The position numbers and the translations under genes were made by a program. The notes beneath the pieces are model-generated. The model did no database searches and was not told where the DNA came from. It saw nothing but the letters and a program-made list of their open reading frames with translations. DNA of 64,000 nt from NCBI RefSeq assembly GCF_001936575.1, contig NZ_MSMP01000013.1, positions 1 through 64,000 of the forward strand, written 5' to 3'. Origin of the DNA: Tenacibaculum agarivorans. GTDB lineage: Bacteria; Bacteroidota; Bacteroidia; Flavobacteriales; Flavobacteriaceae. Every line of letters begins with the position of its first letter. Position 1 is the stretch's first letter. Of the stretch, positions 1-64,000 are shown piece by piece.

Positions 1-20
1 TTAATTAGTAATTTTTGCTC

Positions 21-73
21 ACATACGCTAATGATATTATGCTTATAAAAGTATACTATTGTTCAGCGTATGT
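21..73. repeat. Inverted repeat, possible hairpin
   Basis: A perfect 9-bp inverted repeat, ACATACGCT at 21-29 and AGCGTATGT at 65-73, encloses an AT-rich loop of 35 bases. It lies downstream of the minus-strand membrane protein gene that ends at 116. There is no clear T-run at the minus-strand exit, so it is not a convincing terminator. Nothing else is visible in 1-115. Confidence 0.3.
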
Positions 74-115
74 TTTTAGGTTTATGGAGTAGTTTTAGTA
101 AGTTTTACAGAGTAT

Positions 116-1195
116 TTATATGAATAAACTTAACCTAAATAATAAAAAGAAAAAACCTATTAGTGCTACTTTGTATATAATATCTTCAATACCAATATAG
201 TTGTATTCTTCTTTGAGAATACCAGTTTCACTATCCACCTCTTTATTTTTAATAAAAATATTAGCTAAACTTAAAATTTGAATGACTAACAAGTAGAATA
301 AGATTCTGTGACCATAACTTAACCCTAGAATTTCCTGATAATAAGACCACGTAATTAGATTTGTTTTAAAGATTAGAAATATAGCGATGACAATATTTAT
401 AACACTTAACCAGATATTTAAAATTTGAGGAATTTTCGTTTTACGAATATCTTCCCTTTCTTTATATATATAAGTTAAATTTATGTTCACCATTTCCTTG
501 CAGTCCAGTATAAAAATTTGACTTGGAATTATAGGTTTTTTCTCTCCGTTATTGTCATATCTAATAGCATCTCTTAAATATATTTTACTCAGTTTATCAC
601 AATTTTCCTGATCTAATTCATAATCCATTATATAGCCAGAATATAGCTTATTTCCATCAGAATTTATCAGAATATCTCCCCACGTAAAAAGGTGTTTTTT
701 TCCTTTTACTTTTAAAGGCCTCATTTTAGGAAATCTCGTATGCTGACTATTAAAAAAATAAAACCAGTAGTTTTTAAATCTGAGTATTTTAAATTTAGTA
801 TCTAATCTTAAAATTCTTATTAACCTTCCTGATATTAAACCTAATACAACACTGGAAACATAAAGAAAACCTAAATATGGTGATGCTTTATCATAAATTT
901 TGGTCTTTAAAGGAATTTCATTGTTTTCCGTAAACAAGTGCTCATCAGAAATTATTTTTTTGATGATATCAATAATTTCCCCAAGATCTATATTATTAAA
1001 ATACGTGTCATATAATAAAGATGTAATAATCAATAATACAAGACCAGGTAATGCAGATATTGCAATTAAAGCAGGAATATTTAGACCTGAATTGAATTGC
1101 TTAGAAAACTCATTATAATAATAAAGTCTTCTAAAAATAAGTCCAGGAAATATTATTAAAACAAAAGCTATTAGAAAGCCTATAGAAATATCCAT
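116..1195 (-). CDS. Multi-pass membrane protein, unknown function
   Basis: This 359-residue protein is not recognised as a known family. It has hydrophobic segments near residues 5-25, 45-65, 108-128, 265-285, 295-315 and 338-357, with a polar, Lys/Arg-rich middle part (about 130-260) that is probably cytoplasmic. The N-terminus is membrane-embedded, with an FPGLIFRRLYYY stretch at the end of the first helix. It follows a 77-residue small gene by 18 bases on the same strand, so the two are probably co-transcribed. Function cannot be assigned; a membrane scaffold or sensor-like role would be a guess. Confidence 0.7.
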   Translation of the reverse strand: MDISIGFLIAFVLIIFPGLIFRRLYYYNEFSKQFNSGLNIPALIAISALPGLVLLIITSLLYDTYFNNIDLGEIIDIIKKIISDEHLFTENNEIPLKTKIYDKASPYLGFLYVSSVVLGLISGRLIRILRLDTKFKILRFKNYWFYFFNSQHTRFPKMRPLKVKGKKHLFTWGDILINSDGNKLYSGYIMDYELDQENCDKLSKIYLRDAIRYDNNGEKKPIIPSQIFILDCKEMVNINLTYIYKEREDIRKTKIPQILNIWLSVINIVIAIFLIFKTNLITWSYYQEILGLSYGHRILFYLLVIQILSLANIFIKNKEVDSETGILKEEYNYIGIEDIIYKVALIGFFFLLFRLSLFI

Positions 1196-1213
1196 ATAGC
1201 TTAGAGTGTGGTG

Positions 1214-1447
1214 TTAGGCAGGTATTTCTTCAGATTTTAGTACTATTAATTCTGAACTTGCAGCATTTTCACTTTTCTTTGAATTTTCAATTAGCTTACT
1301 AATTTCTGTTAGTTGTTTTTCATCAGAAAGTATTTCTAATCCTTCCTTAGATATAATATAACTTTCGTCATTATTGAAAATAGAGCTGAAAGAATTCCAA
1401 GCTAGATAACCAGCTATTTGATTAAGTTTTTTGGTAAGATTGCTCAT
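1214..1447 (-). CDS. Small hypothetical protein
   Basis: A 77-residue acidic, soluble protein starting at an ATG (MSNLTKKLNQ...). It is rich in Lys, Glu and Ser and has no signal peptide or membrane segment; the middle looks helical. It lies 18 bases upstream of the unknown membrane protein and probably shares its transcript, which is the main reason to believe it is real. No family is recognised. Confidence 0.55.
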   Translation of the reverse strand: MSNLTKKLNQIAGYLAWNSFSSIFNNDESYIISKEGLEILSDEKQLTEISKLIENSKKSENAASSELIVLKSEEIPA

Positions 1448-1652
1448 TCTATTTGGGGGTGCAATTAAAGAGTCTTAGACTCAGATTAGTATCTTCTTAA
1501 AATCAAATATAATTAATTTTTTTTATTTGTTTGCTAAATTATAGATATACAGGTAAATCACTTACTGCTAAATTGAAGCATAAGTTTCGATAAAGGGTAT
1601 TTTTCCCATTAGTATAAAATAAAGTATATGGATCAGTTAATTTCGTTTCATA

Positions 1653-1680
1653 AAAAAAGCCCTGAAAAATCAGGGCTTTT
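1653..1680 (-). terminator. Rho-independent terminator of tRNA-Phe
   Basis: On the minus strand the sequence GCCCTGA, a T5 loop and TCAGGGC form a GC-rich stem followed by a run of seven T. It lies a few bases beyond the 3' end of the tRNA and is oriented to end its transcript. Confidence 0.85.
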
Positions 1681-1684
1681 GAAG

Positions 1685-1757
1685 TGGTACCTCCAGGAAT
1701 CGAACCAGGGACACAAGGATTTTCAGTCCTTTGCTCTACCAACTGAGCTAAGGTACC
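1685..1757 (-). tRNA. tRNA-Phe (anticodon GAA)
   Basis: The minus strand folds into a 73-base cloverleaf. The acceptor stem pairs GGTACCT with AGGTACC, the D-arm contains the TAGCTCAGTTGGTAGAGC signature, the anticodon loop reads CTGAAAA with anticodon GAA (Phe), and the T-arm contains GGTTCGATTCC. The discriminator base is A. CCA is not encoded and must be added after transcription. A terminator follows directly. Confidence 0.97.
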
Positions 1758-1857
1758 AGCTTGTTAGCGGATGCAAATATATAACAGTTTTTTGAATTGA
1801 ACCAAAAAAAAATGTAAAAAATCTATTATAAATTTGCTGCCTTCTGAATTAGGAATA

Positions 1858-2589
1858 ATGGAATTAATAATAGATGTAGGTAATACTCGAGTGAAAGCTG
1901 CTGTCTTTGAAAAAGATAGCTTGATAGAGGTTGTGATTTTTCAAAAAGAAAAAATAATTTCTTCAGTAAAAAAAATTTTAAAAAAATATAAAATAAGCAG
2001 GGGAATCATCTCCGCAGTTTCTAAATTAAGTGATAATAAGCTTCAAAAATTACATACAATACTAGATTTAGTAGAATTAAATCACGAAACTCCGATTCCA
2101 TTTATAAATTTATATGCTACACCAAAAACTTTAGGAGTAGATAGAATAGCTTTAGCATCTTTTGCTGCTAGTCAATACTCACATAAAAATGTATTAATAA
2201 TAGACGCAGGTACCTGCGTAACTTTCGATTTTGTAAATAAAAAAGGAGAATATTTAGGAGGGGCTATCTCCCCAGGATTAAAAATGAGGTATCAATCACT
2301 TCATAATTATACGTCTAAATTACCACTTTTAGAATCTAAAACACCTGAAAGTTTTATAGGAAATAATACCCAAGAAAGCATACATTCAGGTATAGTAAAC
2401 GGAATCTGTAATGAAATAGATGGAGTCATTAATCAATATAAGTATGAGTATCAAGATTTAACAGTTGTTTTAACAGGAGGAGATACGAATTTTTTGGCTA
2501 TACAATTAAAAAATCACATATTTGCCAATCCAAATTTGGTTTTGGAAGGACTTTATAGAATATTGACTTATAACAGAGCGAATGATTAA
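1858..2589 (+). CDS. coaX: Type III pantothenate kinase
   Basis: CoaX phosphorylates pantothenate with ATP, the first step of coenzyme A synthesis, in the cytoplasm. Visible family motifs are DVGNTRVK at residues 6-13 (phosphate-binding fold of the ASKHA family), GVDRIA near 93-98, IDAGTCVT near 115-122, GGAISPGLKMR near 134 and LTGGD near the C-terminus. The ATG at 1858 was chosen because it places the DVGNT motif at the usual distance from the N-terminus; a reading frame extending to 1834 would add eight non-conserved residues. The 243-residue length is typical. The gene overlaps the next one by 8 bases and opens the envelope-biogenesis run. Confidence 0.95.
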   Translation: MELIIDVGNTRVKAAVFEKDSLIEVVIFQKEKIISSVKKILKKYKISRGIISAVSKLSDNKLQKLHTILDLVELNHETPIPFINLYATPKTLGVDRIALASFAASQYSHKNVLIIDAGTCVTFDFVNKKGEYLGGAISPGLKMRYQSLHNYTSKLPLLESKTPESFIGNNTQESIHSGIVNGICNEIDGVINQYKYEYQDLTVVLTGGDTNFLAIQLKNHIFANPNLVLEGLYRILTYNRAND

Positions 2590-3871
2590 GAGACTTTTTA
2601 TTGTAGTTTTAATAACAATTTCAATAAATATATGGGGGCAAAGAAATAGTTCTTCACCATATTCTTTTTTTGGTATTGGGGAAGATATTAATATTATCAC
2701 AGTCGAACAAGCCTCAATGGGAGGGATAGGAGTAGCATTGAAAGATTTAAACCATTTAAATTTTATCAACCCAGCTGCAAATGCAGATTTAAGATATGCA
2801 ACTTATGGATTAGGAGGAGAGTTATCTCTTTTAAATGTATCTAGTGAAACTAGTAGTGAATCTAATAATGCTACAAGTTTACGATATATAGCATTAGGTA
2901 TTCCCATAGGAAGTAAAGCAGGATTCTCAGCTGGTTTACAACCAGTATCTTCTGTGGGATATGCTTTAAGTAATGAAACCCTAGACACAGATGGAGAAAT
3001 TACTGAGGTATCAAGATTTGCAGGTAACGGAGGAACAAGTAAATTGTTTGGTAGTTTTGGAATTAATGTGTTAAAAGATTTAGCTGTAGGTATTGAAGCA
3101 GGTTTTGTTTTTGGTACTATAGAAAACAATACAATTAATCAGAGAAGAAATGTTTCATTAGCAACTAAATATGAAAAAAGTACTGCAGTTAGAGGGGGGC
3201 AATTTAAGATTGGAGCACAGTATAAAAGAAAATTGAAAAACGATTTAGAACTAAATGTAGGGGCTTCTTTTCAATTAGAAAATGAATTAAGATTAAGTGG
3301 TAGTGAAAGATTATTTACAATGTCTTTTGGTCAAAGTGGAGTAGAGATACCTAGAGATACACTTTATGATAGGTCTACAGCAGGTACTTTAACTAATCCT
3401 CTTAAAACAGTAATAGGAGCTGGTATAGGAAAACAAAATAAATGGTATGCAGGGGTAGATTTAGAGTTTCAAGATGCTTTTGATAACCAAGGAAATATTG
3501 TAGAAGGATCAACATATAAATTTGAATCATCAAATAGGTTGTCTTTAGGAGGATATTACATCCCAAAAATAAATTCTATTTCAAGTTACTGGGATAGAGT
3601 TACCTATAGAGCTGGTTTGCGATTTGAGAGTACAGGATTATTAGTTGACGGAATAGGTGATGGAAATAATTTTGATTCAATAAACGATTTTGGCATAAAT
3701 GTTGGTTTTGGTTTACCATTACCAAAACAAATCTCTAATTTGAATTTAGGATTTGAATACGGTCAAAAAGGATCAATAGACAATAATTTAATAAAAGAGA
3801 GTTACTTTAATATAAGATTAAGTTTATCTTTGAACGGCCTAAATTGGTTAAAAAAGAGACAAATAGATTAA
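2582..3871 (+). CDS. Outer-membrane beta-barrel protein
   Basis: A 429-residue protein with an N-terminal signal peptide (residues 1-19, cleavage after WGQ). The rest alternates short polar and hydrophobic stretches, with many Gly/Ala turns and aromatic strand ends, as expected for a beta-barrel; the N-terminal part (SSPYSFFGIG, GGIGVAL, NPA) resembles FadL/PorV-like outer-membrane proteins of Bacteroidota. It overlaps coaX by 8 bases and is followed after 19 bases by a TPR-type protein, an arrangement I associate with flavobacterial genomes. Substrate is unknown. Barrel class is inference; outer-membrane location is fairly safe. Confidence 0.85.
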   Translation: MIKRLFIVVLITISINIWGQRNSSSPYSFFGIGEDINIITVEQASMGGIGVALKDLNHLNFINPAANADLRYATYGLGGELSLLNVSSETSSESNNATSLRYIALGIPIGSKAGFSAGLQPVSSVGYALSNETLDTDGEITEVSRFAGNGGTSKLFGSFGINVLKDLAVGIEAGFVFGTIENNTINQRRNVSLATKYEKSTAVRGGQFKIGAQYKRKLKNDLELNVGASFQLENELRLSGSERLFTMSFGQSGVEIPRDTLYDRSTAGTLTNPLKTVIGAGIGKQNKWYAGVDLEFQDAFDNQGNIVEGSTYKFESSNRLSLGGYYIPKINSISSYWDRVTYRAGLRFESTGLLVDGIGDGNNFDSINDFGINVGFGLPLPKQISNLNLGFEYGQKGSIDNNLIKESYFNIRLSLSLNGLNWLKKRQID

Positions 3872-3890
3872 ATAGAATAGAACGATAATT

Positions 3891-5207
3891 ATGAAAAAAA
3901 TTACGTATTTACTATCAGCTTTAATGGTATTAGCTACAGTATCAGTTAAGGCTCAAGCAAGCCAAGAGTGTAACATTAAGTACAACCTGTTTAAAGGAAA
4001 CGTTACAACAAAGAAGTATGAAGAAGCAAAACCAGATTTGAATCTGTTAATGACCAATTGCCCAAAGCTTTCTGTTAATATTTACAAGTATGGAGCTAAA
4101 GTAGCAGATAAAACTAAAGATGGTGCTCTATACAAAAAAGTATATGAAACAAGGTTAGCTAACTTCCCAAATAAAGGAACAGCTAAAGCACACAGTGACT
4201 ATGCTACTTTTTTAGCTAAAAATAATTTGGCATCTGACGATGAAATTTTTGCTATTCTGCAAAAAGCCTATGAAATTTCTCCAAAAGATATGGGAGTAAA
4301 AAATATTTTCAAATATTTCAAAGGTATTGTAGGAAAATATAAAGATGCGAATCCTCAAAAAGTATTCGATACTTATGATGATGTAATGGAATCTGTAGGA
4401 GAAAAATTAGACGATTACAATAAAAAAATAGCACCTTTATTAATTAAAGATTCTTTAAAAACTATTGGAGCAAAAGAAAAGAAAAGATTAAAAGCATATA
4501 CAATCAATTCTAAAGCTTTAGGTTTAGTAGAAGGTGGATTAGATGCTGAAATTTCTGCAATAGCAACTTGTGAAAGATTGATCCCTATCTATACAAGAGA
4601 TTACGAAGCGAATAAGGGAAATGGAGTTTGGTTAAGAAGAGCAGTATCAAGAATGTATAACAAAGGTTGTCAAACTGATCCATTATTCGAAAAATTAGCG
4701 AAATCTTATGCTGATGTTACACAATCTGCAGATGCATTCAACTTTGTAGCTGGAGTTTTACAGGATAATGGAGATAAAGCAGGAGCTGCTGCAATGAGAA
4801 AAAAGGCGTTTGACTTAGAAACTGATCCATTAAAGAAAGCAAGATTAAAGTTAAGAGAAGCACAAGGAACTCGTAACAAATCAAGAGCAAGAGCTTTAGC
4901 GTATGAAGCATTAAAGTACAATCCTAATATGGGTAAAGCATACTTATATATTGCAAGTTTATATGCTAAGAGTGCTAACTCTTGTGGAAGCGATGAGTTT
5001 GAGAAAAGAATGGTGTATGTAGCGGCATTAAATAAAGCACAAAAAGCACAAAGAGTTGACCCGGGTTCTGGTGCAGGAAGATATATTAAGAGTTATAGAG
5101 GAAATATTCCTTCTAAAAAGCTAATCTTCCAAAAAGGTATAGCTCCAGGAAGCTCTCATAGAGTTGGATGTTGGATTGGAGAGTCAGTTCGAGTACCTAG
5201 TAAATAA
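3891..5207 (+). CDS. Secreted tetratricopeptide-repeat-like protein
   Basis: A 438-residue protein with a signal peptide (residues 1-22, ...VSVKAQA). The mature part is almost entirely helical, Lys- and Ala-rich, and carries degenerate TPR-like units such as IFAILQKAYEISPKD, ALAYEALKYNPNMGKAYLYI and KAQKAQRVDPGSGAGRYI. Such helical repeats usually mediate protein-protein contacts in the periplasm. It sits between the barrel gene and lptC, with its stop codon overlapping the lptC start by one base, suggesting translational coupling and a role in envelope assembly. No enzymatic motif is visible. Confidence 0.85.
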   Translation: MKKITYLLSALMVLATVSVKAQASQECNIKYNLFKGNVTTKKYEEAKPDLNLLMTNCPKLSVNIYKYGAKVADKTKDGALYKKVYETRLANFPNKGTAKAHSDYATFLAKNNLASDDEIFAILQKAYEISPKDMGVKNIFKYFKGIVGKYKDANPQKVFDTYDDVMESVGEKLDDYNKKIAPLLIKDSLKTIGAKEKKRLKAYTINSKALGLVEGGLDAEISAIATCERLIPIYTRDYEANKGNGVWLRRAVSRMYNKGCQTDPLFEKLAKSYADVTQSADAFNFVAGVLQDNGDKAGAAAMRKKAFDLETDPLKKARLKLREAQGTRNKSRARALAYEALKYNPNMGKAYLYIASLYAKSANSCGSDEFEKRMVYVAALNKAQKAQRVDPGSGAGRYIKSYRGNIPSKKLIFQKGIAPGSSHRVGCWIGESVRVPSK

Positions 5208-5779
5208 TGATTAAAAATCATAACATATATATTAGTAACATTGCTGCCTTTTTTATGGTGGCAATGTTTTTTTCTTGTACAAATGATACTAATAAGGTTA
5301 GGGATTTTCTAGCGGATAAAAATTTACCTATTGGTGTTGCTAAAGATGCCTATCATGTATATAAAGATTCAGGGAAAGTAACATCAAAATTGATTACTCC
5401 TTTACTCCGAGATTTTTCAAATAGAAAGAATCATCCTTATAATGAATTTCCTAAAGGAATTAAAATTATTACCTATGAAAATGATGGTTTAGATTCTACC
5501 ACTATTACAGGTAATTATGCATTGTCATATGCTAAAACTAGTGTATCAGAAATTAAGGGAAATGTTGTAGTTTACAATCATACCAATGGTAGAAAACTAG
5601 AAACAAATCAACTTTTTTGGGATCAAAGAGAAAAATATTTGTTTACAGAAGATGGCTTTAGAGTTACCAGTACTAAAGATACGATTAATGGTTTTGGTTT
5701 TGAATCTAAACAAGACTTATCAAAATGGATATTAAAAGACATTAGCGGTAATGTAGCTGTCAAAAAAGAAGAACTATAA
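5207..5779 (+). CDS. lptC: LPS export protein LptC (lipoprotein)
   Basis: LptC is the bitopic component of the Lpt bridge that moves lipopolysaccharide from the inner to the outer membrane. This 190-residue version has a lipoprotein-type N-terminus (hydrophobic stretch then MFFSC) in place of the single transmembrane anchor of enterobacterial LptC. The remaining beta-rich sequence (SEIKGNVVVYNHTNGRKLET, LFTEDGFRVTSTKDTINGFG) matches the LptC/OstA-type beta-jellyroll, with NGRKLETNQLFWD and TINGFGFE typical of the family. Start and stop codons overlap those of both neighbours, so it is translated as part of the operon. Confidence 0.9.
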   Translation: MIKNHNIYISNIAAFFMVAMFFSCTNDTNKVRDFLADKNLPIGVAKDAYHVYKDSGKVTSKLITPLLRDFSNRKNHPYNEFPKGIKIITYENDGLDSTTITGNYALSYAKTSVSEIKGNVVVYNHTNGRKLETNQLFWDQREKYLFTEDGFRVTSTKDTINGFGFESKQDLSKWILKDISGNVAVKKEEL

Positions 5780-5979
5780 TGAATAAAATTTGGAAATATA
5801 CCCAATATGGGTACTTAGTTGTGGGGATCATTTTTTTAGTAGAAGGTATACTAAAATGGAATTCTGATAAGCAACAAGCTTTTTTAATGTTTGGATTTGC
5901 TATATTTATTACCATTATTTTCTTTTTTAAACGTAATTTTAGAAAGAAAATAGAGCAAAGGAATAATCAGCAAAAATGA
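5779..5979 (+). CDS. Small two-helix membrane protein
   Basis: A 66-residue protein with two hydrophobic helices (about residues 9-24 and 33-50) followed by a strongly basic tail (KRNFRKKIEQRNNQQK) that should stay in the cytoplasm. It overlaps lptC by one base and the CorC-type gene by four bases, so it is part of the operon. No family is recognised; it may assist either neighbour. Confidence 0.8.
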   Translation: MNKIWKYTQYGYLVVGIIFLVEGILKWNSDKQQAFLMFGFAIFITIIFFFKRNFRKKIEQRNNQQK

Positions 5980-7268
5980 ATTATGAAATTCTAATCATAT
6001 TTGTATCGATACTTTTTTCAGCTTTTTTCTCGGGAATGGAAATCGCATTTGTATCGGCAAATAAACTACATATTGAGCTAGAAAAAAAAGGAGATGGACT
6101 ACTATCAAGAATACTAGCTAAAATTACACAAAAATCATCCAGATTTATTACAACCATGTTAGTAGGGAATAACATAGCCCTAGTAATTTATAGTTACTTC
6201 ATGGGAGAATTATTAATGACATGGTTTAAAACCTTTTTACCTTCAAGCTATATAATAGTGCAAACCTTATTAGAGGATGTACAATTATTAACCCAAACAG
6301 TAATTTCTACCATTGTTATACTTATCACAGCAGAGTTTTTACCCAAAGCTTTGTTTAGAGTTTATGCTAATGAAGCTTTAAAGATCTTTGCTATTCCCGC
6401 TTATTTCTTTTTCCTGTTATTTTATGTGCTTTCAAGTTTAATTTCTAGGATTTCTGATTTCTTACTTAGAGTGTTTTTTAAAACGAGTGAAATAGAAGCA
6501 CAAACAGAGTTTAGTAAAGAAGAATTAGGGAACTATATTTCTGAACAATTAGAAACAAGAAAAGAGAATGAAGAAGTAGATTCCGAAATTCAAATCTTTC
6601 AAAATGCATTAGAATTTCATAAGGTCAAAGCAAGAGAAATCATGGTGCCTAGAACAGAAATTATGGCAGTAGACCTTCATGAATCGGTAAGTAATTTGAA
6701 ACAAACATTTATAGAAACAGGATTCTCTAAAATTTTAGTGTATAAAAACTCATTAGATGATATTATAGGTTATGTAAATGCTTTTGAACTTTTTAAAAAG
6801 CCTAGAACAATAAAATCAATTTTGTTACCTGTGGAATTTGTTCCAGAATCTATGATTATTAATGATGTGTTAAATGGATTGATTAAGAAAAGGAAAAGTA
6901 TCGCAATTGTTGTGGATGAGTATGGTGGAACTTCAGGAATTATTACGGTAGAAGATATTGTTGAAGAGTTATTTGGAGAGATAGAAGATGAGCATGACAA
7001 TCAAGAATTGTTAGAAGAGAAAGTAGGCGAGAAGGAGTTTAATTTTTCTGCACGATTAGAGGTTGACTATTTAAATGAAGAATATAACTTAGAAATTCCG
7101 AAGGAAGAAGCTTATGAAACTTTAGGAGGTTTTATTATAAATCATACCGAAAGTATCCCAGAAGAAAATCAAGAAATAGAAATAGATAATTTTAAAGTTG
7201 TTATTACTAAAGCGAGCTCAACCAAAATAGATACCATACATTTAAAGGTTGCAACAAAAGAGAATTAA
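5976..7268 (+). CDS. CNNM/CorC-family membrane protein (hemolysin family)
   Basis: A 430-residue member of the CNNM/HlyC-CorC family. Residues 1-190 form the DUF21 (CNNM) transmembrane domain with the FFSGMEIAFVSANKLHIE signature, about 205-330 is a pair of CBS domains (MVPRTEIMAVD, VVDEYGGTSGIITVEDIVEE), and about 345-425 is the small CorC_HlyC domain. Relatives are linked to Mg2+/Co2+ efflux or homeostasis; the hemolysin name is historical. It overlaps the upstream small gene by four bases. Its place next to lptC and ppiD suggests a role in envelope homeostasis, which is inference. Confidence 0.92.
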   Translation: MNYEILIIFVSILFSAFFSGMEIAFVSANKLHIELEKKGDGLLSRILAKITQKSSRFITTMLVGNNIALVIYSYFMGELLMTWFKTFLPSSYIIVQTLLEDVQLLTQTVISTIVILITAEFLPKALFRVYANEALKIFAIPAYFFFLLFYVLSSLISRISDFLLRVFFKTSEIEAQTEFSKEELGNYISEQLETRKENEEVDSEIQIFQNALEFHKVKAREIMVPRTEIMAVDLHESVSNLKQTFIETGFSKILVYKNSLDDIIGYVNAFELFKKPRTIKSILLPVEFVPESMIINDVLNGLIKKRKSIAIVVDEYGGTSGIITVEDIVEELFGEIEDEHDNQELLEEKVGEKEFNFSARLEVDYLNEEYNLEIPKEEAYETLGGFIINHTESIPEENQEIEIDNFKVVITKASSTKIDTIHLKVATKEN

Positions 7269-7317
7269 GGTAAGAAAAAAGAGCGAACTAAATCTAGAGC
7301 TAAAACCATTAAAAACA

Positions 7318-7350
7318 TTGCATTATTAAATGCGAAATTGTATTTTCGCA
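7318..7350 (+). promoter_or_regulatory. Putative ppiD promoter with overlapping inverted repeat
   Basis: A TTG at 7318-7320 is followed after 20 bases by TATTTTCG (7341-7348), one mismatch from the Bacteroidota TAnnTTTG box. An inverted repeat TGCGAAA (7331-7337) and TTTCGCA (7344-7350) straddles the box and could be an operator. It lies 25 bases upstream of ppiD. Confidence 0.4.
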
Positions 7351-7374
7351 CACTGTTAATTAAATAAATGAAGT

Positions 7375-9486
7375 ATGGCAATTTTATCTAAGATTAGAGA
7401 ACGCTCATTGTTCTTAATCGTTATAATAGGTTTAGCATTATTTGCTTTTGTATTAGATCCATCTACACTAGGAGACTTTTTTAATTCAAGTAAAGTTAAT
7501 GAAGTAGGAGAAGTAAATGGAGAATCAATCTCACGTCAAGAATTTGCGGAAGCATTAGATGCGTATAAAGCACAAACAGGTAATAGATTGTCTGAAATGC
7601 AAGCAGCTAAAAATGTTTGGGAAAACTTAGTACGCCAGAAAATTTATGATGCTCAATTAGCTGAAGCAGGAATTACAGTTGGAGAAGCTGATATATTAAA
7701 TGATCTTTATGATAAAGATTTCGTAAAAAACGATCCTAAATATCAAACTTCAGGAATTTTTGATAAAGATAAATTCAAAGAATTTTTAGCTACTTTAAAA
7801 GCAGAAAATGGAGATCAGTGGAAAGCTTGGAGAGATTATATGGCGAGTGTAAAAAGTAATCTCCAAAAATCTACTTATGATAACTTAGTAGCTGCAGGTT
7901 TAGGAGCTTCTCTTGAAGAAGGAAAATCAGAATACTTTAATGAAAATACAAAAGTAAGTGCAGATCTAGTATATGTTCCTTATACTGCAGTTGCAGATTC
8001 ATTAGTTAAAATAACTAAAGGAGATGTTAGAAAATATATCGAAAGTCATGCTTCAGAATATGAGGTAGAAGCTTCTAGAGATATTAGTTTTGTAAAGTTT
8101 GATATCAAAGCTACTCCAGAAGATGAAGCAGCAATTCAAACAAGCGTAGCTCAATTAATCGAAGATAATGGTGCAGTTAAAGGGTTAAAATCTACTACTG
8201 ACTATGCAGTCTTTTTACAAGAAACAGAGTCAGATTTACCATTTAATGATAATATTCAGTTTAAATCTCAAGTTCCTCAAGTAATAGCAGATACGTTATT
8301 CACAGGAAATGCAGGAGATGTTTTCGGTCCTTATAAAGATGGAGAATATTTTAAACTATCTAAGATTACAGAAATCATTCAAATGCCAGATTCTGTTCAG
8401 GCTAGACATATTTTGATTCCATTTGTTGGTTCAAACTCAGCTACACCAGAAACAAAAGAAACTGAAGAGCAAGCGAAAAAGATTGCTGATAGTTTAGCAA
8501 ATGTTGTAAAAACAAATAAATCTAAGTTTGCAGATTTAGCTAAAGAGTTTTCAGCAGATAAATCAAATGCAGATAAAGGAGGAGAGTTAGATTGGTTTAC
8601 GTATACTAGAATGGTTCCTGAGTTTAGAGACTATTCATTCAATAATAAAACAGGAGATGTTGGTGTAGTTAAAACTATGTTTGGTTTCCACGTTATCGAT
8701 ATTCAAGATCAAAAGAATTTCCAAAAAGCATTAAAATTAGCAACATTTGCTCGTAAAATAGAAGCTTCTGAAGCTACAGAAAATGCAGTATATCAAAATG
8801 CAGAAACATTTGCGCAAGGATTATCAAGCGGAAAAAGTATAGATGATGTAGCTAAAGAAAAAGAGCTAACAGTTTCACCAGCTGAAGGTTTAAAAGCTTT
8901 AGATGAGAATATTCCTACTTTAGGTAGTGAAAGACAAATTATTTCTTGGGCTTTCGCTAAAGATACTGAAGTTGGTAGCTATAAGCGTTTTGATGTTGAT
9001 GGAGGATATGTTGTAGCTACATTAAAAGGTAAAGCAGCTAAAGGATTAATGTCTGTTGATAAAGCAACTACTAAAGTACGTCCAATCTTATTGAATGAAA
9101 AGAAAGCAGAGATGTTGGAAGCTAAATTAAATGCAGCAACTTTAGAAGATATTGCTAAAGAAAATAAACAAACTGTTAGAAAAGTAACAGATGTGAACTT
9201 AAAGTCGCCAACAATTTCTGGTGTAGGTTACGAGCCTAAAGTAGTTGGAGCAATGTTAAATGCTAAAGAAAATGAGATTATTAAACCAATAGTAGGAGAT
9301 AGAGGAGTATATGCTTTTAAGGTTACAGCTAAAACTAAGCCAGCTGATTTACCAAACTACGATACCTACAGAAAGAGAATAGCAAACCAAAGAAGAAACC
9401 AAACTTACAACATGTATCAAGCCATTAAAAAAGCTTCTGATATTCAAGATGATTTAGGTGAATCTTTTTATGGTGTAGGACAATAA
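7375..9486 (+). CDS. ppiD: Peptidylprolyl isomerase, SurA/PpiD type
   Basis: A 703-residue periplasmic folding factor anchored by one N-terminal helix (residues 14-30, FLIVIIGLALFAFVLDP). A SurA_N-like chaperone region follows (about 45-160, with GESISRQEFAEALD), then a parvulin domain at about 341-440 with QARHILIPF, FADLAKEFSADKSNADKGG and FGFHVIDI. A second, degenerate parvulin-like region lies near the C-terminus. The architecture matches PpiD-like proteins that help outer-membrane proteins fold. It has its own putative promoter and ends before a strong terminator, closing the envelope run. Confidence 0.93.
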   Translation: MAILSKIRERSLFLIVIIGLALFAFVLDPSTLGDFFNSSKVNEVGEVNGESISRQEFAEALDAYKAQTGNRLSEMQAAKNVWENLVRQKIYDAQLAEAGITVGEADILNDLYDKDFVKNDPKYQTSGIFDKDKFKEFLATLKAENGDQWKAWRDYMASVKSNLQKSTYDNLVAAGLGASLEEGKSEYFNENTKVSADLVYVPYTAVADSLVKITKGDVRKYIESHASEYEVEASRDISFVKFDIKATPEDEAAIQTSVAQLIEDNGAVKGLKSTTDYAVFLQETESDLPFNDNIQFKSQVPQVIADTLFTGNAGDVFGPYKDGEYFKLSKITEIIQMPDSVQARHILIPFVGSNSATPETKETEEQAKKIADSLANVVKTNKSKFADLAKEFSADKSNADKGGELDWFTYTRMVPEFRDYSFNNKTGDVGVVKTMFGFHVIDIQDQKNFQKALKLATFARKIEASEATENAVYQNAETFAQGLSSGKSIDDVAKEKELTVSPAEGLKALDENIPTLGSERQIISWAFAKDTEVGSYKRFDVDGGYVVATLKGKAAKGLMSVDKATTKVRPILLNEKKAEMLEAKLNAATLEDIAKENKQTVRKVTDVNLKSPTISGVGYEPKVVGAMLNAKENEIIKPIVGDRGVYAFKVTAKTKPADLPNYDTYRKRIANQRRNQTYNMYQAIKKASDIQDDLGESFYGVGQ

Positions 9487-9516
9487 ATAATCAATCAATT
9501 GATTAAAAATATAGAG

Positions 9517-9547
9517 AAAGCCGAGTATAACACTCGGCTTTTTTTTA
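9517..9547 (+). terminator. Terminator after ppiD
   Basis: AAGCCGAG and CTCGGCTT form an 8-bp GC-rich stem with a seven-base loop, followed by a long T-run on the plus strand. The hairpin lies between ppiD and the convergent lipase-like gene; its T-run favours plus-strand termination. Confidence 0.88.
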
Positions 9548-11341
9548 TTGCTTAACTATTTTAAAACTCTTTTTGGAATTATTGTCATTTACAATAAGGA
9601 TGTAGATACCCTTAGCTAATGAAGAAATTCCTTCCTGTATTATGAGTTTTTGGTTAGAGAATATTACTTTATTTTGTAATTGAAGTTGACCATTTAAATT
9701 AAAAATAGAATAAGAAACTTCCTGTCGGCCAGAGTTATTAGAAATTTCAATTTGATCATCAATTATATTAGTTAGTAATGTGTATTCAGGTGCACTTTTA
9801 GAGATGTTAATTTGTTTTTTTAAACCTTCTAAAGAAAACTGTCCAACAGTGAATCCTGAGGCTATAGAACGTACAAAAGTTTGATGTTTCCCTGTAACAT
9901 AAATTGAATATGTGCCGTTTTCAAAATCAGAGGTGTCTAATGTGAAGTTTTTAGCGTTAGAATCTAAGGTGAAAGAATATACAAAGGAATCTCCCTTAAT
10001 AGTTTCACCGTATAAGTTTCCAGTTTTAGTAATTATAGCATTTACTACTATTTCATCTAAAGAGATATCAGTACGATCAAATCTTATTGAAACAGATTCG
10101 TTTTCTTTATTTGTTGCATATTTCATTCTTGGTCCATCAGAATAATGAATAAAAGCAGCGAATCGTGAATTGGCATTCAAGTTTTGAAGCTTTTCAATGG
10201 TATAAGAACTTTGGTATTTAGATTGTTCATGTGGAGTCTTTTTATGCTGCAAAGGAATTAACTCAGAGTTATTATTGTAAATTTTGAAATCATTGAGTTC
10301 TTTTTCATGAAAAATAGTAACAAGTGTTGGAGTGATACTTTTATTAGCAATAACTTGATCATAACTATTCTCAGAATTTATAATTTGATAATTACTAATA
10401 ATTTCTCTTTTAGAAATTTCTATAGTACTATTAACCTTTTTTCTAGCAAAAGAGGTGTTTAAATATGGCTTTATAGTATTCCATACATATTGACCTAAAG
10501 CTACATCTATATGATCTAATTTGGCCTCTCCTTTATCAAAAATATAACTCGCACCAGGACGTAGAGAGCTGCTGTATGGAGTTACGCCATCATTTGTACC
10601 TTGTGCAAGATATAAAATGGAACCACTGGTGAACATTAATGGTGCTAGAATAGTATGACCATTTTTGAAACCAGAAGCGCCTAAAATGATGAATTTTTCT
10701 GGTTGATTATTCGATGCATTATCGAAATAAGGCCTAACCACATCTCTACAATAATAGGTAGTAGAAGTAGCACTACCTTCATTTAATCCTGTATTTCTCC
10801 ATATCCAATTAAACCACCATTGTTGAGAGACATCTGCTAAATAAGTGCCCCAAAATGGAGTACCAAGCGCAATTACTTTTTTTACTTTATCCCTTTTATT
10901 ATAAAAGAACATCGCAGCTTCTGTTGCTTTTCCACCATTGCTATGAGCAATTATATTTAAGTTGTTTACTTGATATTTATTTGTAATAATATCAATAGAT
11001 TCGGCTAAGAGCTCTCCATTTACCCACATTCCCTCACCACGAGTCGTAGCAACAAATACAACTTGATATCCATCATTATATACATCTTGATAGAAGGTGT
11101 TGTTGGTGAAAAATAACTGATTCAAATCGATATATCCATGATTAAAAAGTAAAATTTCTCCATTATAATTTGGAGGGGTTTTACCATAATGAATAGTAGA
11201 TTTTAATAAAGGTCCAATAAAGAAAGTACTTAGTTGATCTGGTGCGGGTAGCTGTTTTTCTATAAAACGCTGTGCATAAGAAAAAAATGAGGTAAAGAGG
11301 ATAAGAGCTAATACTATTAGCTGTTTAAATTTTGATTTCAT
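9545..11341 (-). CDS. Secreted lipase/esterase-like protein with T9SS type A sorting domain
   Basis: A 598-residue alpha/beta-hydrolase. From the ATG at 11341 it has a clean signal peptide (MKSKFKQLIVLALILF...SYAQ). The N-terminal half carries a lipase-like fold: LLFNHGY near residue 65 (oxyanion region) and AHSNGG near 132-137, where the Ser is the likely nucleophile. The middle is beta-rich and the last 75 residues (YSIFNLNGQ...LAKGIYILIV...KSFKIVKQ) are a T9SS type A sorting domain, so it should be exported through the type IX system. A longer reading frame begins at 11464, but that extension runs through the lpd terminator, so 11341 was chosen. Confidence 0.85.
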   Translation of the reverse strand: MKSKFKQLIVLALILFTSFFSYAQRFIEKQLPAPDQLSTFFIGPLLKSTIHYGKTPPNYNGEILLFNHGYIDLNQLFFTNNTFYQDVYNDGYQVVFVATTRGEGMWVNGELLAESIDIITNKYQVNNLNIIAHSNGGKATEAAMFFYNKRDKVKKVIALGTPFWGTYLADVSQQWWFNWIWRNTGLNEGSATSTTYYCRDVVRPYFDNASNNQPEKFIILGASGFKNGHTILAPLMFTSGSILYLAQGTNDGVTPYSSSLRPGASYIFDKGEAKLDHIDVALGQYVWNTIKPYLNTSFARKKVNSTIEISKREIISNYQIINSENSYDQVIANKSITPTLVTIFHEKELNDFKIYNNNSELIPLQHKKTPHEQSKYQSSYTIEKLQNLNANSRFAAFIHYSDGPRMKYATNKENESVSIRFDRTDISLDEIVVNAIITKTGNLYGETIKGDSFVYSFTLDSNAKNFTLDTSDFENGTYSIYVTGKHQTFVRSIASGFTVGQFSLEGLKKQINISKSAPEYTLLTNIIDDQIEISNNSGRQEVSYSIFNLNGQLQLQNKVIFSNQKLIIQEGISSLAKGIYILIVNDNNSKKSFKIVKQ

Positions 11342-11452
11342 TAAAAAGGGCTTTTGTGTTAATTTAATTTGTTTGTGATAAAAAATTAGCACAAAAATTA
11401 TTGAAATCAAAATAAAATACTGTAAAAAATAGACTTTATAAAAATAAGGTAT

Positions 11453-11478
11453 TAAAAAAGGCAACCCAATAGGTTGCC
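11453..11478 (-). terminator. Terminator after lpd
   Basis: On the minus strand GGCAACC and GGTTGCC form a 7-bp stem with a five-base loop followed by TTTTTTAAT. It lies 26 bases beyond the lpd stop codon and between lpd and the lipase-like gene. Confidence 0.85.
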
Positions 11479-11503
11479 TCTTTAATATATTTTTTTAGGT
11501 TGT

Positions 11504-12904
11504 TTAAGCATTTAAAGGCTTACCATCCCAAGCAGCTTTAGCAGCTTCTTTTACAGCTTCAGAATAAGTTGGGTGTCCATGGCAAATTCTAGCGATATCT
11601 TCTGCTGAAGCTCTAAATTCCATAGCAACAGCCATTTCCATAATTAGATCAGCAACTCTAGCTCCAACCATATGAACTCCTAAAACTTCATCGGTATTTT
11701 TATCAGCTAAAACTTTTACAAAACCATCAATATCTCCACTAGCACGTGATCTACCTAAAGCACGCATAGAAAATTTACCTGATTTATACTCTATTTTAGC
11801 CTCTTTAAGTTCATCTTCAGTTTTTCCAACAGCAGCAACTTCAGGCCATGTATAAATAATTCCAGGAATTAGGTTATAGTCAATATGTGGTTTTTCACCA
11901 GCTAAATATTCAGCAACAACTACACCTTCTTCTTCAGCTTTATGCGCTAACATTGCTCCTCTAACAACATCACCTATAGCATAAATGTTAGAAACATTAG
12001 TTTGTAAATGATTGTTTACATCTACTTGACCTCTTTCAGTTACTTTAACACCAGCCTTTTCCAGTCCTAAACCATCTGTATATGGTCTACGTCCTACAGC
12101 AACTAAACAGTAATCACCAGTGAATACTACTTCCTCTCCTTTTTTATTAGTAGCTTTTACAACAACTTCATCACCTTTTCTTTCCACACCAGTAACTCCA
12201 TGACTTACATTGAATTTAACTCCTTGTTTCTTTAAAACTTTAGTAAGTTCTTTAGAAACGTCTTTATCCATAGTAGGAGTAATAGTTGGCGCATATTCAA
12301 CAACGCTTACCTCTGCTCCTAAACGCTTGTATACAGAACCTAATTCTAATCCGATAACCCCACCACCTATTACAATTAAATGTTTAGGAACTTCTTTAAG
12401 TTTTAAAGCTTCAGTAGAAGTAATTATACGTTCTTTATCAATAGTAATGAAAGGTAAAGTAGAAGGTTTAGATCCAGTAGCAATAATAATGTTAGTTCCT
12501 TCAATGATTTCAGAGCTACCATCGTTTTTAGTAACTTTTACATGTGTTGCATCTTCAAAAGATCCTAATCCTTCATAAACATCAACATTGTTTTTATCCA
12601 TTAAAAACTTAACTCCTCCAGTAGTTTGTTCTACTACTTTAGCTTTACGGTCAATCATCTTTTGAAAATCAAACTTTGGATTTTCAACAGAAATACCATG
12701 CTCTTCGAAATGATGAACAGCATCGTAAAAATGATGAGAAGAATCTAATAAAGCTTTTGAAGGAATACATCCAACATTTAAACAAGTACCACCAAGGGTA
12801 GAATATTTTTCAATAATAGCTACTTTTTTACCTAACTGTGACGCTCTAACCGCTGCTATATATCCACCAGGACCAGAACCTATAACGATGATATCGTATT
12901 TCAT
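11504..12904 (-). CDS. lpdA: Dihydrolipoyl dehydrogenase (E3)
   Basis: This FAD enzyme reoxidises dihydrolipoamide with NAD+ in the pyruvate, 2-oxoglutarate and branched-chain dehydrogenase complexes. The 466-residue sequence shows the N-terminal FAD motif GSGPGGYIAA (9-18), the redox-active disulfide in GGTCLNVGCIPSK (Cys41, Cys46), the NAD-binding GGGVIGLELG near 178 and the C-terminal HGHPTYSEA with the catalytic His. Length and motifs are typical. It stands alone, with a TAnnTTTG box just upstream and a terminator downstream. The E1 and E2 genes are not in the window. Confidence 0.97.
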   Translation of the reverse strand: MKYDIIVIGSGPGGYIAAVRASQLGKKVAIIEKYSTLGGTCLNVGCIPSKALLDSSHHFYDAVHHFEEHGISVENPKFDFQKMIDRKAKVVEQTTGGVKFLMDKNNVDVYEGLGSFEDATHVKVTKNDGSSEIIEGTNIIIATGSKPSTLPFITIDKERIITSTEALKLKEVPKHLIVIGGGVIGLELGSVYKRLGAEVSVVEYAPTITPTMDKDVSKELTKVLKKQGVKFNVSHGVTGVERKGDEVVVKATNKKGEEVVFTGDYCLVAVGRRPYTDGLGLEKAGVKVTERGQVDVNNHLQTNVSNIYAIGDVVRGAMLAHKAEEEGVVVAEYLAGEKPHIDYNLIPGIIYTWPEVAAVGKTEDELKEAKIEYKSGKFSMRALGRSRASGDIDGFVKVLADKNTDEVLGVHMVGARVADLIMEMAVAMEFRASAEDIARICHGHPTYSEAVKEAAKAAWDGKPLNA

Positions 12905-12924
12905 GAGTTGTTTTAATTTTACTA

Positions 12925-12932
12925 CAAAATTA
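12925..12932 (-). promoter_or_regulatory. Putative -7 box for lpdA
   Basis: TAATTTTG on the minus strand matches TAnnTTTG and lies 20 bases upstream of the lpdA start. No clear TTG partner was found at the usual spacing, so this is tentative. Confidence 0.3.
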
Positions 12933-13002
12933 CAATTATTTACGAATTAAAAGTGAGTATTACTTATTATTGCTATTTTTAAACGAATAAGTTAGTTATT
13001 GT

Positions 13003-13473
13003 ATGAAATTACTTAAAAAAATAGGATGGGTTGCATTGTTGTTATTACTTGCTATTCAATTTATCCCCACTACAAAAAATGAAGGTGAATTAAGCATTCT
13101 TGATGTATTTGTAAATGACACAAAACCTTCAAAGGCAGTTCATGATATTTTATCTAAAGCATGTTACGATTGTCATAGTAATACAACATCATATCCCTGG
13201 TATCATTCAATAGCCCCAATTAATTTTTGGATGGATCATCATGTTGAAGAAGGAAAGGAACATTTAAACTTATCGGAATGGTCTTCGTATTCAATAAAAA
13301 GAAAAGAGCATAAAATGGAAGAATTTTGGGAAGAAGTTGGAGAAAAACACATGCCTATTGATTCTTACACTTGGACACATAGTGAAGCTAAATTAACTGA
13401 AGAAGAAATCACGTTAGTAGTAAATTGGGCCAAGGGAGTTCAGGAAAAATATGCTGCTGAAATGCGAAAATAA
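13003..13473 (+). CDS. Heme-binding domain protein (CxxCH)
   Basis: A 156-residue protein with one N-terminal hydrophobic anchor (about residues 8-22) and a single heme-attachment motif CYDCH at residues 54-58, embedded in KACYDCHSNTTSYPWYHSIAP. The SNTTxYPWY context and the following WMDHHVEEGKEHLN stretch are characteristic of the haem_bd family (Pfam PF14376) of Bacteroidota. It should sit on the periplasmic face with one covalent heme, probably in electron transfer. Its TAA stop directly abuts, in the same frame, the start of the next gene. Confidence 0.88.
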   Translation: MKLLKKIGWVALLLLLAIQFIPTTKNEGELSILDVFVNDTKPSKAVHDILSKACYDCHSNTTSYPWYHSIAPINFWMDHHVEEGKEHLNLSEWSSYSIKRKEHKMEEFWEEVGEKHMPIDSYTWTHSEAKLTEEEITLVVNWAKGVQEKYAAEMRK

Positions 13474-14706
13474 TTGGATAAAAAAGTTTTAATTATAGGT
13501 TACGTTTGGGTTGAACCAACTTCTTCTGCAGCTGGAAGCAGGATGTTACAACTTATGAATGTTTTTTTAGAAAACAATTATAAAATTACATTTGCAAGCC
13601 CTGCGCAAAAAGGGAATAAAGCGTTAAACTTAGTAGAATTAGGAGTTGATGAAGTACAAATTGAATTGAATTCGTCTTCATTTGATGATTTCATTAGTGA
13701 TTTAAATCCTCATATTGTGATTTTTGATCGTTTTATGATGGAGGAACAATTTGGATGGAGAGTTGCTGAAAACTGTCCTGATGCGATACGGGTTTTAGAT
13801 ACAGAAGATTTACATTTCTTAAGGAAAATCAGACATCAACAATTAAAAAAAGGAGAAGAATTTTCTAATGAAGCTTTATTGCAATCTGATGATACTAAAA
13901 GAGAAATAGCTTCTATTTTACGTTGCGATTTGAGTTTGATTATTTCTACTTATGAAATGGAATTGCTAAAAAATGTTTTTAGTATTAATGAAAATCTATT
14001 GCTGTATTTACCTTTTTTACTAGATAAAATAAATCAAGAAGCCGTTGATAGTTGGTATTCTTTTGAAGATAGGAAACATTTTATATTTATAGGAAATTAT
14101 TTCCATAAGCCTAATGTGGATACTGTTTTACAATTGAAACAAATATGGAAGCGAATCCGAAAAAAGTTGCCTGATGCGGAAATACATATTTATGGAGCTT
14201 ATCTAACACAACAAATTCAACAATTACATCAACCTAAAGAAGGATTTATAGTAAAAGGATATGCTGTTGATGCTCAAGAAGTAGTACGAAAAGCAAAAGT
14301 TGTTTTAGCCCCAATACGGTTTGGAGCAGGAATAAAAGGGAAGCTAACTGAAGCTATGCTGAGCGGAACACCAAGTATTACTACATCAATAGGCGCCGAA
14401 GGAATGCATGAAGATTTACCATGGAATGGTTTTGTAGAAGATGATTTAGAGGTTTTTGTAGAAAAAGCAGTAGAAGTATATACTGATAAAAATTTGTGGG
14501 AGAAATCACAGCAAAACGGAATAGCAATAATAAATACAATGTATGATAAAGAGAAATTAGCTAAAATTTTTATTCAAGATATTAATACGATTGGTAAAAA
14601 CTTAGTTAAGCACCGACAAGAAAACTTTTTAGGTAGCTTATTGCAATATCAAACATTACAGGCCACAAAATATATGAGCAAGTGGATAGAAGAGAAGAAC
14701 AAGTAA
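13474..14706 (+). CDS. Glycosyltransferase, GT4-like
   Basis: A 410-residue GT-B-fold glycosyltransferase. The N-terminal domain begins KVLIIGYVWVEPTSSAAGSR and the C-terminal donor domain includes FIFIGNYFHKPNVDTV, IYGAYLTQ, FIVKGYA and APIRFGAGIKGKLTEAMLSG, where a Glu-containing KLTEAM motif contacts the sugar nucleotide. The start is a TTG at 13474: the upstream codon is the stop of the heme protein in the same frame, and the first downstream ATG would remove the conserved first strand. Donor and acceptor are unknown. No glycan operon surrounds it. Confidence 0.85.
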   Translation: MDKKVLIIGYVWVEPTSSAAGSRMLQLMNVFLENNYKITFASPAQKGNKALNLVELGVDEVQIELNSSSFDDFISDLNPHIVIFDRFMMEEQFGWRVAENCPDAIRVLDTEDLHFLRKIRHQQLKKGEEFSNEALLQSDDTKREIASILRCDLSLIISTYEMELLKNVFSINENLLLYLPFLLDKINQEAVDSWYSFEDRKHFIFIGNYFHKPNVDTVLQLKQIWKRIRKKLPDAEIHIYGAYLTQQIQQLHQPKEGFIVKGYAVDAQEVVRKAKVVLAPIRFGAGIKGKLTEAMLSGTPSITTSIGAEGMHEDLPWNGFVEDDLEVFVEKAVEVYTDKNLWEKSQQNGIAIINTMYDKEKLAKIFIQDINTIGKNLVKHRQENFLGSLLQYQTLQATKYMSKWIEEKNK

Positions 14707-14707
14707 C

Positions 14708-14748
14708 AAATTACGAATTATAAACTAAAAGCTCATAATTCGTAATTT
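14708..14748. repeat. Perfect 14-bp inverted repeat between convergent genes
   Basis: AAATTACGAATTAT (14708-14721) and ATAATTCGTAATTT (14735-14748) form a perfect stem with a 13-base loop between the convergent glycosyltransferase and M3 peptidase genes. It may act as a weak bidirectional terminator; the AT-rich stem also looks like a dispersed intergenic repeat. Confidence 0.55.
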
Positions 14749-14759
14749 ATTGTTGATTA

Positions 14760-16781
14760 TTATATAAGTCCAGCACGTTTTAAAAGCGCTTCAGGTTTTG
14801 GTTCTTTACCTCTAAAACGCTTATAGAGTTCCATTGGTTTTTCAGTACCACCTTTAGATAATACATGATCTTTAAATTTTGTTGCTATTTCTTTATTAAA
14901 AATACCTTCCTCTTTAAAATATTCAAAAGCATCAGCATCTAAAACCTCTGCCCATTTATAAGAATAATATCCAGCTGAATATCCTCCTTGGAAAATATGA
15001 GAAAAGGCTGTACTCATACAATTTTCAGGAACATCAGGATATAGCTTCGTGTCTCCAAAAGCTCTTAGTTCAAAATCTTTAACAGAAGTAATTTCAGATG
15101 TATTACCTGAATGCCAACTCATGTCTAATAAACCAAAACTTAACTGACGTAACGTTTGCATACCTTCATGAAAGGTAGCAGATTCTTTAATTTTTTCCAC
15201 ATATTCCATAGGAATTGTTTCTCCAGTTTCGTAATGTTTAGCAAACAATTCTAAGGCTTCTTTCTCATAACACCAATTTTCTAAAACTTGACTTGGAAGC
15301 TCAACAAAATCCCAAGAAACAGAGGTTCCTGATAAACTTTTATAAGTTGTATTTGCTAACATTCCATGTAATGCATGTCCAAACTCATGAAATAGTGTAG
15401 TAACTTCATTAAAAGTTAGTAAAGAAGGTTTAGTCTCAGTAGGTTTAGTAAAGTTACAAACAATGGATACCTGAGGTCTATCATTCAATCCATTTTTGAT
15501 TTGTTGTGATTTGTAAGAAGTCATCCAAGCACCATTTCTTTTTCCTGGTCTAGGATGGAAATCAGCATAAAAGTGAGAAATAAACGCTCCTTTGGTATTG
15601 ATAACTTTATATGTTTTTACATCCTCATGGTACTTGTCAATAGTGTCGATTTCCTCAAACTTGAGATCAAACAAACGATTAGCAATTTCAAAAACACCAT
15701 CAATAACATTTTCTAATTTAAAATATGGTTTTAAAGCTTCCTGGTCTAAATCAAACAATTCCTTTTTTAATTTTTCAGAATAATAAGAACCATCCCATTT
15801 TTCTAAACGATCAATACCGTCTAAATTCTTGGCATAGTTTTCTAAATTTTTAAATTCACGTTCGGCAGCAGGCTTTGCTTTTTCTAGTAAGTTATTTAAA
15901 AAAGAAAGTACCTTTTCAGGAGATTCAGCCATACGTTCTTCTAATACAAAATGCGCATGAGAATTGTAACCTAACAATTGAGCTCGTTTATGTCTGATTT
16001 CAACAATGTTTAATACGATACTCTCGTTATTATTTTTATTGTCTTGAAATCCTTTTTTACCCATGGCAATAGCTAGCTTTTTTCTTAGTTCTCTATTGTC
16101 AGCATAAGTCATAAAAGGAATATAGCTAGGGTAGTCTAATGTGAACAACCAACCGTCTTTTTCTTTTTGAGTAGCCAACAATTTAGCAGCTTCTTTTGCT
16201 CCTTCTGGAAGTCCGGATAAATCTTCTTCATTGGTAATCAACATTTCGAAAGTATTGGTGTCTGCCAATACGTTTTCTCCAAACTGAAGTGATAATTTGG
16301 CTAATTCAGTATCGAACTTTCGTAATTCGTTTTTATCACTATCACTCAAGTTAGCACCATTTCTTGAAAAACGTTTGTATTGCTTATCTAAAAGCATAGA
16401 TTGTTCAGGAGTAAGTGTAAGAGTGTTTTTTTGATCATAAACGGCTTTAACTTTTTTGAATAAGGATTCGTTTAAAATCATATCATTTTTAAATTCACTT
16501 AACCAAGGAGAAATTTCTTTTGCTATTTTTTGGATTTCTTCATTAGTTTCAGCAGAATTTAAATTGAAAAAAATAGGTGTAATTCGACCTAGCTTTTCTC
16601 CTACATTACTTAAAGCAACAGTTGTATTTTCAAACGTCGGTTTAGCAGTAGCATTAACAATAGCATCGATTTCTTCTTTAGCAATTTCAATAGCTTTTTT
16701 AATCGCTACTTTATAATGTTCCTCTTTTATAGACTGGAAAGGAGGAGTATCAAATTCTTGTAATAATGGGTTCTTTGTCAT
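14760..16781 (-). CDS. dcp: M3-family metallopeptidase, peptidyl-dipeptidase Dcp-like
   Basis: A 673-residue zinc oligopeptidase of the M3 family, which cleaves short peptides in the cytoplasm. The zinc motif HEFGHALHGM begins at His465 and the downstream helix ENWCYEKEAL supplies the third ligand region. Length and the C-terminal FQGGYSAGYYSYKWAEVLDADAFEYF block match Dcp/oligopeptidase A proteins. The ATG at 16781 gives MTKNPLLQEFDTPP, the usual N-terminus; a reading frame open from 16814 overlaps the purE terminator and was rejected. No signal peptide is present. Dcp versus oligopeptidase A cannot be separated with certainty. Confidence 0.93.
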   Translation of the reverse strand: MTKNPLLQEFDTPPFQSIKEEHYKVAIKKAIEIAKEEIDAIVNATAKPTFENTTVALSNVGEKLGRITPIFFNLNSAETNEEIQKIAKEISPWLSEFKNDMILNESLFKKVKAVYDQKNTLTLTPEQSMLLDKQYKRFSRNGANLSDSDKNELRKFDTELAKLSLQFGENVLADTNTFEMLITNEEDLSGLPEGAKEAAKLLATQKEKDGWLFTLDYPSYIPFMTYADNRELRKKLAIAMGKKGFQDNKNNNESIVLNIVEIRHKRAQLLGYNSHAHFVLEERMAESPEKVLSFLNNLLEKAKPAAEREFKNLENYAKNLDGIDRLEKWDGSYYSEKLKKELFDLDQEALKPYFKLENVIDGVFEIANRLFDLKFEEIDTIDKYHEDVKTYKVINTKGAFISHFYADFHPRPGKRNGAWMTSYKSQQIKNGLNDRPQVSIVCNFTKPTETKPSLLTFNEVTTLFHEFGHALHGMLANTTYKSLSGTSVSWDFVELPSQVLENWCYEKEALELFAKHYETGETIPMEYVEKIKESATFHEGMQTLRQLSFGLLDMSWHSGNTSEITSVKDFELRAFGDTKLYPDVPENCMSTAFSHIFQGGYSAGYYSYKWAEVLDADAFEYFKEEGIFNKEIATKFKDHVLSKGGTEKPMELYKRFRGKEPKPEALLKRAGLI

Positions 16782-16802
16782 TGAATAATAATTTAAAAAC
16801 CT

Positions 16803-16840
16803 ACAAAACCTCACTGATGAATGATCTGTGAGGTTTTGTA
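16803..16840 (-). terminator. Terminator after purE
   Basis: TACAAAACCTCAC and GTGAGGTTTTGTA form a 13-bp stem. On the minus strand it lies 22 bases beyond the purE stop and is followed by GGTTTTTAAATT. It separates the purine operon from the M3 peptidase gene. Confidence 0.8.
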
Positions 16841-16861
16841 TTTTATGTAGTACTAAGATAC

Positions 16862-17341
16862 TTATTTTTTTACTCTTTCAGAGGCCTTTTCTACTTTAAG
16901 TTTTAAGCCTTCTTTATAAGCAATTATTTTATCTAAAACACATTTATCTGAAGCACCAATAATTTGAGCGGCTAAAATTCCAGCATTTTTAGCACCATCT
17001 AAAGCCACAGTTGCTACAGGTACACCTCCAGGCATTTGTAAAATAGATAGTACAGAATCCCATCCATCAATAGAGTTTCTACTTTTTACAGGAACTCCAA
17101 TGACAGGTAACGGGCTCATACTAGCTACCATTCCTGGTAAATGAGCAGCACCACCAGCACCAGCAATAATTACTTGTACTCCTCTTTTATGTGCATTTGT
17201 AGCATAGTCAAATAGTTTTTCTGGAGTTCTATGAGCAGAAACAATATCTACTTCTATTTGAATATCCATACTTTCTAAAACATCGATTGCTTCTTGCATG
17301 ATTGGAAGATCAGAATCACTTCCCATTATAATTCCTACCAT
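16862..17341 (-). CDS. purE: N5-carboxyaminoimidazole ribonucleotide mutase
   Basis: PurE class I converts N5-CAIR to CAIR in purine synthesis. The 159-residue sequence contains GSDSDLP near residues 8-14, the SAHRTP loop near 40-45 with the catalytic His, and GAGGAAHLPGMVA near 72-84. It follows purK by 32 bases on the same strand, the normal partner that supplies its substrate, and ends at a terminator. Confidence 0.97.
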   Translation of the reverse strand: MVGIIMGSDSDLPIMQEAIDVLESMDIQIEVDIVSAHRTPEKLFDYATNAHKRGVQVIIAGAGGAAHLPGMVASMSPLPVIGVPVKSRNSIDGWDSVLSILQMPGGVPVATVALDGAKNAGILAAQIIGASDKCVLDKIIAYKEGLKLKVEKASERVKK

Positions 17342-17373
17342 ATTATTTTATCAATTATTAATTATTGGTTTGA

Positions 17374-18534
17374 TTATAGTTTACTTATAACTCTAACAGT
17401 TTCTTTTACCTTTTGAGCAATTTCTCTAGCTTTACTCACATCTTTATTTACAATAGTAACATGTCCCATTTTACGAAAAGGTTTAGTAATTTTTTTCCCA
17501 TATAAATGTGGGGTAACTCCATCGATGTTCATAATTTCTTCTATATTTTCATAAATCACTTCTCCTGTATGACCTTCAGCACCAACTAAATTTACCATAA
17601 TTCCGGCTAGTTTACTTTCAGTACTTCCTAAAGGAAAATTTAAAATACTACGTAAATGCTGTTCAAACTGACTTGTGTAACTACCTTCAATACTATAATG
17701 TCCTGAATTATGAGTTCTTGGTGCTACTTCATTAACTAAAATTTCATCATTTTGAGTTTGAAACATTTCAACTGCTAATAACCCAACAAAATCAAAAGTA
17801 TCTGCAACTTGTAAAGCTACTTGTCTAGCTTTTTTAGCTACAGTTTCATCTATTCTAGCAGGGCAAATTACATATTCTACCTGATTGGCTTCAGGATGAA
17901 ATTCCATTTCTACTACAGGATATGTCTCTATATCACCTTTTAAATTTCTAGCTACAATTACTGCTAACTCGTTTTTAAAAGGAATCATTTGTTCAGCTAT
18001 ACATTCTCCTTCTGGTAAGTTTTCGAGATCGCTATAGTTTTTTACTACTTTTACGCCATTACCATCGTAACCAAAACGAGCAGATTTCCATACAAAAGGA
18101 AAATCAACCATATCATTTTCATAAGCATGTTTTAGTTCATCTATGTAAGCATAGTGTGTGAAATCAGCTGTAGGAATATTATTTTCCTTATAAAACTGCT
18201 TTTGCTTCGCTTTATTCTGAATGATTCTAAGATTACTAGGTTTAGGGTAAATGGGTAATCCTTCATCTTCTAGTCTATCTAAAGCATCTATATTGACGTT
18301 TTCTATTTCAATAGTCAATAAGTCTACTTTTTTTCCAAAATTGTAAACCGTATCAAAGTCTAGTAAATCACCTTGATGAAATTCATTACATATTTGTGCA
18401 CAAGGTGCATCTTCAGAAGCATCTAAGATTACTGTATGTATGTCTAATTTTTGGGTTTCGGAAAGTAGCATTCTTCCTAATTGTCCGCCACCTAAAACAC
18501 CTAATTTAAATTGTGAAGAAAAATAGTTTTGCAC
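17374..18534 (-). CDS. purK: 5-(carboxyamino)imidazole ribonucleotide synthase
   Basis: PurK is the ATP-grasp enzyme that carboxylates AIR to N5-CAIR ahead of PurE. The sequence shows KLGVLGGGQLGRM at the N-terminus, FPFVWKSARFGYDGNG (ATP-grasp), and EVAPRTHNSGHYSIE near residue 265. No ATG lies at the right place. The GTG at 18534 gives the family N-terminus (MQNYFSSQFKLGVLGGG); a TTG at 18561 would add nine residues but sits inside a TACTTTTG promoter box, so GTG was chosen. The protein is then 386 residues. It forms an operon with purE. Confidence 0.94.
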   Translation of the reverse strand: MQNYFSSQFKLGVLGGGQLGRMLLSETQKLDIHTVILDASEDAPCAQICNEFHQGDLLDFDTVYNFGKKVDLLTIEIENVNIDALDRLEDEGLPIYPKPSNLRIIQNKAKQKQFYKENNIPTADFTHYAYIDELKHAYENDMVDFPFVWKSARFGYDGNGVKVVKNYSDLENLPEGECIAEQMIPFKNELAVIVARNLKGDIETYPVVEMEFHPEANQVEYVICPARIDETVAKKARQVALQVADTFDFVGLLAVEMFQTQNDEILVNEVAPRTHNSGHYSIEGSYTSQFEQHLRSILNFPLGSTESKLAGIMVNLVGAEGHTGEVIYENIEEIMNIDGVTPHLYGKKITKPFRKMGHVTIVNKDVSKAREIAQKVKETVRVISKL

Positions 18535-18558
18535 GTCTAATCTTTTGTGTTGTTGGCA

Positions 18559-18566
18559 CAAAAGTA
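18559..18566 (-). promoter_or_regulatory. Putative -7 box for purK-purE
   Basis: TACTTTTG on the minus strand matches TAnnTTTG and lies 24 bases upstream of the GTG start of purK. Transcription would begin downstream of the alternative TTG start, which supports the GTG start. Confidence 0.4.
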
Positions 18567-18597
18567 CTAATCTTAATTGGGTAGATAAATAATTTTT

Positions 18598-19023
18598 TTA
18601 ACGTCTTATTTGTAAAACGTTACCTGCTAGTAATGCGGTGTACTCTAAAGCAAAGCAAGAACCATCTCTAATGCATTCTCCATTCTCATCTACAGGACAA
18701 CCATTTAATGTGCTATACATGTCATTATTGCAAGAACAAACTAAGCGCAAGCCATCAAAAGTCATAGGAGAAGAACAGTTACCATTAGGGCATTCTAAAT
18801 CAAATGCTTTAAAGCTAGTGTTAGTTCTTCTGATAATTAGAACTCTTCTACCACCAATAGTAGTAATAGTGCTGCCTCCCGGAACTTGAATGTCTATAAA
18901 TTCAGGATTAGATAAATTTACAGTTTCGTTTAAGAATACACCTAAAAAACAATTGTTAGAATTTATATCATCTGAACAGTTGAGAAGGAGAAAACTAAGC
19001 AATAAAAAATATATTTTTTTCAT
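18598..19023 (-). CDS. Lipoprotein with Rieske-like fold lacking the histidine ligands
   Basis: A 141-residue lipoprotein (lipobox LLLNC, Cys16). The mature part reads like a small Rieske domain: VNLSNPEFIDIQVPGG, a strand RRVLIIRRTNTSFKAFDLECPN, then SSPMTFDGLRLVCSCNNDMYSTLNGCPVD. Canonical Rieske proteins bind 2Fe-2S through CxH and CxxH; here the matching segments are CPNGNC and CSCNND with no histidine, so a normal cluster is unlikely. Eight cysteines remain after the lipobox, which may form disulfides instead. The assignment is by pattern only and needs structure comparison. Confidence 0.65.
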   Translation of the reverse strand: MKKIYFLLLSFLLLNCSDDINSNNCFLGVFLNETVNLSNPEFIDIQVPGGSTITTIGGRRVLIIRRTNTSFKAFDLECPNGNCSSPMTFDGLRLVCSCNNDMYSTLNGCPVDENGECIRDGSCFALEYTALLAGNVLQIRR

Positions 19024-19074
19024 AAAATGAAACTTAAGTAAATAAACTAACGAGGCTAATTTACAAATATTTTG

Positions 19075-19082
19075 TACATTTG
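19075..19082 (+). promoter_or_regulatory. Putative -7 box for greA
   Basis: TACATTTG matches TAnnTTTG and lies 49 bases upstream of the greA ATG. No TTG at the expected spacing was found, so the call is tentative. Confidence 0.35.
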
Positions 19083-19131
19083 TTAGATGATCTCATTCCT
19101 GACGGACTGAGATTTTTTAAATTATAGAGTT

Positions 19132-19605
19132 ATGAGTGACGTTTCATATTACACAGCAGAAGGATTAAAAAAACTTAAAGCTGAGTTAGCACACCTAGAA
19201 CAGGTGGAAAGACCTAGAGTGTCTCAAGAAATAGCGGATGCTCGCGATAAAGGGGATTTAAGTGAGAATGCAGAATACCATGCGGCTAAAGAAGAGCAAT
19301 CGTTATTAGAAACCAAAATAGCAAAGTTAAAAAATGTAGTTGCAAGTGCGAGAATTATAGACGAAAGTCAATTAGATACATCTAAAATATTAATTCACTC
19401 CATAGTGAAGTTAAAAAATACGACCAATGGTATGGAGTTTACTTATACATTAGTAGCTGATAGTGAGAGTGATGTACGTAATGGTAAATTATCTGTAAAC
19501 TCACCTATTGGAAAAGGTTTATTAGGTAAAGAAGTAGGAGATGTAGCAGAGATTCAGGTGCCTAATGGATTAATGAAGTTTGAGATCTTAGAGATATCAC
19601 GTTAA
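19132..19605 (+). CDS. greA: Transcription elongation factor GreA
   Basis: GreA rescues backtracked RNA polymerase by stimulating transcript cleavage. The 157-residue protein has the N-terminal coiled coil with the acidic tip DARDKGDLSENAEYHAAKEEQ (about residues 38-58) and a C-terminal FKBP-like domain ending in SPIGKGLLGKEVGDV. Length and motifs are standard. It stands alone between a putative promoter and a strong terminator. Confidence 0.97.
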   Translation: MSDVSYYTAEGLKKLKAELAHLEQVERPRVSQEIADARDKGDLSENAEYHAAKEEQSLLETKIAKLKNVVASARIIDESQLDTSKILIHSIVKLKNTTNGMEFTYTLVADSESDVRNGKLSVNSPIGKGLLGKEVGDVAEIQVPNGLMKFEILEISR

Positions 19606-19625
19606 GTTTTAAAAAATAGTAATGT

Positions 19626-19660
19626 AATCGAGTTTTGATACCTTCAAAACTCGATTGTTT
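19626..19660 (+). terminator. Terminator after greA
   Basis: AATCGAGTTTTGA and TCAAAACTCGATT form a 13-bp stem with a short loop, followed by a run of seven T, 21 bases after the greA stop codon. Confidence 0.88.
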
Positions 19661-19695
19661 TTTTATTTTTATACGACCAAATACATCTTAAAATC

Positions 19696-20088
19696 ATGGC
19701 TAGTATATTCACAAAAATTATAAAAGGAGAAATACCTTCGTATAAAGTAGCAGAAAACGATCAGTTTTATGCTTTTCTAGATATTAACCCGAATGCAAAG
19801 GGACATACTTTGGTGGTTCCTAAAAAAGAAGAAAATAAAATTTTTGATCTTTCTGAAGAAGAATATTCAGCATTAATGAACTTTAGTTATAGAGTAGCTA
19901 AAGCATTAGAAAAAGCAATTCCATGTGAGCGAATTGGAATGAGTGTTGTTGGTTTAGAAGTGCCTCATGTTCATGTACATTTAATTCCAATTAATTCAAT
20001 GGCAGATATGCAGTTTATGAAAAAAGAGGAATTATCTTCTGAAGAATTTGTATCATTAGCAGCGCAAATTTCAGCTAATTTTAAGTAG
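19696..20088 (+). CDS. HIT-family nucleotide hydrolase
   Basis: A 130-residue histidine-triad protein. The triad HVHVHLIP is at residues 91-98 (His91, His93, His95) and the N-terminal IFTKIIKGEIPSYKVAEND block is the classic HIT start. Such proteins hydrolyse purine nucleotide phosphoramidates or dinucleoside polyphosphates in the cytoplasm; the exact substrate is unknown. Its 3' end overlaps the convergent kinase gene by 8 bases. Confidence 0.94.
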   Translation: MASIFTKIIKGEIPSYKVAENDQFYAFLDINPNAKGHTLVVPKKEENKIFDLSEEEYSALMNFSYRVAKALEKAIPCERIGMSVVGLEVPHVHVHLIPINSMADMQFMKKEELSSEEFVSLAAQISANFK

Positions 20089-21241
20089 ACATACGATTTA
20101 AATGAATTTCAAAAGTGGTTCCTTTTCCAATTTCTGATTTTCGTATAAAAATTCGTCCTTTATGGTAGTTTTGAATAATTCGTTTGGATAAAGAAAGTCC
20201 TAATCCCCAGCCACGCTTTTTAGAAGTGTAACCTGGTCTGAATACTTTATTAAATTTAGATTTAGGAATTCCTTTACCAGTATCGCTGATTAAGATTTTG
20301 ATTAGTTCTTCCTCTTTGTCTTCTAGAATTGAAATTCCTATTTTTCCTTTACCCTGAGTAGCATCAATAGCATTTTTGATTAAATTTTCAATAACCCAAC
20401 CATAAAGTTCATCATTTAAATTGACATTAATGGTATCACTTGAAGTTTCAAAATTGAATTGAATTTGTTTAGAACTTCTGGTTTCTAAATAATCAAAAGT
20501 AGTTTTGGTTGTACTGACTATATTTTTTAATTCAAGTTTGGGTAAAGATCCAATTTTAGAAAAACGATTAGCGATAGTACTTAAACGTTGTACATCTTTT
20601 TCTATTTCATGCACATATTCAGGATTAATATCTTCAGATCGTAAAATAGCGACCCACCCTAAAAGAGAGGATAATGGTGTGCCTATTTGATGTGCAGTTT
20701 CCTTAGCCATACCAGTCCATAATTTATTCTGCTCTGCAATTTTACTAGAATTGAAGAATAAAAGTAAAATAGTTAAGAATAAAGCTAAAACTAAGATTAA
20801 AACTATAGGATAGTAGGTTAGTCTTTTTAAAAGATCTGAGTTGTTATAGTAAATGAACTCCTTTCTTCCCAAGTAGTTAATTTCAATTGGCTTGTTCTGC
20901 TTTTTCATAATAGCCAATTGTTTTTGTAAGTAAAGATTACTTGAAGCTTTTAAAGGGTCTAAATTATGGTGTTCTATGATAGTTCCATTAATATTCGTTA
21001 AAATACAAGGGATTTTATTTTCTCCTAAAGCTTTTATTTCTAGACTCATATCTGCATCTAGATCTGAAGTGTCATTGCCAAAACGCTCAATAGCCATAGC
21101 AAAAAGCTCCATTTTTACTCTTTCATCAGTTTTAAACTTTTTGAAAAAGGCATATGTATTCCATAAAATCAATGTTAAAATGGAGAAAGAAGTCAGTAAT
21201 ATGATACGTTTAACCCAGAAAAAATCTTTGAAAAATGTCAT
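20081..21241 (-). CDS. Membrane sensor histidine kinase (orphan)
   Basis: A 386-residue kinase with transmembrane helices near 12-31 and 143-163 that enclose a periplasmic sensor region of about 110 residues. The H-box MAKETAHQIGTPLSSLLGW places the phosphorylated His at 184. The catalytic ATPase domain shows the N-box VIENLIKNAIDAT, the G1 box DTGKGIP and the G2 box GWGLGLSLSK. No HAMP domain is obvious and no response regulator lies beside it, so its partner must be elsewhere. A TATATTTG box sits 5 bases upstream of the ATG, implying a very short leader. Confidence 0.92.
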   Translation of the reverse strand: MTFFKDFFWVKRIILLTSFSILTLILWNTYAFFKKFKTDERVKMELFAMAIERFGNDTSDLDADMSLEIKALGENKIPCILTNINGTIIEHHNLDPLKASSNLYLQKQLAIMKKQNKPIEINYLGRKEFIYYNNSDLLKRLTYYPIVLILVLALFLTILLLFFNSSKIAEQNKLWTGMAKETAHQIGTPLSSLLGWVAILRSEDINPEYVHEIEKDVQRLSTIANRFSKIGSLPKLELKNIVSTTKTTFDYLETRSSKQIQFNFETSSDTINVNLNDELYGWVIENLIKNAIDATQGKGKIGISILEDKEEELIKILISDTGKGIPKSKFNKVFRPGYTSKKRGWGLGLSLSKRIIQNYHKGRIFIRKSEIGKGTTFEIHLNRMST

Positions 21242-21245
21242 TGTT

Positions 21246-21253
21246 CAAATATA
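21246..21253 (-). promoter_or_regulatory. Putative -7 box for the histidine kinase
   Basis: TATATTTG on the minus strand matches TAnnTTTG exactly and ends 5 bases before the kinase ATG. If used, the mRNA would be nearly leaderless. Confidence 0.35.
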
Positions 21254-21328
21254 AACTATTCTGAACATTATAACTTAATCCCTAAAAGCATAGTATATTT
21301 ACACTATAGTTTTTTAAAACAAAATAAC

Positions 21329-22192
21329 ATGTTAACCATAAATCCAAAAGAAATTCCTACGGGTAAACTGCATCAGTATTTATTAGGTGCTATTGCACCT
21401 AGACCGATTGCTTTTGCTAGTACTATAGATAAAGATGGAAATCCTAATTTATCACCATTTAGCTTTTTCAATGTATTTGGAGCTAATCCACCTATTTTAA
21501 TCTTTTCACCAGCCAGAAGTGTAAGGAATAATACAACTAAACACACATTAGATAATGCTGAGGAAACAAAAGAAGTAGTAGTTAATGTGGTAAATTATGA
21601 TATAGTACAGCAAATGTCATTAAGTAGTACTATGTATCCCAAAGGTGTTAATGAATTTGTGAAGTCTGGGCTAACGATGTTAGCATCCGAAGAAGTAAAA
21701 CCTTTTAGGGTTAAAGAATCTCCCGTGCAATTTGAATGTAAAGTGAACGATATTATTTACACAGGAAAAGAAGGCGGTGCAGGAAATCTGATTGTATGTG
21801 AGGTAGTTAAAATGCATATTAAAGAAGAAGTTTTAAACGAAGAAGGACAAATAGATCAATACAAAATAGATTTAGTGTCCAGAGCAGGAGGAAGTTTCTA
21901 TTCTAGAGCTAGAGATGGTTTCTTTGAAATTCCAAAACCACTTTCTACTTTAGGTATTGGTGTAGATCAATTACCAAATGAGATTAAAAATAGTTCTATT
22001 TTAACGGGTAATAATCTGGGAATGTTAGCGAATATAGAAAAGCTACCTACTAGTGAGGTTGTTAATAACTTTAGCGAACAACATCCTGAGTATGTTGGTA
22101 TATCAGCCGAAAAAAAACATACATTTGCACAACTATATTTAGCAAAGAATGATGTAGAAAGTGCTTGGAAAGTACTTTTAATAAACAGATAA
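21329..22192 (+). CDS. Flavin reductase-like FMN-binding protein
   Basis: A 287-residue protein whose first 200 residues carry the flavin reductase-like split-barrel: LLGAIAPRPIAFASTIDKDG and NLSPFSFFNVFGANPPILIFSP are diagnostic for the FMN-binding family. It probably reduces free flavin with NAD(P)H or binds FMN for a partner enzyme; the substrate is unknown. The last 80 residues form an extension common in Bacteroidota members. A DUF3127 gene follows after 4 bases, so they form an operon. Confidence 0.9.
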   Translation: MLTINPKEIPTGKLHQYLLGAIAPRPIAFASTIDKDGNPNLSPFSFFNVFGANPPILIFSPARSVRNNTTKHTLDNAEETKEVVVNVVNYDIVQQMSLSSTMYPKGVNEFVKSGLTMLASEEVKPFRVKESPVQFECKVNDIIYTGKEGGAGNLIVCEVVKMHIKEEVLNEEGQIDQYKIDLVSRAGGSFYSRARDGFFEIPKPLSTLGIGVDQLPNEIKNSSILTGNNLGMLANIEKLPTSEVVNNFSEQHPEYVGISAEKKHTFAQLYLAKNDVESAWKVLLINR

Positions 22193-22196
22193 CAGT

Positions 22197-22562
22197 ATGG
22201 AAGTAATAGGGAAGATTAAAATTATTAACGAAACACAAACCTTTGGTAGCAATGGTTTTAGAAAGAGAGAATTAGTAATAACTACAGATGAGCAATATCC
22301 TCAGATGATATTAATTGAATTTATTCAAGATAAATGTGATTTATTGAATAGTTTTCAAGTAGGACAGGATGTGAAAGTTTCTATAAATTTAAGAGGTAGA
22401 GAATGGATTAATCCTGAAGGAGTAGCAAAATATTTTAACTCTATTCAAGGATGGAGAATTGAGAATTTACAGCAATCAGCTCCGCAAAACTTACCTCCAA
22501 CTGATCAGTTTCAACCAGCGCCAGATTTAACGGATAACGAACCTGATGACTTACCGTTCTAG
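22197..22562 (+). CDS. DUF3127 protein
   Basis: A 121-residue protein matching the DUF3127 family of Bacteroidota: MEVIGKIKIINETQTFGSNGFRKRELVI, then FIQDKCDLLNSFQVGQDVKVSINLRGREW and YFNSIQGWRIE. The pattern of strands resembles an OB-fold, and the tail is Pro/Asp-rich and ends DDLPF, like the acidic tip of single-strand DNA-binding proteins. A nucleic-acid-related role is therefore plausible but inferred. It is co-transcribed with the flavin reductase-like gene and ends at a terminator. Confidence 0.88.
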   Translation: MEVIGKIKIINETQTFGSNGFRKRELVITTDEQYPQMILIEFIQDKCDLLNSFQVGQDVKVSINLRGREWINPEGVAKYFNSIQGWRIENLQQSAPQNLPPTDQFQPAPDLTDNEPDDLPF

Positions 22563-22587
22563 ATAATATTTATAATAAAAGATAAGG

Positions 22588-22611
22588 CCTCACAATATTG
22601 TGAGGTTTTTT
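22588..22611 (+). terminator. Terminator after the DUF3127 gene
   Basis: CCTCACAAT and ATTGTGAGG form a perfect 9-bp stem with almost no loop, followed by a run of T, 25 bases after the stop codon. Confidence 0.85.
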
Positions 22612-22674
22612 ATTATGAAAAAGCGAAAAATATAGCTTGTATAATGAGGAATGTAAAGTATAAATTTATTATAT

Positions 22675-22753
22675 TTACAATAGTAGTAATCTAGTTGTAT
22701 TGTACCCCGATTTCTCAATGAAATCTTAAAACCTCTCTTCGGAGAGGTTTTTT
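22675..22753 (+). ncRNA. Candidate small RNA
   Basis: Between two plus-oriented terminators lies a segment with no reading frame. A TTG at 22637 and TAAATTTA at 22661-22668, spaced 21 bases, could form a promoter. The predicted RNA of about 80 bases contains ATTTC-TCAAT-GAAAT as a small hairpin (22710-22724) and ends in a strong terminator. A transcript is inferred, not shown. Confidence 0.25.
22728..22753. terminator. Bidirectional terminator before the DedA-like gene end
   Basis: AAAACCTCTC, a TTCG tetraloop and GAGAGGTTTT form a very stable hairpin with T-runs on both strands. It lies 25 bases beyond the stop of the minus-strand DedA-like gene and also ends anything transcribed from the left. 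Confidence 0.85.
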
Positions 22754-22777
22754 GTTAAGTTTACATTAATAATATGA

Positions 22778-23401
22778 TTAGCTTACCACAGAAAAAATGG
22801 CCCAAGCATAAATAGCGAATCGTAAAAAACGAAATAATCCAAAAATGATTACATTTTTGATTGGATAACGAATCATTCCTGCAGTTAAACAACTAATAGC
22901 AAAAGGAAGTGGAAGTAAGGCTCCTACTAAAATTAAAAGGCCACCCCATTTTTTAGTGTTTTTTAAATGATCTGCCATCTTAACTTCCAAATACTGTTTT
23001 ATCGATTTTATTTTTAAAGAAGTTTTTCCTAAAAAATAAGCAGTTATACCTCCTAAATATGATAAAACAGCTAGAATAGCTACATTTAATAATGGTGTGG
23101 AAGTTTTTTTAGACCAAGCAATAAAAATTTCAGGAGGAACTAAACCTAGTATAGTTTCAGAAATAAAAAATGTGATTAACAAACTAGGTCTAGAAAAAGT
23201 TTCGGTCATTTTCTGTAACCCGTCATTAATATTGTAAACATATTTATTAAAAACAAAAACTAAAATAGCAATAACAACTGCTGGCCAGAATGCTTTTTTA
23301 ATACTTTCCCATATAAACATGTAAAAACCAGTACGCTGATAATAGTTATGTAGTCTTTTTACATGTGGATCTTTATTCTTCTTTGACAGTTTTTTTTTCA
23401 T
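22778..23401 (-). CDS. DedA/VTT-family membrane protein
   Basis: A 207-residue membrane protein with a VTT (SNARE-associated/DedA) domain. Hydrophobic segments lie near residues 35-52, 72-92, 104-125, 150-172 and 185-205, and LLILVGALLPLPFAISCLTAG is the characteristic re-entrant block of the family. Relatives flip lipids or support membrane potential. The basic N-terminus MKKKLSKKNKDPHVKRL is cytoplasmic. The ATG at 23401 was chosen; the ATG at 23413 is also possible. Anything further upstream would enter the promoter at 23429-23458. Confidence 0.85.
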   Translation of the reverse strand: MKKKLSKKNKDPHVKRLHNYYQRTGFYMFIWESIKKAFWPAVVIAILVFVFNKYVYNINDGLQKMTETFSRPSLLITFFISETILGLVPPEIFIAWSKKTSTPLLNVAILAVLSYLGGITAYFLGKTSLKIKSIKQYLEVKMADHLKNTKKWGGLLILVGALLPLPFAISCLTAGMIRYPIKNVIIFGLFRFLRFAIYAWAIFSVVS

Positions 23402-23428
23402 ATCCGTCTGCATCAAACATTTAAGCGG

Positions 23429-23458
23429 CAAAAATAGCTACCTTTTTACGAGTACCAA
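23429..23458 (-). promoter_or_regulatory. Bacteroidota-type promoter of the DedA-like gene
   Basis: On the minus strand TTG (23456-23458) is followed after exactly 19 bases by TATTTTTG (23429-23436), a full match to the Bacteroidota TTG / TAnnTTTG promoter. This is the clearest promoter in the window and rules out starts upstream of 23413. Confidence 0.65.
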
Positions 23459-23496
23459 AGTTAAAACTTATTATTTTTACGTACCAAGTCATAATT

Positions 23497-24876
23497 ATGA
23501 AGGCGACAAAAATCATAGAAATTATTTTTAAAAAATACATTCCTTCTCCTTTCACTATAGCAGTATTGTTAACACTAGTAACTCTTGTGTTTGCTTTATT
23601 TTTTACAAACTCAAATAATGAAACAACCACAGGTTATTTATTTAGAATTTTAGGATTTTGGGAGTCTGAAATATGGAATGCAAATTTACTCGTGTTTGCA
23701 TATCAAATGATGTTGATTTTAGTGTTAGGACATGTATTAGTTTTAAGTAAGCCAATGAGTACTTTAATTTTAAAAGTTACTAAATACTGTACAACTACAG
23801 CAACAAGTGCCGCAATAGTTAGTAGTTTGACAATGCTGGTGTCCTTTTTTAATTGGGGTTTGGGTTTAATTTTTGGAGCTCTTTTGGCTAGAAAAGTTGC
23901 AGAAGATGCACAACGGAAAAATATTCAACTTAATTATCCATTAATTGGAGCTTCAGGTTATGTAGGACTAATGGTATGGCATGGTGGGATTTCAGGATCA
24001 GCACCAATTAAAATTAATGAATCAGGTCATTTGAAAACTATGATGAAATCGTTGTCAACTAGTACAGATCTAAATAAGTTACCAGAGCTGATTAGTTTTA
24101 ATGAAACCGTTTTGAGTTGGTGGAACATAGTATTGTTCTTTTTAGTGGTTATTGCAGTGTCTTTGACGTTTTTTATCATTGGAAAAAAAAGTAAGCCAAC
24201 CCAAATTCAATTAAATATTTATGAAAGGATTAATAATGATTTACCAAAAACAAAAGCTGAACAATTAGATCAATCAAACGCTTTAGCTTTTCTACTCGGA
24301 GGAATTATTTTAATTACTTTTTTCTACAGGTACTATGCTAATTTGTTGAGTTTACAAATAACACCAAATCTTATTAATTTTTTTATGTTAGGTTTGGCCA
24401 TCATTTTACATGGAAATATTAAAAATTTTAGTAAAGCAGTGGGAGAAGCTATTTCAGATGTATCTGGGATTTTAATCCAATTCCCATTGTATTTTGGTAT
24501 TATGGGAATAATGAAGCATACAGGAATGGTAACATTAATTTCAGATTTTTTCGTTTCAATATCTACAAGTCAAACCTTACCTATATTTACTTTTTTTAGT
24601 GCAGGTTTAGTGAATATATTTGTGCCGAGTGGAGGAGGACAATGGGTAGTACAAGGACCAATAGTGTTAGAAAGTGCTTTAAAATTAGGAGTACCATTAC
24701 CAAAAGCGATTATGGCATTGGCCTATGGAGATCAAATTACTAATATGTTACAACCTTTTTGGGCCTTACCTTTATTAGGAATTACTAAGCTAAAAGCTAA
24801 AGAGATTCTACCTTACACCTTAATAGCTATGTTTGTTGGTATGTTTATCTATATTTTAGGATTAATTATTTTATAA
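23497..24876 (+). CDS. atoE: Short-chain fatty acid transporter, AtoE family
   Basis: A 459-residue inner-membrane transporter with about 11-12 hydrophobic segments. The signatures FFNWGLGLIFGALLARKVA, YVGLMVWHGGISGSAPI and FVPSGGGQWVVQGPIV are typical of the AtoE family, which takes up short-chain fatty acids such as acetoacetate or butyrate. It begins 65 bases from the divergent DedA-like gene and its stop codon directly abuts the aat start. No fatty-acid catabolic genes lie alongside, so the substrate is inferred from the family. Confidence 0.92.
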   Translation: MKATKIIEIIFKKYIPSPFTIAVLLTLVTLVFALFFTNSNNETTTGYLFRILGFWESEIWNANLLVFAYQMMLILVLGHVLVLSKPMSTLILKVTKYCTTTATSAAIVSSLTMLVSFFNWGLGLIFGALLARKVAEDAQRKNIQLNYPLIGASGYVGLMVWHGGISGSAPIKINESGHLKTMMKSLSTSTDLNKLPELISFNETVLSWWNIVLFFLVVIAVSLTFFIIGKKSKPTQIQLNIYERINNDLPKTKAEQLDQSNALAFLLGGIILITFFYRYYANLLSLQITPNLINFFMLGLAIILHGNIKNFSKAVGEAISDVSGILIQFPLYFGIMGIMKHTGMVTLISDFFVSISTSQTLPIFTFFSAGLVNIFVPSGGGQWVVQGPIVLESALKLGVPLPKAIMALAYGDQITNMLQPFWALPLLGITKLKAKEILPYTLIAMFVGMFIYILGLIIL

Positions 24877-25503
24877 ATGTTTTATTGGTTAGATGAAAAA
24901 ATAGAGTTTCCTCCGTATGATGTGGCTTCTAAAGAAGGTATTATAGCTTTAGGAGGAGATTTGTCTACTGAACGTTTAGTTCATGCTTATGAAAAAGGAA
25001 TTTTCCCTTGGTTTAATGAAGGGGAGCCCATTGTTTGGTATTGTCCAAAAGAACGAATGGTATTATTTCCAGAGGATTTGAAAATCTCCAAATCAATGAA
25101 GCAAATTCTTCGAAAAAAAGACTTCACAATAACGATCAATCAATCTTTTCAAGAAGTAATTTTAAACTGCAAACAAAGTTTTAGAAAAGGTCAAGATGGT
25201 ACTTGGATTACTAATGATATGCAAAAAGCTTATATTAACTTGCATAAAAAAGGATTTGCTACCTCTATTGAAGTATGGAGGAATGATGAATTAGTTGGAG
25301 GTTTGTATGGGGTAGATTTAGGGAATAAAGTCTTTTGTGGGGAAAGTATGTTTACAAAAGTTAGCAATATGAGCAAGGTGGCATTTATTTATTTGGTAAA
25401 AGAATGCGGGTATCAACTTATCGATTGCCAAGTATATAATGATCATTTGGCAAGTTTAGGTGCAAAAGAGATTTCTAGGGAAGCTTTTTTAAAGTATTTA
25501 TAG
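24877..25503 (+). CDS. aat: Leucyl/phenylalanyl-tRNA--protein transferase
   Basis: Aat adds Leu or Phe from aminoacyl-tRNA to N-terminal Lys or Arg of proteins, marking them for ClpS/ClpAP degradation. The 208-residue protein begins with the conserved FPPYDVASKEGIIALGGDLS and contains AYEKGIFPWFNEGEPIVWYCP, GTWITNDMQKAYINLHKKGFATSIEVW and VFCGESMFTKVSNMSKVAF, all diagnostic. It is slightly shorter than many relatives but no core motif is missing. The ATG directly follows the atoE stop codon. Confidence 0.96.
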   Translation: MFYWLDEKIEFPPYDVASKEGIIALGGDLSTERLVHAYEKGIFPWFNEGEPIVWYCPKERMVLFPEDLKISKSMKQILRKKDFTITINQSFQEVILNCKQSFRKGQDGTWITNDMQKAYINLHKKGFATSIEVWRNDELVGGLYGVDLGNKVFCGESMFTKVSNMSKVAFIYLVKECGYQLIDCQVYNDHLASLGAKEISREAFLKYL

Positions 25504-25664
25504 CTGTTTTAGGCTTTTATAGTTAGGCCTGAATTCATTAAAAACAACAAAATCGAGTTTAAGTCCTTTTTTGTTCGATTTAAGCCATTTTCTTAGTTTT
25601 TAAGAATTGTTGATAATTTTGTGATAAAATTGCTTAAAAACTTTATTTTAAGGTTAAAAAAACA

Positions 25665-25672
25665 TAAATTTG
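25665..25672 (+). promoter_or_regulatory. Putative -7 box for gyrB
   Basis: TAAATTTG matches TAnnTTTG and lies 143 bases upstream of gyrB, giving a leader of about 135 bases that contains the two hairpins listed next. The rest of 25504-25664, between aat and this box, shows nothing recognisable apart from AT-rich tracts. Confidence 0.35.
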
Positions 25673-25680
25673 TAAACTGC

Positions 25681-25700
25681 TCGTTATCTTAAGGTAACGA
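25681..25700. promoter_or_regulatory. Near-palindrome in the gyrB leader
   Basis: TCGTTATCTTAAGGTAACGA is a 20-base palindrome with one mismatch that becomes a U-G pair in RNA. It lies directly downstream of the putative gyrB promoter and could be an operator or the first hairpin of the leader. Confidence 0.4.
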
Positions 25701-25728
25701 TATAGTAAGGGGAACATTTTACAATATT

Positions 25729-25773
25729 AAATTAGGAAATTATTAAACGATTAATAATTGGGCCTAATTTTTT
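25729..25773 (+). promoter_or_regulatory. Terminator-like composite hairpin in the gyrB leader
   Basis: An outer 8-bp stem (AAATTAGG with CCTAATTT) encloses an inner 9-bp stem (AATTATTAA with TTAATAATT) and an ACGA loop, with a short asymmetric bulge. A run of six T follows, so it could attenuate transcription 43 bases ahead of gyrB. Confidence 0.45.
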
Positions 25774-25806
25774 ATGTCTTAAATATAGATAAATAACAAA
25801 ATTTAA

Positions 25807-27753
<1,947 letters not shown>

Positions 27754-27784
27754 ATCGAAAGATCAATTATTTAAATATTAGTTC

Positions 27785-27818
27785 AAAAAAAAGCCTCAAG
27801 TATACTTGAGGCTTTTTT
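27785..27818. terminator. Bidirectional terminator between gyrB and the convergent small gene
   Basis: AAAAAAGCCTCAAGTA and TACTTGAGGCTTTTTT form a perfect long palindromic hairpin with T-runs on both strands. It serves gyrB on the plus strand and the four-gene operon that ends at 27825 on the minus strand. Confidence 0.92.
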
Positions 27819-27824
27819 AGTTTT

Positions 27825-27992
27825 TTAAAATCCACCTCCAGGTGGTTCTGGAGAAGCAGCTTGTGCTTTTTTAGGGTTTAATATTAAGTATGTTCCTAAT
27901 GCAGTTAATGCAGCATACTTTCCATAAGTACCTAGCTTTTGTAATGCTTCTTTACGAGTCATTTCATCTTTATATTGATTATTTTTTTTCAT
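27825..27992 (-). CDS. Short exported peptide precursor (55 residues)
   Basis: This short gene encodes 55 residues starting at an ATG 22 bases after the T9SS repeat protein. A basic region with MTRKEALQKLG (residues 11-21) is followed by a hydrophobic stretch (about 27-39, YAALTALGTYLIL), then NPKKAQA and ASPEPPGGGF. The AQA-A junction is a good signal peptidase I site, so cleavage would release a Pro/Gly-rich peptide of about ten residues. TRKEAL resembles a weakened twin-arginine motif (RK in place of RR). The codon use is like its neighbours and the terminator follows directly. Function is unknown; the export prediction is inference. Confidence 0.7.
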   Translation of the reverse strand: MKKNNQYKDEMTRKEALQKLGTYGKYAALTALGTYLILNPKKAQAASPEPPGGGF

Positions 27993-28013
27993 TATAGTTG
28001 GGTTAGAAGATTA

Positions 28014-31000
28014 TTATTCTATAATTACTTTTTTAGTTACAATGCCCCTATCTGAGGTTAGTTTTACTAAATATATACCTGCAGCAAAAGAAGGTAATTC
28101 AATTGTGCTAATTCCATTAGAGTTAATCTGAGTATTAACTAAACTTTTACCTAAAGTAGAATATATTTTTACATTAGCTTCAGTCTGTAAACCAGCAATT
28201 GTAATTTCTTTACTTGCAGATTTATATATACTCACTTCAGATACGTTGTTTTTAATATCTTCCGAACTTAAACTTTTAGCACTTGTATGGATGTAGAATC
28301 TTCCTATTCCATTTGTTGCGTCAGTTAATGAGATGCTATAATTTGTGTCAGTAAGATTCGTAAAAGTGCTTTCAATTCTATCTTCTAAATAAATGTGTAA
28401 TCCGTCAGGTAAATTTTCAGAAATAGCAGAAAAAGTAATTTGATTTCCTGATTCAGCTATTAAACCAACAGGAATAACCATGGTATTATGATCAACATTA
28501 GGTAATGTTTGAATAGCTAAGTTTCGACCATCGTTATCGTTTAATAATTGCGTATAAACTGTGAAATTATCATTTGTACCTCCAAATATTTTTGAATCAT
28601 ATCCATTATCAAAACCTTTAGTTTTTCCTTCAAGATAGAAAACTTTGGTTGCTTTTTTGTTTCCGTTACTTTCAGCAAATAATTCAAAATAAGATTTTGG
28701 AGTTTCTCTTAAGAATGTATCAGAAGATTGATGACTCTGATTTGCTGTAGAAAATGTAACATTACCTGAACCACTAGCTTCTACAAAGAAACCTTGGGCA
28801 GGAGCTATTTCGATTGAGCTCATGTTGTTATAAGTAATATATTGTGAGCCATCCCATAACCAAACTGTTTCTTCGCTTAGTAATCCCGTATTAGCGGTTG
28901 CAAAAGTGCTTGAATTAACAAAAGAAGTAAATGGATTACCTATTAAGTTAAAGTTATTTCTAGTACCTGTAGCAATAGGAAAGTTAATATTAGTAGTATT
29001 TACAGATCCAGTAATAGAAACGTCTCCGGTTGCGGCTAATTTCATAGATACTCCTGCACCTGAAACCAAAGGACCAGTTGTGGCTGAAGTAGCATAAACC
29101 CATGGATCAGTACCATTATTTGTAAATGCGCCAATACCAATATTTGAGCCACTACCAGTTGCAAAGTTATGACTAGGATTATTAATAATATCTTCTTGAG
29201 TTTCACCAGATACTGGAGCAGAAACTAAATACCAATTTGTTGTTGGTAAGTTTCTTGTGTATGTAGTTGTACCTGTTACTGATGCATTTGCAATTAAGGA
29301 TGCACCAGATGCTATACTAATGGTACCCACAGTTACAGCCGAAGAAATAGTAGGGTAACTGGTTAAACCAGAAGGTATAATAACATCACCAGTGCTATGA
29401 GGTGCGACATTTGTATTCCAGTTACCAGGTTGTTCCCAAGAGTTATTTATTGCCCCCGTCCATGTATATGTACTAAAAGTAACCGTTACATCAAAAGTAC
29501 TTGAATTTGGACAAGTGCCAGCAGTTGTGTAAGTTACTGTGTATGTATTAGGTGTAGAAGCAGAAAGGTCTATAATTCCATTGGAAGCAATACTTAATCC
29601 AGGAGTTGAACTAAAGCTTCCTCCTGTTAATCCACTAATTGTTGGAGAAGGATCAGCATCGTCAATTGTATATGAAGAAGAACCGTAACTAAAAGAAGCA
29701 TCATCTAAAGCATTAATAGTTACACTTGCTGTACTGGAATTCGGGCAAGTTCCTGCTGTAGTATATGTTACTGTATATGTTCCAGGAGTTGAAGCGGATA
29801 CATCAATTGTACCGTTTGTAGCAATACTTAATCCTGATGTTGAGCTAAAACTTCCACCTGTTAGTCCCGAAATTGTAGGAGAAGGATCGGAAGCGTCTAC
29901 ACAATATGAAGAAGCTCCATAAGCAAAAGAAGCATTATCTAAGTTATTAATTGTGATGCTCGCTGTACTTGAATTTGGACAAGTCCCTGCTGTAGTGTAG
30001 GTAACAGTATATGTCCCAGCAGTAGATGCTGATACATCAATTGTACCGTTTGTAGCAATACTTAATCCTGATGTTGAACTAAAACTTCCACCTGTTAATC
30101 CTGTAATAGTAGGAGAAGGATCTGAAGCATCTTTACAATATGAAGACGAACCATAACTAAAAGAAGCATCATCTAAAGCATTAATCGTTACACTTGCTGT
30201 ACTAGAATTCGGGCAAGTTCCTGCTGTAGTATATGTTACTGTATATGTTCCAGGAGTTGAAGCAGATACATCAATTGTACCGTTTGTAGCGATACTTAAT
30301 CCTGATGTTGAGCTAAAACTTCCACCTGTTAGTCCTGAAATTGTAGGAGAAGGATCGGAAGCGTCTACACAATATGAAGAAGCCCCATAAGCAAAAGAGG
30401 CATTATCTAAGTTATTAATTGTGATGCTCGCTGTACTAGAATTAGGACAAGTTCCTGCTGTAGTGTAGGTAACAGTATATGTTCCAGCAGTTGAAGCAGA
30501 TACATCAATTGTTCCATTGGTAGCAATACTTAATCCTGATGTTGAACTAAAACTTCCTCCTGTTAATCCTGTGATTGTAGGAGAAGGATCAGAAGCGTCT
30601 TTACAGTAGCTAGAAGAGCTGTAACTAAAACTTGCATCGTCCGCAGCGGTGATTGTTATAGATACATCTTCAGAACATCCTACTGAAGCGGTATAAGTTA
30701 CAGTATAGGTATTTGGTGTAGAAGCAGACAAATCAATGGTTCCGTTAGAAGCTATACTTAGTCCAGAAGTAGAACTAAATGTACCTCCTGTAGTTCCTGT
30801 TATGGTAGGGCTTGGGTCTGATCCGTTAACACAATAGGATGAAGAAGCATAAGAAAATGAAGCATCACAAGGGGCAGAACAAGTTACACTCACGCCAGAG
30901 TAGTCAGAAGGAGTGATGCCTAAGTTTGTCCCGTCGTTAACAGACCAGTTATTTCTGTTGTTTATGGAGATGCTTAAAGCAGATGAATTTCCAGTTAAGG

Positions 31001-31610
31001 TACCTGTGTATTTTGCATTATTTCTTTCTGTTGTTCCTGGAGGGAATAATCCTACAGCATTGGTGCCATTTGTAAGTCCTGGTGGTAGAGAAGATCTTGT
31101 AGTAGAAGTAGAAGTTAAGTTCGAGTTCCACCCATCTGTATCAAGAGATATATCTCCATTCAAAGCAGTGATAAAAGTAATGTCTGCTGCTGATGCAGGT
31201 TTAGCGGTGGCAGCTTGGTATATTAGTATTTGATCTCCGCCAGATAAATTGAAGCCAGTACCAGCTAGGGTTACAAGGCTAATGCTACCTCCTCCTGTTA
31301 TAGCAAAGGAATCAGTGGTGGTTTCAATGATACTGACAATAGTCCCACAAGATAATCCGCCTGCAGGAGCGGTATATTGGAAATGAGGTTCTGTATTTCC
31401 AACCCAAGTATTTGTAATATCACTCCAACCTTGCTCTGTGAAAAAAATTACTTCACTTGCGGGTATATCGGTTAATGTAATAAAACTAAAGCCATCAGGG
31501 GAATCAGTATTGTATCCTATTATAGCAATATCGCCAGCAGCTAATTGTGAAAAAACCTGAGGGATATTGAGTATGATAGTAAAAATTATAAACAGTATTG
31601 TTTTTTTCAT
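28014..31610 (-). CDS. Large T9SS type A sorted surface protein with six 78-residue repeats
   Basis: A 1198-residue secreted protein with a signal peptide (residues 1-21). Residues 24-245 form a globular N-terminal domain (AAGDIAIIGYNTDSPDGFSF, FFTEQGWSD) resembling the lamin-tail-like modules of Bacteroidota surface proteins. Residues 249-715 are six Ig/PKD-like repeats of about 78 residues, Ser/Thr-rich with one Cys pair each. Residues 718-1110 are a beta-rich region (TWTGAINNSWEQPGNW, NFNLIGNPFTSF) and the last 80 residues a type A sorting domain ending GIVTKKVIIE. It should be displayed on the surface or released through the type IX system; an adhesin-like role is likely. It is the third gene of a four-gene operon. 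Confidence 0.88.
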   Translation of the reverse strand: MKKTILFIIFTIILNIPQVFSQLAAGDIAIIGYNTDSPDGFSFITLTDIPASEVIFFTEQGWSDITNTWVGNTEPHFQYTAPAGGLSCGTIVSIIETTTDSFAITGGGSISLVTLAGTGFNLSGGDQILIYQAATAKPASAADITFITALNGDISLDTDGWNSNLTSTSTTRSSLPPGLTNGTNAVGLFPPGTTERNNAKYTGTLTGNSSALSISINNRNNWSVNDGTNLGITPSDYSGVSVTCSAPCDASFSYASSSYCVNGSDPSPTITGTTGGTFSSTSGLSIASNGTIDLSASTPNTYTVTYTASVGCSEDVSITITAADDASFSYSSSSYCKDASDPSPTITGLTGGSFSSTSGLSIATNGTIDVSASTAGTYTVTYTTAGTCPNSSTASITINNLDNASFAYGASSYCVDASDPSPTISGLTGGSFSSTSGLSIATNGTIDVSASTPGTYTVTYTTAGTCPNSSTASVTINALDDASFSYGSSSYCKDASDPSPTITGLTGGSFSSTSGLSIATNGTIDVSASTAGTYTVTYTTAGTCPNSSTASITINNLDNASFAYGASSYCVDASDPSPTISGLTGGSFSSTSGLSIATNGTIDVSASTPGTYTVTYTTAGTCPNSSTASVTINALDDASFSYGSSSYTIDDADPSPTISGLTGGSFSSTPGLSIASNGIIDLSASTPNTYTVTYTTAGTCPNSSTFDVTVTFSTYTWTGAINNSWEQPGNWNTNVAPHSTGDVIIPSGLTSYPTISSAVTVGTISIASGASLIANASVTGTTTYTRNLPTTNWYLVSAPVSGETQEDIINNPSHNFATGSGSNIGIGAFTNNGTDPWVYATSATTGPLVSGAGVSMKLAATGDVSITGSVNTTNINFPIATGTRNNFNLIGNPFTSFVNSSTFATANTGLLSEETVWLWDGSQYITYNNMSSIEIAPAQGFFVEASGSGNVTFSTANQSHQSSDTFLRETPKSYFELFAESNGNKKATKVFYLEGKTKGFDNGYDSKIFGGTNDNFTVYTQLLNDNDGRNLAIQTLPNVDHNTMVIPVGLIAESGNQITFSAISENLPDGLHIYLEDRIESTFTNLTDTNYSISLTDATNGIGRFYIHTSAKSLSSEDIKNNVSEVSIYKSASKEITIAGLQTEANVKIYSTLGKSLVNTQINSNGISTIELPSFAAGIYLVKLTSDRGIVTKKVIIE
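29465..30866 (-). repeat. Six tandem 234-bp coding repeats with a 468-bp higher-order unit
   Basis: The repeat units of the surface protein are 78 codons long. Units 2-5 alternate between two types (TITG/AGTYTV and TISG/PGTYTV), so near-identical DNA recurs every 468 bp, for example from 29701 and from 30169. This points to recent duplication of a two-unit block. The first and last units are more diverged. Confidence 0.85.
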
Positions 31611-31650
31611 GTTGTTAGGATTAAGTTAATATATTATAAATATATGATTT

Positions 31651-32751
31651 TTAATGGCATAGATAAGAATTGTGCCATCCTTTATTTTCGTCGTTATCTG
31701 TTGTTTTTATAATGTTGTTATGTGTAAGCGTTTCTGTATATTGAAACTGATATGAGTTTTCTACCCACTTTATTTCCCATAAATGTTGATTTGGAGAGAA
31801 TCTATTTGTTGTAATATCGGTATTTATAATTCCTCTTGGTCCTAATACCTTATTTAGGGTTGAGTTTGTTTTCTTTTTAAGTTTATTGTTGATAATTAAT
31901 CCATTTTCAAATCCTAAAACGGAAAATATACTTGGGGTTTTATTATACTTTTCTTTGTATGATGCAATAAAGTTAATATTGTCATCAGTCATTAAATTAC
32001 TGTGCCAAGAAGATATGTATTTTGTAGTATCAAATAATTGAGGATACTTAGAAAGTATTTTGTTATTTATAGAAAAAGGTAATGTGTAAAGTGGTGTTGA
32101 GCTGTTAACTTTATTTTTATGTAAAAAATCAGCGTGTTCCTCTGCATAAACTCCATTGTAAAAAGCAAATAATACATCAGGTTTAGTAACGTCTACAAAT
32201 TGAGTCATTAATTCAGCTTCATTTTCTCTTGGATGTAATGGAGTTACAAAATGTCCTGAGAATTCAGCTTCATTTTTTTCATATAAAGCATCTTGTATAG
32301 CTTCAATAAAACCATAACCAGATTCATAGAAACATGTAGAAGTTCCTACATGTTTAATTCCTTTATCTATAAAGTATTTACCAAGTGAATACGTAGCGTT
32401 ATATAAATCTAGAGAGTTGCAGAAAATATGTTGTCTACTGTCTAAGTTTAAAGGTTTGGTAGCACCAAAGTCTGTATAAACCAATGATTCTTCCATGTTA
32501 TCAAAAAAATCTAGTACTTTACTTAAATCTCGATGTCCTAGAATTCCTGTAGTTACTACTACTTCTTCTTGATTTATTAGTTTTTGAGATGCATTAACTA
32601 TGTTTTCAGCTTCATTCCCTAATCCTATACCTTCAATACATAATTTATAATGATCAGATAATGATAACTTTAATCCATTCATGAATTCTTTTGCCATGGT
32701 TGGATATTGTTTAGACTGTGGAAGTAGTACCCCGATTTTTTGTAATTCCAT
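31651..32751 (-). CDS. Periplasmic-binding-like protein without signal peptide
   Basis: A 366-residue protein with the type I periplasmic binding fold of branched-chain amino acid receptors: ELQKIGVLLPQSKQYPTMAKEFMNGLKL at the start, VVTTGILGHRDLSKVLDFF, HVGTSTCFYESGYGFIEAIQDAL and KPDVLFAFYNGVYAEEHADFL. The ATG at 32751 was chosen because it begins right before the first strand; the open frame to 32853 overlaps the collar gene and adds no signal peptide. With no export signal or lipobox and no ABC permease nearby, it is predicted to be cytoplasmic, which is unusual for the fold. It lies 58 bases after the collar gene and 40 before the surface protein. Confidence 0.8.
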   Translation of the reverse strand: MELQKIGVLLPQSKQYPTMAKEFMNGLKLSLSDHYKLCIEGIGLGNEAENIVNASQKLINQEEVVVTTGILGHRDLSKVLDFFDNMEESLVYTDFGATKPLNLDSRQHIFCNSLDLYNATYSLGKYFIDKGIKHVGTSTCFYESGYGFIEAIQDALYEKNEAEFSGHFVTPLHPRENEAELMTQFVDVTKPDVLFAFYNGVYAEEHADFLHKNKVNSSTPLYTLPFSINNKILSKYPQLFDTTKYISSWHSNLMTDDNINFIASYKEKYNKTPSIFSVLGFENGLIINNKLKKKTNSTLNKVLGPRGIINTDITTNRFSPNQHLWEIKWVENSYQFQYTETLTHNNIIKTTDNDENKGWHNSYLCH

Positions 32752-32809
32752 AATAAAATAATAGTTGAAATTTAAGGCCCATATAGAATGAGCCTTAATT
32801 GATAATGTT

Positions 32810-33397
32810 TTAGCTTCTAGAAGGGAAAATTCCAACCATAGCAATACATACATACATACCTAAAAATGGATTTCTAATATTGAATGATTGACTACCACCA
32901 GCATGCGTGATTGTTCCAGAGGCTGATCCAGTAACTGTAACACCTCCTAATTTACCTGCAGTACCACTTCCTGGTTCTCTATATATTTCAGGAAGACTTG
33001 CATCTTCTGTACCTAAAATATTCTCACCGTTACCTGTTTCATTTGTAGCACTACCATTATTTAGTGTAGAAACACTTACATCAATAGTACTTGTTGGATC
33101 AAAGATGTGGTTATGTGATGGCATTTCAAGAATATTTAAAGTCTTGTATTCTATACCACCTCTTTCACCCCAAGTAATTGTAGAAAGCCCAGCCCCGTGG
33201 CCTACACCAACAATACTACGCCCTCTTAAGTCTGGTAATGCAAAAGTTGTTCTCCCGTCTCCACCATAAGTAGTGCCTAATAAAGAAAATAAAGCAGAAT
33301 GAGAAGCAATAGCTAGTAATTGGCCTGAGCAAGTTGACCACCCACGCGGTGCAAAATTAAATCCGAATGTTTGAATTTGTCCTAAAAATGGATCCAT
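32810..33397 (-). CDS. Phage tail collar domain protein (microcystin-dependent-protein type)
   Basis: A 195-residue protein of the tail-collar family, typified by FLGQIQTFGFNFAPRGWSTCSGQLLAIASHSALFSLLGTTYGGDGRTTFALPDLRGR; GWSTCSGQLL and FALPDLRGRSIVGVG are the family signatures. The middle is Thr/Asn/Gly-rich and the end is NPFLGMYVCIAMVGIFPSR. Homologues are found both in phage tail fibres and as stand-alone bacterial genes of unknown role. No other phage gene is present here, so it is read as the first gene of the bacterial operon that continues to 27825. Confidence 0.92.
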   Translation of the reverse strand: MDPFLGQIQTFGFNFAPRGWSTCSGQLLAIASHSALFSLLGTTYGGDGRTTFALPDLRGRSIVGVGHGAGLSTITWGERGGIEYKTLNILEMPSHNHIFDPTSTIDVSVSTLNNGSATNETGNGENILGTEDASLPEIYREPGSGTAGKLGGVTVTGSASGTITHAGGSQSFNIRNPFLGMYVCIAMVGIFPSRS

Positions 33398-33526
33398 AAT
33401 AATAAAGTTTAAAAGTTAGTAATTTTATAGATAGATTACACTTTTTAATGCTTGATTAATAAAGAGTAATATGTTGTCCCCAATCAAATTTAATTAGGAA
33501 AAAAACTGAAGTGCTATTTTTTTTCT

Positions 33527-33673
33527 TGAGTGTTGGTTTTTTGATTATAGGCGTTTACATAAAAGGAATAAGTGTGTAACGATAAAGCCTATTTATTGGT
33601 TTTTGGGACGTGAGCGTGTGATAACTGATCACAAGCGTGCCATATTCAGTTATGAGTGTGGATTTCTATATAA
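33527..33673. promoter_or_regulatory. Five AGYGTK motifs in a 21-bp register upstream of the collar operon
   Basis: AGTGTT at 33529, AGTGTG at 33571, AGCGTG at 33613, AGCGTG at 33634 and AGTGTG at 33655 are spaced by 42, 42, 21 and 21 bp, so all five lie on the same helical face. The last three are adjacent 21-bp units. A palindrome TGTGATAACTGATCACA (33617-33633) overlaps the array. The region is 130-260 bp upstream of the collar gene in the 315-bp gap 33398-33712, whose remainder is AT-rich without other signals. A multi-dimer regulator site is inferred. Confidence 0.45.
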
Positions 33674-33712
33674 AAAAACAGAAAATCTGATTCTAAAAAT
33701 AGAATGGAAGAT

Positions 33713-35215
33713 CTAGTTTTTCTTCCAGAAAAAAGGAGTAAATAAAATAAGTACAGTAAATAACTCTAAACGTCCAATTAACATTAAGAAAGAACAGAAC
33801 AATTTGGCACTATTAGATAAGTGGGCAAAATTATCTACAGGACTAACACTTCCTATAGCAGGACCGATATTTCCAAGAGAAGAAGCGCAAGCACCTAGAG
33901 CAGATTTAATATCTAATCCCATAAGTGCTAAGACTACAGCACCTACAATAAAAATTAACATGTATAAGATGAAGAAAGAGATGATATTAAAAACAATAGT
34001 TTGTTTTACAGCTTTGCCGTCGTAACGAACAGGAATGATTGCATTAGGATGTAATGTCTTTTTAAACTCTAAAAAGCTATTTTTTAACATTACTATGTGT
34101 CTCACAACCTTTACTCCTCCAGATGTAGATCCTGCAGAACCACCAACAAAAAATAAAGCAAAGAAGATGGCGGTGATAAAATAACTCCACATAGTAAAAT
34201 CAGCGGATACAAAACCAGTAGTAGTAACTACTGAAATAATAGAAAATAGAGCGTGTCTAAAGGCACTTTCAGTTTTGCCTAATATCATTGGGTGTTCTAT
34301 CGAACTTTGTAACGAGGGATCTTTAAAAAAGAGAATAGATACTGTTACTAATATGGTTATAAATAAAATACCTAAACCATAATATTTAAATTCTTCACTT
34401 TGTATTACTTTTCGAATTTTTCCTTTTAAAGCAAAATAGGTAAGTACGAAATTGGTACCAGCTATAAACATGAAAAAGATGATAATATACTGAACTAAAG
34501 GCATGCCGTTCCAATAGGCAACACTAGCATTTTTAGTAGAAAAACCTCCAGTACTAACAGTAGCCATTGCATGATTTATCGCATCATACCAAGTCATTCC
34601 AGCAACTTTTAGTAAAAGAAATTGAGTAATTGTTAATCCAACATAAATTAACCATAAACGTTTGGCGGTATCTGTAATTCTAGGATGTAGCTTATCTGCA
34701 GATGGGCCTGGTGCTTCAGCCATAAATAGCTGCATACCACCAATTCCTAATAGAGGTAAAATAGCAATAGTTAATACAATAATTCCCATTCCTCCAATCC
34801 AATGTGTTGCACTTCTCCAGAACAAAATACCTTTAGGCATACTTTCTATATCTGTTAAAATTGAAGAACCAGTAGTAGAATACCCAGAAATGGTTTCAAA
34901 AAGTGCATTAATAATAGAAGGTATACTTCCAGTCATTAAATAAGGTAACATTCCAGTAATGGTCAATGTAATCCAACCTAGTGTTACAATTAAATAACCT
35001 TCTTTTTTTTGTAAATTCTTATTTGTTGGTTTGTTGAAAAAGTACAATACAGCTCCTAAAGAAATAGTCATTATACCTGAACTTAAAATTCCTAAAACAA
35101 CATCAGTTTCTTTAAAATAAAAACTAAAAGGAATAGCTACCCACATGAATACACCATTCAAGATGGCTGTGACTCCTAAAAAACGAAAGATGAGTTTAAG
35201 ATTTAAGTTCTCCAT
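33713..35215 (-). CDS. trkH: Potassium uptake protein TrkH
   Basis: TrkH is the pore of the Trk/Ktr potassium uptake system in the inner membrane. The 500-residue protein has about ten or more membrane helices and the four pseudo-repeated pore loops ISGYSTTGSSI, ATVSTGGFSTKN, VVTTTGFVSADF and ASSLGNIGPAIG. GSAGSTSGGVKVVR, a family signature, is present. Its start codon overlaps the trkA stop by one base, consistent with coupled translation of pore and regulator. Confidence 0.96.
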   Translation of the reverse strand: MENLNLKLIFRFLGVTAILNGVFMWVAIPFSFYFKETDVVLGILSSGIMTISLGAVLYFFNKPTNKNLQKKEGYLIVTLGWITLTITGMLPYLMTGSIPSIINALFETISGYSTTGSSILTDIESMPKGILFWRSATHWIGGMGIIVLTIAILPLLGIGGMQLFMAEAPGPSADKLHPRITDTAKRLWLIYVGLTITQFLLLKVAGMTWYDAINHAMATVSTGGFSTKNASVAYWNGMPLVQYIIIFFMFIAGTNFVLTYFALKGKIRKVIQSEEFKYYGLGILFITILVTVSILFFKDPSLQSSIEHPMILGKTESAFRHALFSIISVVTTTGFVSADFTMWSYFITAIFFALFFVGGSAGSTSGGVKVVRHIVMLKNSFLEFKKTLHPNAIIPVRYDGKAVKQTIVFNIISFFILYMLIFIVGAVVLALMGLDIKSALGACASSLGNIGPAIGSVSPVDNFAHLSNSAKLFCSFLMLIGRLELFTVLILFTPFFWKKN

Positions 35216-36561
35216 TAGTTAAATAAATCTTCTACAGTTGAAATTGCTTCTGGTAAACAGAAAACGATAACATGATCACCAGCTTGAATATGCATATCTC
35301 CAAAAGACATTAATGCATTACCATTACGTATAATTCCTCCGAAAACAGCTTCCCTAGGAAAACGCAGTTCTCTAATAGGTTTTTCAGTAACTTTTGCTCC
35401 GTGTTGAACTTCAAATTCGAAAACTTCAGCATCTATATTATGTAGGTTTGCTAAAGCTAGAATTTCTCCTTTTCGGATATGACGGAAAATATTACTAGCT
35501 GCAATAAGTTTTTTATTAATAAGAGTGTCTATACCTATAGTTTGAGAAATGCTTATATAATCCATATTCTCTACTAAAGCCACTGTTTTCTTTACACCTT
35601 TAGATTTTGCGACTAAACATGACATGATGTTTGTTTCAGAATCGCCTGTAACAGCAATAAAAGCATCCATGTCTCTAATATTTTCTTCTTCAAGTAGCTC
35701 AAGATCTCTTCCATCTCCATTAATCACTAAAGTAGATCTTAAATCTTCAGCTAATGTTAAAGCTTTATCTTTATTTTTCTCAACTAATTTTACTTTAAAG
35801 TTGTCTTTACATAAATTACGAGCCGTCTTTTTTCCAACACTACTTCCTCCTAAAATCATTACATTTTTAATGGCAAGATGTTCTTTACCAATAATAGGAT
35901 AAAGTTTTTCAATACTATAATTAGGTACTGAAAAGTATACCTGATCGTTTAATTTATATTGTGTGTCTCCTCTAGGAATAATAGTTTGTGCAATTCCTTC
36001 TCTCTTTATAGCTATGGTAATAAAATCTACCATATTAAATTTTTCTTTGGCTTCTTTTACTGAAAGATCTAAGATAGGAGATTTATATCCTAAGGTAGTT
36101 CCCATTACATTAAAAAGACCATTTTCGAAAGCTACAGTATCATTAAAAGAAGATTGATGTAGTAGTAATTTTATCTCTTCAGCGGCTAATTCCTCTGGTG
36201 AAATCATAAAGTCTACACCAAAATCTTTGAAATCAATAATATCACTACTTAAAAATTCAGGATTCTTAATTCTAGCAATAGTTTTTTTAACTCCCAAAGC
36301 TTTTCCTATAACAGCAATAGTAAAGTTAGTGTTTTGGTTTTCAGTAACTGCAAGTAATAGATCAGTTGAACTAATTCCAATTTCTTTAAGAAGTTTTATA
36401 GATGTTGCATCACCTCTTTTAGTAATAACATCTAAGTGGTTATTTATATAACTTAGCTTGTCACCATCTAAATCGACGATGTAAGTATCTTGAGATTCGT
36501 AAGATAGCAGCTTAGCCAGATGAAACCCTACATCACCAGCTCCGGCTATTATAATTTTCAT
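35215..36561 (-). CDS. trkA: Potassium transporter regulatory subunit TrkA
   Basis: TrkA is the cytoplasmic ring that gates TrkH in response to nucleotides. The 448-residue protein contains two RCK modules: an N-terminal one starting MKIIIAGAGDVGFHLAKLL and a second starting VMILGGSSVGKKTARNL near residue 230, each followed by a TrkA_C domain. NAD(H)-binding acidic residues (YIVDLDGDKL, VINGDGRDLE) are visible. The ATG at 36561 places the Rossmann strand at the N-terminus; the frame open to 36645 adds a non-conserved extension. It is the first gene of the trkA-trkH operon. Confidence 0.95.
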   Translation of the reverse strand: MKIIIAGAGDVGFHLAKLLSYESQDTYIVDLDGDKLSYINNHLDVITKRGDATSIKLLKEIGISSTDLLLAVTENQNTNFTIAVIGKALGVKKTIARIKNPEFLSSDIIDFKDFGVDFMISPEELAAEEIKLLLHQSSFNDTVAFENGLFNVMGTTLGYKSPILDLSVKEAKEKFNMVDFITIAIKREGIAQTIIPRGDTQYKLNDQVYFSVPNYSIEKLYPIIGKEHLAIKNVMILGGSSVGKKTARNLCKDNFKVKLVEKNKDKALTLAEDLRSTLVINGDGRDLELLEEENIRDMDAFIAVTGDSETNIMSCLVAKSKGVKKTVALVENMDYISISQTIGIDTLINKKLIAASNIFRHIRKGEILALANLHNIDAEVFEFEVQHGAKVTEKPIRELRFPREAVFGGIIRNGNALMSFGDMHIQAGDHVIVFCLPEAISTVEDLFN

Positions 36562-37017
36562 ATCAAAAATTAATGAATAAGTATACAAAGATACATTTTT
36601 AACTGTAAAAATCGAATTGATTTTTACTATTTCGATTGAAAACAAGAAGTATATGAGAGAGTGCTATGTGTAAGTATTCCCCTAGGAGAAAAAAAAATAG
36701 TATGGACTTATTTGGTGTTATTTTTGTTTAGTGCCATAGGGAATAGAGGGATTGAAGAATATCGTTGATTTGTATAAATTAGATTATCAGAAAATGTTAA
36801 TAATTTTTTGTATTTTTTTGAAAATCATTTAGTTAAATATGATTTTTAATCGTAGTTTTGTAATCCCAATATATACGAACATATACAGTTAAACACTGTT
36901 GATTTAGTAAAAATTAAATTATTCTTTTTTAAATGTCAGTTTTCTAGGCAAAATAAGTACTAAATTCCCTATTGATTCTTTTTTGCAGTAATAAAAGTAT
37001 TATCAATTTTAAAAGAA
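36562..37017. other. Gene-free region between trkA and the first AraC gene
   Basis: This 456-bp AT-rich stretch holds no credible reading frame. A TAGTTTTG box at 36853-36860 could serve the AraC gene, and a TCCCCTAGGA element lies near 36678. No repeat or RNA structure was recognised. Confidence 0.4.
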
Positions 37018-37920
37018 ATGATACAGGTAAAATCTATTGTTGAATTATCAGAATTATTCGGATTTAAAAAACCGACAAATCCATTAATTGCCATTATTGA
37101 TATGGCAACATTAAAGACAGATCAAGAACTATTACAACAAGAGTTTGTATTAGATATGTATTGCATGACGTTGAAAGATGAAGCTTCTGGAGTTTTTTTT
37201 GGAAGAAAAAATTATGATTTTGGAGAAGGAGTAATGGTGTTTTCTGCGCCCAATCAAGTGCTTAGATTTACGGAAATAAATGAGTTAAATATAATGAAAG
37301 GTTGGATGTTATTTATACATCCAGATTTGATAAAAAATTCTTCTTTAGCAGAAACAATAGAGAATTATAAATTTTTCTCATACGATACTCAAGAAGCTTT
37401 ACACTTATCAGATAGCGAACAAGATACAATAAATGAGTGTTTGGATTTAATTAAAGAAGAGATAAGTAAAAAAGAAGATAATCATAGTAGAGTTGTTTTA
37501 GTTTCAATATTAAATCTTCTATTTAATTTGTGTAACAGGTTTTATGAGAGACAGTTTAATACAAGATCTACCCAAAATAATTATATAGTTACTCAGGTAA
37601 ACTCACTTTTAAAAAAATATTATAGAGAAGGTTTGTTAGCAGAAGAAGGTATACCTAATGTGGAATATTTAGCTAAAAATGTGAACTTATCTCCTAATTA
37701 CTTAAGTGACTTATTAAAGAAAGAAACAGGTAAGAGTGCTAAAGAGTATATTAATTACTTTGTGATAGATAAAGCAAAAACGTTATTAATGAATCGTAAC
37801 ATTTCTGTAAGTGTATTAGCATATGAACTTGGGTTTAATTACCCTCATTATTTTAGTAGACTATTCAAAGCTAAAACAGGAGTTACCCCACAAGTGTACA
37901 GGAAAAAATACGAAAATTAG
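37018..37920 (+). CDS. AraC-family transcriptional regulator (paralogue 1)
   Basis: A 300-residue regulator with an N-terminal cupin-like region (residues 1-180; FVLDMYCMTLKDEASGVFFGRKNYDFGEGVM, GWMLFIHPDLIKNSSL) and a C-terminal AraC double helix-turn-helix (about 205-298; VEYLAKNVNLSPNYLSDLLKKETGKS and LAYELGFNYPHYFSRLFKAKTGVTPQVYRK). The effector is unknown; in the flavobacterial members the N-terminal region probably senses a small ligand. Two close paralogues follow at 38056 and 41486. It has no operon partner. Confidence 0.94.
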   Translation: MIQVKSIVELSELFGFKKPTNPLIAIIDMATLKTDQELLQQEFVLDMYCMTLKDEASGVFFGRKNYDFGEGVMVFSAPNQVLRFTEINELNIMKGWMLFIHPDLIKNSSLAETIENYKFFSYDTQEALHLSDSEQDTINECLDLIKEEISKKEDNHSRVVLVSILNLLFNLCNRFYERQFNTRSTQNNYIVTQVNSLLKKYYREGLLAEEGIPNVEYLAKNVNLSPNYLSDLLKKETGKSAKEYINYFVIDKAKTLLMNRNISVSVLAYELGFNYPHYFSRLFKAKTGVTPQVYRKKYEN

Positions 37921-38055
37921 AGAGTGTTTTTATCATACTTTTAAGATTCGCTTTTTATTGATATTATGTTTAACAAAAGGTAATTTGTGTTAGTTGTTAA
38001 TACAAAAAAATTACAATTTTGATGTTAACTAATAATTAATATCACCCCTAAAATA

Positions 38056-38964
38056 ATGAGTAATGATATACTCGTAATAGGTTCTGTAAATCAATTATTT
38101 GAGATTTTAGAACTAAAAGAACCTAAACATTCATTTATACATATCATACCAATTGAAAAGTTACAAGTTATAGAACAATGCTTAGGTAAGCAATTTGTTT
38201 TAGATATGTATTCTATAATGTTGAAAGACAAAAATTATGGTTTATATTTTAGTAGAAAAAATTATGATTTTGATGAAGGTGTAATGACATTCACAGCTCC
38301 TAACCAGACTCTTTATTTATCTAAAACTGAAAAACTCAATGATGTAGAAGGTTGGTTGCTTATTTTTCATCCAGATGTAATAAGAAATACGTTTTTAGAA
38401 CAAAAAATAGAGGAATATCGATTTTTTTATCACGATACAGATCGGGCATTATTTTTATCTAGTAAAGAGCAAGAAATAGTAACAAACTGTATAGAGTTTT
38501 TACGTATTGAAACTAGTCATACAGAAGATAATTATAGTAAATCAGTAGTTGTTTCAATTTTAGACCTGCTTTTAAACTTTTGTAACAGATTTTATGAGAG
38601 ACAGTTTGATAGTAGACCTTTAGAGAGTAATTATGTAGTTACCCAAGTAAATAGTTTTTTGAAAGAATGCTATACTACGGGGTATTTAACTAAAGAAGGG
38701 ATACCAAGTGTCGAAAATTTAGCAAATGAAATTGGTTTTTCAGCTAATTATTTAAGTGAAGTATTGAAGAAAGAAACAGGTAAAAGTGCTAAAGACTACA
38801 TTAATCATTATATTATAGATAAAGCGAAAACGTTGTTACTAAAAGATAATACATCTGTAAGTGAACTAGCGTATAATCTAGGCTTTAATTATCCTCATTA
38901 TTTTAGTAGATTATTTAAAGCTAAAACAGGTATGACACCTCAACAATATAGACAAAAGCATTAA
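38056..38964 (+). CDS. AraC-family transcriptional regulator (paralogue 2)
   Basis: A 302-residue protein very similar to paralogue 1 along its full length: QFVLDMYSIMLKDKNYGLYFSRKNYDFDEGVM in the sensor part and VENLANEIGFSANYLSEVLKKETGKSAKDYIN plus LAYNLGFNYPHYFSRLFKAKTGMTPQQYRQ in the DNA-binding part. The shared FYERQF and VTQVNS linkers indicate tandem duplication. It is separated from paralogue 1 by 135 bases and converges with a receiver gene 5 bases later. The target is unknown. Confidence 0.94.
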   Translation: MSNDILVIGSVNQLFEILELKEPKHSFIHIIPIEKLQVIEQCLGKQFVLDMYSIMLKDKNYGLYFSRKNYDFDEGVMTFTAPNQTLYLSKTEKLNDVEGWLLIFHPDVIRNTFLEQKIEEYRFFYHDTDRALFLSSKEQEIVTNCIEFLRIETSHTEDNYSKSVVVSILDLLLNFCNRFYERQFDSRPLESNYVVTQVNSFLKECYTTGYLTKEGIPSVENLANEIGFSANYLSEVLKKETGKSAKDYINHYIIDKAKTLLLKDNTSVSELAYNLGFNYPHYFSRLFKAKTGMTPQQYRQKH

Positions 38965-38969
38965 TCTCT

Positions 38970-39392
38970 TTAGTTCTCACAATAATCAGCGAAGTTTGTA
39001 TTGATGATGGATATAAATTCTTCTAGTGTTAAAGGTTTATTGATAAAGGCGTTTAAAATATCATACTGATTAGCTTTTTCCTTATCTTCAATAGCTTCAG
39101 AGGTACTAATCATACATATAATTGTGTTTGTTTTTATTTTTTCAGAAAGCTTTATATACTCATCTAAAAAATCCCAACCAGTCATACCAGGCATATTAAT
39201 GTCTAAAAGAATTAAATCAGGATGAATACACTCTTTTTCATTATTTGTAAATAACATATCTAAGGCTTCTTGAGCATTGTAACTAACTAAAATTTTGTCA
39301 AAAAAATCTGATTTTTTTATTACTCTAGACATTAGAAAAATATCTGCTTCTGAATTGTCTATTAGTAATATAGATTTTAACTTTTTTTTCAT
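38970..39392 (-). CDS. Single-domain response regulator
   Basis: A 140-residue stand-alone receiver domain. The phosphoacceptor Asp lies in PDLILLDINMPGMTGWDFL, the switch Ser/Thr in IICMISTSE and the conserved Lys in FINKPLTLEE. The N-terminal acidic pocket is LLIDNSEAD, where the usual DD pair is replaced by DN. There is no output domain, so it works by protein contact. It starts one base after the stop of the PAS kinase on the same strand and is its probable partner. Confidence 0.93.
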   Translation of the reverse strand: MKKKLKSILLIDNSEADIFLMSRVIKKSDFFDKILVSYNAQEALDMLFTNNEKECIHPDLILLDINMPGMTGWDFLDEYIKLSEKIKTNTIICMISTSEAIEDKEKANQYDILNAFINKPLTLEEFISIINTNFADYCEN

Positions 39393-39393
39393 G

Positions 39394-40575
39394 TTAATTT
39401 AGGCTTGCTTTGAGTGTTTTAGAAATGGTAAAGTAAAATCGACTTCCTTTATTTAAACTAGATTCAACCCAAATTTTTCCTTCATGTATTTCAATGATTT
39501 TTTTACAAAAAGCCAAGCCTATACCTTGCCCTTCATATTTTGAAAAATTGTGTAATCTTGTAAAAATTTGAAAAATGTCTTTTAGTTTATCATTAGGTAT
39601 TCCAATACCATTATCTTCTACACAAAACTCATAAAAGTTAAATTTATTTTTCCAGCTAATAGTTATTTTAGGTTTTGAATCTATAGTTTGAAACTTTATA
39701 CCATTTGCAATTAGGTTCTGAAAAACAAGTCTAATTTCTGAAGGTAAACAATCCATTTTAGGTAATTCAGGTATTGAAATGACTGTATCTGTTTTTCTTA
39801 TCAAACCATTTAGATCCATAATAACATCTTTGATGATTTGATTAGTATCAGCGTTGTAAAAGTTTCTGTTTTTACCTAACCTAGAATAGTCTAATAAGTT
39901 GCTAATCATGCCTTGCATTCTTAAGGATGCATCATGTATAAATGAGAAATAAGTACTTAAGTTTTTATCTTCAGGATTATGATACTCTTCTTTTATAATT
40001 TCTACAAAACTGTCTATTGTACGTATGGGCTCATTTAGATTATGAGAAGCAATGTATGCGAAGTGTTCAAGTTCTTTATTCTTGATTTTAAGTTCTTCCT
40101 GATGTTCTAAAACTTTATTTAAGGCGTTTTTTAAAGGTGTAATATTGATATGACATCCTACCATCCGTAAAGGCTTTCCAGCAGCATCCCATTCAATTAC
40201 TTTACCTTTACAATATACCCAAACTATCGTGCCATCTTTATGGTAATATCTAACTTCACTACTGTAAGGAAGTTCTCCTTTAGACTCTATATGTTTATTT
40301 AATGCTTCAAATACAAGAGGAAGATCATCTGGGTGTACAATTTTTTGCCATGAATCAGGATGGTTAGGCATTTCATCATCAGCATACCCAAACATTTTTT
40401 TAAAAGTAGGACATAAATATTCTATGTTTTCTTGTATGGACCAGTCCCAAAAACCAGTCATAGTGTCTTCTAGTATAACACGTAATATCTTGTCTCTATC
40501 TCTTAATTGAGCTTCAGTTTCATTAAGTTTTGCTTTTAAAGCTAACACTTCCTTCTCTAACTCTTTTTCTCTCAT
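39394..40575 (-). CDS. PAS-domain histidine kinase, soluble
   Basis: A 393-residue kinase without membrane segments. A coiled coil (residues 1-30) leads into a PAS domain (about 32-148; GFWDWSIQENIEYLCPTFKKMFGY and a PAC-type VRYYHKDGTIVWVYCKG), then the H-box YIASHNLNEPIRTIDSF with His178. The ATPase domain carries VFQNLIANGIKFQ, CVEDNGIGIP and GQGIGLAFCKKI. The PAS domain suggests sensing of a cytoplasmic ligand or redox state. It is co-transcribed with the downstream single-domain receiver. Confidence 0.93.
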   Translation of the reverse strand: MREKELEKEVLALKAKLNETEAQLRDRDKILRVILEDTMTGFWDWSIQENIEYLCPTFKKMFGYADDEMPNHPDSWQKIVHPDDLPLVFEALNKHIESKGELPYSSEVRYYHKDGTIVWVYCKGKVIEWDAAGKPLRMVGCHINITPLKNALNKVLEHQEELKIKNKELEHFAYIASHNLNEPIRTIDSFVEIIKEEYHNPEDKNLSTYFSFIHDASLRMQGMISNLLDYSRLGKNRNFYNADTNQIIKDVIMDLNGLIRKTDTVISIPELPKMDCLPSEIRLVFQNLIANGIKFQTIDSKPKITISWKNKFNFYEFCVEDNGIGIPNDKLKDIFQIFTRLHNFSKYEGQGIGLAFCKKIIEIHEGKIWVESSLNKGSRFYFTISKTLKASLN

Positions 40576-40700
40576 ATATAAATATTTTTAGAGTTAATGT
40601 TAAATGTGTAATCAATGTTGTAAAAAATTGATTTTAGGTGTTTTATAATTCGGTTAATTATTTGAGGAGAAATTAGATTTTAGTAAATTTACAAAAATGA

Positions 40701-41255
40701 ATGTGTAAAATGATTCAGGATATTATAAAAATTTTAATGGTAGAAGACAATCCTGCTGATGCTGCTTTAATAGAAATACAAATTAAAAAAGTTGTAGCTT
40801 CTCCTGAAATTATTTGTGTAGATACATTTCAAGACTTCATCATAGCGCTAGAAAAAAGTAATCCAGATATAATTTTATGTGATTATCGATTGCAAGGATT
40901 TAATGGTTTTGAGATTTTAAAGTATATTAATACCCAAGCTCAACATCGTATCCCTTTAGTTTTTGTAACTGGAACAATTAATGATGAAGAGTTAGCTGCT
41001 AATTCAATTCTTTCTGGTGCTTCAGGATACATTCTTAAAAACAACATGAGTGTATTGCATAAAAAATTACTACCTCATTTTGAAAAAGTTGTAGGTATAC
41101 ATAAAAATACTCCTCTTGATAAAGAGAAAAGAGAAAACATTGAACAACTTCAAAGTTATTTAGATAAAGTAAAACATGAAAACGCAATGAATTTAGATTC
41201 TTATAACGAAATGCGTAAGATGTTAGATAAGCTAAAAGGGCTTCTAAGGGAATGA
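40701..41255 (+). CDS. Receiver-domain response regulator
   Basis: A 184-residue protein whose first 125 residues form a receiver domain: KILMVEDNPADAAL (acidic pocket), PDIILCDYRLQGFNGFEIL (phosphoacceptor Asp), VFVTGTINDE and YILKNNM (Thr and Lys switch). The last 60 residues are a helical Lys/Glu-rich tail without a DNA-binding domain. ATG codons at 40701 and 40710 are both possible starts. It is divergent from the PAS kinase gene, 125 bases away, and may receive phosphate from it. Confidence 0.9.
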   Translation: MCKMIQDIIKILMVEDNPADAALIEIQIKKVVASPEIICVDTFQDFIIALEKSNPDIILCDYRLQGFNGFEILKYINTQAQHRIPLVFVTGTINDEELAANSILSGASGYILKNNMSVLHKKLLPHFEKVVGIHKNTPLDKEKRENIEQLQSYLDKVKHENAMNLDSYNEMRKMLDKLKGLLRE

Positions 41256-41485
41256 TAAAATAGGAGTTTTTAATCCTGATATATTTTTTGTTTTTAAATC
41301 TTTGATTATAATGATGTTATCAGTTTTTTGATATACTAAAGTCAATAATTTTAACGTTGTATTAAAAAAAACAGAAATGTTAAAAGTCAAATAGTTAAAG
41401 TGATTTTATGTTTGGTTTTATTCATTTTGTGTTGCATAATATTAAACAAAATGGAGATATTTGTTAATATAACGTATAATTATAA

Positions 41486-42394
41486 ATGAGTAAAGGTTCC
41501 CCTAACATACAATCTATAACTCAATTGCACCGATCTTTTGGTTTTTCAAAACCTAAACATCCTTTGGTTAGTGTAGTTCAAGCTTCGGAATGGAAAAAAA
41601 ATAGAGAAGGTATTGATGTTGCATATAAATTAGATTTATACACGGTTTCTTTGAAAGACAAACGTTGCGGATTTTTTTATGGAAGAAAGCCTTATGATTT
41701 CGATGAAAGTGTGATGAGGTTTACTGAGCCTAACGAGACTGTTATTTTAAAAAATTCTAGTTATCCAAATGAGTTAGAAGGTTGGATGTTGGTATTCCAT
41801 TCTGATTTGTTTAGAAATACTTCTTTAGAAGATAAAATAGATAATTATAATTTCTTTTTTTACGCGCCTGATGAAGCCTTACATTTATCAGATTCAGAGG
41901 AACGAATCATTTTAAATTGTATTGATTTAATCAAAAATGAAGTTAATGAACGTATTGATAATCACAGTCAGACTGTGATTGTTTCTACTTTAGAGTTATT
42001 ACTAAACTTGTGTGCTCGATTTTATGAACGACAATTTAATACAAGATCAGTTCATAATAATAATATTATACTTCAAGTTAATTTGTTATTACAGGAATAT
42101 TATGACTTAAATTATTTAACTGAAAAAGGCATACCTAAAGTTAAATTTTTAGCAGAGAAAGTAGGCTTATCATTAAATTATTTAAGTGATTTGTTAGAAA
42201 AACAAACGGGTAAAAATGCTAAAACATACATTTATAACTTTATAATTGATAAAGCTAAAATTATTTTAACTGAGCGTGATATTTCTTCAGAAGAACTATC
42301 AAAGAAATTAGGTTTTAGGTTTCCAAATTATTTTAAACGGTTGTTTAAGCTAAATACAGGAATGTCTCCTGAAGAATATAAATTATTACATTAA
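41486..42394 (+). CDS. AraC-family transcriptional regulator (paralogue 3)
   Basis: A 302-residue regulator homologous to the two at 37018 and 38056 but more diverged: YKLDLYTVSLKDKRCGFFYGRKPYDFDESVM, GWMLVFHSDLFRNTSL, FYERQFNTRS, and the helix-turn-helix VKFLAEKVGLSLNYLSDLLEKQTGKNAKTYI plus LSKKLGFRFPNYFKRLFKLNTGMSPEEYK. The second recognition helix differs (FRFPNYFKRLF versus FNYPHYFSRLF), so it may bind a different site. It closes the AraC/two-component block; a terminator lies 130 bases downstream. Confidence 0.93.
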   Translation: MSKGSPNIQSITQLHRSFGFSKPKHPLVSVVQASEWKKNREGIDVAYKLDLYTVSLKDKRCGFFYGRKPYDFDESVMRFTEPNETVILKNSSYPNELEGWMLVFHSDLFRNTSLEDKIDNYNFFFYAPDEALHLSDSEERIILNCIDLIKNEVNERIDNHSQTVIVSTLELLLNLCARFYERQFNTRSVHNNNIILQVNLLLQEYYDLNYLTEKGIPKVKFLAEKVGLSLNYLSDLLEKQTGKNAKTYIYNFIIDKAKIILTERDISSEELSKKLGFRFPNYFKRLFKLNTGMSPEEYKLLH

Positions 42395-42522
42395 TTAAAT
42401 AATATGGTCCAAGTAATAGCTTAAGAAAACATGACTAGTAAATTTTAAAATAATTCCCAATTTATATTAATAATTTAATCCCCCTAGCGATTAGTTATTG
42501 AACTAGTTTTGTTCTTAAGCTT

Positions 42523-42550
42523 AAGCACCTCATTCCGAGGTGCTTTTTTT
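42523..42550 (+). terminator. Terminator downstream of AraC paralogue 3
   Basis: AAGCACCTC and GAGGTGCTT form a 9-bp stem with a five-base loop followed by seven T. It is oriented for plus-strand transcripts and lies about 130 bases after the AraC gene; the segment before it contains TCCCCCTAG and could be an untranslated 3' region. Confidence 0.88.
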
Positions 42551-42647
42551 GTTAAAAAAATATCTTAAAATGTCTTTTTTCTTTAAGTGTAGAATAGATT
42601 TGTGTTATTTTTTCAGTGTTTTGTGTTTTTTTTATATATTTGAGTGG

Positions 42648-42855
42648 AAGAAAGTTGTAAATACAACAAGCAATTTTGAAACCAAACTTAATATTATTAA
42701 TTAGTTCAACTATTTAATCCAAAAAATTAATAATACTAGATTTATCAAAATTGTATAAAACTATATAATCGTACAATAGAAACTAACTTACTGTACGAAT
42801 ATTGGGGGAAATAACATCCTTTACATTGAGCGAGTAAAGGATGTTTTCTTTTTTA
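42648..42855 (+). ncRNA. Candidate non-coding RNA of about 205 bases
   Basis: The segment lies between two plus-oriented terminators, begins just after a TATATTTG box (42635-42642) and contains no ATG on the plus strand, so it should not encode protein. Visible structure includes GTTGTA-AA-TACAAC near 42654, an 11-bp stem pairing TATTATTAATT with AATTAATAATA around 42692-42737, and the terminal hairpin. No known RNA family is recognised. Within the 42395-42866 gap this is the only stretch with clear organisation. Confidence 0.4.
42813..42855 (+). terminator. Terminator of the candidate ncRNA
   Basis: AACATCCTTTAC and GTAAAGGATGTT form a perfect 12-bp stem with a nine-base loop, followed by TTCTTTTTT on the plus strand. 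It converges on the kinase gene that ends at 42867 and has no plus-strand gene directly upstream. Confidence 0.82.
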
Positions 42856-42866
42856 CCAAATTAAAG

Positions 42867-44672
42867 TTATATAGGAATAGTAAAGTAAAATGTAGTTCCC
42901 TTTCCTACTTCAGAGTCAAACCAAATTTCACCTCCTAAAGATTCAATAATTTTTTTGCAATAAGCTAACCCTATTCCAGTACCTTCATATTGTTCTTTAG
43001 TGTGTAATCGTTGAAAAATAACAAATATTCGTTCCTTAAATTTCTCTGGGATTCCTATGCCGTTATCAGCTATGGAAAACTGCCAGAAATCAGAAGTTTG
43101 TCCTTCAGGAGTAACTTTCTCGCAACTAATATAGACTTGAGGAGATGTTTCTTTTTTTCTAAACTTTATGGCATTATTTATTAAATTTTGAAAAACCAAT
43201 CGTAGCTCTATAGTGGATCCTTTAATATGGGGAAGATTTTCTTTAGTAATTATAGCTTTATTACGACTAATAACATTAGACAAATCAATACTAACATGAT
43301 TAACTATAGCATTACAATCTATATCAGTAACTTCAGATTCTCCTAAGCGGGAGTATTCTAATAAGGCATCAATAAAACTTAAACCTCTTGTACTTGAACT
43401 AGCAATAAAATCGAGTATTATTAATCCGTTATCATCTAAATTACTCTTGTAGTCTTCTTGTAAAATTTTAGAAAAACTAGCAATAGTATTTAGAGGTTCT
43501 TTAAGGTCATGGCTAGTAATGTAGGCAAACTGTTCTAATTCTTTATTTTTTGATTCTAATAATACGGATTGCTTATATATTTTATCATTTTTAGAAGCTA
43601 GTTTACTATTGAATTTTTTAACCGATTTATAGCTTCTATATACTATAAAACATATTAACAATGCCAGAGAAAATAAAGTTATAAGTAAATATGAAATAGT
43701 TTTTTGTGTATTTAATTTGATGTTTTGTTCTTTTAATATACTTTCTTTTTCTATTATTTCTTCCTTTTGTTTTTCTAATTTTATTTGTTGGTTCAGAATT
43801 TCATTGTTAATAGAAGTAATATTTTCTTGTTGTTGTTTAATATCTTTCAGTTGATTTTTAATACGTTCTTCTAATTGCTTTTCAATTTTTAATTTTTCGT
43901 TATACTTTTTTTCCTGTAACTCTGTTTCATCTAATAGTGCTTCTAAGGCTTGATTTTGTTGTAAGATTGACTTGTTTTTATCTGTAAGTTCTTCTTTTTG
44001 AATTTCAATTTTCTTTTTTTGTTGCTTTATTTCCTGTTTTTGATCCTCAATTTGTTGTTCTTTATTCTCAATAAGTTTTTCTTGTTCTTGCTTTTTTTCT
44101 TCTACTTTATCAAGTTGTAGTTTTTTGTTTTGATATAGTTGCCTCCACTTTTCAGAAGAACTTATAGCATATTGTTTTAGTGTTGGAGCGGTATTAAAAT
44201 TTTCTTTCTTAAGAAGCGATTCATTAATTTCATAAGCATATGAATTGTTTACACTAATAATATTAATCATTGAAGTATGATAAGTGTAGTCTTCTGTGAC
44301 AAGTAATATGCCTTGTTTTGATATTTTTTGAAGTAGATAATTAATGTCAAAATCATACTTCTTATTTACAAATATGAGCTGTACATTTTTAATATCTCTA
44401 ATACTATTAAATTGTTTTACGAGTACAGGTTTATTTTTGATTTTACGTTTTTCAGCTAAGTTTTTAATATCATCTACAGTACTATCTTTACCTAATATTC
44501 CAATAGTAATTTTTTGATTTAGAGGGGTTGGCCAAGTAACTTGTTCTGCAAAATTAAATATAAATATAGCTCGTTGTAGACGTTTTATATCGTTGTTTTG
44601 AGAAGTAAGGTGAGTGAAATTCAAAAAGAATAGTAGAGTATAAATAGTTTTTTTATGTATAGATCTAATCAT
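42867..44672 (-). CDS. Histidine kinase with secreted YfiR-type domain and long coiled coil
   Basis: A 601-residue sensor. A signal sequence (residues 1-24) leads into a YfiR-like (DUF4154) periplasmic domain at about 28-170 (AIFIFNFAEQVTWP, ITIGILGKD, VQLIFVNKKYDFD, GILLVTEDY). A highly charged coiled coil rich in Gln, Glu and Lys spans about 175-325, then one membrane helix (326-346), the H-box YITSHDLKEPLNTIASF with His388, and an ATPase domain with VFQNLINNAIKFR, IADNGIGIP and GTGIGLAYCKKI. YfiR-type proteins sense redox or envelope stress in c-di-GMP systems; here the domain is joined to a kinase. It overlaps the TonB-dependent receptor gene by 4 bases, so the two should work together. 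Confidence 0.88.
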   Translation of the reverse strand: MIRSIHKKTIYTLLFFLNFTHLTSQNNDIKRLQRAIFIFNFAEQVTWPTPLNQKITIGILGKDSTVDDIKNLAEKRKIKNKPVLVKQFNSIRDIKNVQLIFVNKKYDFDINYLLQKISKQGILLVTEDYTYHTSMINIISVNNSYAYEINESLLKKENFNTAPTLKQYAISSSEKWRQLYQNKKLQLDKVEEKKQEQEKLIENKEQQIEDQKQEIKQQKKKIEIQKEELTDKNKSILQQNQALEALLDETELQEKKYNEKLKIEKQLEERIKNQLKDIKQQQENITSINNEILNQQIKLEKQKEEIIEKESILKEQNIKLNTQKTISYLLITLFSLALLICFIVYRSYKSVKKFNSKLASKNDKIYKQSVLLESKNKELEQFAYITSHDLKEPLNTIASFSKILQEDYKSNLDDNGLIILDFIASSSTRGLSFIDALLEYSRLGESEVTDIDCNAIVNHVSIDLSNVISRNKAIITKENLPHIKGSTIELRLVFQNLINNAIKFRKKETSPQVYISCEKVTPEGQTSDFWQFSIADNGIGIPEKFKERIFVIFQRLHTKEQYEGTGIGLAYCKKIIESLGGEIWFDSEVGKGTTFYFTIPI

Positions 44673-47386
44673 AGTTTAACATTTAGATTGAAAAAATAAT
44701 TAGCTCCTTTTACTCCAAATTGCTGTACTCGTCTACTATAAATAAAATTTCCTTCACTTGTATTAGCAGAATGTGTATGCCGATCAGGATAAACATTAAA
44801 AATATTGTTTCCCCCAACATTAAGATATAACCAATTTTTCAACTGGTATCCAATTGAAAAGTCTGTTAAAATTTTTGGAGAAAATGTTTGGTCTCTAGAT
44901 TCTATATTTCCAGTAAATTCATTTAAAACCCAGTTATTACTATTACCATCATTAGGATGTAAATAGGAAACTTCTCCAAAATAAGTGTTATGTAACCGAA
45001 ATTCAATTTTGTTTATTTCGTAAGCAACCAATGTGTTAATTTTGAAGTTTGGTTGTGCAGATTCTATTCTACTTACTTCTTCACGATTAAAAATTGCTGT
45101 ACTTCCTAAATTGCTAGAAAGTGAGCTATTAATATGTATGTTGTTTACCTTGGCACTGTTTACATTCGCTGCTATAGAACCGTAAAGTTCTCCAGAACCA
45201 ATTTTATTTTTATAATTAATAACAGCATCAAAACCTCTAGTTCTAGAGTCTATAGCATTCGTTAAAAATTGAGCTGAACTCACATTAAAAGGAGTTAAAA
45301 TAGTTTCAAAACCGTCCTCTAATCTTGCAGATAAAACAATTCTATCTTCAATATTAATTTGATAAAAATCAAAAGAAAATGTAAATGTATTATTGACTTT
45401 ACCACTTATACCTAAACTAATATGATCAGAAAGTTCGGGTTTTAAATCATCTAAGTTAAAAGCATCATTAACAACAGCACTTTCACTGTTGAAAGTACCA
45501 ACTTGTTTAAAGTCTCCATCTATAAATTGATTACTAACATTTTGAAAGTACACCTGATGTAAAGAAGGAGCTCTAAAGCCCGTAGAATAACTTCCTCTAA
45601 GACTCAGATTTTCAGAAATACGATATCGAGAAGCTAATTTCCATATGGTTTCGGAGCCAAAATCATTATAAAATTCGTATCGTAGAGCACCTTCTAAAAG
45701 TAATTTTTTACTCGGATTGATTTCTAAATCAAAATAACCAGATCCATTAGTGCGAAAACGACTTAACTCATTCTCAGGACGTATACCCGGAAATAATTGA
45801 GCCCCTGTTATTCTTGGTTGTACATCGCCATTACTATCTATAAAAGTACTATCACCGTTTATATATGAAGCCTCTTCTCCAGCTTTAATTTGATAGTTTT
45901 CTAACCTAAGTTCTCCTCCTAAGGCAATATTCAAGTCTCCAAACTGATCAAACTTTCGGGATAGATCCAAATTAGTTGTGCTTTGTTGGTATTTAAACCC
46001 TCCAGAATTAAATCCTCTGGGGGAAGAGATTCCTAATGAAGCATTATTTGAATTTTCTACATTAAATCCCAAAGTATTAATACCGATAGATTGACTAAAA
46101 TCAATATTCCAATCATTTTTTATACTCTTTATCCCAGCTACTATAGCATCATCCATAATATCAGTTACAATTTGTGGTGAAAAACCATTAGGATTTAATT
46201 CTAAAACAACTCTGTCTTGATCTTTAGGAAATCGATAAAATCCTTTTGAAATCCCTTCTCTATAATTACGTCCGCCATGGAAATACAAACGAGTATCTGT
46301 TGAAATAAAGAATTCTCCGTTAAAGAAAAAGCTCAAGTTTTGTGTGGCAGAATTACCTATTTCCATTACTTGTTGATTTTTATAACCTGTTTTGGAAAAG
46401 AATTGGTTTTGATTTATAAGCTGAGCATCTAGGTTAGGGTCATTACTATACACACTACCTGTGTAATTACCTGCTCTATTAGTTGGAGTTCTTTGTCTAA
46501 ATTCTCCAGTTAAATTTAAAAATCCCTCTTTACCTATTTGTGTACCAAAATTGATTCCAAAATAACTTGTTTTACCATCTCCTTCAGTATTGGTGCCAAA
46601 TTGTGTATTTAAATCGATAACATCAGTTTGTTTTTTCAGTATAATATTAATTACACCAGCTATAGCATCAGAACCATATTGGGAGGTAGCACCATCTCTT
46701 AAAATTTCTATGCGATCTATAGCAGTAATTGGGATCGCATTAAAGTCTGTACCTACACTTCCTCTACCAGCGGTGCCATTTACATTTAGTAAAGAACTTG
46801 AATGCCTTCGTTTTCCATTTACAAGTACTAATACTTGATCAGGACCTAACCCTCTTAAACTAGTAGGATCTATATGGTCAGTACCGTCAGAAATTGTTTG
46901 ATGGGTAGAGTGAAAGGATGGAATTAGAAAATGTAAAACTTGACTCAATTCTAATTGAGGTGATTTTGTGATTTGTTCAGGAGAAATGATATCTACGGGA
47001 ACGGTAGTTTCTAATAATGATCTAGGTTGAGCTCTCGATCCTAGAGATATAGGTTCGTCTATTGAAAAACCAGCAGAGAGTGTAAAGTCCAGAATAATAT
47101 TATTTTCTAGATCAACTTGAATTGATTTTGAGGCACTATTATACATTATAAAACTTACGTTTATAATATAAATACCTGCTTCCACTTCTAATTTATAATT
47201 ACCATTGGTATCAGAAGTAGTTACATTATCTGTCCCTTCAATACTAACTTTAGCACCTGGTAAAATACCTCCAAATTCATCAGAAATAACTCCAGAAATT
47301 ACTGCTCTAGATTGTGAATTAGTACTTAAGTTAAATAAAAGGAAAAATAAAAGACCAATACTAAAAAATCTTTTTTTTACATACAC
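44669..47386 (-). CDS. TonB-dependent outer-membrane receptor
   Basis: A 905-residue receptor with a signal peptide (1-24), a carboxypeptidase-regulatory-like domain (about 27-110; AVISGVISDEFGGILPGAKVSIEGT), a plug domain (about 125-250; SLRGLGPDQVLVLVNGKRRHSS, IDRIEILRDGATSQYGSDAIAGVINIILKK) and a 22-strand barrel ending FFNLNVKL. It imports an unidentified ligand using TonB energy. No SusD gene is beside it, so a glycan-utilisation pair is unlikely. The final residues overlap the start of the YfiR-domain kinase, suggesting substrate-linked signalling. A palindromic promoter-like element lies upstream. Confidence 0.94.
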   Translation of the reverse strand: MYVKKRFFSIGLLFFLLFNLSTNSQSRAVISGVISDEFGGILPGAKVSIEGTDNVTTSDTNGNYKLEVEAGIYIINVSFIMYNSASKSIQVDLENNIILDFTLSAGFSIDEPISLGSRAQPRSLLETTVPVDIISPEQITKSPQLELSQVLHFLIPSFHSTHQTISDGTDHIDPTSLRGLGPDQVLVLVNGKRRHSSSLLNVNGTAGRGSVGTDFNAIPITAIDRIEILRDGATSQYGSDAIAGVINIILKKQTDVIDLNTQFGTNTEGDGKTSYFGINFGTQIGKEGFLNLTGEFRQRTPTNRAGNYTGSVYSNDPNLDAQLINQNQFFSKTGYKNQQVMEIGNSATQNLSFFFNGEFFISTDTRLYFHGGRNYREGISKGFYRFPKDQDRVVLELNPNGFSPQIVTDIMDDAIVAGIKSIKNDWNIDFSQSIGINTLGFNVENSNNASLGISSPRGFNSGGFKYQQSTTNLDLSRKFDQFGDLNIALGGELRLENYQIKAGEEASYINGDSTFIDSNGDVQPRITGAQLFPGIRPENELSRFRTNGSGYFDLEINPSKKLLLEGALRYEFYNDFGSETIWKLASRYRISENLSLRGSYSTGFRAPSLHQVYFQNVSNQFIDGDFKQVGTFNSESAVVNDAFNLDDLKPELSDHISLGISGKVNNTFTFSFDFYQINIEDRIVLSARLEDGFETILTPFNVSSAQFLTNAIDSRTRGFDAVINYKNKIGSGELYGSIAANVNSAKVNNIHINSSLSSNLGSTAIFNREEVSRIESAQPNFKINTLVAYEINKIEFRLHNTYFGEVSYLHPNDGNSNNWVLNEFTGNIESRDQTFSPKILTDFSIGYQLKNWLYLNVGGNNIFNVYPDRHTHSANTSEGNFIYSRRVQQFGVKGANYFFNLNVKL

Positions 47387-47470
47387 AGTTTTGGAGGTTT
47401 AGGAAATAAAATTATTTATTTTAAGTAGCTAGTATGTGTATTGAACCCCAAAAATTTATATGTCGTTATA

Positions 47471-47488
47471 AAACAAATATATTTGTTT
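47471..47488. promoter_or_regulatory. 18-bp palindrome containing TATATTTG boxes
   Basis: AAACAAATATATTTGTTT is a perfect palindrome with a TAnnTTTG box on each strand. On the minus strand it sits about 85 bases upstream of the receptor gene and may be its promoter or an operator over it. Confidence 0.4.
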
Positions 47489-47594
47489 TCAGTAGATTAT
47501 AAAAGTTAGAACTTTTATTTATAATATTTATGTGTTACTTATTACCTTTTATTATAGGTAACTAGATTTATTTTGAAACGATGTTTGCTGTGAT

Positions 47595-48572
47595 TTAAAA
47601 CAGTCTTCCTGAAATATTAGGGCAAGCTTCTAATCCACTTCGTTTACATAAAAGATCTAAGCCTAATGTAATTTGATGAAAACCAGTATCAGAGAATAAA
47701 ATCTCACCAGACTGTTTTGTGTAGGTATAAGAGAACATAAATCTATTAAAGTTTATTCCTGCTATTGGAGAGATGTATTGAGCATCACCAAATGCACTTC
47801 CTCCAAAAGAAGATCTATACGAAGCTGCTAACCAAATCTGCGATTTTTTAAAGTTCTTATATACTTTCATGTTCAGATCTAAAACTTTTTCGAAGGTTCT
47901 TTCTTTGAGTTGAAACATAAACGAAGGTTCAAACTGAAGTTTTTCTTTATTACCAAAAAAGTATCCGGCACCTATAATATAATTTCTCAAATCTAATGTT
48001 TCAAATTCGGGCCTTAGGTTATTCTGTGCAGATAAAAATATATTTTTTACAGTTAGATAACTAGATAAACCTTTATGATGATATCCGACACTAAAATCAG
48101 CATTCGTATAGAGGTCACTTTCAATAATTTGTTGTACTTGGGGATCTCCTGAAAAAGTTCTTTGGTCAACATCATTAAGTACAATAGATAAAGAAAGTCC
48201 AAAAGACAATTGCTTAAATGTAGACCCATTACTTAGCTTAATATGATAAGCATAAGTTCCTTGAATTGCTTTTTGAGAATGAAACCCATTTTTATCATTA
48301 AATAATATGATTCCATAAGCAGCGTTAGAATACTCATTGAATCTAGAATGAAAACTTAATGTTTGTAATTCAGGAGCATTATCAGTACCCAACCACTGTG
48401 TTCTAGCTGTCAGTCTTATTTTTCCACAGTTTCCTACACCAGCTGCTGCAGGATGTAATAAATAGACATTATCAGATAAATAGTCTTGATAAATAGGTAG
48501 TGTTTCTTGTGCATAAGCAATGCAACAAAAAAGGTATAAAAAAATTGTTTCTTTTTTTAGCAAATTAAACAT
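47595..48572 (-). CDS. PorP/SprF family outer-membrane protein
   Basis: A PorP/SprF-type protein, an outer-membrane partner of T9SS surface proteins. The ATG at 48572 gives a signal peptide (MFNLLKKETIFLYLFCCIAYAQ) and a 325-residue protein; an ATG at 48605 would place 11 polar residues before it but is nearly coupled to the upstream stop, so it cannot be excluded. Family signatures include LPIYQDYLSDNVYLLHPAAAG at the N-terminus, TARTQWLG, and the C-terminal YTYTKQSGEILFSDTGFHQITLG. It follows the 1020-residue surface protein, the usual SprB/SprF-like pairing, and likely helps its export or anchoring. Confidence 0.92.
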   Translation of the reverse strand: MFNLLKKETIFLYLFCCIAYAQETLPIYQDYLSDNVYLLHPAAAGVGNCGKIRLTARTQWLGTDNAPELQTLSFHSRFNEYSNAAYGIILFNDKNGFHSQKAIQGTYAYHIKLSNGSTFKQLSFGLSLSIVLNDVDQRTFSGDPQVQQIIESDLYTNADFSVGYHHKGLSSYLTVKNIFLSAQNNLRPEFETLDLRNYIIGAGYFFGNKEKLQFEPSFMFQLKERTFEKVLDLNMKVYKNFKKSQIWLAASYRSSFGGSAFGDAQYISPIAGINFNRFMFSYTYTKQSGEILFSDTGFHQITLGLDLLCKRSGLEACPNISGRLF

Positions 48573-48606
48573 CTGATGTATATTTATATAATCAACATAT
48601 TTCATA

Positions 48607-51600
48607 TTATTCCCTTAAAAGAGAGAAATGTCCTCTGCGGTTTACTACGTTTCCTCTAGTATCAGTCAATTCAACGCTGAACCAATAATCACTAGGAGTT
48701 AGCATTTTACCTTTATATAACCCGTCCCAACCTTCATCATTAACTTTAAATGAAGTAATTATTTTTCCAAATCTGTCAAAAATAGTAATATTACTTTTAG
48801 GATAGAAATCTAAAGTACCACCTTTAACAATCCAAGTATCATTTTCTCCATCGTTATTTGGAGTAAAGAAATTAGGGAATTCAAGCACAGATACTTTAAC
48901 TCTAGAAGTTCCACAACCATTTATTTCACGAATTAAAATTGTGTAAATGCCTCCTGATAGGTTTTCAAAAAAAGGTTCTTTTTGAAAGTCTCTAATCATT
49001 TTACCCTTTTGGTCTTCAAGAGCGAACTCATAATTTTTAATATTAAAACTAGAACTTTCGTTAATAGTTATAGTATTGTTAGTAGTATCGTCATTAATTG
49101 TAATATCATCTAAAGTAATACTGGCTATAATTGATTCATCAACAATAATGGTTTTTGTCTTTTCGCAATTAGTTATTTTATCTATAGCTTTAACTTGATA
49201 CGTGCCACCTTGAAGAATATCTAGTTCTTGAGTATTCCCAATAACAGTTGGATTACCATTTCTTGTCCATTCATAGTTGTAATCTTCACTAGGCATTTCA
49301 GCGCTAATAGGAGATGGTGCATTTAAACATAAAATTTGAGGAGAGGTAACAGTAAATTTAGGTAATGGATTTACTTTGATAAAGAGTTTTCCAAGACCAG
49401 TACAATCGTTATTTATCTTATTGATAATTTTTATAAAAATAGTTTGAGGGGTGATGGCTGGCAGCTTCGTATTTCTATAACTAGATGGATTTTTAATTTG
49501 ATTCGTTACAGCATCTCTATCAGTTTCAGATTCAAAGAATAAAATATCTAGGTTATTTCTAACTGCAGGAGTAAAAGGAGCTTTTATTTCATCAATAGCG
49601 TTTGAAAGGTCAAAATTAGAAATGCCGTCAGTATCATCGTTATTTTTTGTATCGTTTCCATCGGGGTCTAAAAAATCATCACAAGCTGTAAATTCTTTAT
49701 TGTATGCGATATCAGAGAAAAAAGAGATGATTACATCTAGTTTAGAAACTCGGTAACAACCTTTGTTAGATATAGTTCTAACCCAGAAAGAATCACCATT
49801 AGTAGCTGTGACGTTTACAGGGTCTGTAATTTCAGAAGTATCATTATTTGCATCAGTTTCTGAGCGATAGTATTTAAAAGTCTCATTAGTATGATTATTA
49901 GAAATACTAATTTGGGCTTGAGTTAAGTTTACAGTAGAAGTTAAGTCAAAATTGGTGTCACATTGTTTTATTTGAGCAGGATTGTTAACAATAATAGGTA
50001 ATGGGTGTACTACAAGTTTGAAAGGTTTAAAACTTGTAGTAGGATCTGAGGCTATAAAACAATTGGTGTTGGCTATATTTTCTACTCGTACATAAATAGT
50101 TTGTTCTTTAGGGTTTGTATTTCTATAAGGAATGGTTTTATCAATTAGATCTGTAGTGGCGTTAGTTTGAGCACCGCTCATAGTCGTATGATAAGTAACA
50201 CTGTACTGAGTAGGAGATAAACTACCTAAAATCACATTGTCTTTAGTTGACAATATAAAGTTATTAAAAAAATCATCAGTATCAGTTCCACTAACATTAT
50301 CATCGCAAACTTCATAATCAGCAGGCTGAGAAGCAGTAGGAGTGGTAGTAACCATAACTTTAAAAGAAGAATCAACAAAACAATGTGTAGCAATTTTATT
50401 CGTTTTTCTCACATAAATAGTTTCATTATCGCTTGGTAAAGTGTAATTGTTAGGATTGGAAATGAGTGTTGTGTATCCAGCATCTGAATAAAAAGCTACT
50501 TCAAATATCGTGGGATTTTGACCATTTAAAACATCATTAAATCTAGAAGTTAAATCTATAATATTTGTATTGCAAGATGAAATATCTGGTATACTTGTAT
50601 TATTTAAAGGTGGTTCCGAAAACTCAAGAACAATTGAGTCCTTATCTGTACATCCCCCTCCTAAATCCACTTCACATGTATAGGTTCCGTTACCTAAATT
50701 AGCCAAATAAGATTTGTTAGTTTCTCCTAAAATTTCACTTCCATCTTTAAACCATTTATAAGTAGTCGCATCTACATTCGAAGTCAATAACTTTTCGTTA
50801 TCGCAAACAGAATTACCATCCGCTAAAATTTGATCTTCACCTAAATCTAAACCTAAATTAAAACTCCCTTTTTCTAAAAAGATAGCCGTATCCAATCTTT
50901 CATCACTAAAGTCAGCTACCACTAGTTTTATATGATAAGCTACATTAGGTTCAACAGTAGCTTCTGCCGTTAATACAACTGTTCTACCTCTAAATCCAGT
51001 TTCTCCAAAATCGCTTCCATGAAAAAAAATAGCATTTTGAGCAGGGCAACCATCAACCCCTGTTATTGTATTATGCACATTAGTAATACTTACAGGAGTA
51101 GTAGTGCCAGGTAGTAGAGCAATGTTTGTATAATCAGTTTCAGTTGTTTTTCTCAATAGAAAGGCAAAACCATCAGCAAAATTACAAGGGAAATTAACAT
51201 GATATTCGTTAGAAGCCATCAGATATCTAAAACTAATTCTATTTCCTTTTGGGACAAAATCAAATTCGATAGCACTTGCATCTATAATATTAGTAGGAGA
51301 TTCACCTATAGCAGTACTCAAATCAGTATCCGTTCTACCAGTAGATGGACTATCCAGATCTGCCCCAGATATTCCAATATTTCCTACTGTTCCTGATGTA
51401 AGGACAATACCTTCATCAAAAGGAAAGTTACTGCCAGTTTGTTTTTTGAAAAAACCATAACTTCTTTGGCCTAAATCGGTAGCATCTCTTACAGATGAAG
51501 TAACATTAGATACAGTAGTACAATTACCAGTGACCAATACATCTGTTATTAACTGTGCTGGATCAAATGAAGCTTCAGGGTCAGCAGTGTTATTAACTCG

Positions 51601-51669
51601 TACTTGAGCGGATAAAATTGAGGAAATTCCAAAAAAGAGTAATAGAATTATTAAACAGATCTTTCTCAT
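48607..51669 (-). CDS. Large surface protein with T9SS type B (gliding-type) sorting domain
   Basis: A 1020-residue secreted protein with signal peptide (1-21). Residues about 35-275 form a choice-of-anchor-L domain (FDEGIVLTSGTVGNIGISG, FDFVPKGNRISFRYLMASNEY). Several Ig-like repeats follow, with CDTN/CDDN-type motifs and Asp-rich segments that may bind calcium. The last 90 residues (FPNFFTPNNDGENDTWIVKG, ITIFDRFGKIITSF, WDGLYKGKMLTPSDYWFSVEL) are the CHU_C/type B sorting domain found on SprB-like gliding adhesins. It is co-transcribed with the PorP/SprF partner. The ligand is unknown. Confidence 0.92.
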   Translation of the reverse strand: MRKICLIILLLFFGISSILSAQVRVNNTADPEASFDPAQLITDVLVTGNCTTVSNVTSSVRDATDLGQRSYGFFKKQTGSNFPFDEGIVLTSGTVGNIGISGADLDSPSTGRTDTDLSTAIGESPTNIIDASAIEFDFVPKGNRISFRYLMASNEYHVNFPCNFADGFAFLLRKTTETDYTNIALLPGTTTPVSITNVHNTITGVDGCPAQNAIFFHGSDFGETGFRGRTVVLTAEATVEPNVAYHIKLVVADFSDERLDTAIFLEKGSFNLGLDLGEDQILADGNSVCDNEKLLTSNVDATTYKWFKDGSEILGETNKSYLANLGNGTYTCEVDLGGGCTDKDSIVLEFSEPPLNNTSIPDISSCNTNIIDLTSRFNDVLNGQNPTIFEVAFYSDAGYTTLISNPNNYTLPSDNETIYVRKTNKIATHCFVDSSFKVMVTTTPTASQPADYEVCDDNVSGTDTDDFFNNFILSTKDNVILGSLSPTQYSVTYHTTMSGAQTNATTDLIDKTIPYRNTNPKEQTIYVRVENIANTNCFIASDPTTSFKPFKLVVHPLPIIVNNPAQIKQCDTNFDLTSTVNLTQAQISISNNHTNETFKYYRSETDANNDTSEITDPVNVTATNGDSFWVRTISNKGCYRVSKLDVIISFFSDIAYNKEFTACDDFLDPDGNDTKNNDDTDGISNFDLSNAIDEIKAPFTPAVRNNLDILFFESETDRDAVTNQIKNPSSYRNTKLPAITPQTIFIKIINKINNDCTGLGKLFIKVNPLPKFTVTSPQILCLNAPSPISAEMPSEDYNYEWTRNGNPTVIGNTQELDILQGGTYQVKAIDKITNCEKTKTIIVDESIIASITLDDITINDDTTNNTITINESSSFNIKNYEFALEDQKGKMIRDFQKEPFFENLSGGIYTILIREINGCGTSRVKVSVLEFPNFFTPNNDGENDTWIVKGGTLDFYPKSNITIFDRFGKIITSFKVNDEGWDGLYKGKMLTPSDYWFSVELTDTRGNVVNRRGHFSLLRE

Positions 51670-51790
51670 GGGATTTATTGATTGTCTTTTTTAAGATAGT
51701 TTACTATGCTATAGGTAAATAAAACATTGGAAATTAATAAACTCCTACCATTGCAACTAATAATTTTTCAATAAACTGCAAACAGTTTAA

Positions 51791-51798
51791 TATATTTG
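51791..51798 (+). promoter_or_regulatory. Putative -7 box for radC
   Basis: TATATTTG matches TAnnTTTG and ends 12 bases before the radC ATG at 51811. It overlaps an in-frame TTG at 51796, so that TTG would lie upstream of the transcript start. Confidence 0.4.
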
Positions 51799-51810
51799 TC
51801 AAAAAAAGTA

Positions 51811-52497
51811 ATGAAAAAGTTAAGTATTAAATCTTGGGCTGTTGATGACAGACCAAGAGAAAAGCTACTCCTAAAAGGAATTAATGCATTATCAGATGCT
51901 GAATTAATAGCAATTTTAATAGGTTCTGGAAATAGACAAGAAAGCGCTGTTGAACTTTCAAAACGTATTTTATTATCTGTAGATAACGATCTAAATAAGC
52001 TTTCTAAATTATCAGTACAAGAGTTGATGAATTTTAAGGGGATTGGAGAAGCCAAAGCGATTACCATAACCACTGCCTTGGAATTAGGAAAGCGTAGGCA
52101 ACATGAACATAAAAAAAGTATACAAAAAATATCTTCATCTAAACATGTTTTTGAATTAATGCAGTACATTTTAGGAGACTTATCTCATGAAGAATTTTGG
52201 GTAGTATATTTGAATAATTCAAATGCAGTTTTAGCAAAACAACAAATCAGTAAAGGAGGTTTAAATAGTACATTAGTAGATGTACGGTTGATTTATAAAA
52301 GAGCATTAGAGCTATCTGCGGTAGGAGTAATATTAACACACAATCATCCTTCAGGAAAATTATCTCCTAGTGGAGCTGATAAAATGTTAACGGAGAAAAT
52401 AAAAAATGCAGGACATGCTTTGGATATAAGAGTTCTTGATCATGTTATTATTACTGAGAAAAATTATTTTAGCTTTGCAGATGAAGGAATTTTATAA
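51811..52497 (+). CDS. radC: RadC/YsxA-type JAB metalloprotease-fold protein
   Basis: A 228-residue protein of the RadC family. An N-terminal helix-hairpin-helix region (about 45-80; LSVQELMNFKGIGEAKAITI) precedes the JAB1/MPN-type domain with LTHNHPSGKLSPSGAD near residue 176, where the two His and the Asp form the metal site. Despite the name, a DNA-repair role is unproven. The ATG at 51811 was preferred to a TTG at 51796 because that TTG lies in the promoter box and MKKLSIKSWAVDDRPREKL is the usual start. Confidence 0.95.
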   Translation: MKKLSIKSWAVDDRPREKLLLKGINALSDAELIAILIGSGNRQESAVELSKRILLSVDNDLNKLSKLSVQELMNFKGIGEAKAITITTALELGKRRQHEHKKSIQKISSSKHVFELMQYILGDLSHEEFWVVYLNNSNAVLAKQQISKGGLNSTLVDVRLIYKRALELSAVGVILTHNHPSGKLSPSGADKMLTEKIKNAGHALDIRVLDHVIITEKNYFSFADEGIL

Positions 52498-52538
52498 TCA
52501 TTTCAGATTAAAAAAGATTAATGAACTGACACTTTTAA

Positions 52539-53843
52539 ATGATATTAGTTTATACACATAAAATAACTCCTAGAGTACGTTATACTTTTAAGCATATATT
52601 TACTCGTATACTTTCTGTGGAAGTAGATTTCACATCTAAAGTGGAAAAATTTGTGGCGCATAATGGGCCTAAAATGTCTTACACTACAATTCCATTAGGG
52701 AAAGAGTTTTTTGTGAAAAGCACTAATTTATTGTTTGAACAAGGTATTAGTGATATTGATATAGAAGTTTCTAATTGGGATGGTATACCTTGCTTTTTCT
52801 ACCAAGGAGTAAAATCTACAATTCCATTCGATATTTTTTCAGCTAGTTTTTTTCTGATTACTCGATATGAAGAATATCTACCGCATATAAAAGATGTACA
52901 TGAACGTTTTCCAGCAAATCAAAGTTTAGCATTTCAAAATGGTTTTTTAGAAAAACCAGTGGTTGATATATGGGCTTATAAATTATTAGATAGTTTAAAA
53001 GAAAAGTTTCCTGATTTAGAGCATGGAAGTCAGGATTATAGATTTATTTCTACAATTGATGTCGATAATGCATATGCATATAAACATAAAAGTGTTATCA
53101 GAGCATTTGGAGGATTATTTAAAGATATATATAATCTTCATTTCATGAAGGTTTTTGATAGAATAGCTGTTCGTTTTAATCTTAAAAAAGATCCTTTTGA
53201 TACTTTTGAAAATATTGTTAAGCTTAAAAATAAATATGATATAAAAACTATTTTCTTCTTCTTAATTAGTGATTATACTTCTTTTGATACTAATGTTTCA
53301 GCATTTAAAACGAAGTTCAGATTACTCATAAAAGATATGGTAGATTACGCTCGGGTAGGGCTACATCCTTCTTATTATACCATGCAGGATGTGGAGAAAT
53401 TAAAGAGTGAAAAAGAACGTTTAGAAGGTATTACTAATATGCCTATTTTTAGATCTAGACAACATTATCTTAGGTTTTCGTTGCCCGAAACACTTCAAAA
53501 ACTAATTGATTTAGAAATTCATGAAGACCATTCTATGGGATATGCAAGTCATGTAGGGTTTAGAGCTAGCACATGTACACCTTTTTATTTTTATGATTTA
53601 GATTTTGAAATTCAAACTCCACTAAAAATCTTCCCTTTTGCTTTAATGGATACTACGCTAAATGATTACATGAAATTAACACCAAAACAATCTTTAGGGA
53701 AAATAAACGATTTATATAATGAAGTGAAAAAAGTGAATGGTACTTTTATTACATTATTTCATAATGAAAGTTTAAGTGGATATTCACGTTGGAAAGGATG
53801 GGAAAGAGTTTATGAATCTATGCTTAAGATTGTTACTAAATAA
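52539..53843 (+). CDS. Polysaccharide deacetylase-family protein (DUF7033 type)
   Basis: A 434-residue protein with an N-terminal region of the DUF7033 type and a C-terminal NodB-like deacetylase fold. Conserved elements are FRFISTIDVDNAYAYKHK-like YRFISTIDVDNAY near residue 170 (metal-binding Asp), VGLHPSY near 270 with the His, and the MDTTLNDYM and TLFHNESLSG blocks at the end. It has no signal peptide and probably acts on a cytoplasmic sugar precursor. Its stop codon directly abuts the FemAB-like gene, so it is part of the surface-glycan cluster. The exact substrate is unknown. Confidence 0.85.
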   Translation: MILVYTHKITPRVRYTFKHIFTRILSVEVDFTSKVEKFVAHNGPKMSYTTIPLGKEFFVKSTNLLFEQGISDIDIEVSNWDGIPCFFYQGVKSTIPFDIFSASFFLITRYEEYLPHIKDVHERFPANQSLAFQNGFLEKPVVDIWAYKLLDSLKEKFPDLEHGSQDYRFISTIDVDNAYAYKHKSVIRAFGGLFKDIYNLHFMKVFDRIAVRFNLKKDPFDTFENIVKLKNKYDIKTIFFFLISDYTSFDTNVSAFKTKFRLLIKDMVDYARVGLHPSYYTMQDVEKLKSEKERLEGITNMPIFRSRQHYLRFSLPETLQKLIDLEIHEDHSMGYASHVGFRASTCTPFYFYDLDFEIQTPLKIFPFALMDTTLNDYMKLTPKQSLGKINDLYNEVKKVNGTFITLFHNESLSGYSRWKGWERVYESMLKIVTK

Positions 53844-54749
53844 ATGATACAACTTGTTTCAAGAGCAAATTTAGACACTGAAAAATACAACGATTGTATT
53901 TCACAAGCAATTCAATCAAATATTTTTGGATATTCTTGGTATTTGGATACAGCTGCTGATAAATGGAGTGTTTTTGTGTTAAATGATTATGAGGCAGTAA
54001 TGCCTATCCCTTGGAGAAAGAAGCTATTCATCAAATATACGTATCAACCCTTTTGGGTATTACAACTTGGAATTTATTCTAAAGAAATTGAAGATGAGAA
54101 TGAATTCTTAATTGAATTATTTTCTGAATTTAAATATGTAAACCTCAGAATGCATTTTAAAAATGGATTTAGTATGTTTCATACCTATTTTAAGTATATG
54201 AAAATGCAATCATTACAGTTAAGTGGTAACTATGAGGTTGTTTTAGCAAATTACAGAAAGGATAGAAAGAAAGATATTAGGAAAAGTATTAAGAATGATT
54301 TGTTAGAAAGGTGGGGGGATGATCCTGAAACATTAATTAATTTGTTTAAAGGAAACGTAGGTAGAAGAACAAAGAAGATTAAAGAAAAAGATTATATAAT
54401 ATTAGAAAAACTAATGTATAAATGCATTACAAGAAACAAAGGTGAGGTATTATCTATTTATGACAAAGAAAATAAGCCTGTGGCTTCTGGTTTTTTCTTG
54501 AAGCATAATGAGGAAGTAATGATCTTAGTATCTTCTACAAACTTTAAAAACCGTAAAAATGGGGCTAATACATTCTTAATTGATAGAGCCATTTTTAAAT
54601 ACATAAAAAACTATAAACAATTCAATTTTGGTGGTTCTATAATAAGGAGTATTGCACAGTTTTTCAAAAGCTTTGGAGCTGTAGATTCTGAATATATTCA
54701 GTTGCATTACAATACACTGCCTAAATTGATTCGTTTTTTAAAGAAGTAA
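53844..54749 (+). CDS. FemAB/GNAT-like acyltransferase
   Basis: A 301-residue protein of the GNAT/FemAB-like superfamily. YTYQPFWVLQLGIYSKE, YRKDRKKDIRKSIKN near 135, VASGFFLKHNEEVMILVSSTN near 215 and FNFGGSIIRSIAQFFKSFGA near 270 are characteristic of FemAB-type transferases in exopolysaccharide clusters, which transfer an acyl or aminoacyl group. It starts right after the deacetylase stop codon, implying an operon. Its last 29 bases overlap the convergent methyltransferase gene. Donor and acceptor are unknown. Confidence 0.82.
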   Translation: MIQLVSRANLDTEKYNDCISQAIQSNIFGYSWYLDTAADKWSVFVLNDYEAVMPIPWRKKLFIKYTYQPFWVLQLGIYSKEIEDENEFLIELFSEFKYVNLRMHFKNGFSMFHTYFKYMKMQSLQLSGNYEVVLANYRKDRKKDIRKSIKNDLLERWGDDPETLINLFKGNVGRRTKKIKEKDYIILEKLMYKCITRNKGEVLSIYDKENKPVASGFFLKHNEEVMILVSSTNFKNRKNGANTFLIDRAIFKYIKNYKQFNFGGSIIRSIAQFFKSFGAVDSEYIQLHYNTLPKLIRFLKK

Positions 54750-55542
54750 TTGTAACCTGAAACTCAAAATTTTTAATGGGTGTACTTGGAAATTTTTCAA
54801 GAGTTGAATTTATTTTTTTTGGATAAAAAATTGCACATTTTGTGTTAGAAACATGATGTAAATTCTGATGAAAACTCTTAGGAACTCCATCTAAAATACC
54901 TGCAAAAACTTCACTTCTGATATGTTCAGGGTCATAAGCATAATCATGCCACACTATAATTGAATTTTCATGTGTAAGGTGCTTAAAAACATTTTGAGTA
55001 TCTTTTTTTACATACTCATAGGTATGATTTCCATCAATAAAAATTAAATCAAATTTTTTATCTATTTTTTTGAAATTAAATGATATCGAATTTCCATAAA
55101 GATGTGTGATATTGTTTTTCTTTTTAGAGAAATAACCATGTAATTCTGCATATGTATTTGATAACCCTAAAGCTTTAATTTCTTCTTCAGAAAGATTTAA
55201 AGTGTAGCACTCTTTTGCTATTTCAGATACATTAACTACACTTTCTCCTCTCCATGTACCAATTTCAAAATAGGAACAAGCAGGAATTTTAGAAGCCAAT
55301 TGTTTCAATAGTAAAATATCTGTAGGCATGGATCCTCCTCCTAAAAAACTCCATGTATTTAAGCTAATTTTATCTTCGGAAACAATATCAGTAAATTGAA
55401 TTGTAGGAAGTTGTTTTATTGGAGTATATTTTTTCTGAATATAAGTATCCCAACGATATTGACTATCAATAATTAAATTGAGTAAATTAGGTTTTCTTGT
55501 AAGAAGCTGTATAGCTTTAAGAAGTCTAAATATTTTTTTCAT
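54721..55542 (-). CDS. Class I SAM-dependent methyltransferase
   Basis: A 273-residue methyltransferase of the Methyltransf_24 type. Motif I is CSYFEIGTWRGESVVNVSEI near residue 95, followed by FDLIFIDGNHTYEYVKKDT near 165 and IIVWHDYAYDPEHIRSEV near 195, where HD and DGNH residues often bind metal. It probably methylates a sugar or its precursor in the surrounding glycan cluster. The start overlaps the flippase gene by 17 bases on the same strand; the 3' end overlaps the convergent acyltransferase gene by 29 bases. Confidence 0.88.
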   Translation of the reverse strand: MKKIFRLLKAIQLLTRKPNLLNLIIDSQYRWDTYIQKKYTPIKQLPTIQFTDIVSEDKISLNTWSFLGGGSMPTDILLLKQLASKIPACSYFEIGTWRGESVVNVSEIAKECYTLNLSEEEIKALGLSNTYAELHGYFSKKKNNITHLYGNSISFNFKKIDKKFDLIFIDGNHTYEYVKKDTQNVFKHLTHENSIIVWHDYAYDPEHIRSEVFAGILDGVPKSFHQNLHHVSNTKCAIFYPKKINSTLEKFPSTPIKNFEFQVTITSLKNESI

Positions 55543-56782
55543 TTTTATAGTATATAAAAAAACAAATACAAGTTGCTATTCCAGTAAACCACATCATAGA
55601 GGCAGAAGTAATAGCAGCGCCAGTAATACCATAAGAAGGAATTAGCTGATAATTGGTGATAAAGTTAATTACTAATGCGACTAGTGTGATATAATAGTTG
55701 ATCTTAATTTTTCCAATAGAACACAATAAATTACCAAAAACACCTCTTAGAATCAGGATTCCAGAAATACCAACAGCTAAAATTTGAAATGCATTTGAAT
55801 ATTCAACAAAACTAGGGTCGAATAAACTCAATAATTCATGAGAAAAAGTAAATAGAAAAAGTATAACCAGTAAACTAATGATTAGAAACGTAGTGATATA
55901 ACTCTTTATATAGTTTATAATATAATTTCGATCTCTAATTTTTTCAGTATAACTCACAAAATCAGTAGTCATAAATACCCTTGGAAGAAATAATAAACTC
56001 AAAGGGATAATTGATACATATTTATAAGCTGTTATGTATTCTGGATTATCGAGTATATTTCCAATCAAAAGTAAATCTATAACGAAGAGTAATGTAGTAG
56101 TTACACCAGTTAATCCTCCAAAAAAACCATATTTCCAAAACTCCAAATTAAAAACAGATAGTTTTTTAATTGATTTTTGACCTGTTTTAAGATGTTTATT
56201 AAAAAATAAGGTAACTAGTATAGGGGAAAGTACAATAGCGATTACATAACCATTTTGTTGATACAAATAACTTAGTATCAGAACCAATATGCAGAGAAGA
56301 ACGTTATAAATAATATCTACCCAAGAGAACATCTTATTGTTGTGTTCTAATCGTAATTGAATTTTAATAGTTTCAAACCAAAAGAAAGGTACAAAACTTT
56401 GGGAAAAAACAAAAAGATAGAGATGTGTTTTTTCAAATTTGAAAGGATAAAAAATAGCAAATCCCATTACTACTATAGTCAATATAAAAGAGCAAATGGT
56501 ACCGTGTTTTAATACATAACGAAGTATAATCTTTTTATCGCTTTCTAAGGCTAATGCTCCATATCTAATTAAGCTTTGATGCAATCCAAAACCAATAAAA
56601 GGCAATAAAAAGACTACAATGTTCCAAGAAAATAAAACTTCTCCTAAAATTTTATTTTCGATGAATTGTAATGCAATCCAAGAAGTTACAAAAGATAAAA
56701 CTTTAGAAAGTATAGAAGCAGCAAATACATAACTTCCAGATCTGCTTAAAAAACTTTGTATGAATTTTTTGATTCGACTCAA
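55526..56782 (-). CDS. Oligosaccharide flippase, Wzx/MOP type
   Basis: A 418-residue membrane protein with about twelve helices. The N-terminal GSYVFAASILSKVLSFVTSWIALQFI is the MOP-superfamily start, and the rest has alternating helices with short loops and a C-terminal YGITGAAITSASMMWFTGIA block typical of polysaccharide flippases. It is predicted to move a lipid-linked sugar unit across the inner membrane. It overlaps the neighbouring glycosyltransferase by 4 bases and the methyltransferase by 17, so all three are one operon. Confidence 0.9.
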   Translation of the reverse strand: MSRIKKFIQSFLSRSGSYVFAASILSKVLSFVTSWIALQFIENKILGEVLFSWNIVVFLLPFIGFGLHQSLIRYGALALESDKKIILRYVLKHGTICSFILTIVVMGFAIFYPFKFEKTHLYLFVFSQSFVPFFWFETIKIQLRLEHNNKMFSWVDIIYNVLLCILVLILSYLYQQNGYVIAIVLSPILVTLFFNKHLKTGQKSIKKLSVFNLEFWKYGFFGGLTGVTTTLLFVIDLLLIGNILDNPEYITAYKYVSIIPLSLLFLPRVFMTTDFVSYTEKIRDRNYIINYIKSYITTFLIISLLVILFLFTFSHELLSLFDPSFVEYSNAFQILAVGISGILILRGVFGNLLCSIGKIKINYYITLVALVINFITNYQLIPSYGITGAAITSASMMWFTGIATCICFFIYYKNEKNI

Positions 56783-57921
56783 GATTTTGTTTTGCTCAAA
56801 ATTATTGTTTTATCATATATCTCGGAGAATTTTTCTGCAATTACCTCTTTAGAAAAATTATGTTTAACAAAGTTGTGCATTTCAATCGAATCAAAATTAG
56901 ATTTTTGAATTGTTAAGAGCTTAGTAAGAAGTGCCTTCTCATCTTTTTTAGGAATAATCTCACAGAAATCTGTTAGTTGTAATTCATTAATAATCCCAGT
57001 ATCTGTAGAAATCACGGGAACACCACAAGCTAAAGCTTCTATCATAACAATTCCCCAAGTTTCATAATTACTAAAAGAAATATACACATCAGATTTTTGA
57101 ATGTGAGATACAATATCTTCATGAGGTATATGATCAATAAAATTAATATACTTTGATACACCCAATTCATCTGCTAGCGTTTTATATTTTTTTGAATGAT
57201 CTCCAATAAGAACCAATGTAAAATCAGTAGTATGCTCTAAAAGTTGTGCTATAACATTAATAATACCAGAAACATTTTTATGTTCATCTACCATATTAGA
57301 AATATGGAGAATTGTAAATTGCTTAGATTTAATAGTTACAGGTTTAAACAGTTGTGTGTCGACTACATTAGGTACTATGGTATATTGTCCATTAAAACCT
57401 ATTTTTTGCATTGAGTTTTGTAACTCTATTGATACAGGGCAAATTCGATCAGCTTTTTTACAGATTAATTTAGAAAACCAAACTTGTAGTTTTGAAAGCT
57501 TTTGTACTTGAGGTTGAAAATACCCTGTCCAATGTTCTGAGATGATGAACTTTTTCTTTTGAAACCATTTTAAGTACAAAGCAAAAACTCCAAAAGGAAA
57601 GAGCTGATGTAAATGAACGATATCAAAACTAGGCGTATTTTTTAAAAGATGTTTAAATGCTTTATAAAATCGGAGTCCTTTTGTTAAAGGATTTGTCGAG
57701 GGTTTTATGTAAGCAATATGTGTATCAACTCCATTAATTTCTTGTAAAGAAAATAGTGTCTTTGAAGTACAGTTTTTATCACTAATAATATGAATAACTG
57801 TTACTTTATGTAATTGATTTACAGCTTCGGCATGACGCTGAATAAAATCTCCATTAGTAGGTAATACTTTAGAAGGATACCAACCACAGAGAAAAAGCAC
57901 ATGAAGTTTTTTAGTATTCAA
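56779..57921 (-). CDS. Glycosyltransferase family 4
   Basis: A GT-B glycosyltransferase of about 380 residues. HVLFLCGWYPSKVLPTNGDFIQRH opens the N-terminal domain and ISEHWTGYFQPQ lies near residue 135. The donor domain includes LHISNMVDEHKNVSGIINV, VLIGDHSKKY, IDHIPHEDIVSHIQKSDVYISFSNYETWGIVMIEALACGVPVISTD with the EALACG nucleotide-sugar motif. No ATG fits: a TTG at 57921 gives MNTKKLHVLFLCGW, the usual N-terminus, and a GTG at 57939 would add six residues. TTG was chosen with low certainty. First gene of the flippase operon. Confidence 0.87.
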   Translation of the reverse strand: MNTKKLHVLFLCGWYPSKVLPTNGDFIQRHAEAVNQLHKVTVIHIISDKNCTSKTLFSLQEINGVDTHIAYIKPSTNPLTKGLRFYKAFKHLLKNTPSFDIVHLHQLFPFGVFALYLKWFQKKKFIISEHWTGYFQPQVQKLSKLQVWFSKLICKKADRICPVSIELQNSMQKIGFNGQYTIVPNVVDTQLFKPVTIKSKQFTILHISNMVDEHKNVSGIINVIAQLLEHTTDFTLVLIGDHSKKYKTLADELGVSKYINFIDHIPHEDIVSHIQKSDVYISFSNYETWGIVMIEALACGVPVISTDTGIINELQLTDFCEIIPKKDEKALLTKLLTIQKSNFDSIEMHNFVKHNFSKEVIAEKFSEIYDKTIILSKTKS

Positions 57922-57988
57922 GATTAATAATAAAAACACTGAGTATACAATGCCTTAAAAGTAGCCTAATTTTTTATACTAATAGATT

Positions 57989-58588
57989 TTATCCATTTAA
58001 ATATTCGTTTCGTTTAAAGTGGATCCCTTTTCGTATCAGGTATGCGTGATATGCGCTAGGAACGTCATGAGTCCATTTGGGTAAAATGAGTATGATAAGA
58101 ATAACATCTATATGTGAAACAAGTCCCATTACAATTGCTAAAGTAAAAGGTAAACCTGCATGATTATAGCCTATTAATGAAGTAAAAGCTATTAATAAGG
58201 TAATTCCCCAAAGTTTTGATAGAAAAGCATGCGTACAGGTTTCTTTTTTGAACTTAAGGATGCTTATGATGTAACAAGACAGTTCCATGATTAATATGCT
58301 CCAAATAGCTATGTAATGATTTGATATTAATGTAGGATTTAAAATCCATGTAGAAATACCAAGAGAAAACCAAAATATCATATCTGTTTGACTATCCATG
58401 CGTCTTAATTTTTCTGACGATATGTTCTGTTTTCGTGCTATAATACCATCTAAGATGTCTGAAAGTAGACCTAAATACATGAGTATTATAATTATTGATT
58501 TAGTACTTTCTCCAAAAAAATACGCTAAACTTAATATGATAGGCGCTAATAGTAATCTGAAAAAGATAAGTAAAATAGGTGTGTTCAT
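57989..58588 (-). CDS. CDP-alcohol phosphatidyltransferase-family protein, divergent
   Basis: A 199-residue membrane enzyme with about six helices. It shows the CDP-alcohol phosphotransferase motif DILDGIIAR followed by twelve residues and DSQTD, matching DxxDGxxAR...DxxxD, but the usual Gly before the third Asp is Leu (KLRRMD). All four metal-binding Asp residues remain, so activity is plausible. It would transfer a phospho-alcohol group from a CDP-linked donor, as in phospholipid or inositol-lipid synthesis. It lies between the glycan operon and a lipoprotein gene that overlaps nothing but is 2 bases away, suggesting an operon. Confidence 0.85.
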   Translation of the reverse strand: MNTPILLIFFRLLLAPIILSLAYFFGESTKSIIIILMYLGLLSDILDGIIARKQNISSEKLRRMDSQTDMIFWFSLGISTWILNPTLISNHYIAIWSILIMELSCYIISILKFKKETCTHAFLSKLWGITLLIAFTSLIGYNHAGLPFTLAIVMGLVSHIDVILIILILPKWTHDVPSAYHAYLIRKGIHFKRNEYLNG

Positions 58589-58590
58589 AA

Positions 58591-59238
58591 TTAATTATAA
58601 TTAGATATTAGTCTCCATTCAAGATTCTTCAGGTCATCAAATCCTATGACACCTTCAAATTCATCATAATACAGTGTTGTAACATTTCTAGTATTAGTAG
58701 TTTTTTTAGCTTTAAAAATGAAAACATTAGTATAAGTTTTATTGCCAATAGTTAATGTTGATTTAGGTTTGTTGTAATCGATTTTTACCCTTCCATAACT
58801 ATCACCATTGAATAAGGAGAAATCTAAATAGGCGTAGAAAGAAGAAGTTTGTTTTGTGTAGATATTCTCTTTAGCTGTTTCATAATCATCAGGCCACCTG
58901 TAAAAATTGTATTTCAGATTAAATTGATACGGATCCGTATCCGTAGAATAGAAGTTAATGTCTTTATTATCATAAAAATAATGATATGAAGCAGCTGGAG
59001 AAAAGAAACCAAAACCTGTTGCATACCTAGTTTTGTATTCATCTGAAATTTTATCAATAGGGAAGTTTAATATTTCATCATTTTGATTTTTAAAAGCCAG
59101 TGTGTGATTTTTACTATAATTTAAAATTCTATTGATATCACTTTGTTCATGATGGTAATATGCTATTCCCGAATCTTTGTCTGATAGGGAACAACTCATA
59201 AATACGAGTAGAAAACATAATAGGGTAACTTTTTTCAT
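58591..59238 (-). CDS. Lipoprotein of unknown function
   Basis: A 215-residue lipoprotein with a lipobox FMSC (Cys16). The mature part is rich in Tyr, Phe, Asp and Asn and appears beta-rich (YATGFGFFSPAASYHYFYDNKD, KSTLTIGNKTYTNVFIF, VTTLYYDEFEGVIGFDDL). The end resembles Bacteroidota lipoproteins that present a beta-sandwich with a strand like EFEGVIGFDD. No family is recognised. It is 2 bases upstream of the phosphatidyltransferase gene, so the two are co-transcribed. Confidence 0.82.
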   Translation of the reverse strand: MKKVTLLCFLLVFMSCSLSDKDSGIAYYHHEQSDINRILNYSKNHTLAFKNQNDEILNFPIDKISDEYKTRYATGFGFFSPAASYHYFYDNKDINFYSTDTDPYQFNLKYNFYRWPDDYETAKENIYTKQTSSFYAYLDFSLFNGDSYGRVKIDYNKPKSTLTIGNKTYTNVFIFKAKKTTNTRNVTTLYYDEFEGVIGFDDLKNLEWRLISNYN

Positions 59239-59762
59239 AAGTAGATATATTAAAATATTTATGGTAAAAGTAAACTTGGTAGATTTTTCAATAGTCTAGA
59301 ATTCTCCAGAATGCTGAAAATTGGAAAAGTTTGGATGAATTGTATGAGAAAAGTTTTTTAGAGAAAGTTAGTTTGCATAAAAAAAGCGCTTAAAATAAGT
59401 TCTTTAAGCGCTTCATAGTTTTTCAAATTATCCTCCCTTCAGCAATTTCCCCCTTTACCCTTTACTGTAAAAAGATGTATTTGGTTAGAAATTTAATTTC
59501 GATGTAAACTTACTATTTATTATTCTTTTGCTGTCCAGATTCGTCCGAAATGCTGAAAATAGGACACTGATAGATGTTTTAGGACTTTCTAGGAAGCGGT
59601 AGTTGGTAATGAATTAGAAATATATTGTGAATAATACTGATCAATATATATCTTACCAACTTCGATTTCGACAAGCTCAATCTACATTTTTACCTTCTGT
59701 TTTATATCGGAAAAATGAATAGGTTAAAATGTTGTATAGTTTTTTAATTTTACTTCTTGCTT
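59239..59762. other. Gene-free region with a direct repeat pair and a hairpin
   Basis: No reading frame is supported in these 524 bases. A 32-bp imperfect direct repeat occurs at 59294-59325 and 59533-59564 (25 of 32 identical, core AATGCTGAAAAT). A hairpin with 11-bp arms, AAGCGCTTAAA and TTTAAGCGCTT, spans 59384-59413. A stretch TTTCGACAAGCTCAATC near 59666 resembles dispersed intergenic repeats seen in flavobacteria. Confidence 0.55.
59294..59564. repeat. Imperfect 32-bp direct repeat, two copies 239 bp apart
   Basis: Copies at 59294-59325 and 59533-59564 share GTC-AGA-T, TCC and the core AATGCTGAAAAT followed by GGA. The first copy is 56-87 bases upstream of the lipoprotein gene on the minus strand; the second is nearer the 3' end of the AraC gene. 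It could be a pair of regulator-binding sites. Confidence 0.5.
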
Positions 59763-60860
59763 CTAGTTATTTTGTTTTTTCCTGAATTCAGTAGGAGTAC
59801 TATTAGCATGTTTTTTAAAAGCACTGTAGAATGTAGATTTTGAATTGAAGCCAGATTCTAGAGCTATAGAAGTAATAGTGTAGTTTCCGTACGTGGTATC
59901 TAACAATAGTTTTTTGGAGAACTCTACTCGAAAGGAGTTCAATAAATAATTAAAATTTTGAGAAGTTTGCTCATTTATAAGTTTAGATACTGAGCTAGTA
60001 CTCATTTGTAATTCATTAGATAAGGTTTCTAAACTTAAAGTATTATCTAAAAAACGCCTATGTTCAATAATATAATTTTCTATTTCAATAAACTTTTTAG
60101 CATTTTCCTGATGAGGTTTTGACGCTTTCTTAATCCCTCTTTCTCGAATCGATTTACGCTCTTTTATCTGTCTAGCGATACTTACTAGTTCATACCCCAA
60201 CCAATAAATTAAAATGGTTGTCATTACTCTCAGAGGATAGTAGAAATGGATAAAGTTTTCAAAGTTTAAATAAAACTTTACCATTACTGCTGTAGCCCAT
60301 AATACATGACAAATACCACCTAAAACTATAAATGTACTTAACCATTTTAAATTATCGTAACTCAAAATGTCTTTAAAAAGATGGGTTTTATATTTCAATA
60401 TATAATAGGAGTAGAAAAATAAAATCAAAGAAACAATAAAGCTAATAAGTTCTTCAATAGCAGTGTATTGTTCATATACTAATGCATATTCAGAGTAGCC
60501 ATTAAAATCTTTACTAAAAGATAAATAGACTACTTGGATAATAATACTAATCAGAAAAAAAGGAATAATCACCTTTAGAATATCGAAGAATTTTTCTCTG
60601 ATATTTAAATAATGCAATAAGAAAATATAAAAAGCTGGAGTAATAAGAAAATGCCAAGGAACTTGTATATACTGTAATAGGAAAAAATTCTTAGTCAATA
60701 ACCATGATTGTAAATTATTTAAAGCAATAGCTAAAATCATAAGATTTAAGAATAGAATGCTTTTACTTTTTCGGTATTTAGTGACTAAAAAAATGCTAAA
60801 TGCAAAACCGTGCAATGCACTAGCAATTAAAAATAAATTAAAGAATTCTGTGAGCTGCAA
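59763..60860 (-). CDS. Membrane-bound AraC-family regulator
   Basis: A 365-residue regulator with about seven N-terminal transmembrane helices (residues 5-245) and a C-terminal AraC helix-turn-helix (about 260-362; LETLSNELQMSTSSVSKLINEQTSQNFNYLLN and ITSIALESGFNSKSTFYSAFKKHANSTPTEFRKKQ). This membrane-linked AraC architecture is common in Bacteroidota and probably senses a membrane-accessible signal. Its target is unknown; the nearby direct repeats (59294, 59533) are candidates. Confidence 0.93.
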   Translation of the reverse strand: MQLTEFFNLFLIASALHGFAFSIFLVTKYRKSKSILFLNLMILAIALNNLQSWLLTKNFFLLQYIQVPWHFLITPAFYIFLLHYLNIREKFFDILKVIIPFFLISIIIQVVYLSFSKDFNGYSEYALVYEQYTAIEELISFIVSLILFFYSYYILKYKTHLFKDILSYDNLKWLSTFIVLGGICHVLWATAVMVKFYLNFENFIHFYYPLRVMTTILIYWLGYELVSIARQIKERKSIRERGIKKASKPHQENAKKFIEIENYIIEHRRFLDNTLSLETLSNELQMSTSSVSKLINEQTSQNFNYLLNSFRVEFSKKLLLDTTYGNYTITSIALESGFNSKSTFYSAFKKHANSTPTEFRKKQNN

Positions 60861-61230
60861 TTTAATTTCTTTTACAAACGCAAGATAATTATTTTACGAT
60901 AAAACTATCTACTTAAGATCAAATTAATCAGCATGTCATTAGAATCTAAGTTGAGTTTTTATGGATTAACTTTTTGCTGTCAGTTTGTTGAAAGTATTTT
61001 ACGTCATTTTTCAAATTTAGTAGGGCTTTATTTTTTAGCATTAAATATAAGTAATGCGATAAAGAATAACGAATTCAGAACTTAACGTTAATATAGATTT
61101 GTTTTTCTTCAAGCTGAAAATGTGTTTTTATTATTTCTATTCTCTGATAAAAGGTATTATTTTTCATTTTATATAGAATAATAGCAACAATCGTATTGAA
61201 TCTTTATCAAGATAAAGTGATTTTAGCAAT
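60861..61230. other. Gene-free region between divergent AraC-type genes
   Basis: This 370-bp AT-rich intergenic region separates the divergent membrane AraC gene and the Ada-like gene. A TAGATTTG box at 61094-61101 is the only promoter-like element noted. A 50-codon open frame at 60933-61085 was judged not to be a gene. Confidence 0.35.
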
Positions 61231-62049
61231 ATGAAAAACACATATCATTACGACATTATTGCAAAAGCAATTTCCTTTATTAAAAATCATCATAAAGAAC
61301 AACCTTCGCTAGACGAGATTGCGAATCAATTTAATTTAAGTAAGTTTCATTTTCAACGTGTGTTTAAAAAATGGGTTGGAATTAGTCCTAAAGATTATTT
61401 ACAATTCATAACATTAGAAAAAGCTAAAGAGTCTCTACGAAAAGGAAAATCTACACTAGAAACATCCTATACTATTGGATTATCAGGTAATAGCAGGTTG
61501 CATGATTTATTTATTAAAATAGAAGGTTGTACACCTGGAGAGTTTCAAAAAAGAGGACGAAATTTAAAATTTCATATCGGCGAAATCGAAACACCTTTTG
61601 GAAATGCAATAATTGTAGAGACCCAAAAAGGAATCTCTTCACTGTCGTTTGATAAATCACATTTTGAAAGGATTAAGAAAGAATATGATCAAGCAATTTT
61701 TATAAATGAATTAGCTACCAATGGAAAAATAGTTCAAGAGTATTTTAAAAATTGGAAAATACCTTTAACATCAATTAGTTTAGATTTAGTAGGAACATCA
61801 TTCCAGATTCAAGTGTGGAAAGCTTTATTGCAAATACCTTCTTCAAATTTATTGGCATATCAAGATATAGCAAAAATGATAGATAATCCTAAAGCTGTGA
61901 GAGCTGTTGGTACTGCTATTGGAAAAAATCCAATTGCTTATTTGATTCCTTGTCATAGGGTGATTAAAAGTGATGGAAATATGGGAGATTACAGGTGGAG
62001 TACAGAAAGAAAAATTGCTATAAATAGCTATGAATCAATAAAGTTATAA
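61231..62049 (+). CDS. AraC domain fused to methylated-DNA--protein-cysteine methyltransferase (Ada-like)
   Basis: A 272-residue two-domain protein. Residues 1-100 are an AraC helix-turn-helix (LDEIANQFNLSKFHFQRVFKKWVGISPKDYL and TSYTIGLSGNSRLHDLFIKIEG), and about 105-270 are an O6-alkylguanine-DNA alkyltransferase with the active-site IPCHRVIKSDG (Cys241) and the FQIQVWKALLQIPSSN helix-turn-helix. Such Ada-like proteins repair alkylated guanine and can act as inducers. The zinc-binding N-terminal Ada domain is absent, so autoregulation by methylphosphotriesters is not expected. Confidence 0.95.
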   Translation: MKNTYHYDIIAKAISFIKNHHKEQPSLDEIANQFNLSKFHFQRVFKKWVGISPKDYLQFITLEKAKESLRKGKSTLETSYTIGLSGNSRLHDLFIKIEGCTPGEFQKRGRNLKFHIGEIETPFGNAIIVETQKGISSLSFDKSHFERIKKEYDQAIFINELATNGKIVQEYFKNWKIPLTSISLDLVGTSFQIQVWKALLQIPSSNLLAYQDIAKMIDNPKAVRAVGTAIGKNPIAYLIPCHRVIKSDGNMGDYRWSTERKIAINSYESIKL

Positions 62050-62151
62050 AGATAGCAAGAATTAGATTGTTAAGATCTTTCTAATTAAGAATATTTTGCA
62101 TGAAAATAGGATCAATGCTAAATAACTATAAATCGAAAATATTAAATAATT

Positions 62152-62625
62152 ATGAAAACAAACTTCAAAATATCAGCAATAGAAAATGATTTTAATCATT
62201 TATTCAACTTAAACGAAGAAGAATTAGCTTCAAAAAAAATGATTAGAATGATTGTAGATGAAAAACCTGGCTACCCTTGTAGAGTTAGTCTTGAAGATGC
62301 AGAAGTTGGAGAAGAAGTTATTTTATTGTCATTTAAGCATCATAAAACAACATCGCCATATGAGTCTAGTGGACCTATTTTTGTGAGAAAAAATGTGAAA
62401 AAGGCAAACTTAGATGTTGATGAAGTTCCAGATATGCTATTTAAAAGGTTACAATCTTTAAGAGTTTATGATGAAACAGGTATGATGATAGACGCGAAAA
62501 TACTAGAAGGTAAAGAAATAAAAGAAGAAATTGAAAGCATTTTTAGTAATGATAAGGCAAGCTATATCCAAGTTCATAATGCTAACCCTGGATGTTATAA
62601 CTGTCAAGTAAATAGAATTCAATAA
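62152..62625 (+). CDS. DUF1203-family protein
   Basis: A 157-residue protein of the DUF1203 type: KTNFKISAIENDFNHLFNLNEEEL, KPGYPCRVSLEDAEVGEEVILLSFKHHKT near residue 40 and IQVHNANPGCYNCQVNR at the end. The conserved PxRxxLEDAxxGE and HNAxPGCYxxxVxR features match the family. The function is unknown; a small-molecule-binding or enzyme-like role has not been shown. The final Cys pair (GCYNC) could bind a metal. Confidence 0.88.
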   Translation: MKTNFKISAIENDFNHLFNLNEEELASKKMIRMIVDEKPGYPCRVSLEDAEVGEEVILLSFKHHKTTSPYESSGPIFVRKNVKKANLDVDEVPDMLFKRLQSLRVYDETGMMIDAKILEGKEIKEEIESIFSNDKASYIQVHNANPGCYNCQVNRIQ

Positions 62626-62785
62626 TAATGTAGTATAATAATAGATAATCCTAATTCCGTGTGAACTCAATTATTACTAAACTCAATGGAATTGTAAGAG
62701 CTAACACTTAGCCGAAAATTTGTAAATTTAATTCGTTTATAATAGTTATTTAAGGCTATCAAATAAAACTAAAATCCATAAATAG

Positions 62786-63352
62786 ATGAACGAAATCAGA
62801 AAGTTTATTGAAAATATCTCTCCAATGAGTGATTCTGATTGGCAGTTTTTTTCTTCTAAATTACAAGAAGTAAGACTTAAAAAACATTCCACACTATTGA
62901 AATTTGGAGAGATTGAGAATCATCTATCCTTTATAGCTAAAGGAATAGTTAGATTTTATATTCCAGGTGAAGAAGTTGATTTAACTTTTGGTTTTGTATT
63001 CGAAAATGAATTTGTTACAGGTTATGATTCATGGTTAACGCAAATGCCTTCTGAATACCAAATAGAAACATTGACAGATACTGTTTTATGGAAAATTTCA
63101 CGTCAAGGCTTAGAAGAAGTCTATGCAAATACGAGTAGTGGAAATAGTATTGGACGTAAGATGGCAGAAAAAATGTTTTTAATAAAATCTAAGAGAGAAC
63201 TTTCCTTGTTAAGTAAAACAGCAGAAGAAAGATATTTAGATTTATTTTCTGATAGGCCGAAATTGATACAACAAATTCCATTAAAATATATTGCATCATA
63301 TATTGGTGTAACTCCACAAGCATTAAGCCGAATAAGGAGACGAATTACTTAA
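62786..63352 (+). CDS. Crp/Fnr-family transcriptional regulator
   Basis: A 188-residue regulator with a cyclic-nucleotide-binding-like beta-roll (residues 15-110; KHSTLLKFGEIENHLSFIAKGIVRFYI) and a helical linker followed by a short C-terminal helix-turn-helix (LKYIASYIGVTPQALSRIRRRI). The arginine needed for cAMP phosphate binding is not evident, so it is probably not a classical Crp. The DoxX-like gene follows after 62 bases and may be a target or partner. Confidence 0.93.
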   Translation: MNEIRKFIENISPMSDSDWQFFSSKLQEVRLKKHSTLLKFGEIENHLSFIAKGIVRFYIPGEEVDLTFGFVFENEFVTGYDSWLTQMPSEYQIETLTDTVLWKISRQGLEEVYANTSSGNSIGRKMAEKMFLIKSKRELSLLSKTAEERYLDLFSDRPKLIQQIPLKYIASYIGVTPQALSRIRRRIT

Positions 63353-63414
63353 CTTGGATTCATTGTTTTTACTTTAATGCTTTCTGACCTTTGCTTTTTA
63401 ATAATTCAAAAAAT

Positions 63415-63867
63415 ATGAAACCACTAATTATATTATTATTAAGCTTTGCTATTTCAATCTTTGCAATAAAAACTTTAAAAAAAGAATTTAACGTTGAAAT
63501 GTCGGCTAGAATTGCCATGTCAACAATGCTCGTATTTACGGCTATTGGACATTTTGTGTTTACCAAAGGAATGTCAATGATGATTCCTAAATTTATTCCT
63601 TTTAAACAATCTTTTGTTCACTTAACTGGGGTGTTTGAAGTTTTACTTGCGATAGGACTTCTAATCCCTAGATTTAAATATATATCAGGATTTGTGTTAA
63701 TCATTTTTCTTTTGTTAATGCTACCCGCTAATATTTATGCTTCTGTCCATCATATAAACTATCAAAAAGGAACATTTGATGGAAATGGTCTTTCATATTT
63801 ATGGTTTAGAATTCCTTTGCAACTATTTTTTATAATTTGGACGTACAACTGTTCAATTCGAATGTGA
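63415..63867 (+). CDS. DoxX-like small membrane protein
   Basis: A 150-residue membrane protein with four hydrophobic helices (about 3-17, 36-52, 70-90 and 98-118, plus a final segment). ARIAMSTMLVFTAIGHFVFTKGMSMMIPKFIPF and FVHLTGVFEVLLAIGLLIP are typical of the DoxX/YkgB-like family, which is linked to quinone redox or oxidative stress. The ATG at 63415 was preferred to a TTG at 63391. The gene follows a Crp/Fnr regulator on the same strand. 63868-64000 shows no further gene. Confidence 0.85.
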   Translation: MKPLIILLLSFAISIFAIKTLKKEFNVEMSARIAMSTMLVFTAIGHFVFTKGMSMMIPKFIPFKQSFVHLTGVFEVLLAIGLLIPRFKYISGFVLIIFLLLMLPANIYASVHHINYQKGTFDGNGLSYLWFRIPLQLFFIIWTYNCSIRM

Positions 63868-64000
63868 TCTAAAGAGAAATTATCAACTATAATTTTAAGA
63901 ATTAATTGTGAGTAGGGACTCAAGGTAATTTGTTATTTTGAACTTACGAGAAAATGATTTTTCTATTTTCTCATAGAAAAATAAACATAAATACGCTACA

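Follow-up and report, generated by a model that had tools for sequence, protein, structure and literature searches.

What does a 55-codon reading frame encode when it lies directly behind the gene of a large secreted protein in Tenacibaculum agarivorans, and is it a gene at all? The window that we analysed is a stretch of 64,000 nt from this genome, and within it the frame stands last in its run of genes and faces gyrB:

27825..27992, minus strand: gene of a 55-aa precursor peptide (ATG at 27992, stop codon at 27825-27827)
27787..27818, no strand assigned: terminator with a 14-bp stem and a T tail, between the peptide gene and the convergent gyrB (25816-27753, plus strand)
28014..31610, minus strand: partner T9SS cargo of 1198 aa, with Ig-like repeats, a juxta-CTD module and a type A sorting domain

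The peptide gene starts 21 nt past the stop of the cargo gene and the terminator stem sets in 6 nt past the peptide gene's own stop, an arrangement that bears out the earlier note on this DNA, which had taken the frame for a real operon gene of 55 residues. Searching the whole genome with the peptide returned 14 matches at E ≤10, of which 11 are full-length copies (among them the window copy), two are weak and one is a broken remnant; the full-length copies (E 8.6e-33 to 8.6e-20) are without exception free of internal stops. The peptide is also found in 84 of the 97 sampled genomes of the genus (66 of the 69 good ones), which have between 1 and 17 matches, and in 33 of 299 sampled genomes of the family, mostly with one match each; together with the 11 uninterrupted copies, this spread places the frame beyond chance. 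In the sample of the order, the peptide profile matches 11 of 395 genomes, two of which lie outside the family (62% and 66% complete), and among the best 80 of 184 matches (73 loci) the nearest relatives belong to Tenacibaculum, Polaribacter, one Cellulophaga and a few unclassified genomes.

To a set of 102 distinct copies, chosen by regular expression, one further copy from the own genome was added (103 in total), and per-site conservation and pN/pS statistics rest on the 93 copies of equal length. Median pN/pS is 0.18 across 4278 pairs, pN exceeds pS in none of these pairs, and 16 of 44 aligned sites are invariant; the synonymous bias that the earlier note had named in advance as the check on its frame is thus present throughout. 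The shortness of the gene and the DNA similarity among its copies are what a chance frame or an RNA element would share with it, but that reading is refuted by the codon statistics, and with 0 of 11 full-length own copies carrying an internal stop we give it next to no credence. As judged by selection on these sequences, the 55-codon frame is a real protein-coding gene, and the peptide is one of a widespread family of very small precursors, as yet without a name, whose genes accompany a single class of proteins secreted to the surface of marine flavobacteria. Pfam, NCBIfam and PADLOC scans gave no match to the peptide. There is no sign of a viral origin, since 73 viral-contig stretches fit a pattern and none was confirmed.

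The usual companion of the peptide gene is a cargo of type IX secretion (T9SS) with a type A sorting domain, represented in the window by the following feature:

28017..28205, minus strand: T9SS type A sorting domain (TIGR04183) of the cargo, 54.4 bits against a cut-off of 23

Ahead of this domain, the window cargo carries several near-identical Ig-like repeats (PF16403 in four stretches, Big_3 in five). A same-strand upstream gene ends within 150 nt of the peptide gene in 92 of the 102 distinct copies (gap of -1 to 140 nt, median 21 nt), and TIGR04183 is matched by all 92 of these genes (C-terminal 90 residues, E 0.001). The ten copies lacking a type A gene within 150 nt comprise two at contig edges, two that are second tandem copies, one with unreadable upstream sequence, one from the own genome whose type A gene lies 189 nt upstream, one from the own genome that precedes its cargo, and three for which no type A gene was found upstream. 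Among the 11 own copies, nine have a cargo directly upstream (5 to 189 nt), one stands before its cargo and one has an unreadable upstream region. The own genome holds 118 type A sorting domains in all. Its broken peptide remnant (L020:1481-1620, contig C28) adjoins a type A sorting-domain gene that is devoid of the module described below.

The peptide-linked cargos share a second segment:

28254..29366, minus strand: juxta-CTD module, cargo residues 749-1119, common to peptide-linked cargos

The cargos vary in length and N-terminal make-up and have in common some 376 residues just before the sorting domain. The window module alone matches 101 of 106 cargo ORFs (phmmer, E 1e-5), and a profile iterated from it, which was built from matches within the same ORF set, matches 102 of 106; coverage is at least 70% in 97 of these 102, and the other five are short ORFs. 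The module is present in all 84 linked cargos that are complete and readable, out of 94 copies with an upstream gene within 200 nt. Independent figures come from the single-sequence count, from loci L033-L062 and from the own genome: in L033-L062, outside the profile building, 26 of 27 upstream genes bear the module and the 27th is mostly unreadable. The 106 ORFs include 22 at family level, which a regular expression had selected from 29 loci and of which four are module-free. Among 46 control ORFs classed as unlinked, 32 have a module match and 14 have none, and several of the 46 are truncated or unreadable linked cargos. Of the 118 sorting-domain genes in the own genome, 14 carry the module (15 matches), and an intact peptide gene adjoins 10 of these 14, as opposed to 0 of the other 104 (Fisher p 1e-11, from a table compiled by hand). 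The genome also has two full-length module cargos with no adjoining peptide gene, and one pair in which the order is reversed, with the peptide gene first.

The five modules that we scanned gave nothing above cut-off in Pfam or NCBIfam. The AlphaFold2 model of the module (pLDDT 93.9) consists mostly of strands; Foldseek found no PDB match to it at E ≤0.001, and VIA-align, which barely tested residues 1-222, gave a best Z of 4.9 (rmsd 3.3, 90 residues aligned). In the family sample, where few first-look candidates were scored per genome, the module is found at E <1e-45 (a line set post hoc, with the list already in view) in 34 of 299 genomes, including all 29 genomes that have the kinase introduced below. 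The other five strong-module genomes comprise two with the peptide only (G370, G378) and three with neither peptide nor kinase (G162, G217, G387), of which G217 is 99% complete, and weaker relatives of the module occur in 76 further genomes.

Conservation divides the peptide itself into two parts, with one residue standing out in the second:

27858..27992, minus strand: leader, residues 1-45, ending in AQA, delimited by per-site conservation in the 93 equal-length copies; presumed recognition leader for the RRE kinase
27828..27857, minus strand: tail, residues 46-55, ASPEPPGGGF, with S-P-x-x-P-G-x-(G)-F conserved
27852..27854, minus strand: codon of Ser47, the predicted phosphorylation site, Ser in 103 of 103 copies

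The AQA site is present in 101 of 102 copies, and the leader would presumably be removed after it. The PGxGF end of the tail is likewise kept (Pro40, Gly41 and Phe44, by alignment column, in 93 of 93 equal-length copies, Gly43 in 86 of 93), so that the AQA site and the short Pro/Gly tail stand as the earlier note had them, and the end whose conservation it proposed to test is conserved. Ser47, two residues past AQA in the window peptide, is invariant across all 103 copies and also occurs in 26 of 28 readable frames of family-level loci L063-L091 (one frame being from the own genus). The two exceptions are a frame in G378 (89% complete), which has Tyr instead, and one in G390 (92% complete), which stops before the site; the kinase was found in neither genome. 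As a counter-case, G231 (84% complete) keeps the Ser in its peptide, and kinase and module matches are absent from it. As far as such small numbers go, this pattern is the one predicted for a kinase substrate. At one family-level locus (L078, genome G109), the short tail is replaced in two peptide-like frames by a long extra one, which in one of the frames is rich in Lys-Pro-Gly repeats.

A basic start, a hydrophobic stretch and an AxA site would suit a plain exported peptide with a Tat or Sec signal, to which the kinase cluster would be an unrelated neighbour, and the earlier note had indeed read a signal peptide here. The AQA site survives from that reading and its ordinary character does not: the 15-residue hydropathy peak is only 1.09, and the leader is nearly invariant, with an identity among seven own copies (87%) on a par with that of the tail (83%). 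The motif S/T-R-K-x-A-L near the start is, to our eye, reminiscent of a Tat box, which is ruled out by R-K in place of R-R in 93 of 93 equal-length copies and by an RR pair anywhere in just 1 of 102. Given also that the kinase co-occurs with the peptide across genomes, plain export is very improbable. Instead, the low hydropathy peak, the near-invariance and a leader-binding-like fold in the partner kinase suggest that the segment ending in AQA may be a recognition leader for an enzyme, with or without export activity.

In the own genome, the kinase gene (G000:C30:37533-38639) lies outside the window, where it and an NTP_transf_5 gene adjoin the peptide copy on contig C30. A kinase-like gene of about 375 aa is found in 19 of the 29 family-level loci L063-L091 (1.5 kb flanks), and in the longer stretches L165-L178 the peptide is followed by the kinase gene and then by a gene of about 350 aa in 13 of 14; the latter is NTP_transf_5 in all three proteins scanned (PF14907, E 6.5e-30 to 4.5e-37). 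HprK-related models match the kinase weakly: the two kinases scanned score 57.1 and 41.8 bits against HprK_rel_A (TIGR04352), below its cut-off of 200. Its AlphaFold2 model (pLDDT 88.7) begins with three strands and three helices (residues 1-72, placed through secondary structure), and Foldseek matches the model to the leader-bound RiPP recognition elements (RREs) 5v1u, 5v1v and 6jx3 (E 0.006 to 0.13, probability 1.00); for the two lasso RREs 5v1u and 5v1v, four chains align over 70 columns (rmsd 2.1-2.5 Å, TM by target 0.66-0.69, E 0.006-0.03). The RRE-like assignment is based on fold, with Foldseek E-values above 0.001; PqqD gave a sub-threshold match in one of four N-terminal kinase segments and none in the other three. 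The C-terminal part resembles HprK/P (1ko7, Z 11.8, rmsd 2.8, 127 aligned; 2qmh, Z 11.6), and PEP carboxykinases match the model as well or better (Z up to 13.1) and cover more of it. All 20 of 20 kinases share an Asp-Asp pair, the Walker-A Lys and a His that precedes Walker A, and G-D-x-D is invariant in 17 of 17 NTP_transf_5 proteins; a His-Lys-Asp-Asp set is reported for peptide-tailoring kinases (PMC9266682). Modelling thus suggests an RRE-like fold joined to an HPr-kinase-like domain in a single protein. PADLOC gave no match for the kinase and NTP transferase of L154.

Two further features of these clusters stand beside this. In seven clusters from other genera, NTP_transf_5 is followed by a protein of about 195 aa (L165:11740-12333, L166:11762-12346, L167:11819-12391, L168:7187-7783, L173:11694-12272, L174:7044-7655, L175:12083-12679), for which Pfam called an outer-membrane beta-barrel (PF13505) in one of five scanned and which has no relative in L092-L164. 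L177:3580-5503 holds five nearly identical 119-aa frames in tandem.

Peptide and kinase travel together. The kinase occurs in 81 of the 97 genomes of the genus, where hand tallies (as used for both tables) give 78 genomes with both, six with the peptide only (all ≤90% complete), three with the kinase only and ten with neither (p 1.5e-7); in the family sample minus the own genus (297 genomes), the corresponding figures are 26, 5, 1 and 265 (p 2.9e-31). For the kinase in the family and phylum samples, too, few first-look candidates were scored per genome. The phylum sample yields a kinase match at E 1e-10 in 10 of 395 genomes, five of them nearly full-length and all within the own family; the other five cover only part of the HprK region. 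A single kinase match is present in 78 of the 81 genus genomes and two in three, one of which is a single gene in two pieces. With one kinase and up to 17 peptides in a genome, the kinase must act on several of them in trans. A stop codon interrupts the kinase match in four genomes of the genus (G015, despite its 17 peptide matches, G025, G030, G091) and in three of the family sample (G144, G151, G244), and in G032 the match is split into two pieces; decay and sequencing error are alike possible. We conclude that the peptides are probably precursors tagged by a dedicated kinase.

The matching parts in phospho-RiPP pathways are an RRE that binds the leader, an HprK-like kinase that phosphorylates a Ser and an NTP transferase that decorates the phosphate. 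By analogy, the present system would work like such a pathway, its pairing with T9SS cargo being what differs. The closest known kind (PMC13381572) are the linear polyphosphorylated peptides (LPPs) of Bacillota, which have in common with it a short precursor, an RRE, an HprK-like kinase and an NTP transferase. The phosphorylated residue of LPPs, core Ser3 (AQSNWK), is the target of LppK and, like Ser47, lies near the cleavage site (PMC13381572). The same report gives the RRE of LPPs as a separate gene, whereas here the RRE-like part and the kinase form one protein, and a leader motif YxxPxVLxHQxIxFETxxS, whereas [YW]xxP occurs in 0 of 102 copies here and in 0 of 18 peptides of a set from 17 of the 29 loci L063-L091 plus the window. 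As it has neither a discrete RRE gene nor the YxxP motif, the system does not class as an LPP. LPP clusters are further described as carrying an SpI-like peptidase and an MsbA-like exporter (PMC13381572), neither of which was recognised by eye in the ORF tables of L165-L178; and the precursor here, unlike LPPs in that description, pairs with T9SS cargo.

Lasso peptides of the paeninodin and pseudomycoidin type offer a second likeness, in that an HprK-like kinase phosphorylates a conserved Ser; in pseudomycoidin, PsmK is the kinase and PsmN, annotated as a nucleotidyltransferase, is linked to a hexose on the phosphoserine (PMC9266682, in the sections drawn on here). There the Ser is C-terminal and the peptide cyclised (PMC9266682, same sections), whereas lasso enzymes (macrolactam synthetase, B2 peptidase) were not recognised by eye here in the ORF tables of L165-L178. 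LPPs and paeninodins are said to be restricted to Bacillota in the cited portion of the LPP report (PMC13381572). We recognised no description of the peptide or of a T9SS-linked HprK peptide system in the openly licensed literature; a survey of 2,680 Flavobacteriaceae-group genomes (PMC10734526) mentions RRE-containing clusters, none identifiable, from the part cited, as the present one. The kind of pathway would accordingly be known, and its role with T9SS cargo would be new.

Partner genes directly downstream of a cargo have a precedent in T9SS type B cargo with its PorP/SprF shuttle (PMC12618676 and PMC9143113, in the parts cited), from which the present pairs differ by their type A sorting domain and by a peptide partner of 55 aa that matches nothing in Pfam or NCBIfam. 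This precedent raises the question of whether the peptide is an unmodified accessory factor that aids secretion or localisation of type A cargo in the manner of PorP/SprF, the kinase being only regulatory. The peptide gene closely adjoins its cargo, much as porP/sprF-like genes are often found directly downstream of type B cargo genes (PMC12618676, in the part cited). Among the seven complete own pairs, however, mean identity falls from 86% in the peptide core to 40% in the modules, 33% in the CTDs and 23% in the N-terminal parts, although the set is too small to exclude peptide-cargo co-evolution. This contrast between core and modules speaks against the accessory factor, as do a co-occurring kinase that has an RRE-like part and the Ser being the site that is kept. 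We regard the accessory factor as rather unlikely. From the same identities, the peptides look interchangeable.

Two further neighbours of the window copy lie upstream of the cargo:

31651-32853: Peripla_BP_6 gene of the same operon
32810..33397, minus strand: phage-tail-Collar-domain protein (PF07484, E 9.7e-27), first gene of the run and a possible associate

The Peripla_BP_6 gene has no BLAST relative (E 1e-5) in the other compared loci, leaving unsupported the suggestion of the earlier note that the peptide is a ligand of this binding-like protein, and we reject that candidate. The broader notion of a free secreted signal or antimicrobial peptide, whose tail is sensed by or acts on other cells, draws on the short Pro/Gly tail and the AQA site; moreover, the cited portion of the LPP report describes the roles of LPPs and paeninodins as unknown and a patchy spread as typical of biological-conflict genes (PMC13381572). 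Against it stand the up to 17 matches per genome, placed beside one cargo class where tested, and the same lack of relatives of the binding-protein gene. With 11 copies in one genome tied to a single class of T9SS cargo and to one kinase acting in trans, the free-standing signal that the earlier note had entertained is doubtful, and a stand-alone secreted peptide is, in our estimate, unlikely.

The Collar protein has relatives, with 36-51% identity, at 18 of the 73 loci L092-L164, and the one in L092 immediately precedes a module cargo. Collar, cargo and peptide may therefore form a group that recurs. The order across 25816-36645 of the window is a gene pair that we take to be trkH- and trkA-like, then the Collar protein, the binding protein, the cargo, the peptide and the convergent gyrB. 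In L170, the same trkH/trkA-like pair is followed by cargo, peptide, RRE-kinase and NTP_transf_5, and in L096, L106 and L110 the gene after the peptide is again gyrB; the site of the window copy may be an old one from which the kinase pair was lost.

We therefore favour, as the likely though not secure reading, a RiPP-like precursor whose Ser is phosphorylated, and perhaps glycosylated, and which is supplied with each module-bearing T9SS cargo. The leader would be bound by the N-terminal RRE-like part of the genome's single RRE-HprK kinase, whose kinase domain would phosphorylate the invariant Ser in ASPEPPGGGF. NTP_transf_5, the product of the gene beside that of the kinase, would then attach a sugar or nucleotide to the phosphoserine, after which the leader would be cut off at AQA and the tail exported. 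By way of the juxta-CTD module, the modified tail would serve the upstream cargo, in the simplest case as a tag or anchor supplied to the surface in stoichiometric amount. The gene family and the selection on it, the pairing with module-bearing type A cargos, the co-occurrence with the kinase, the predicted folds, the conserved catalytic-type residues and the invariant Ser are computed results; phosphorylation, glycosylation, cleavage and export are inferred, and so, with the least assurance, is the surface role of the tail. One peptide copy per cargo gene suggests a supply proportional to cargo, i.e., a part that is consumed, as a tag or an anchor would be, and the surface anchor that the earlier note had listed among its options is possible.

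A more specific form of anchoring can be conjectured. In Porphyromonas gingivalis, an amide bond ties T9SS cargo to SAGA, a sugar of LPS that bears a seryl group (PMC13086638); there the seryl group sits on a sugar and does not belong to a ribosomal peptide, and the parallel is conjecture. By analogy, PorU might join the cut C-terminus of a module cargo to the new N-terminus of the peptide, next to the phospho- or glyco-Ser, making the peptide a sortase acceptor in which a ribosomal phosphopeptide would replace the seryl sugar as the link between cargo and surface polymer. We consider this unlikely as it stands; if true, it would explain why every cargo gene is accompanied by a peptide copy of its own, the peptides being interchangeable and one being consumed per cargo.

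Whatever its chemistry, the peptide gene is a clear case of a conserved small gene outside the coverage of Pfam and NCBIfam. If the favoured reading of a kinase-tagged precursor is right, RiPP-type chemistry would here serve protein secretion and yield no free natural product, with one kinase acting on many interchangeable peptides, and phospho-RiPPs would extend to Bacteroidota. It would also point to a role for a module that has no Pfam or NCBIfam family and provide a handle on how this flavobacterial class of type A cargo is finished or held at the surface; indeed, the peptide system hints at an unknown route for finishing or anchoring surface proteins.
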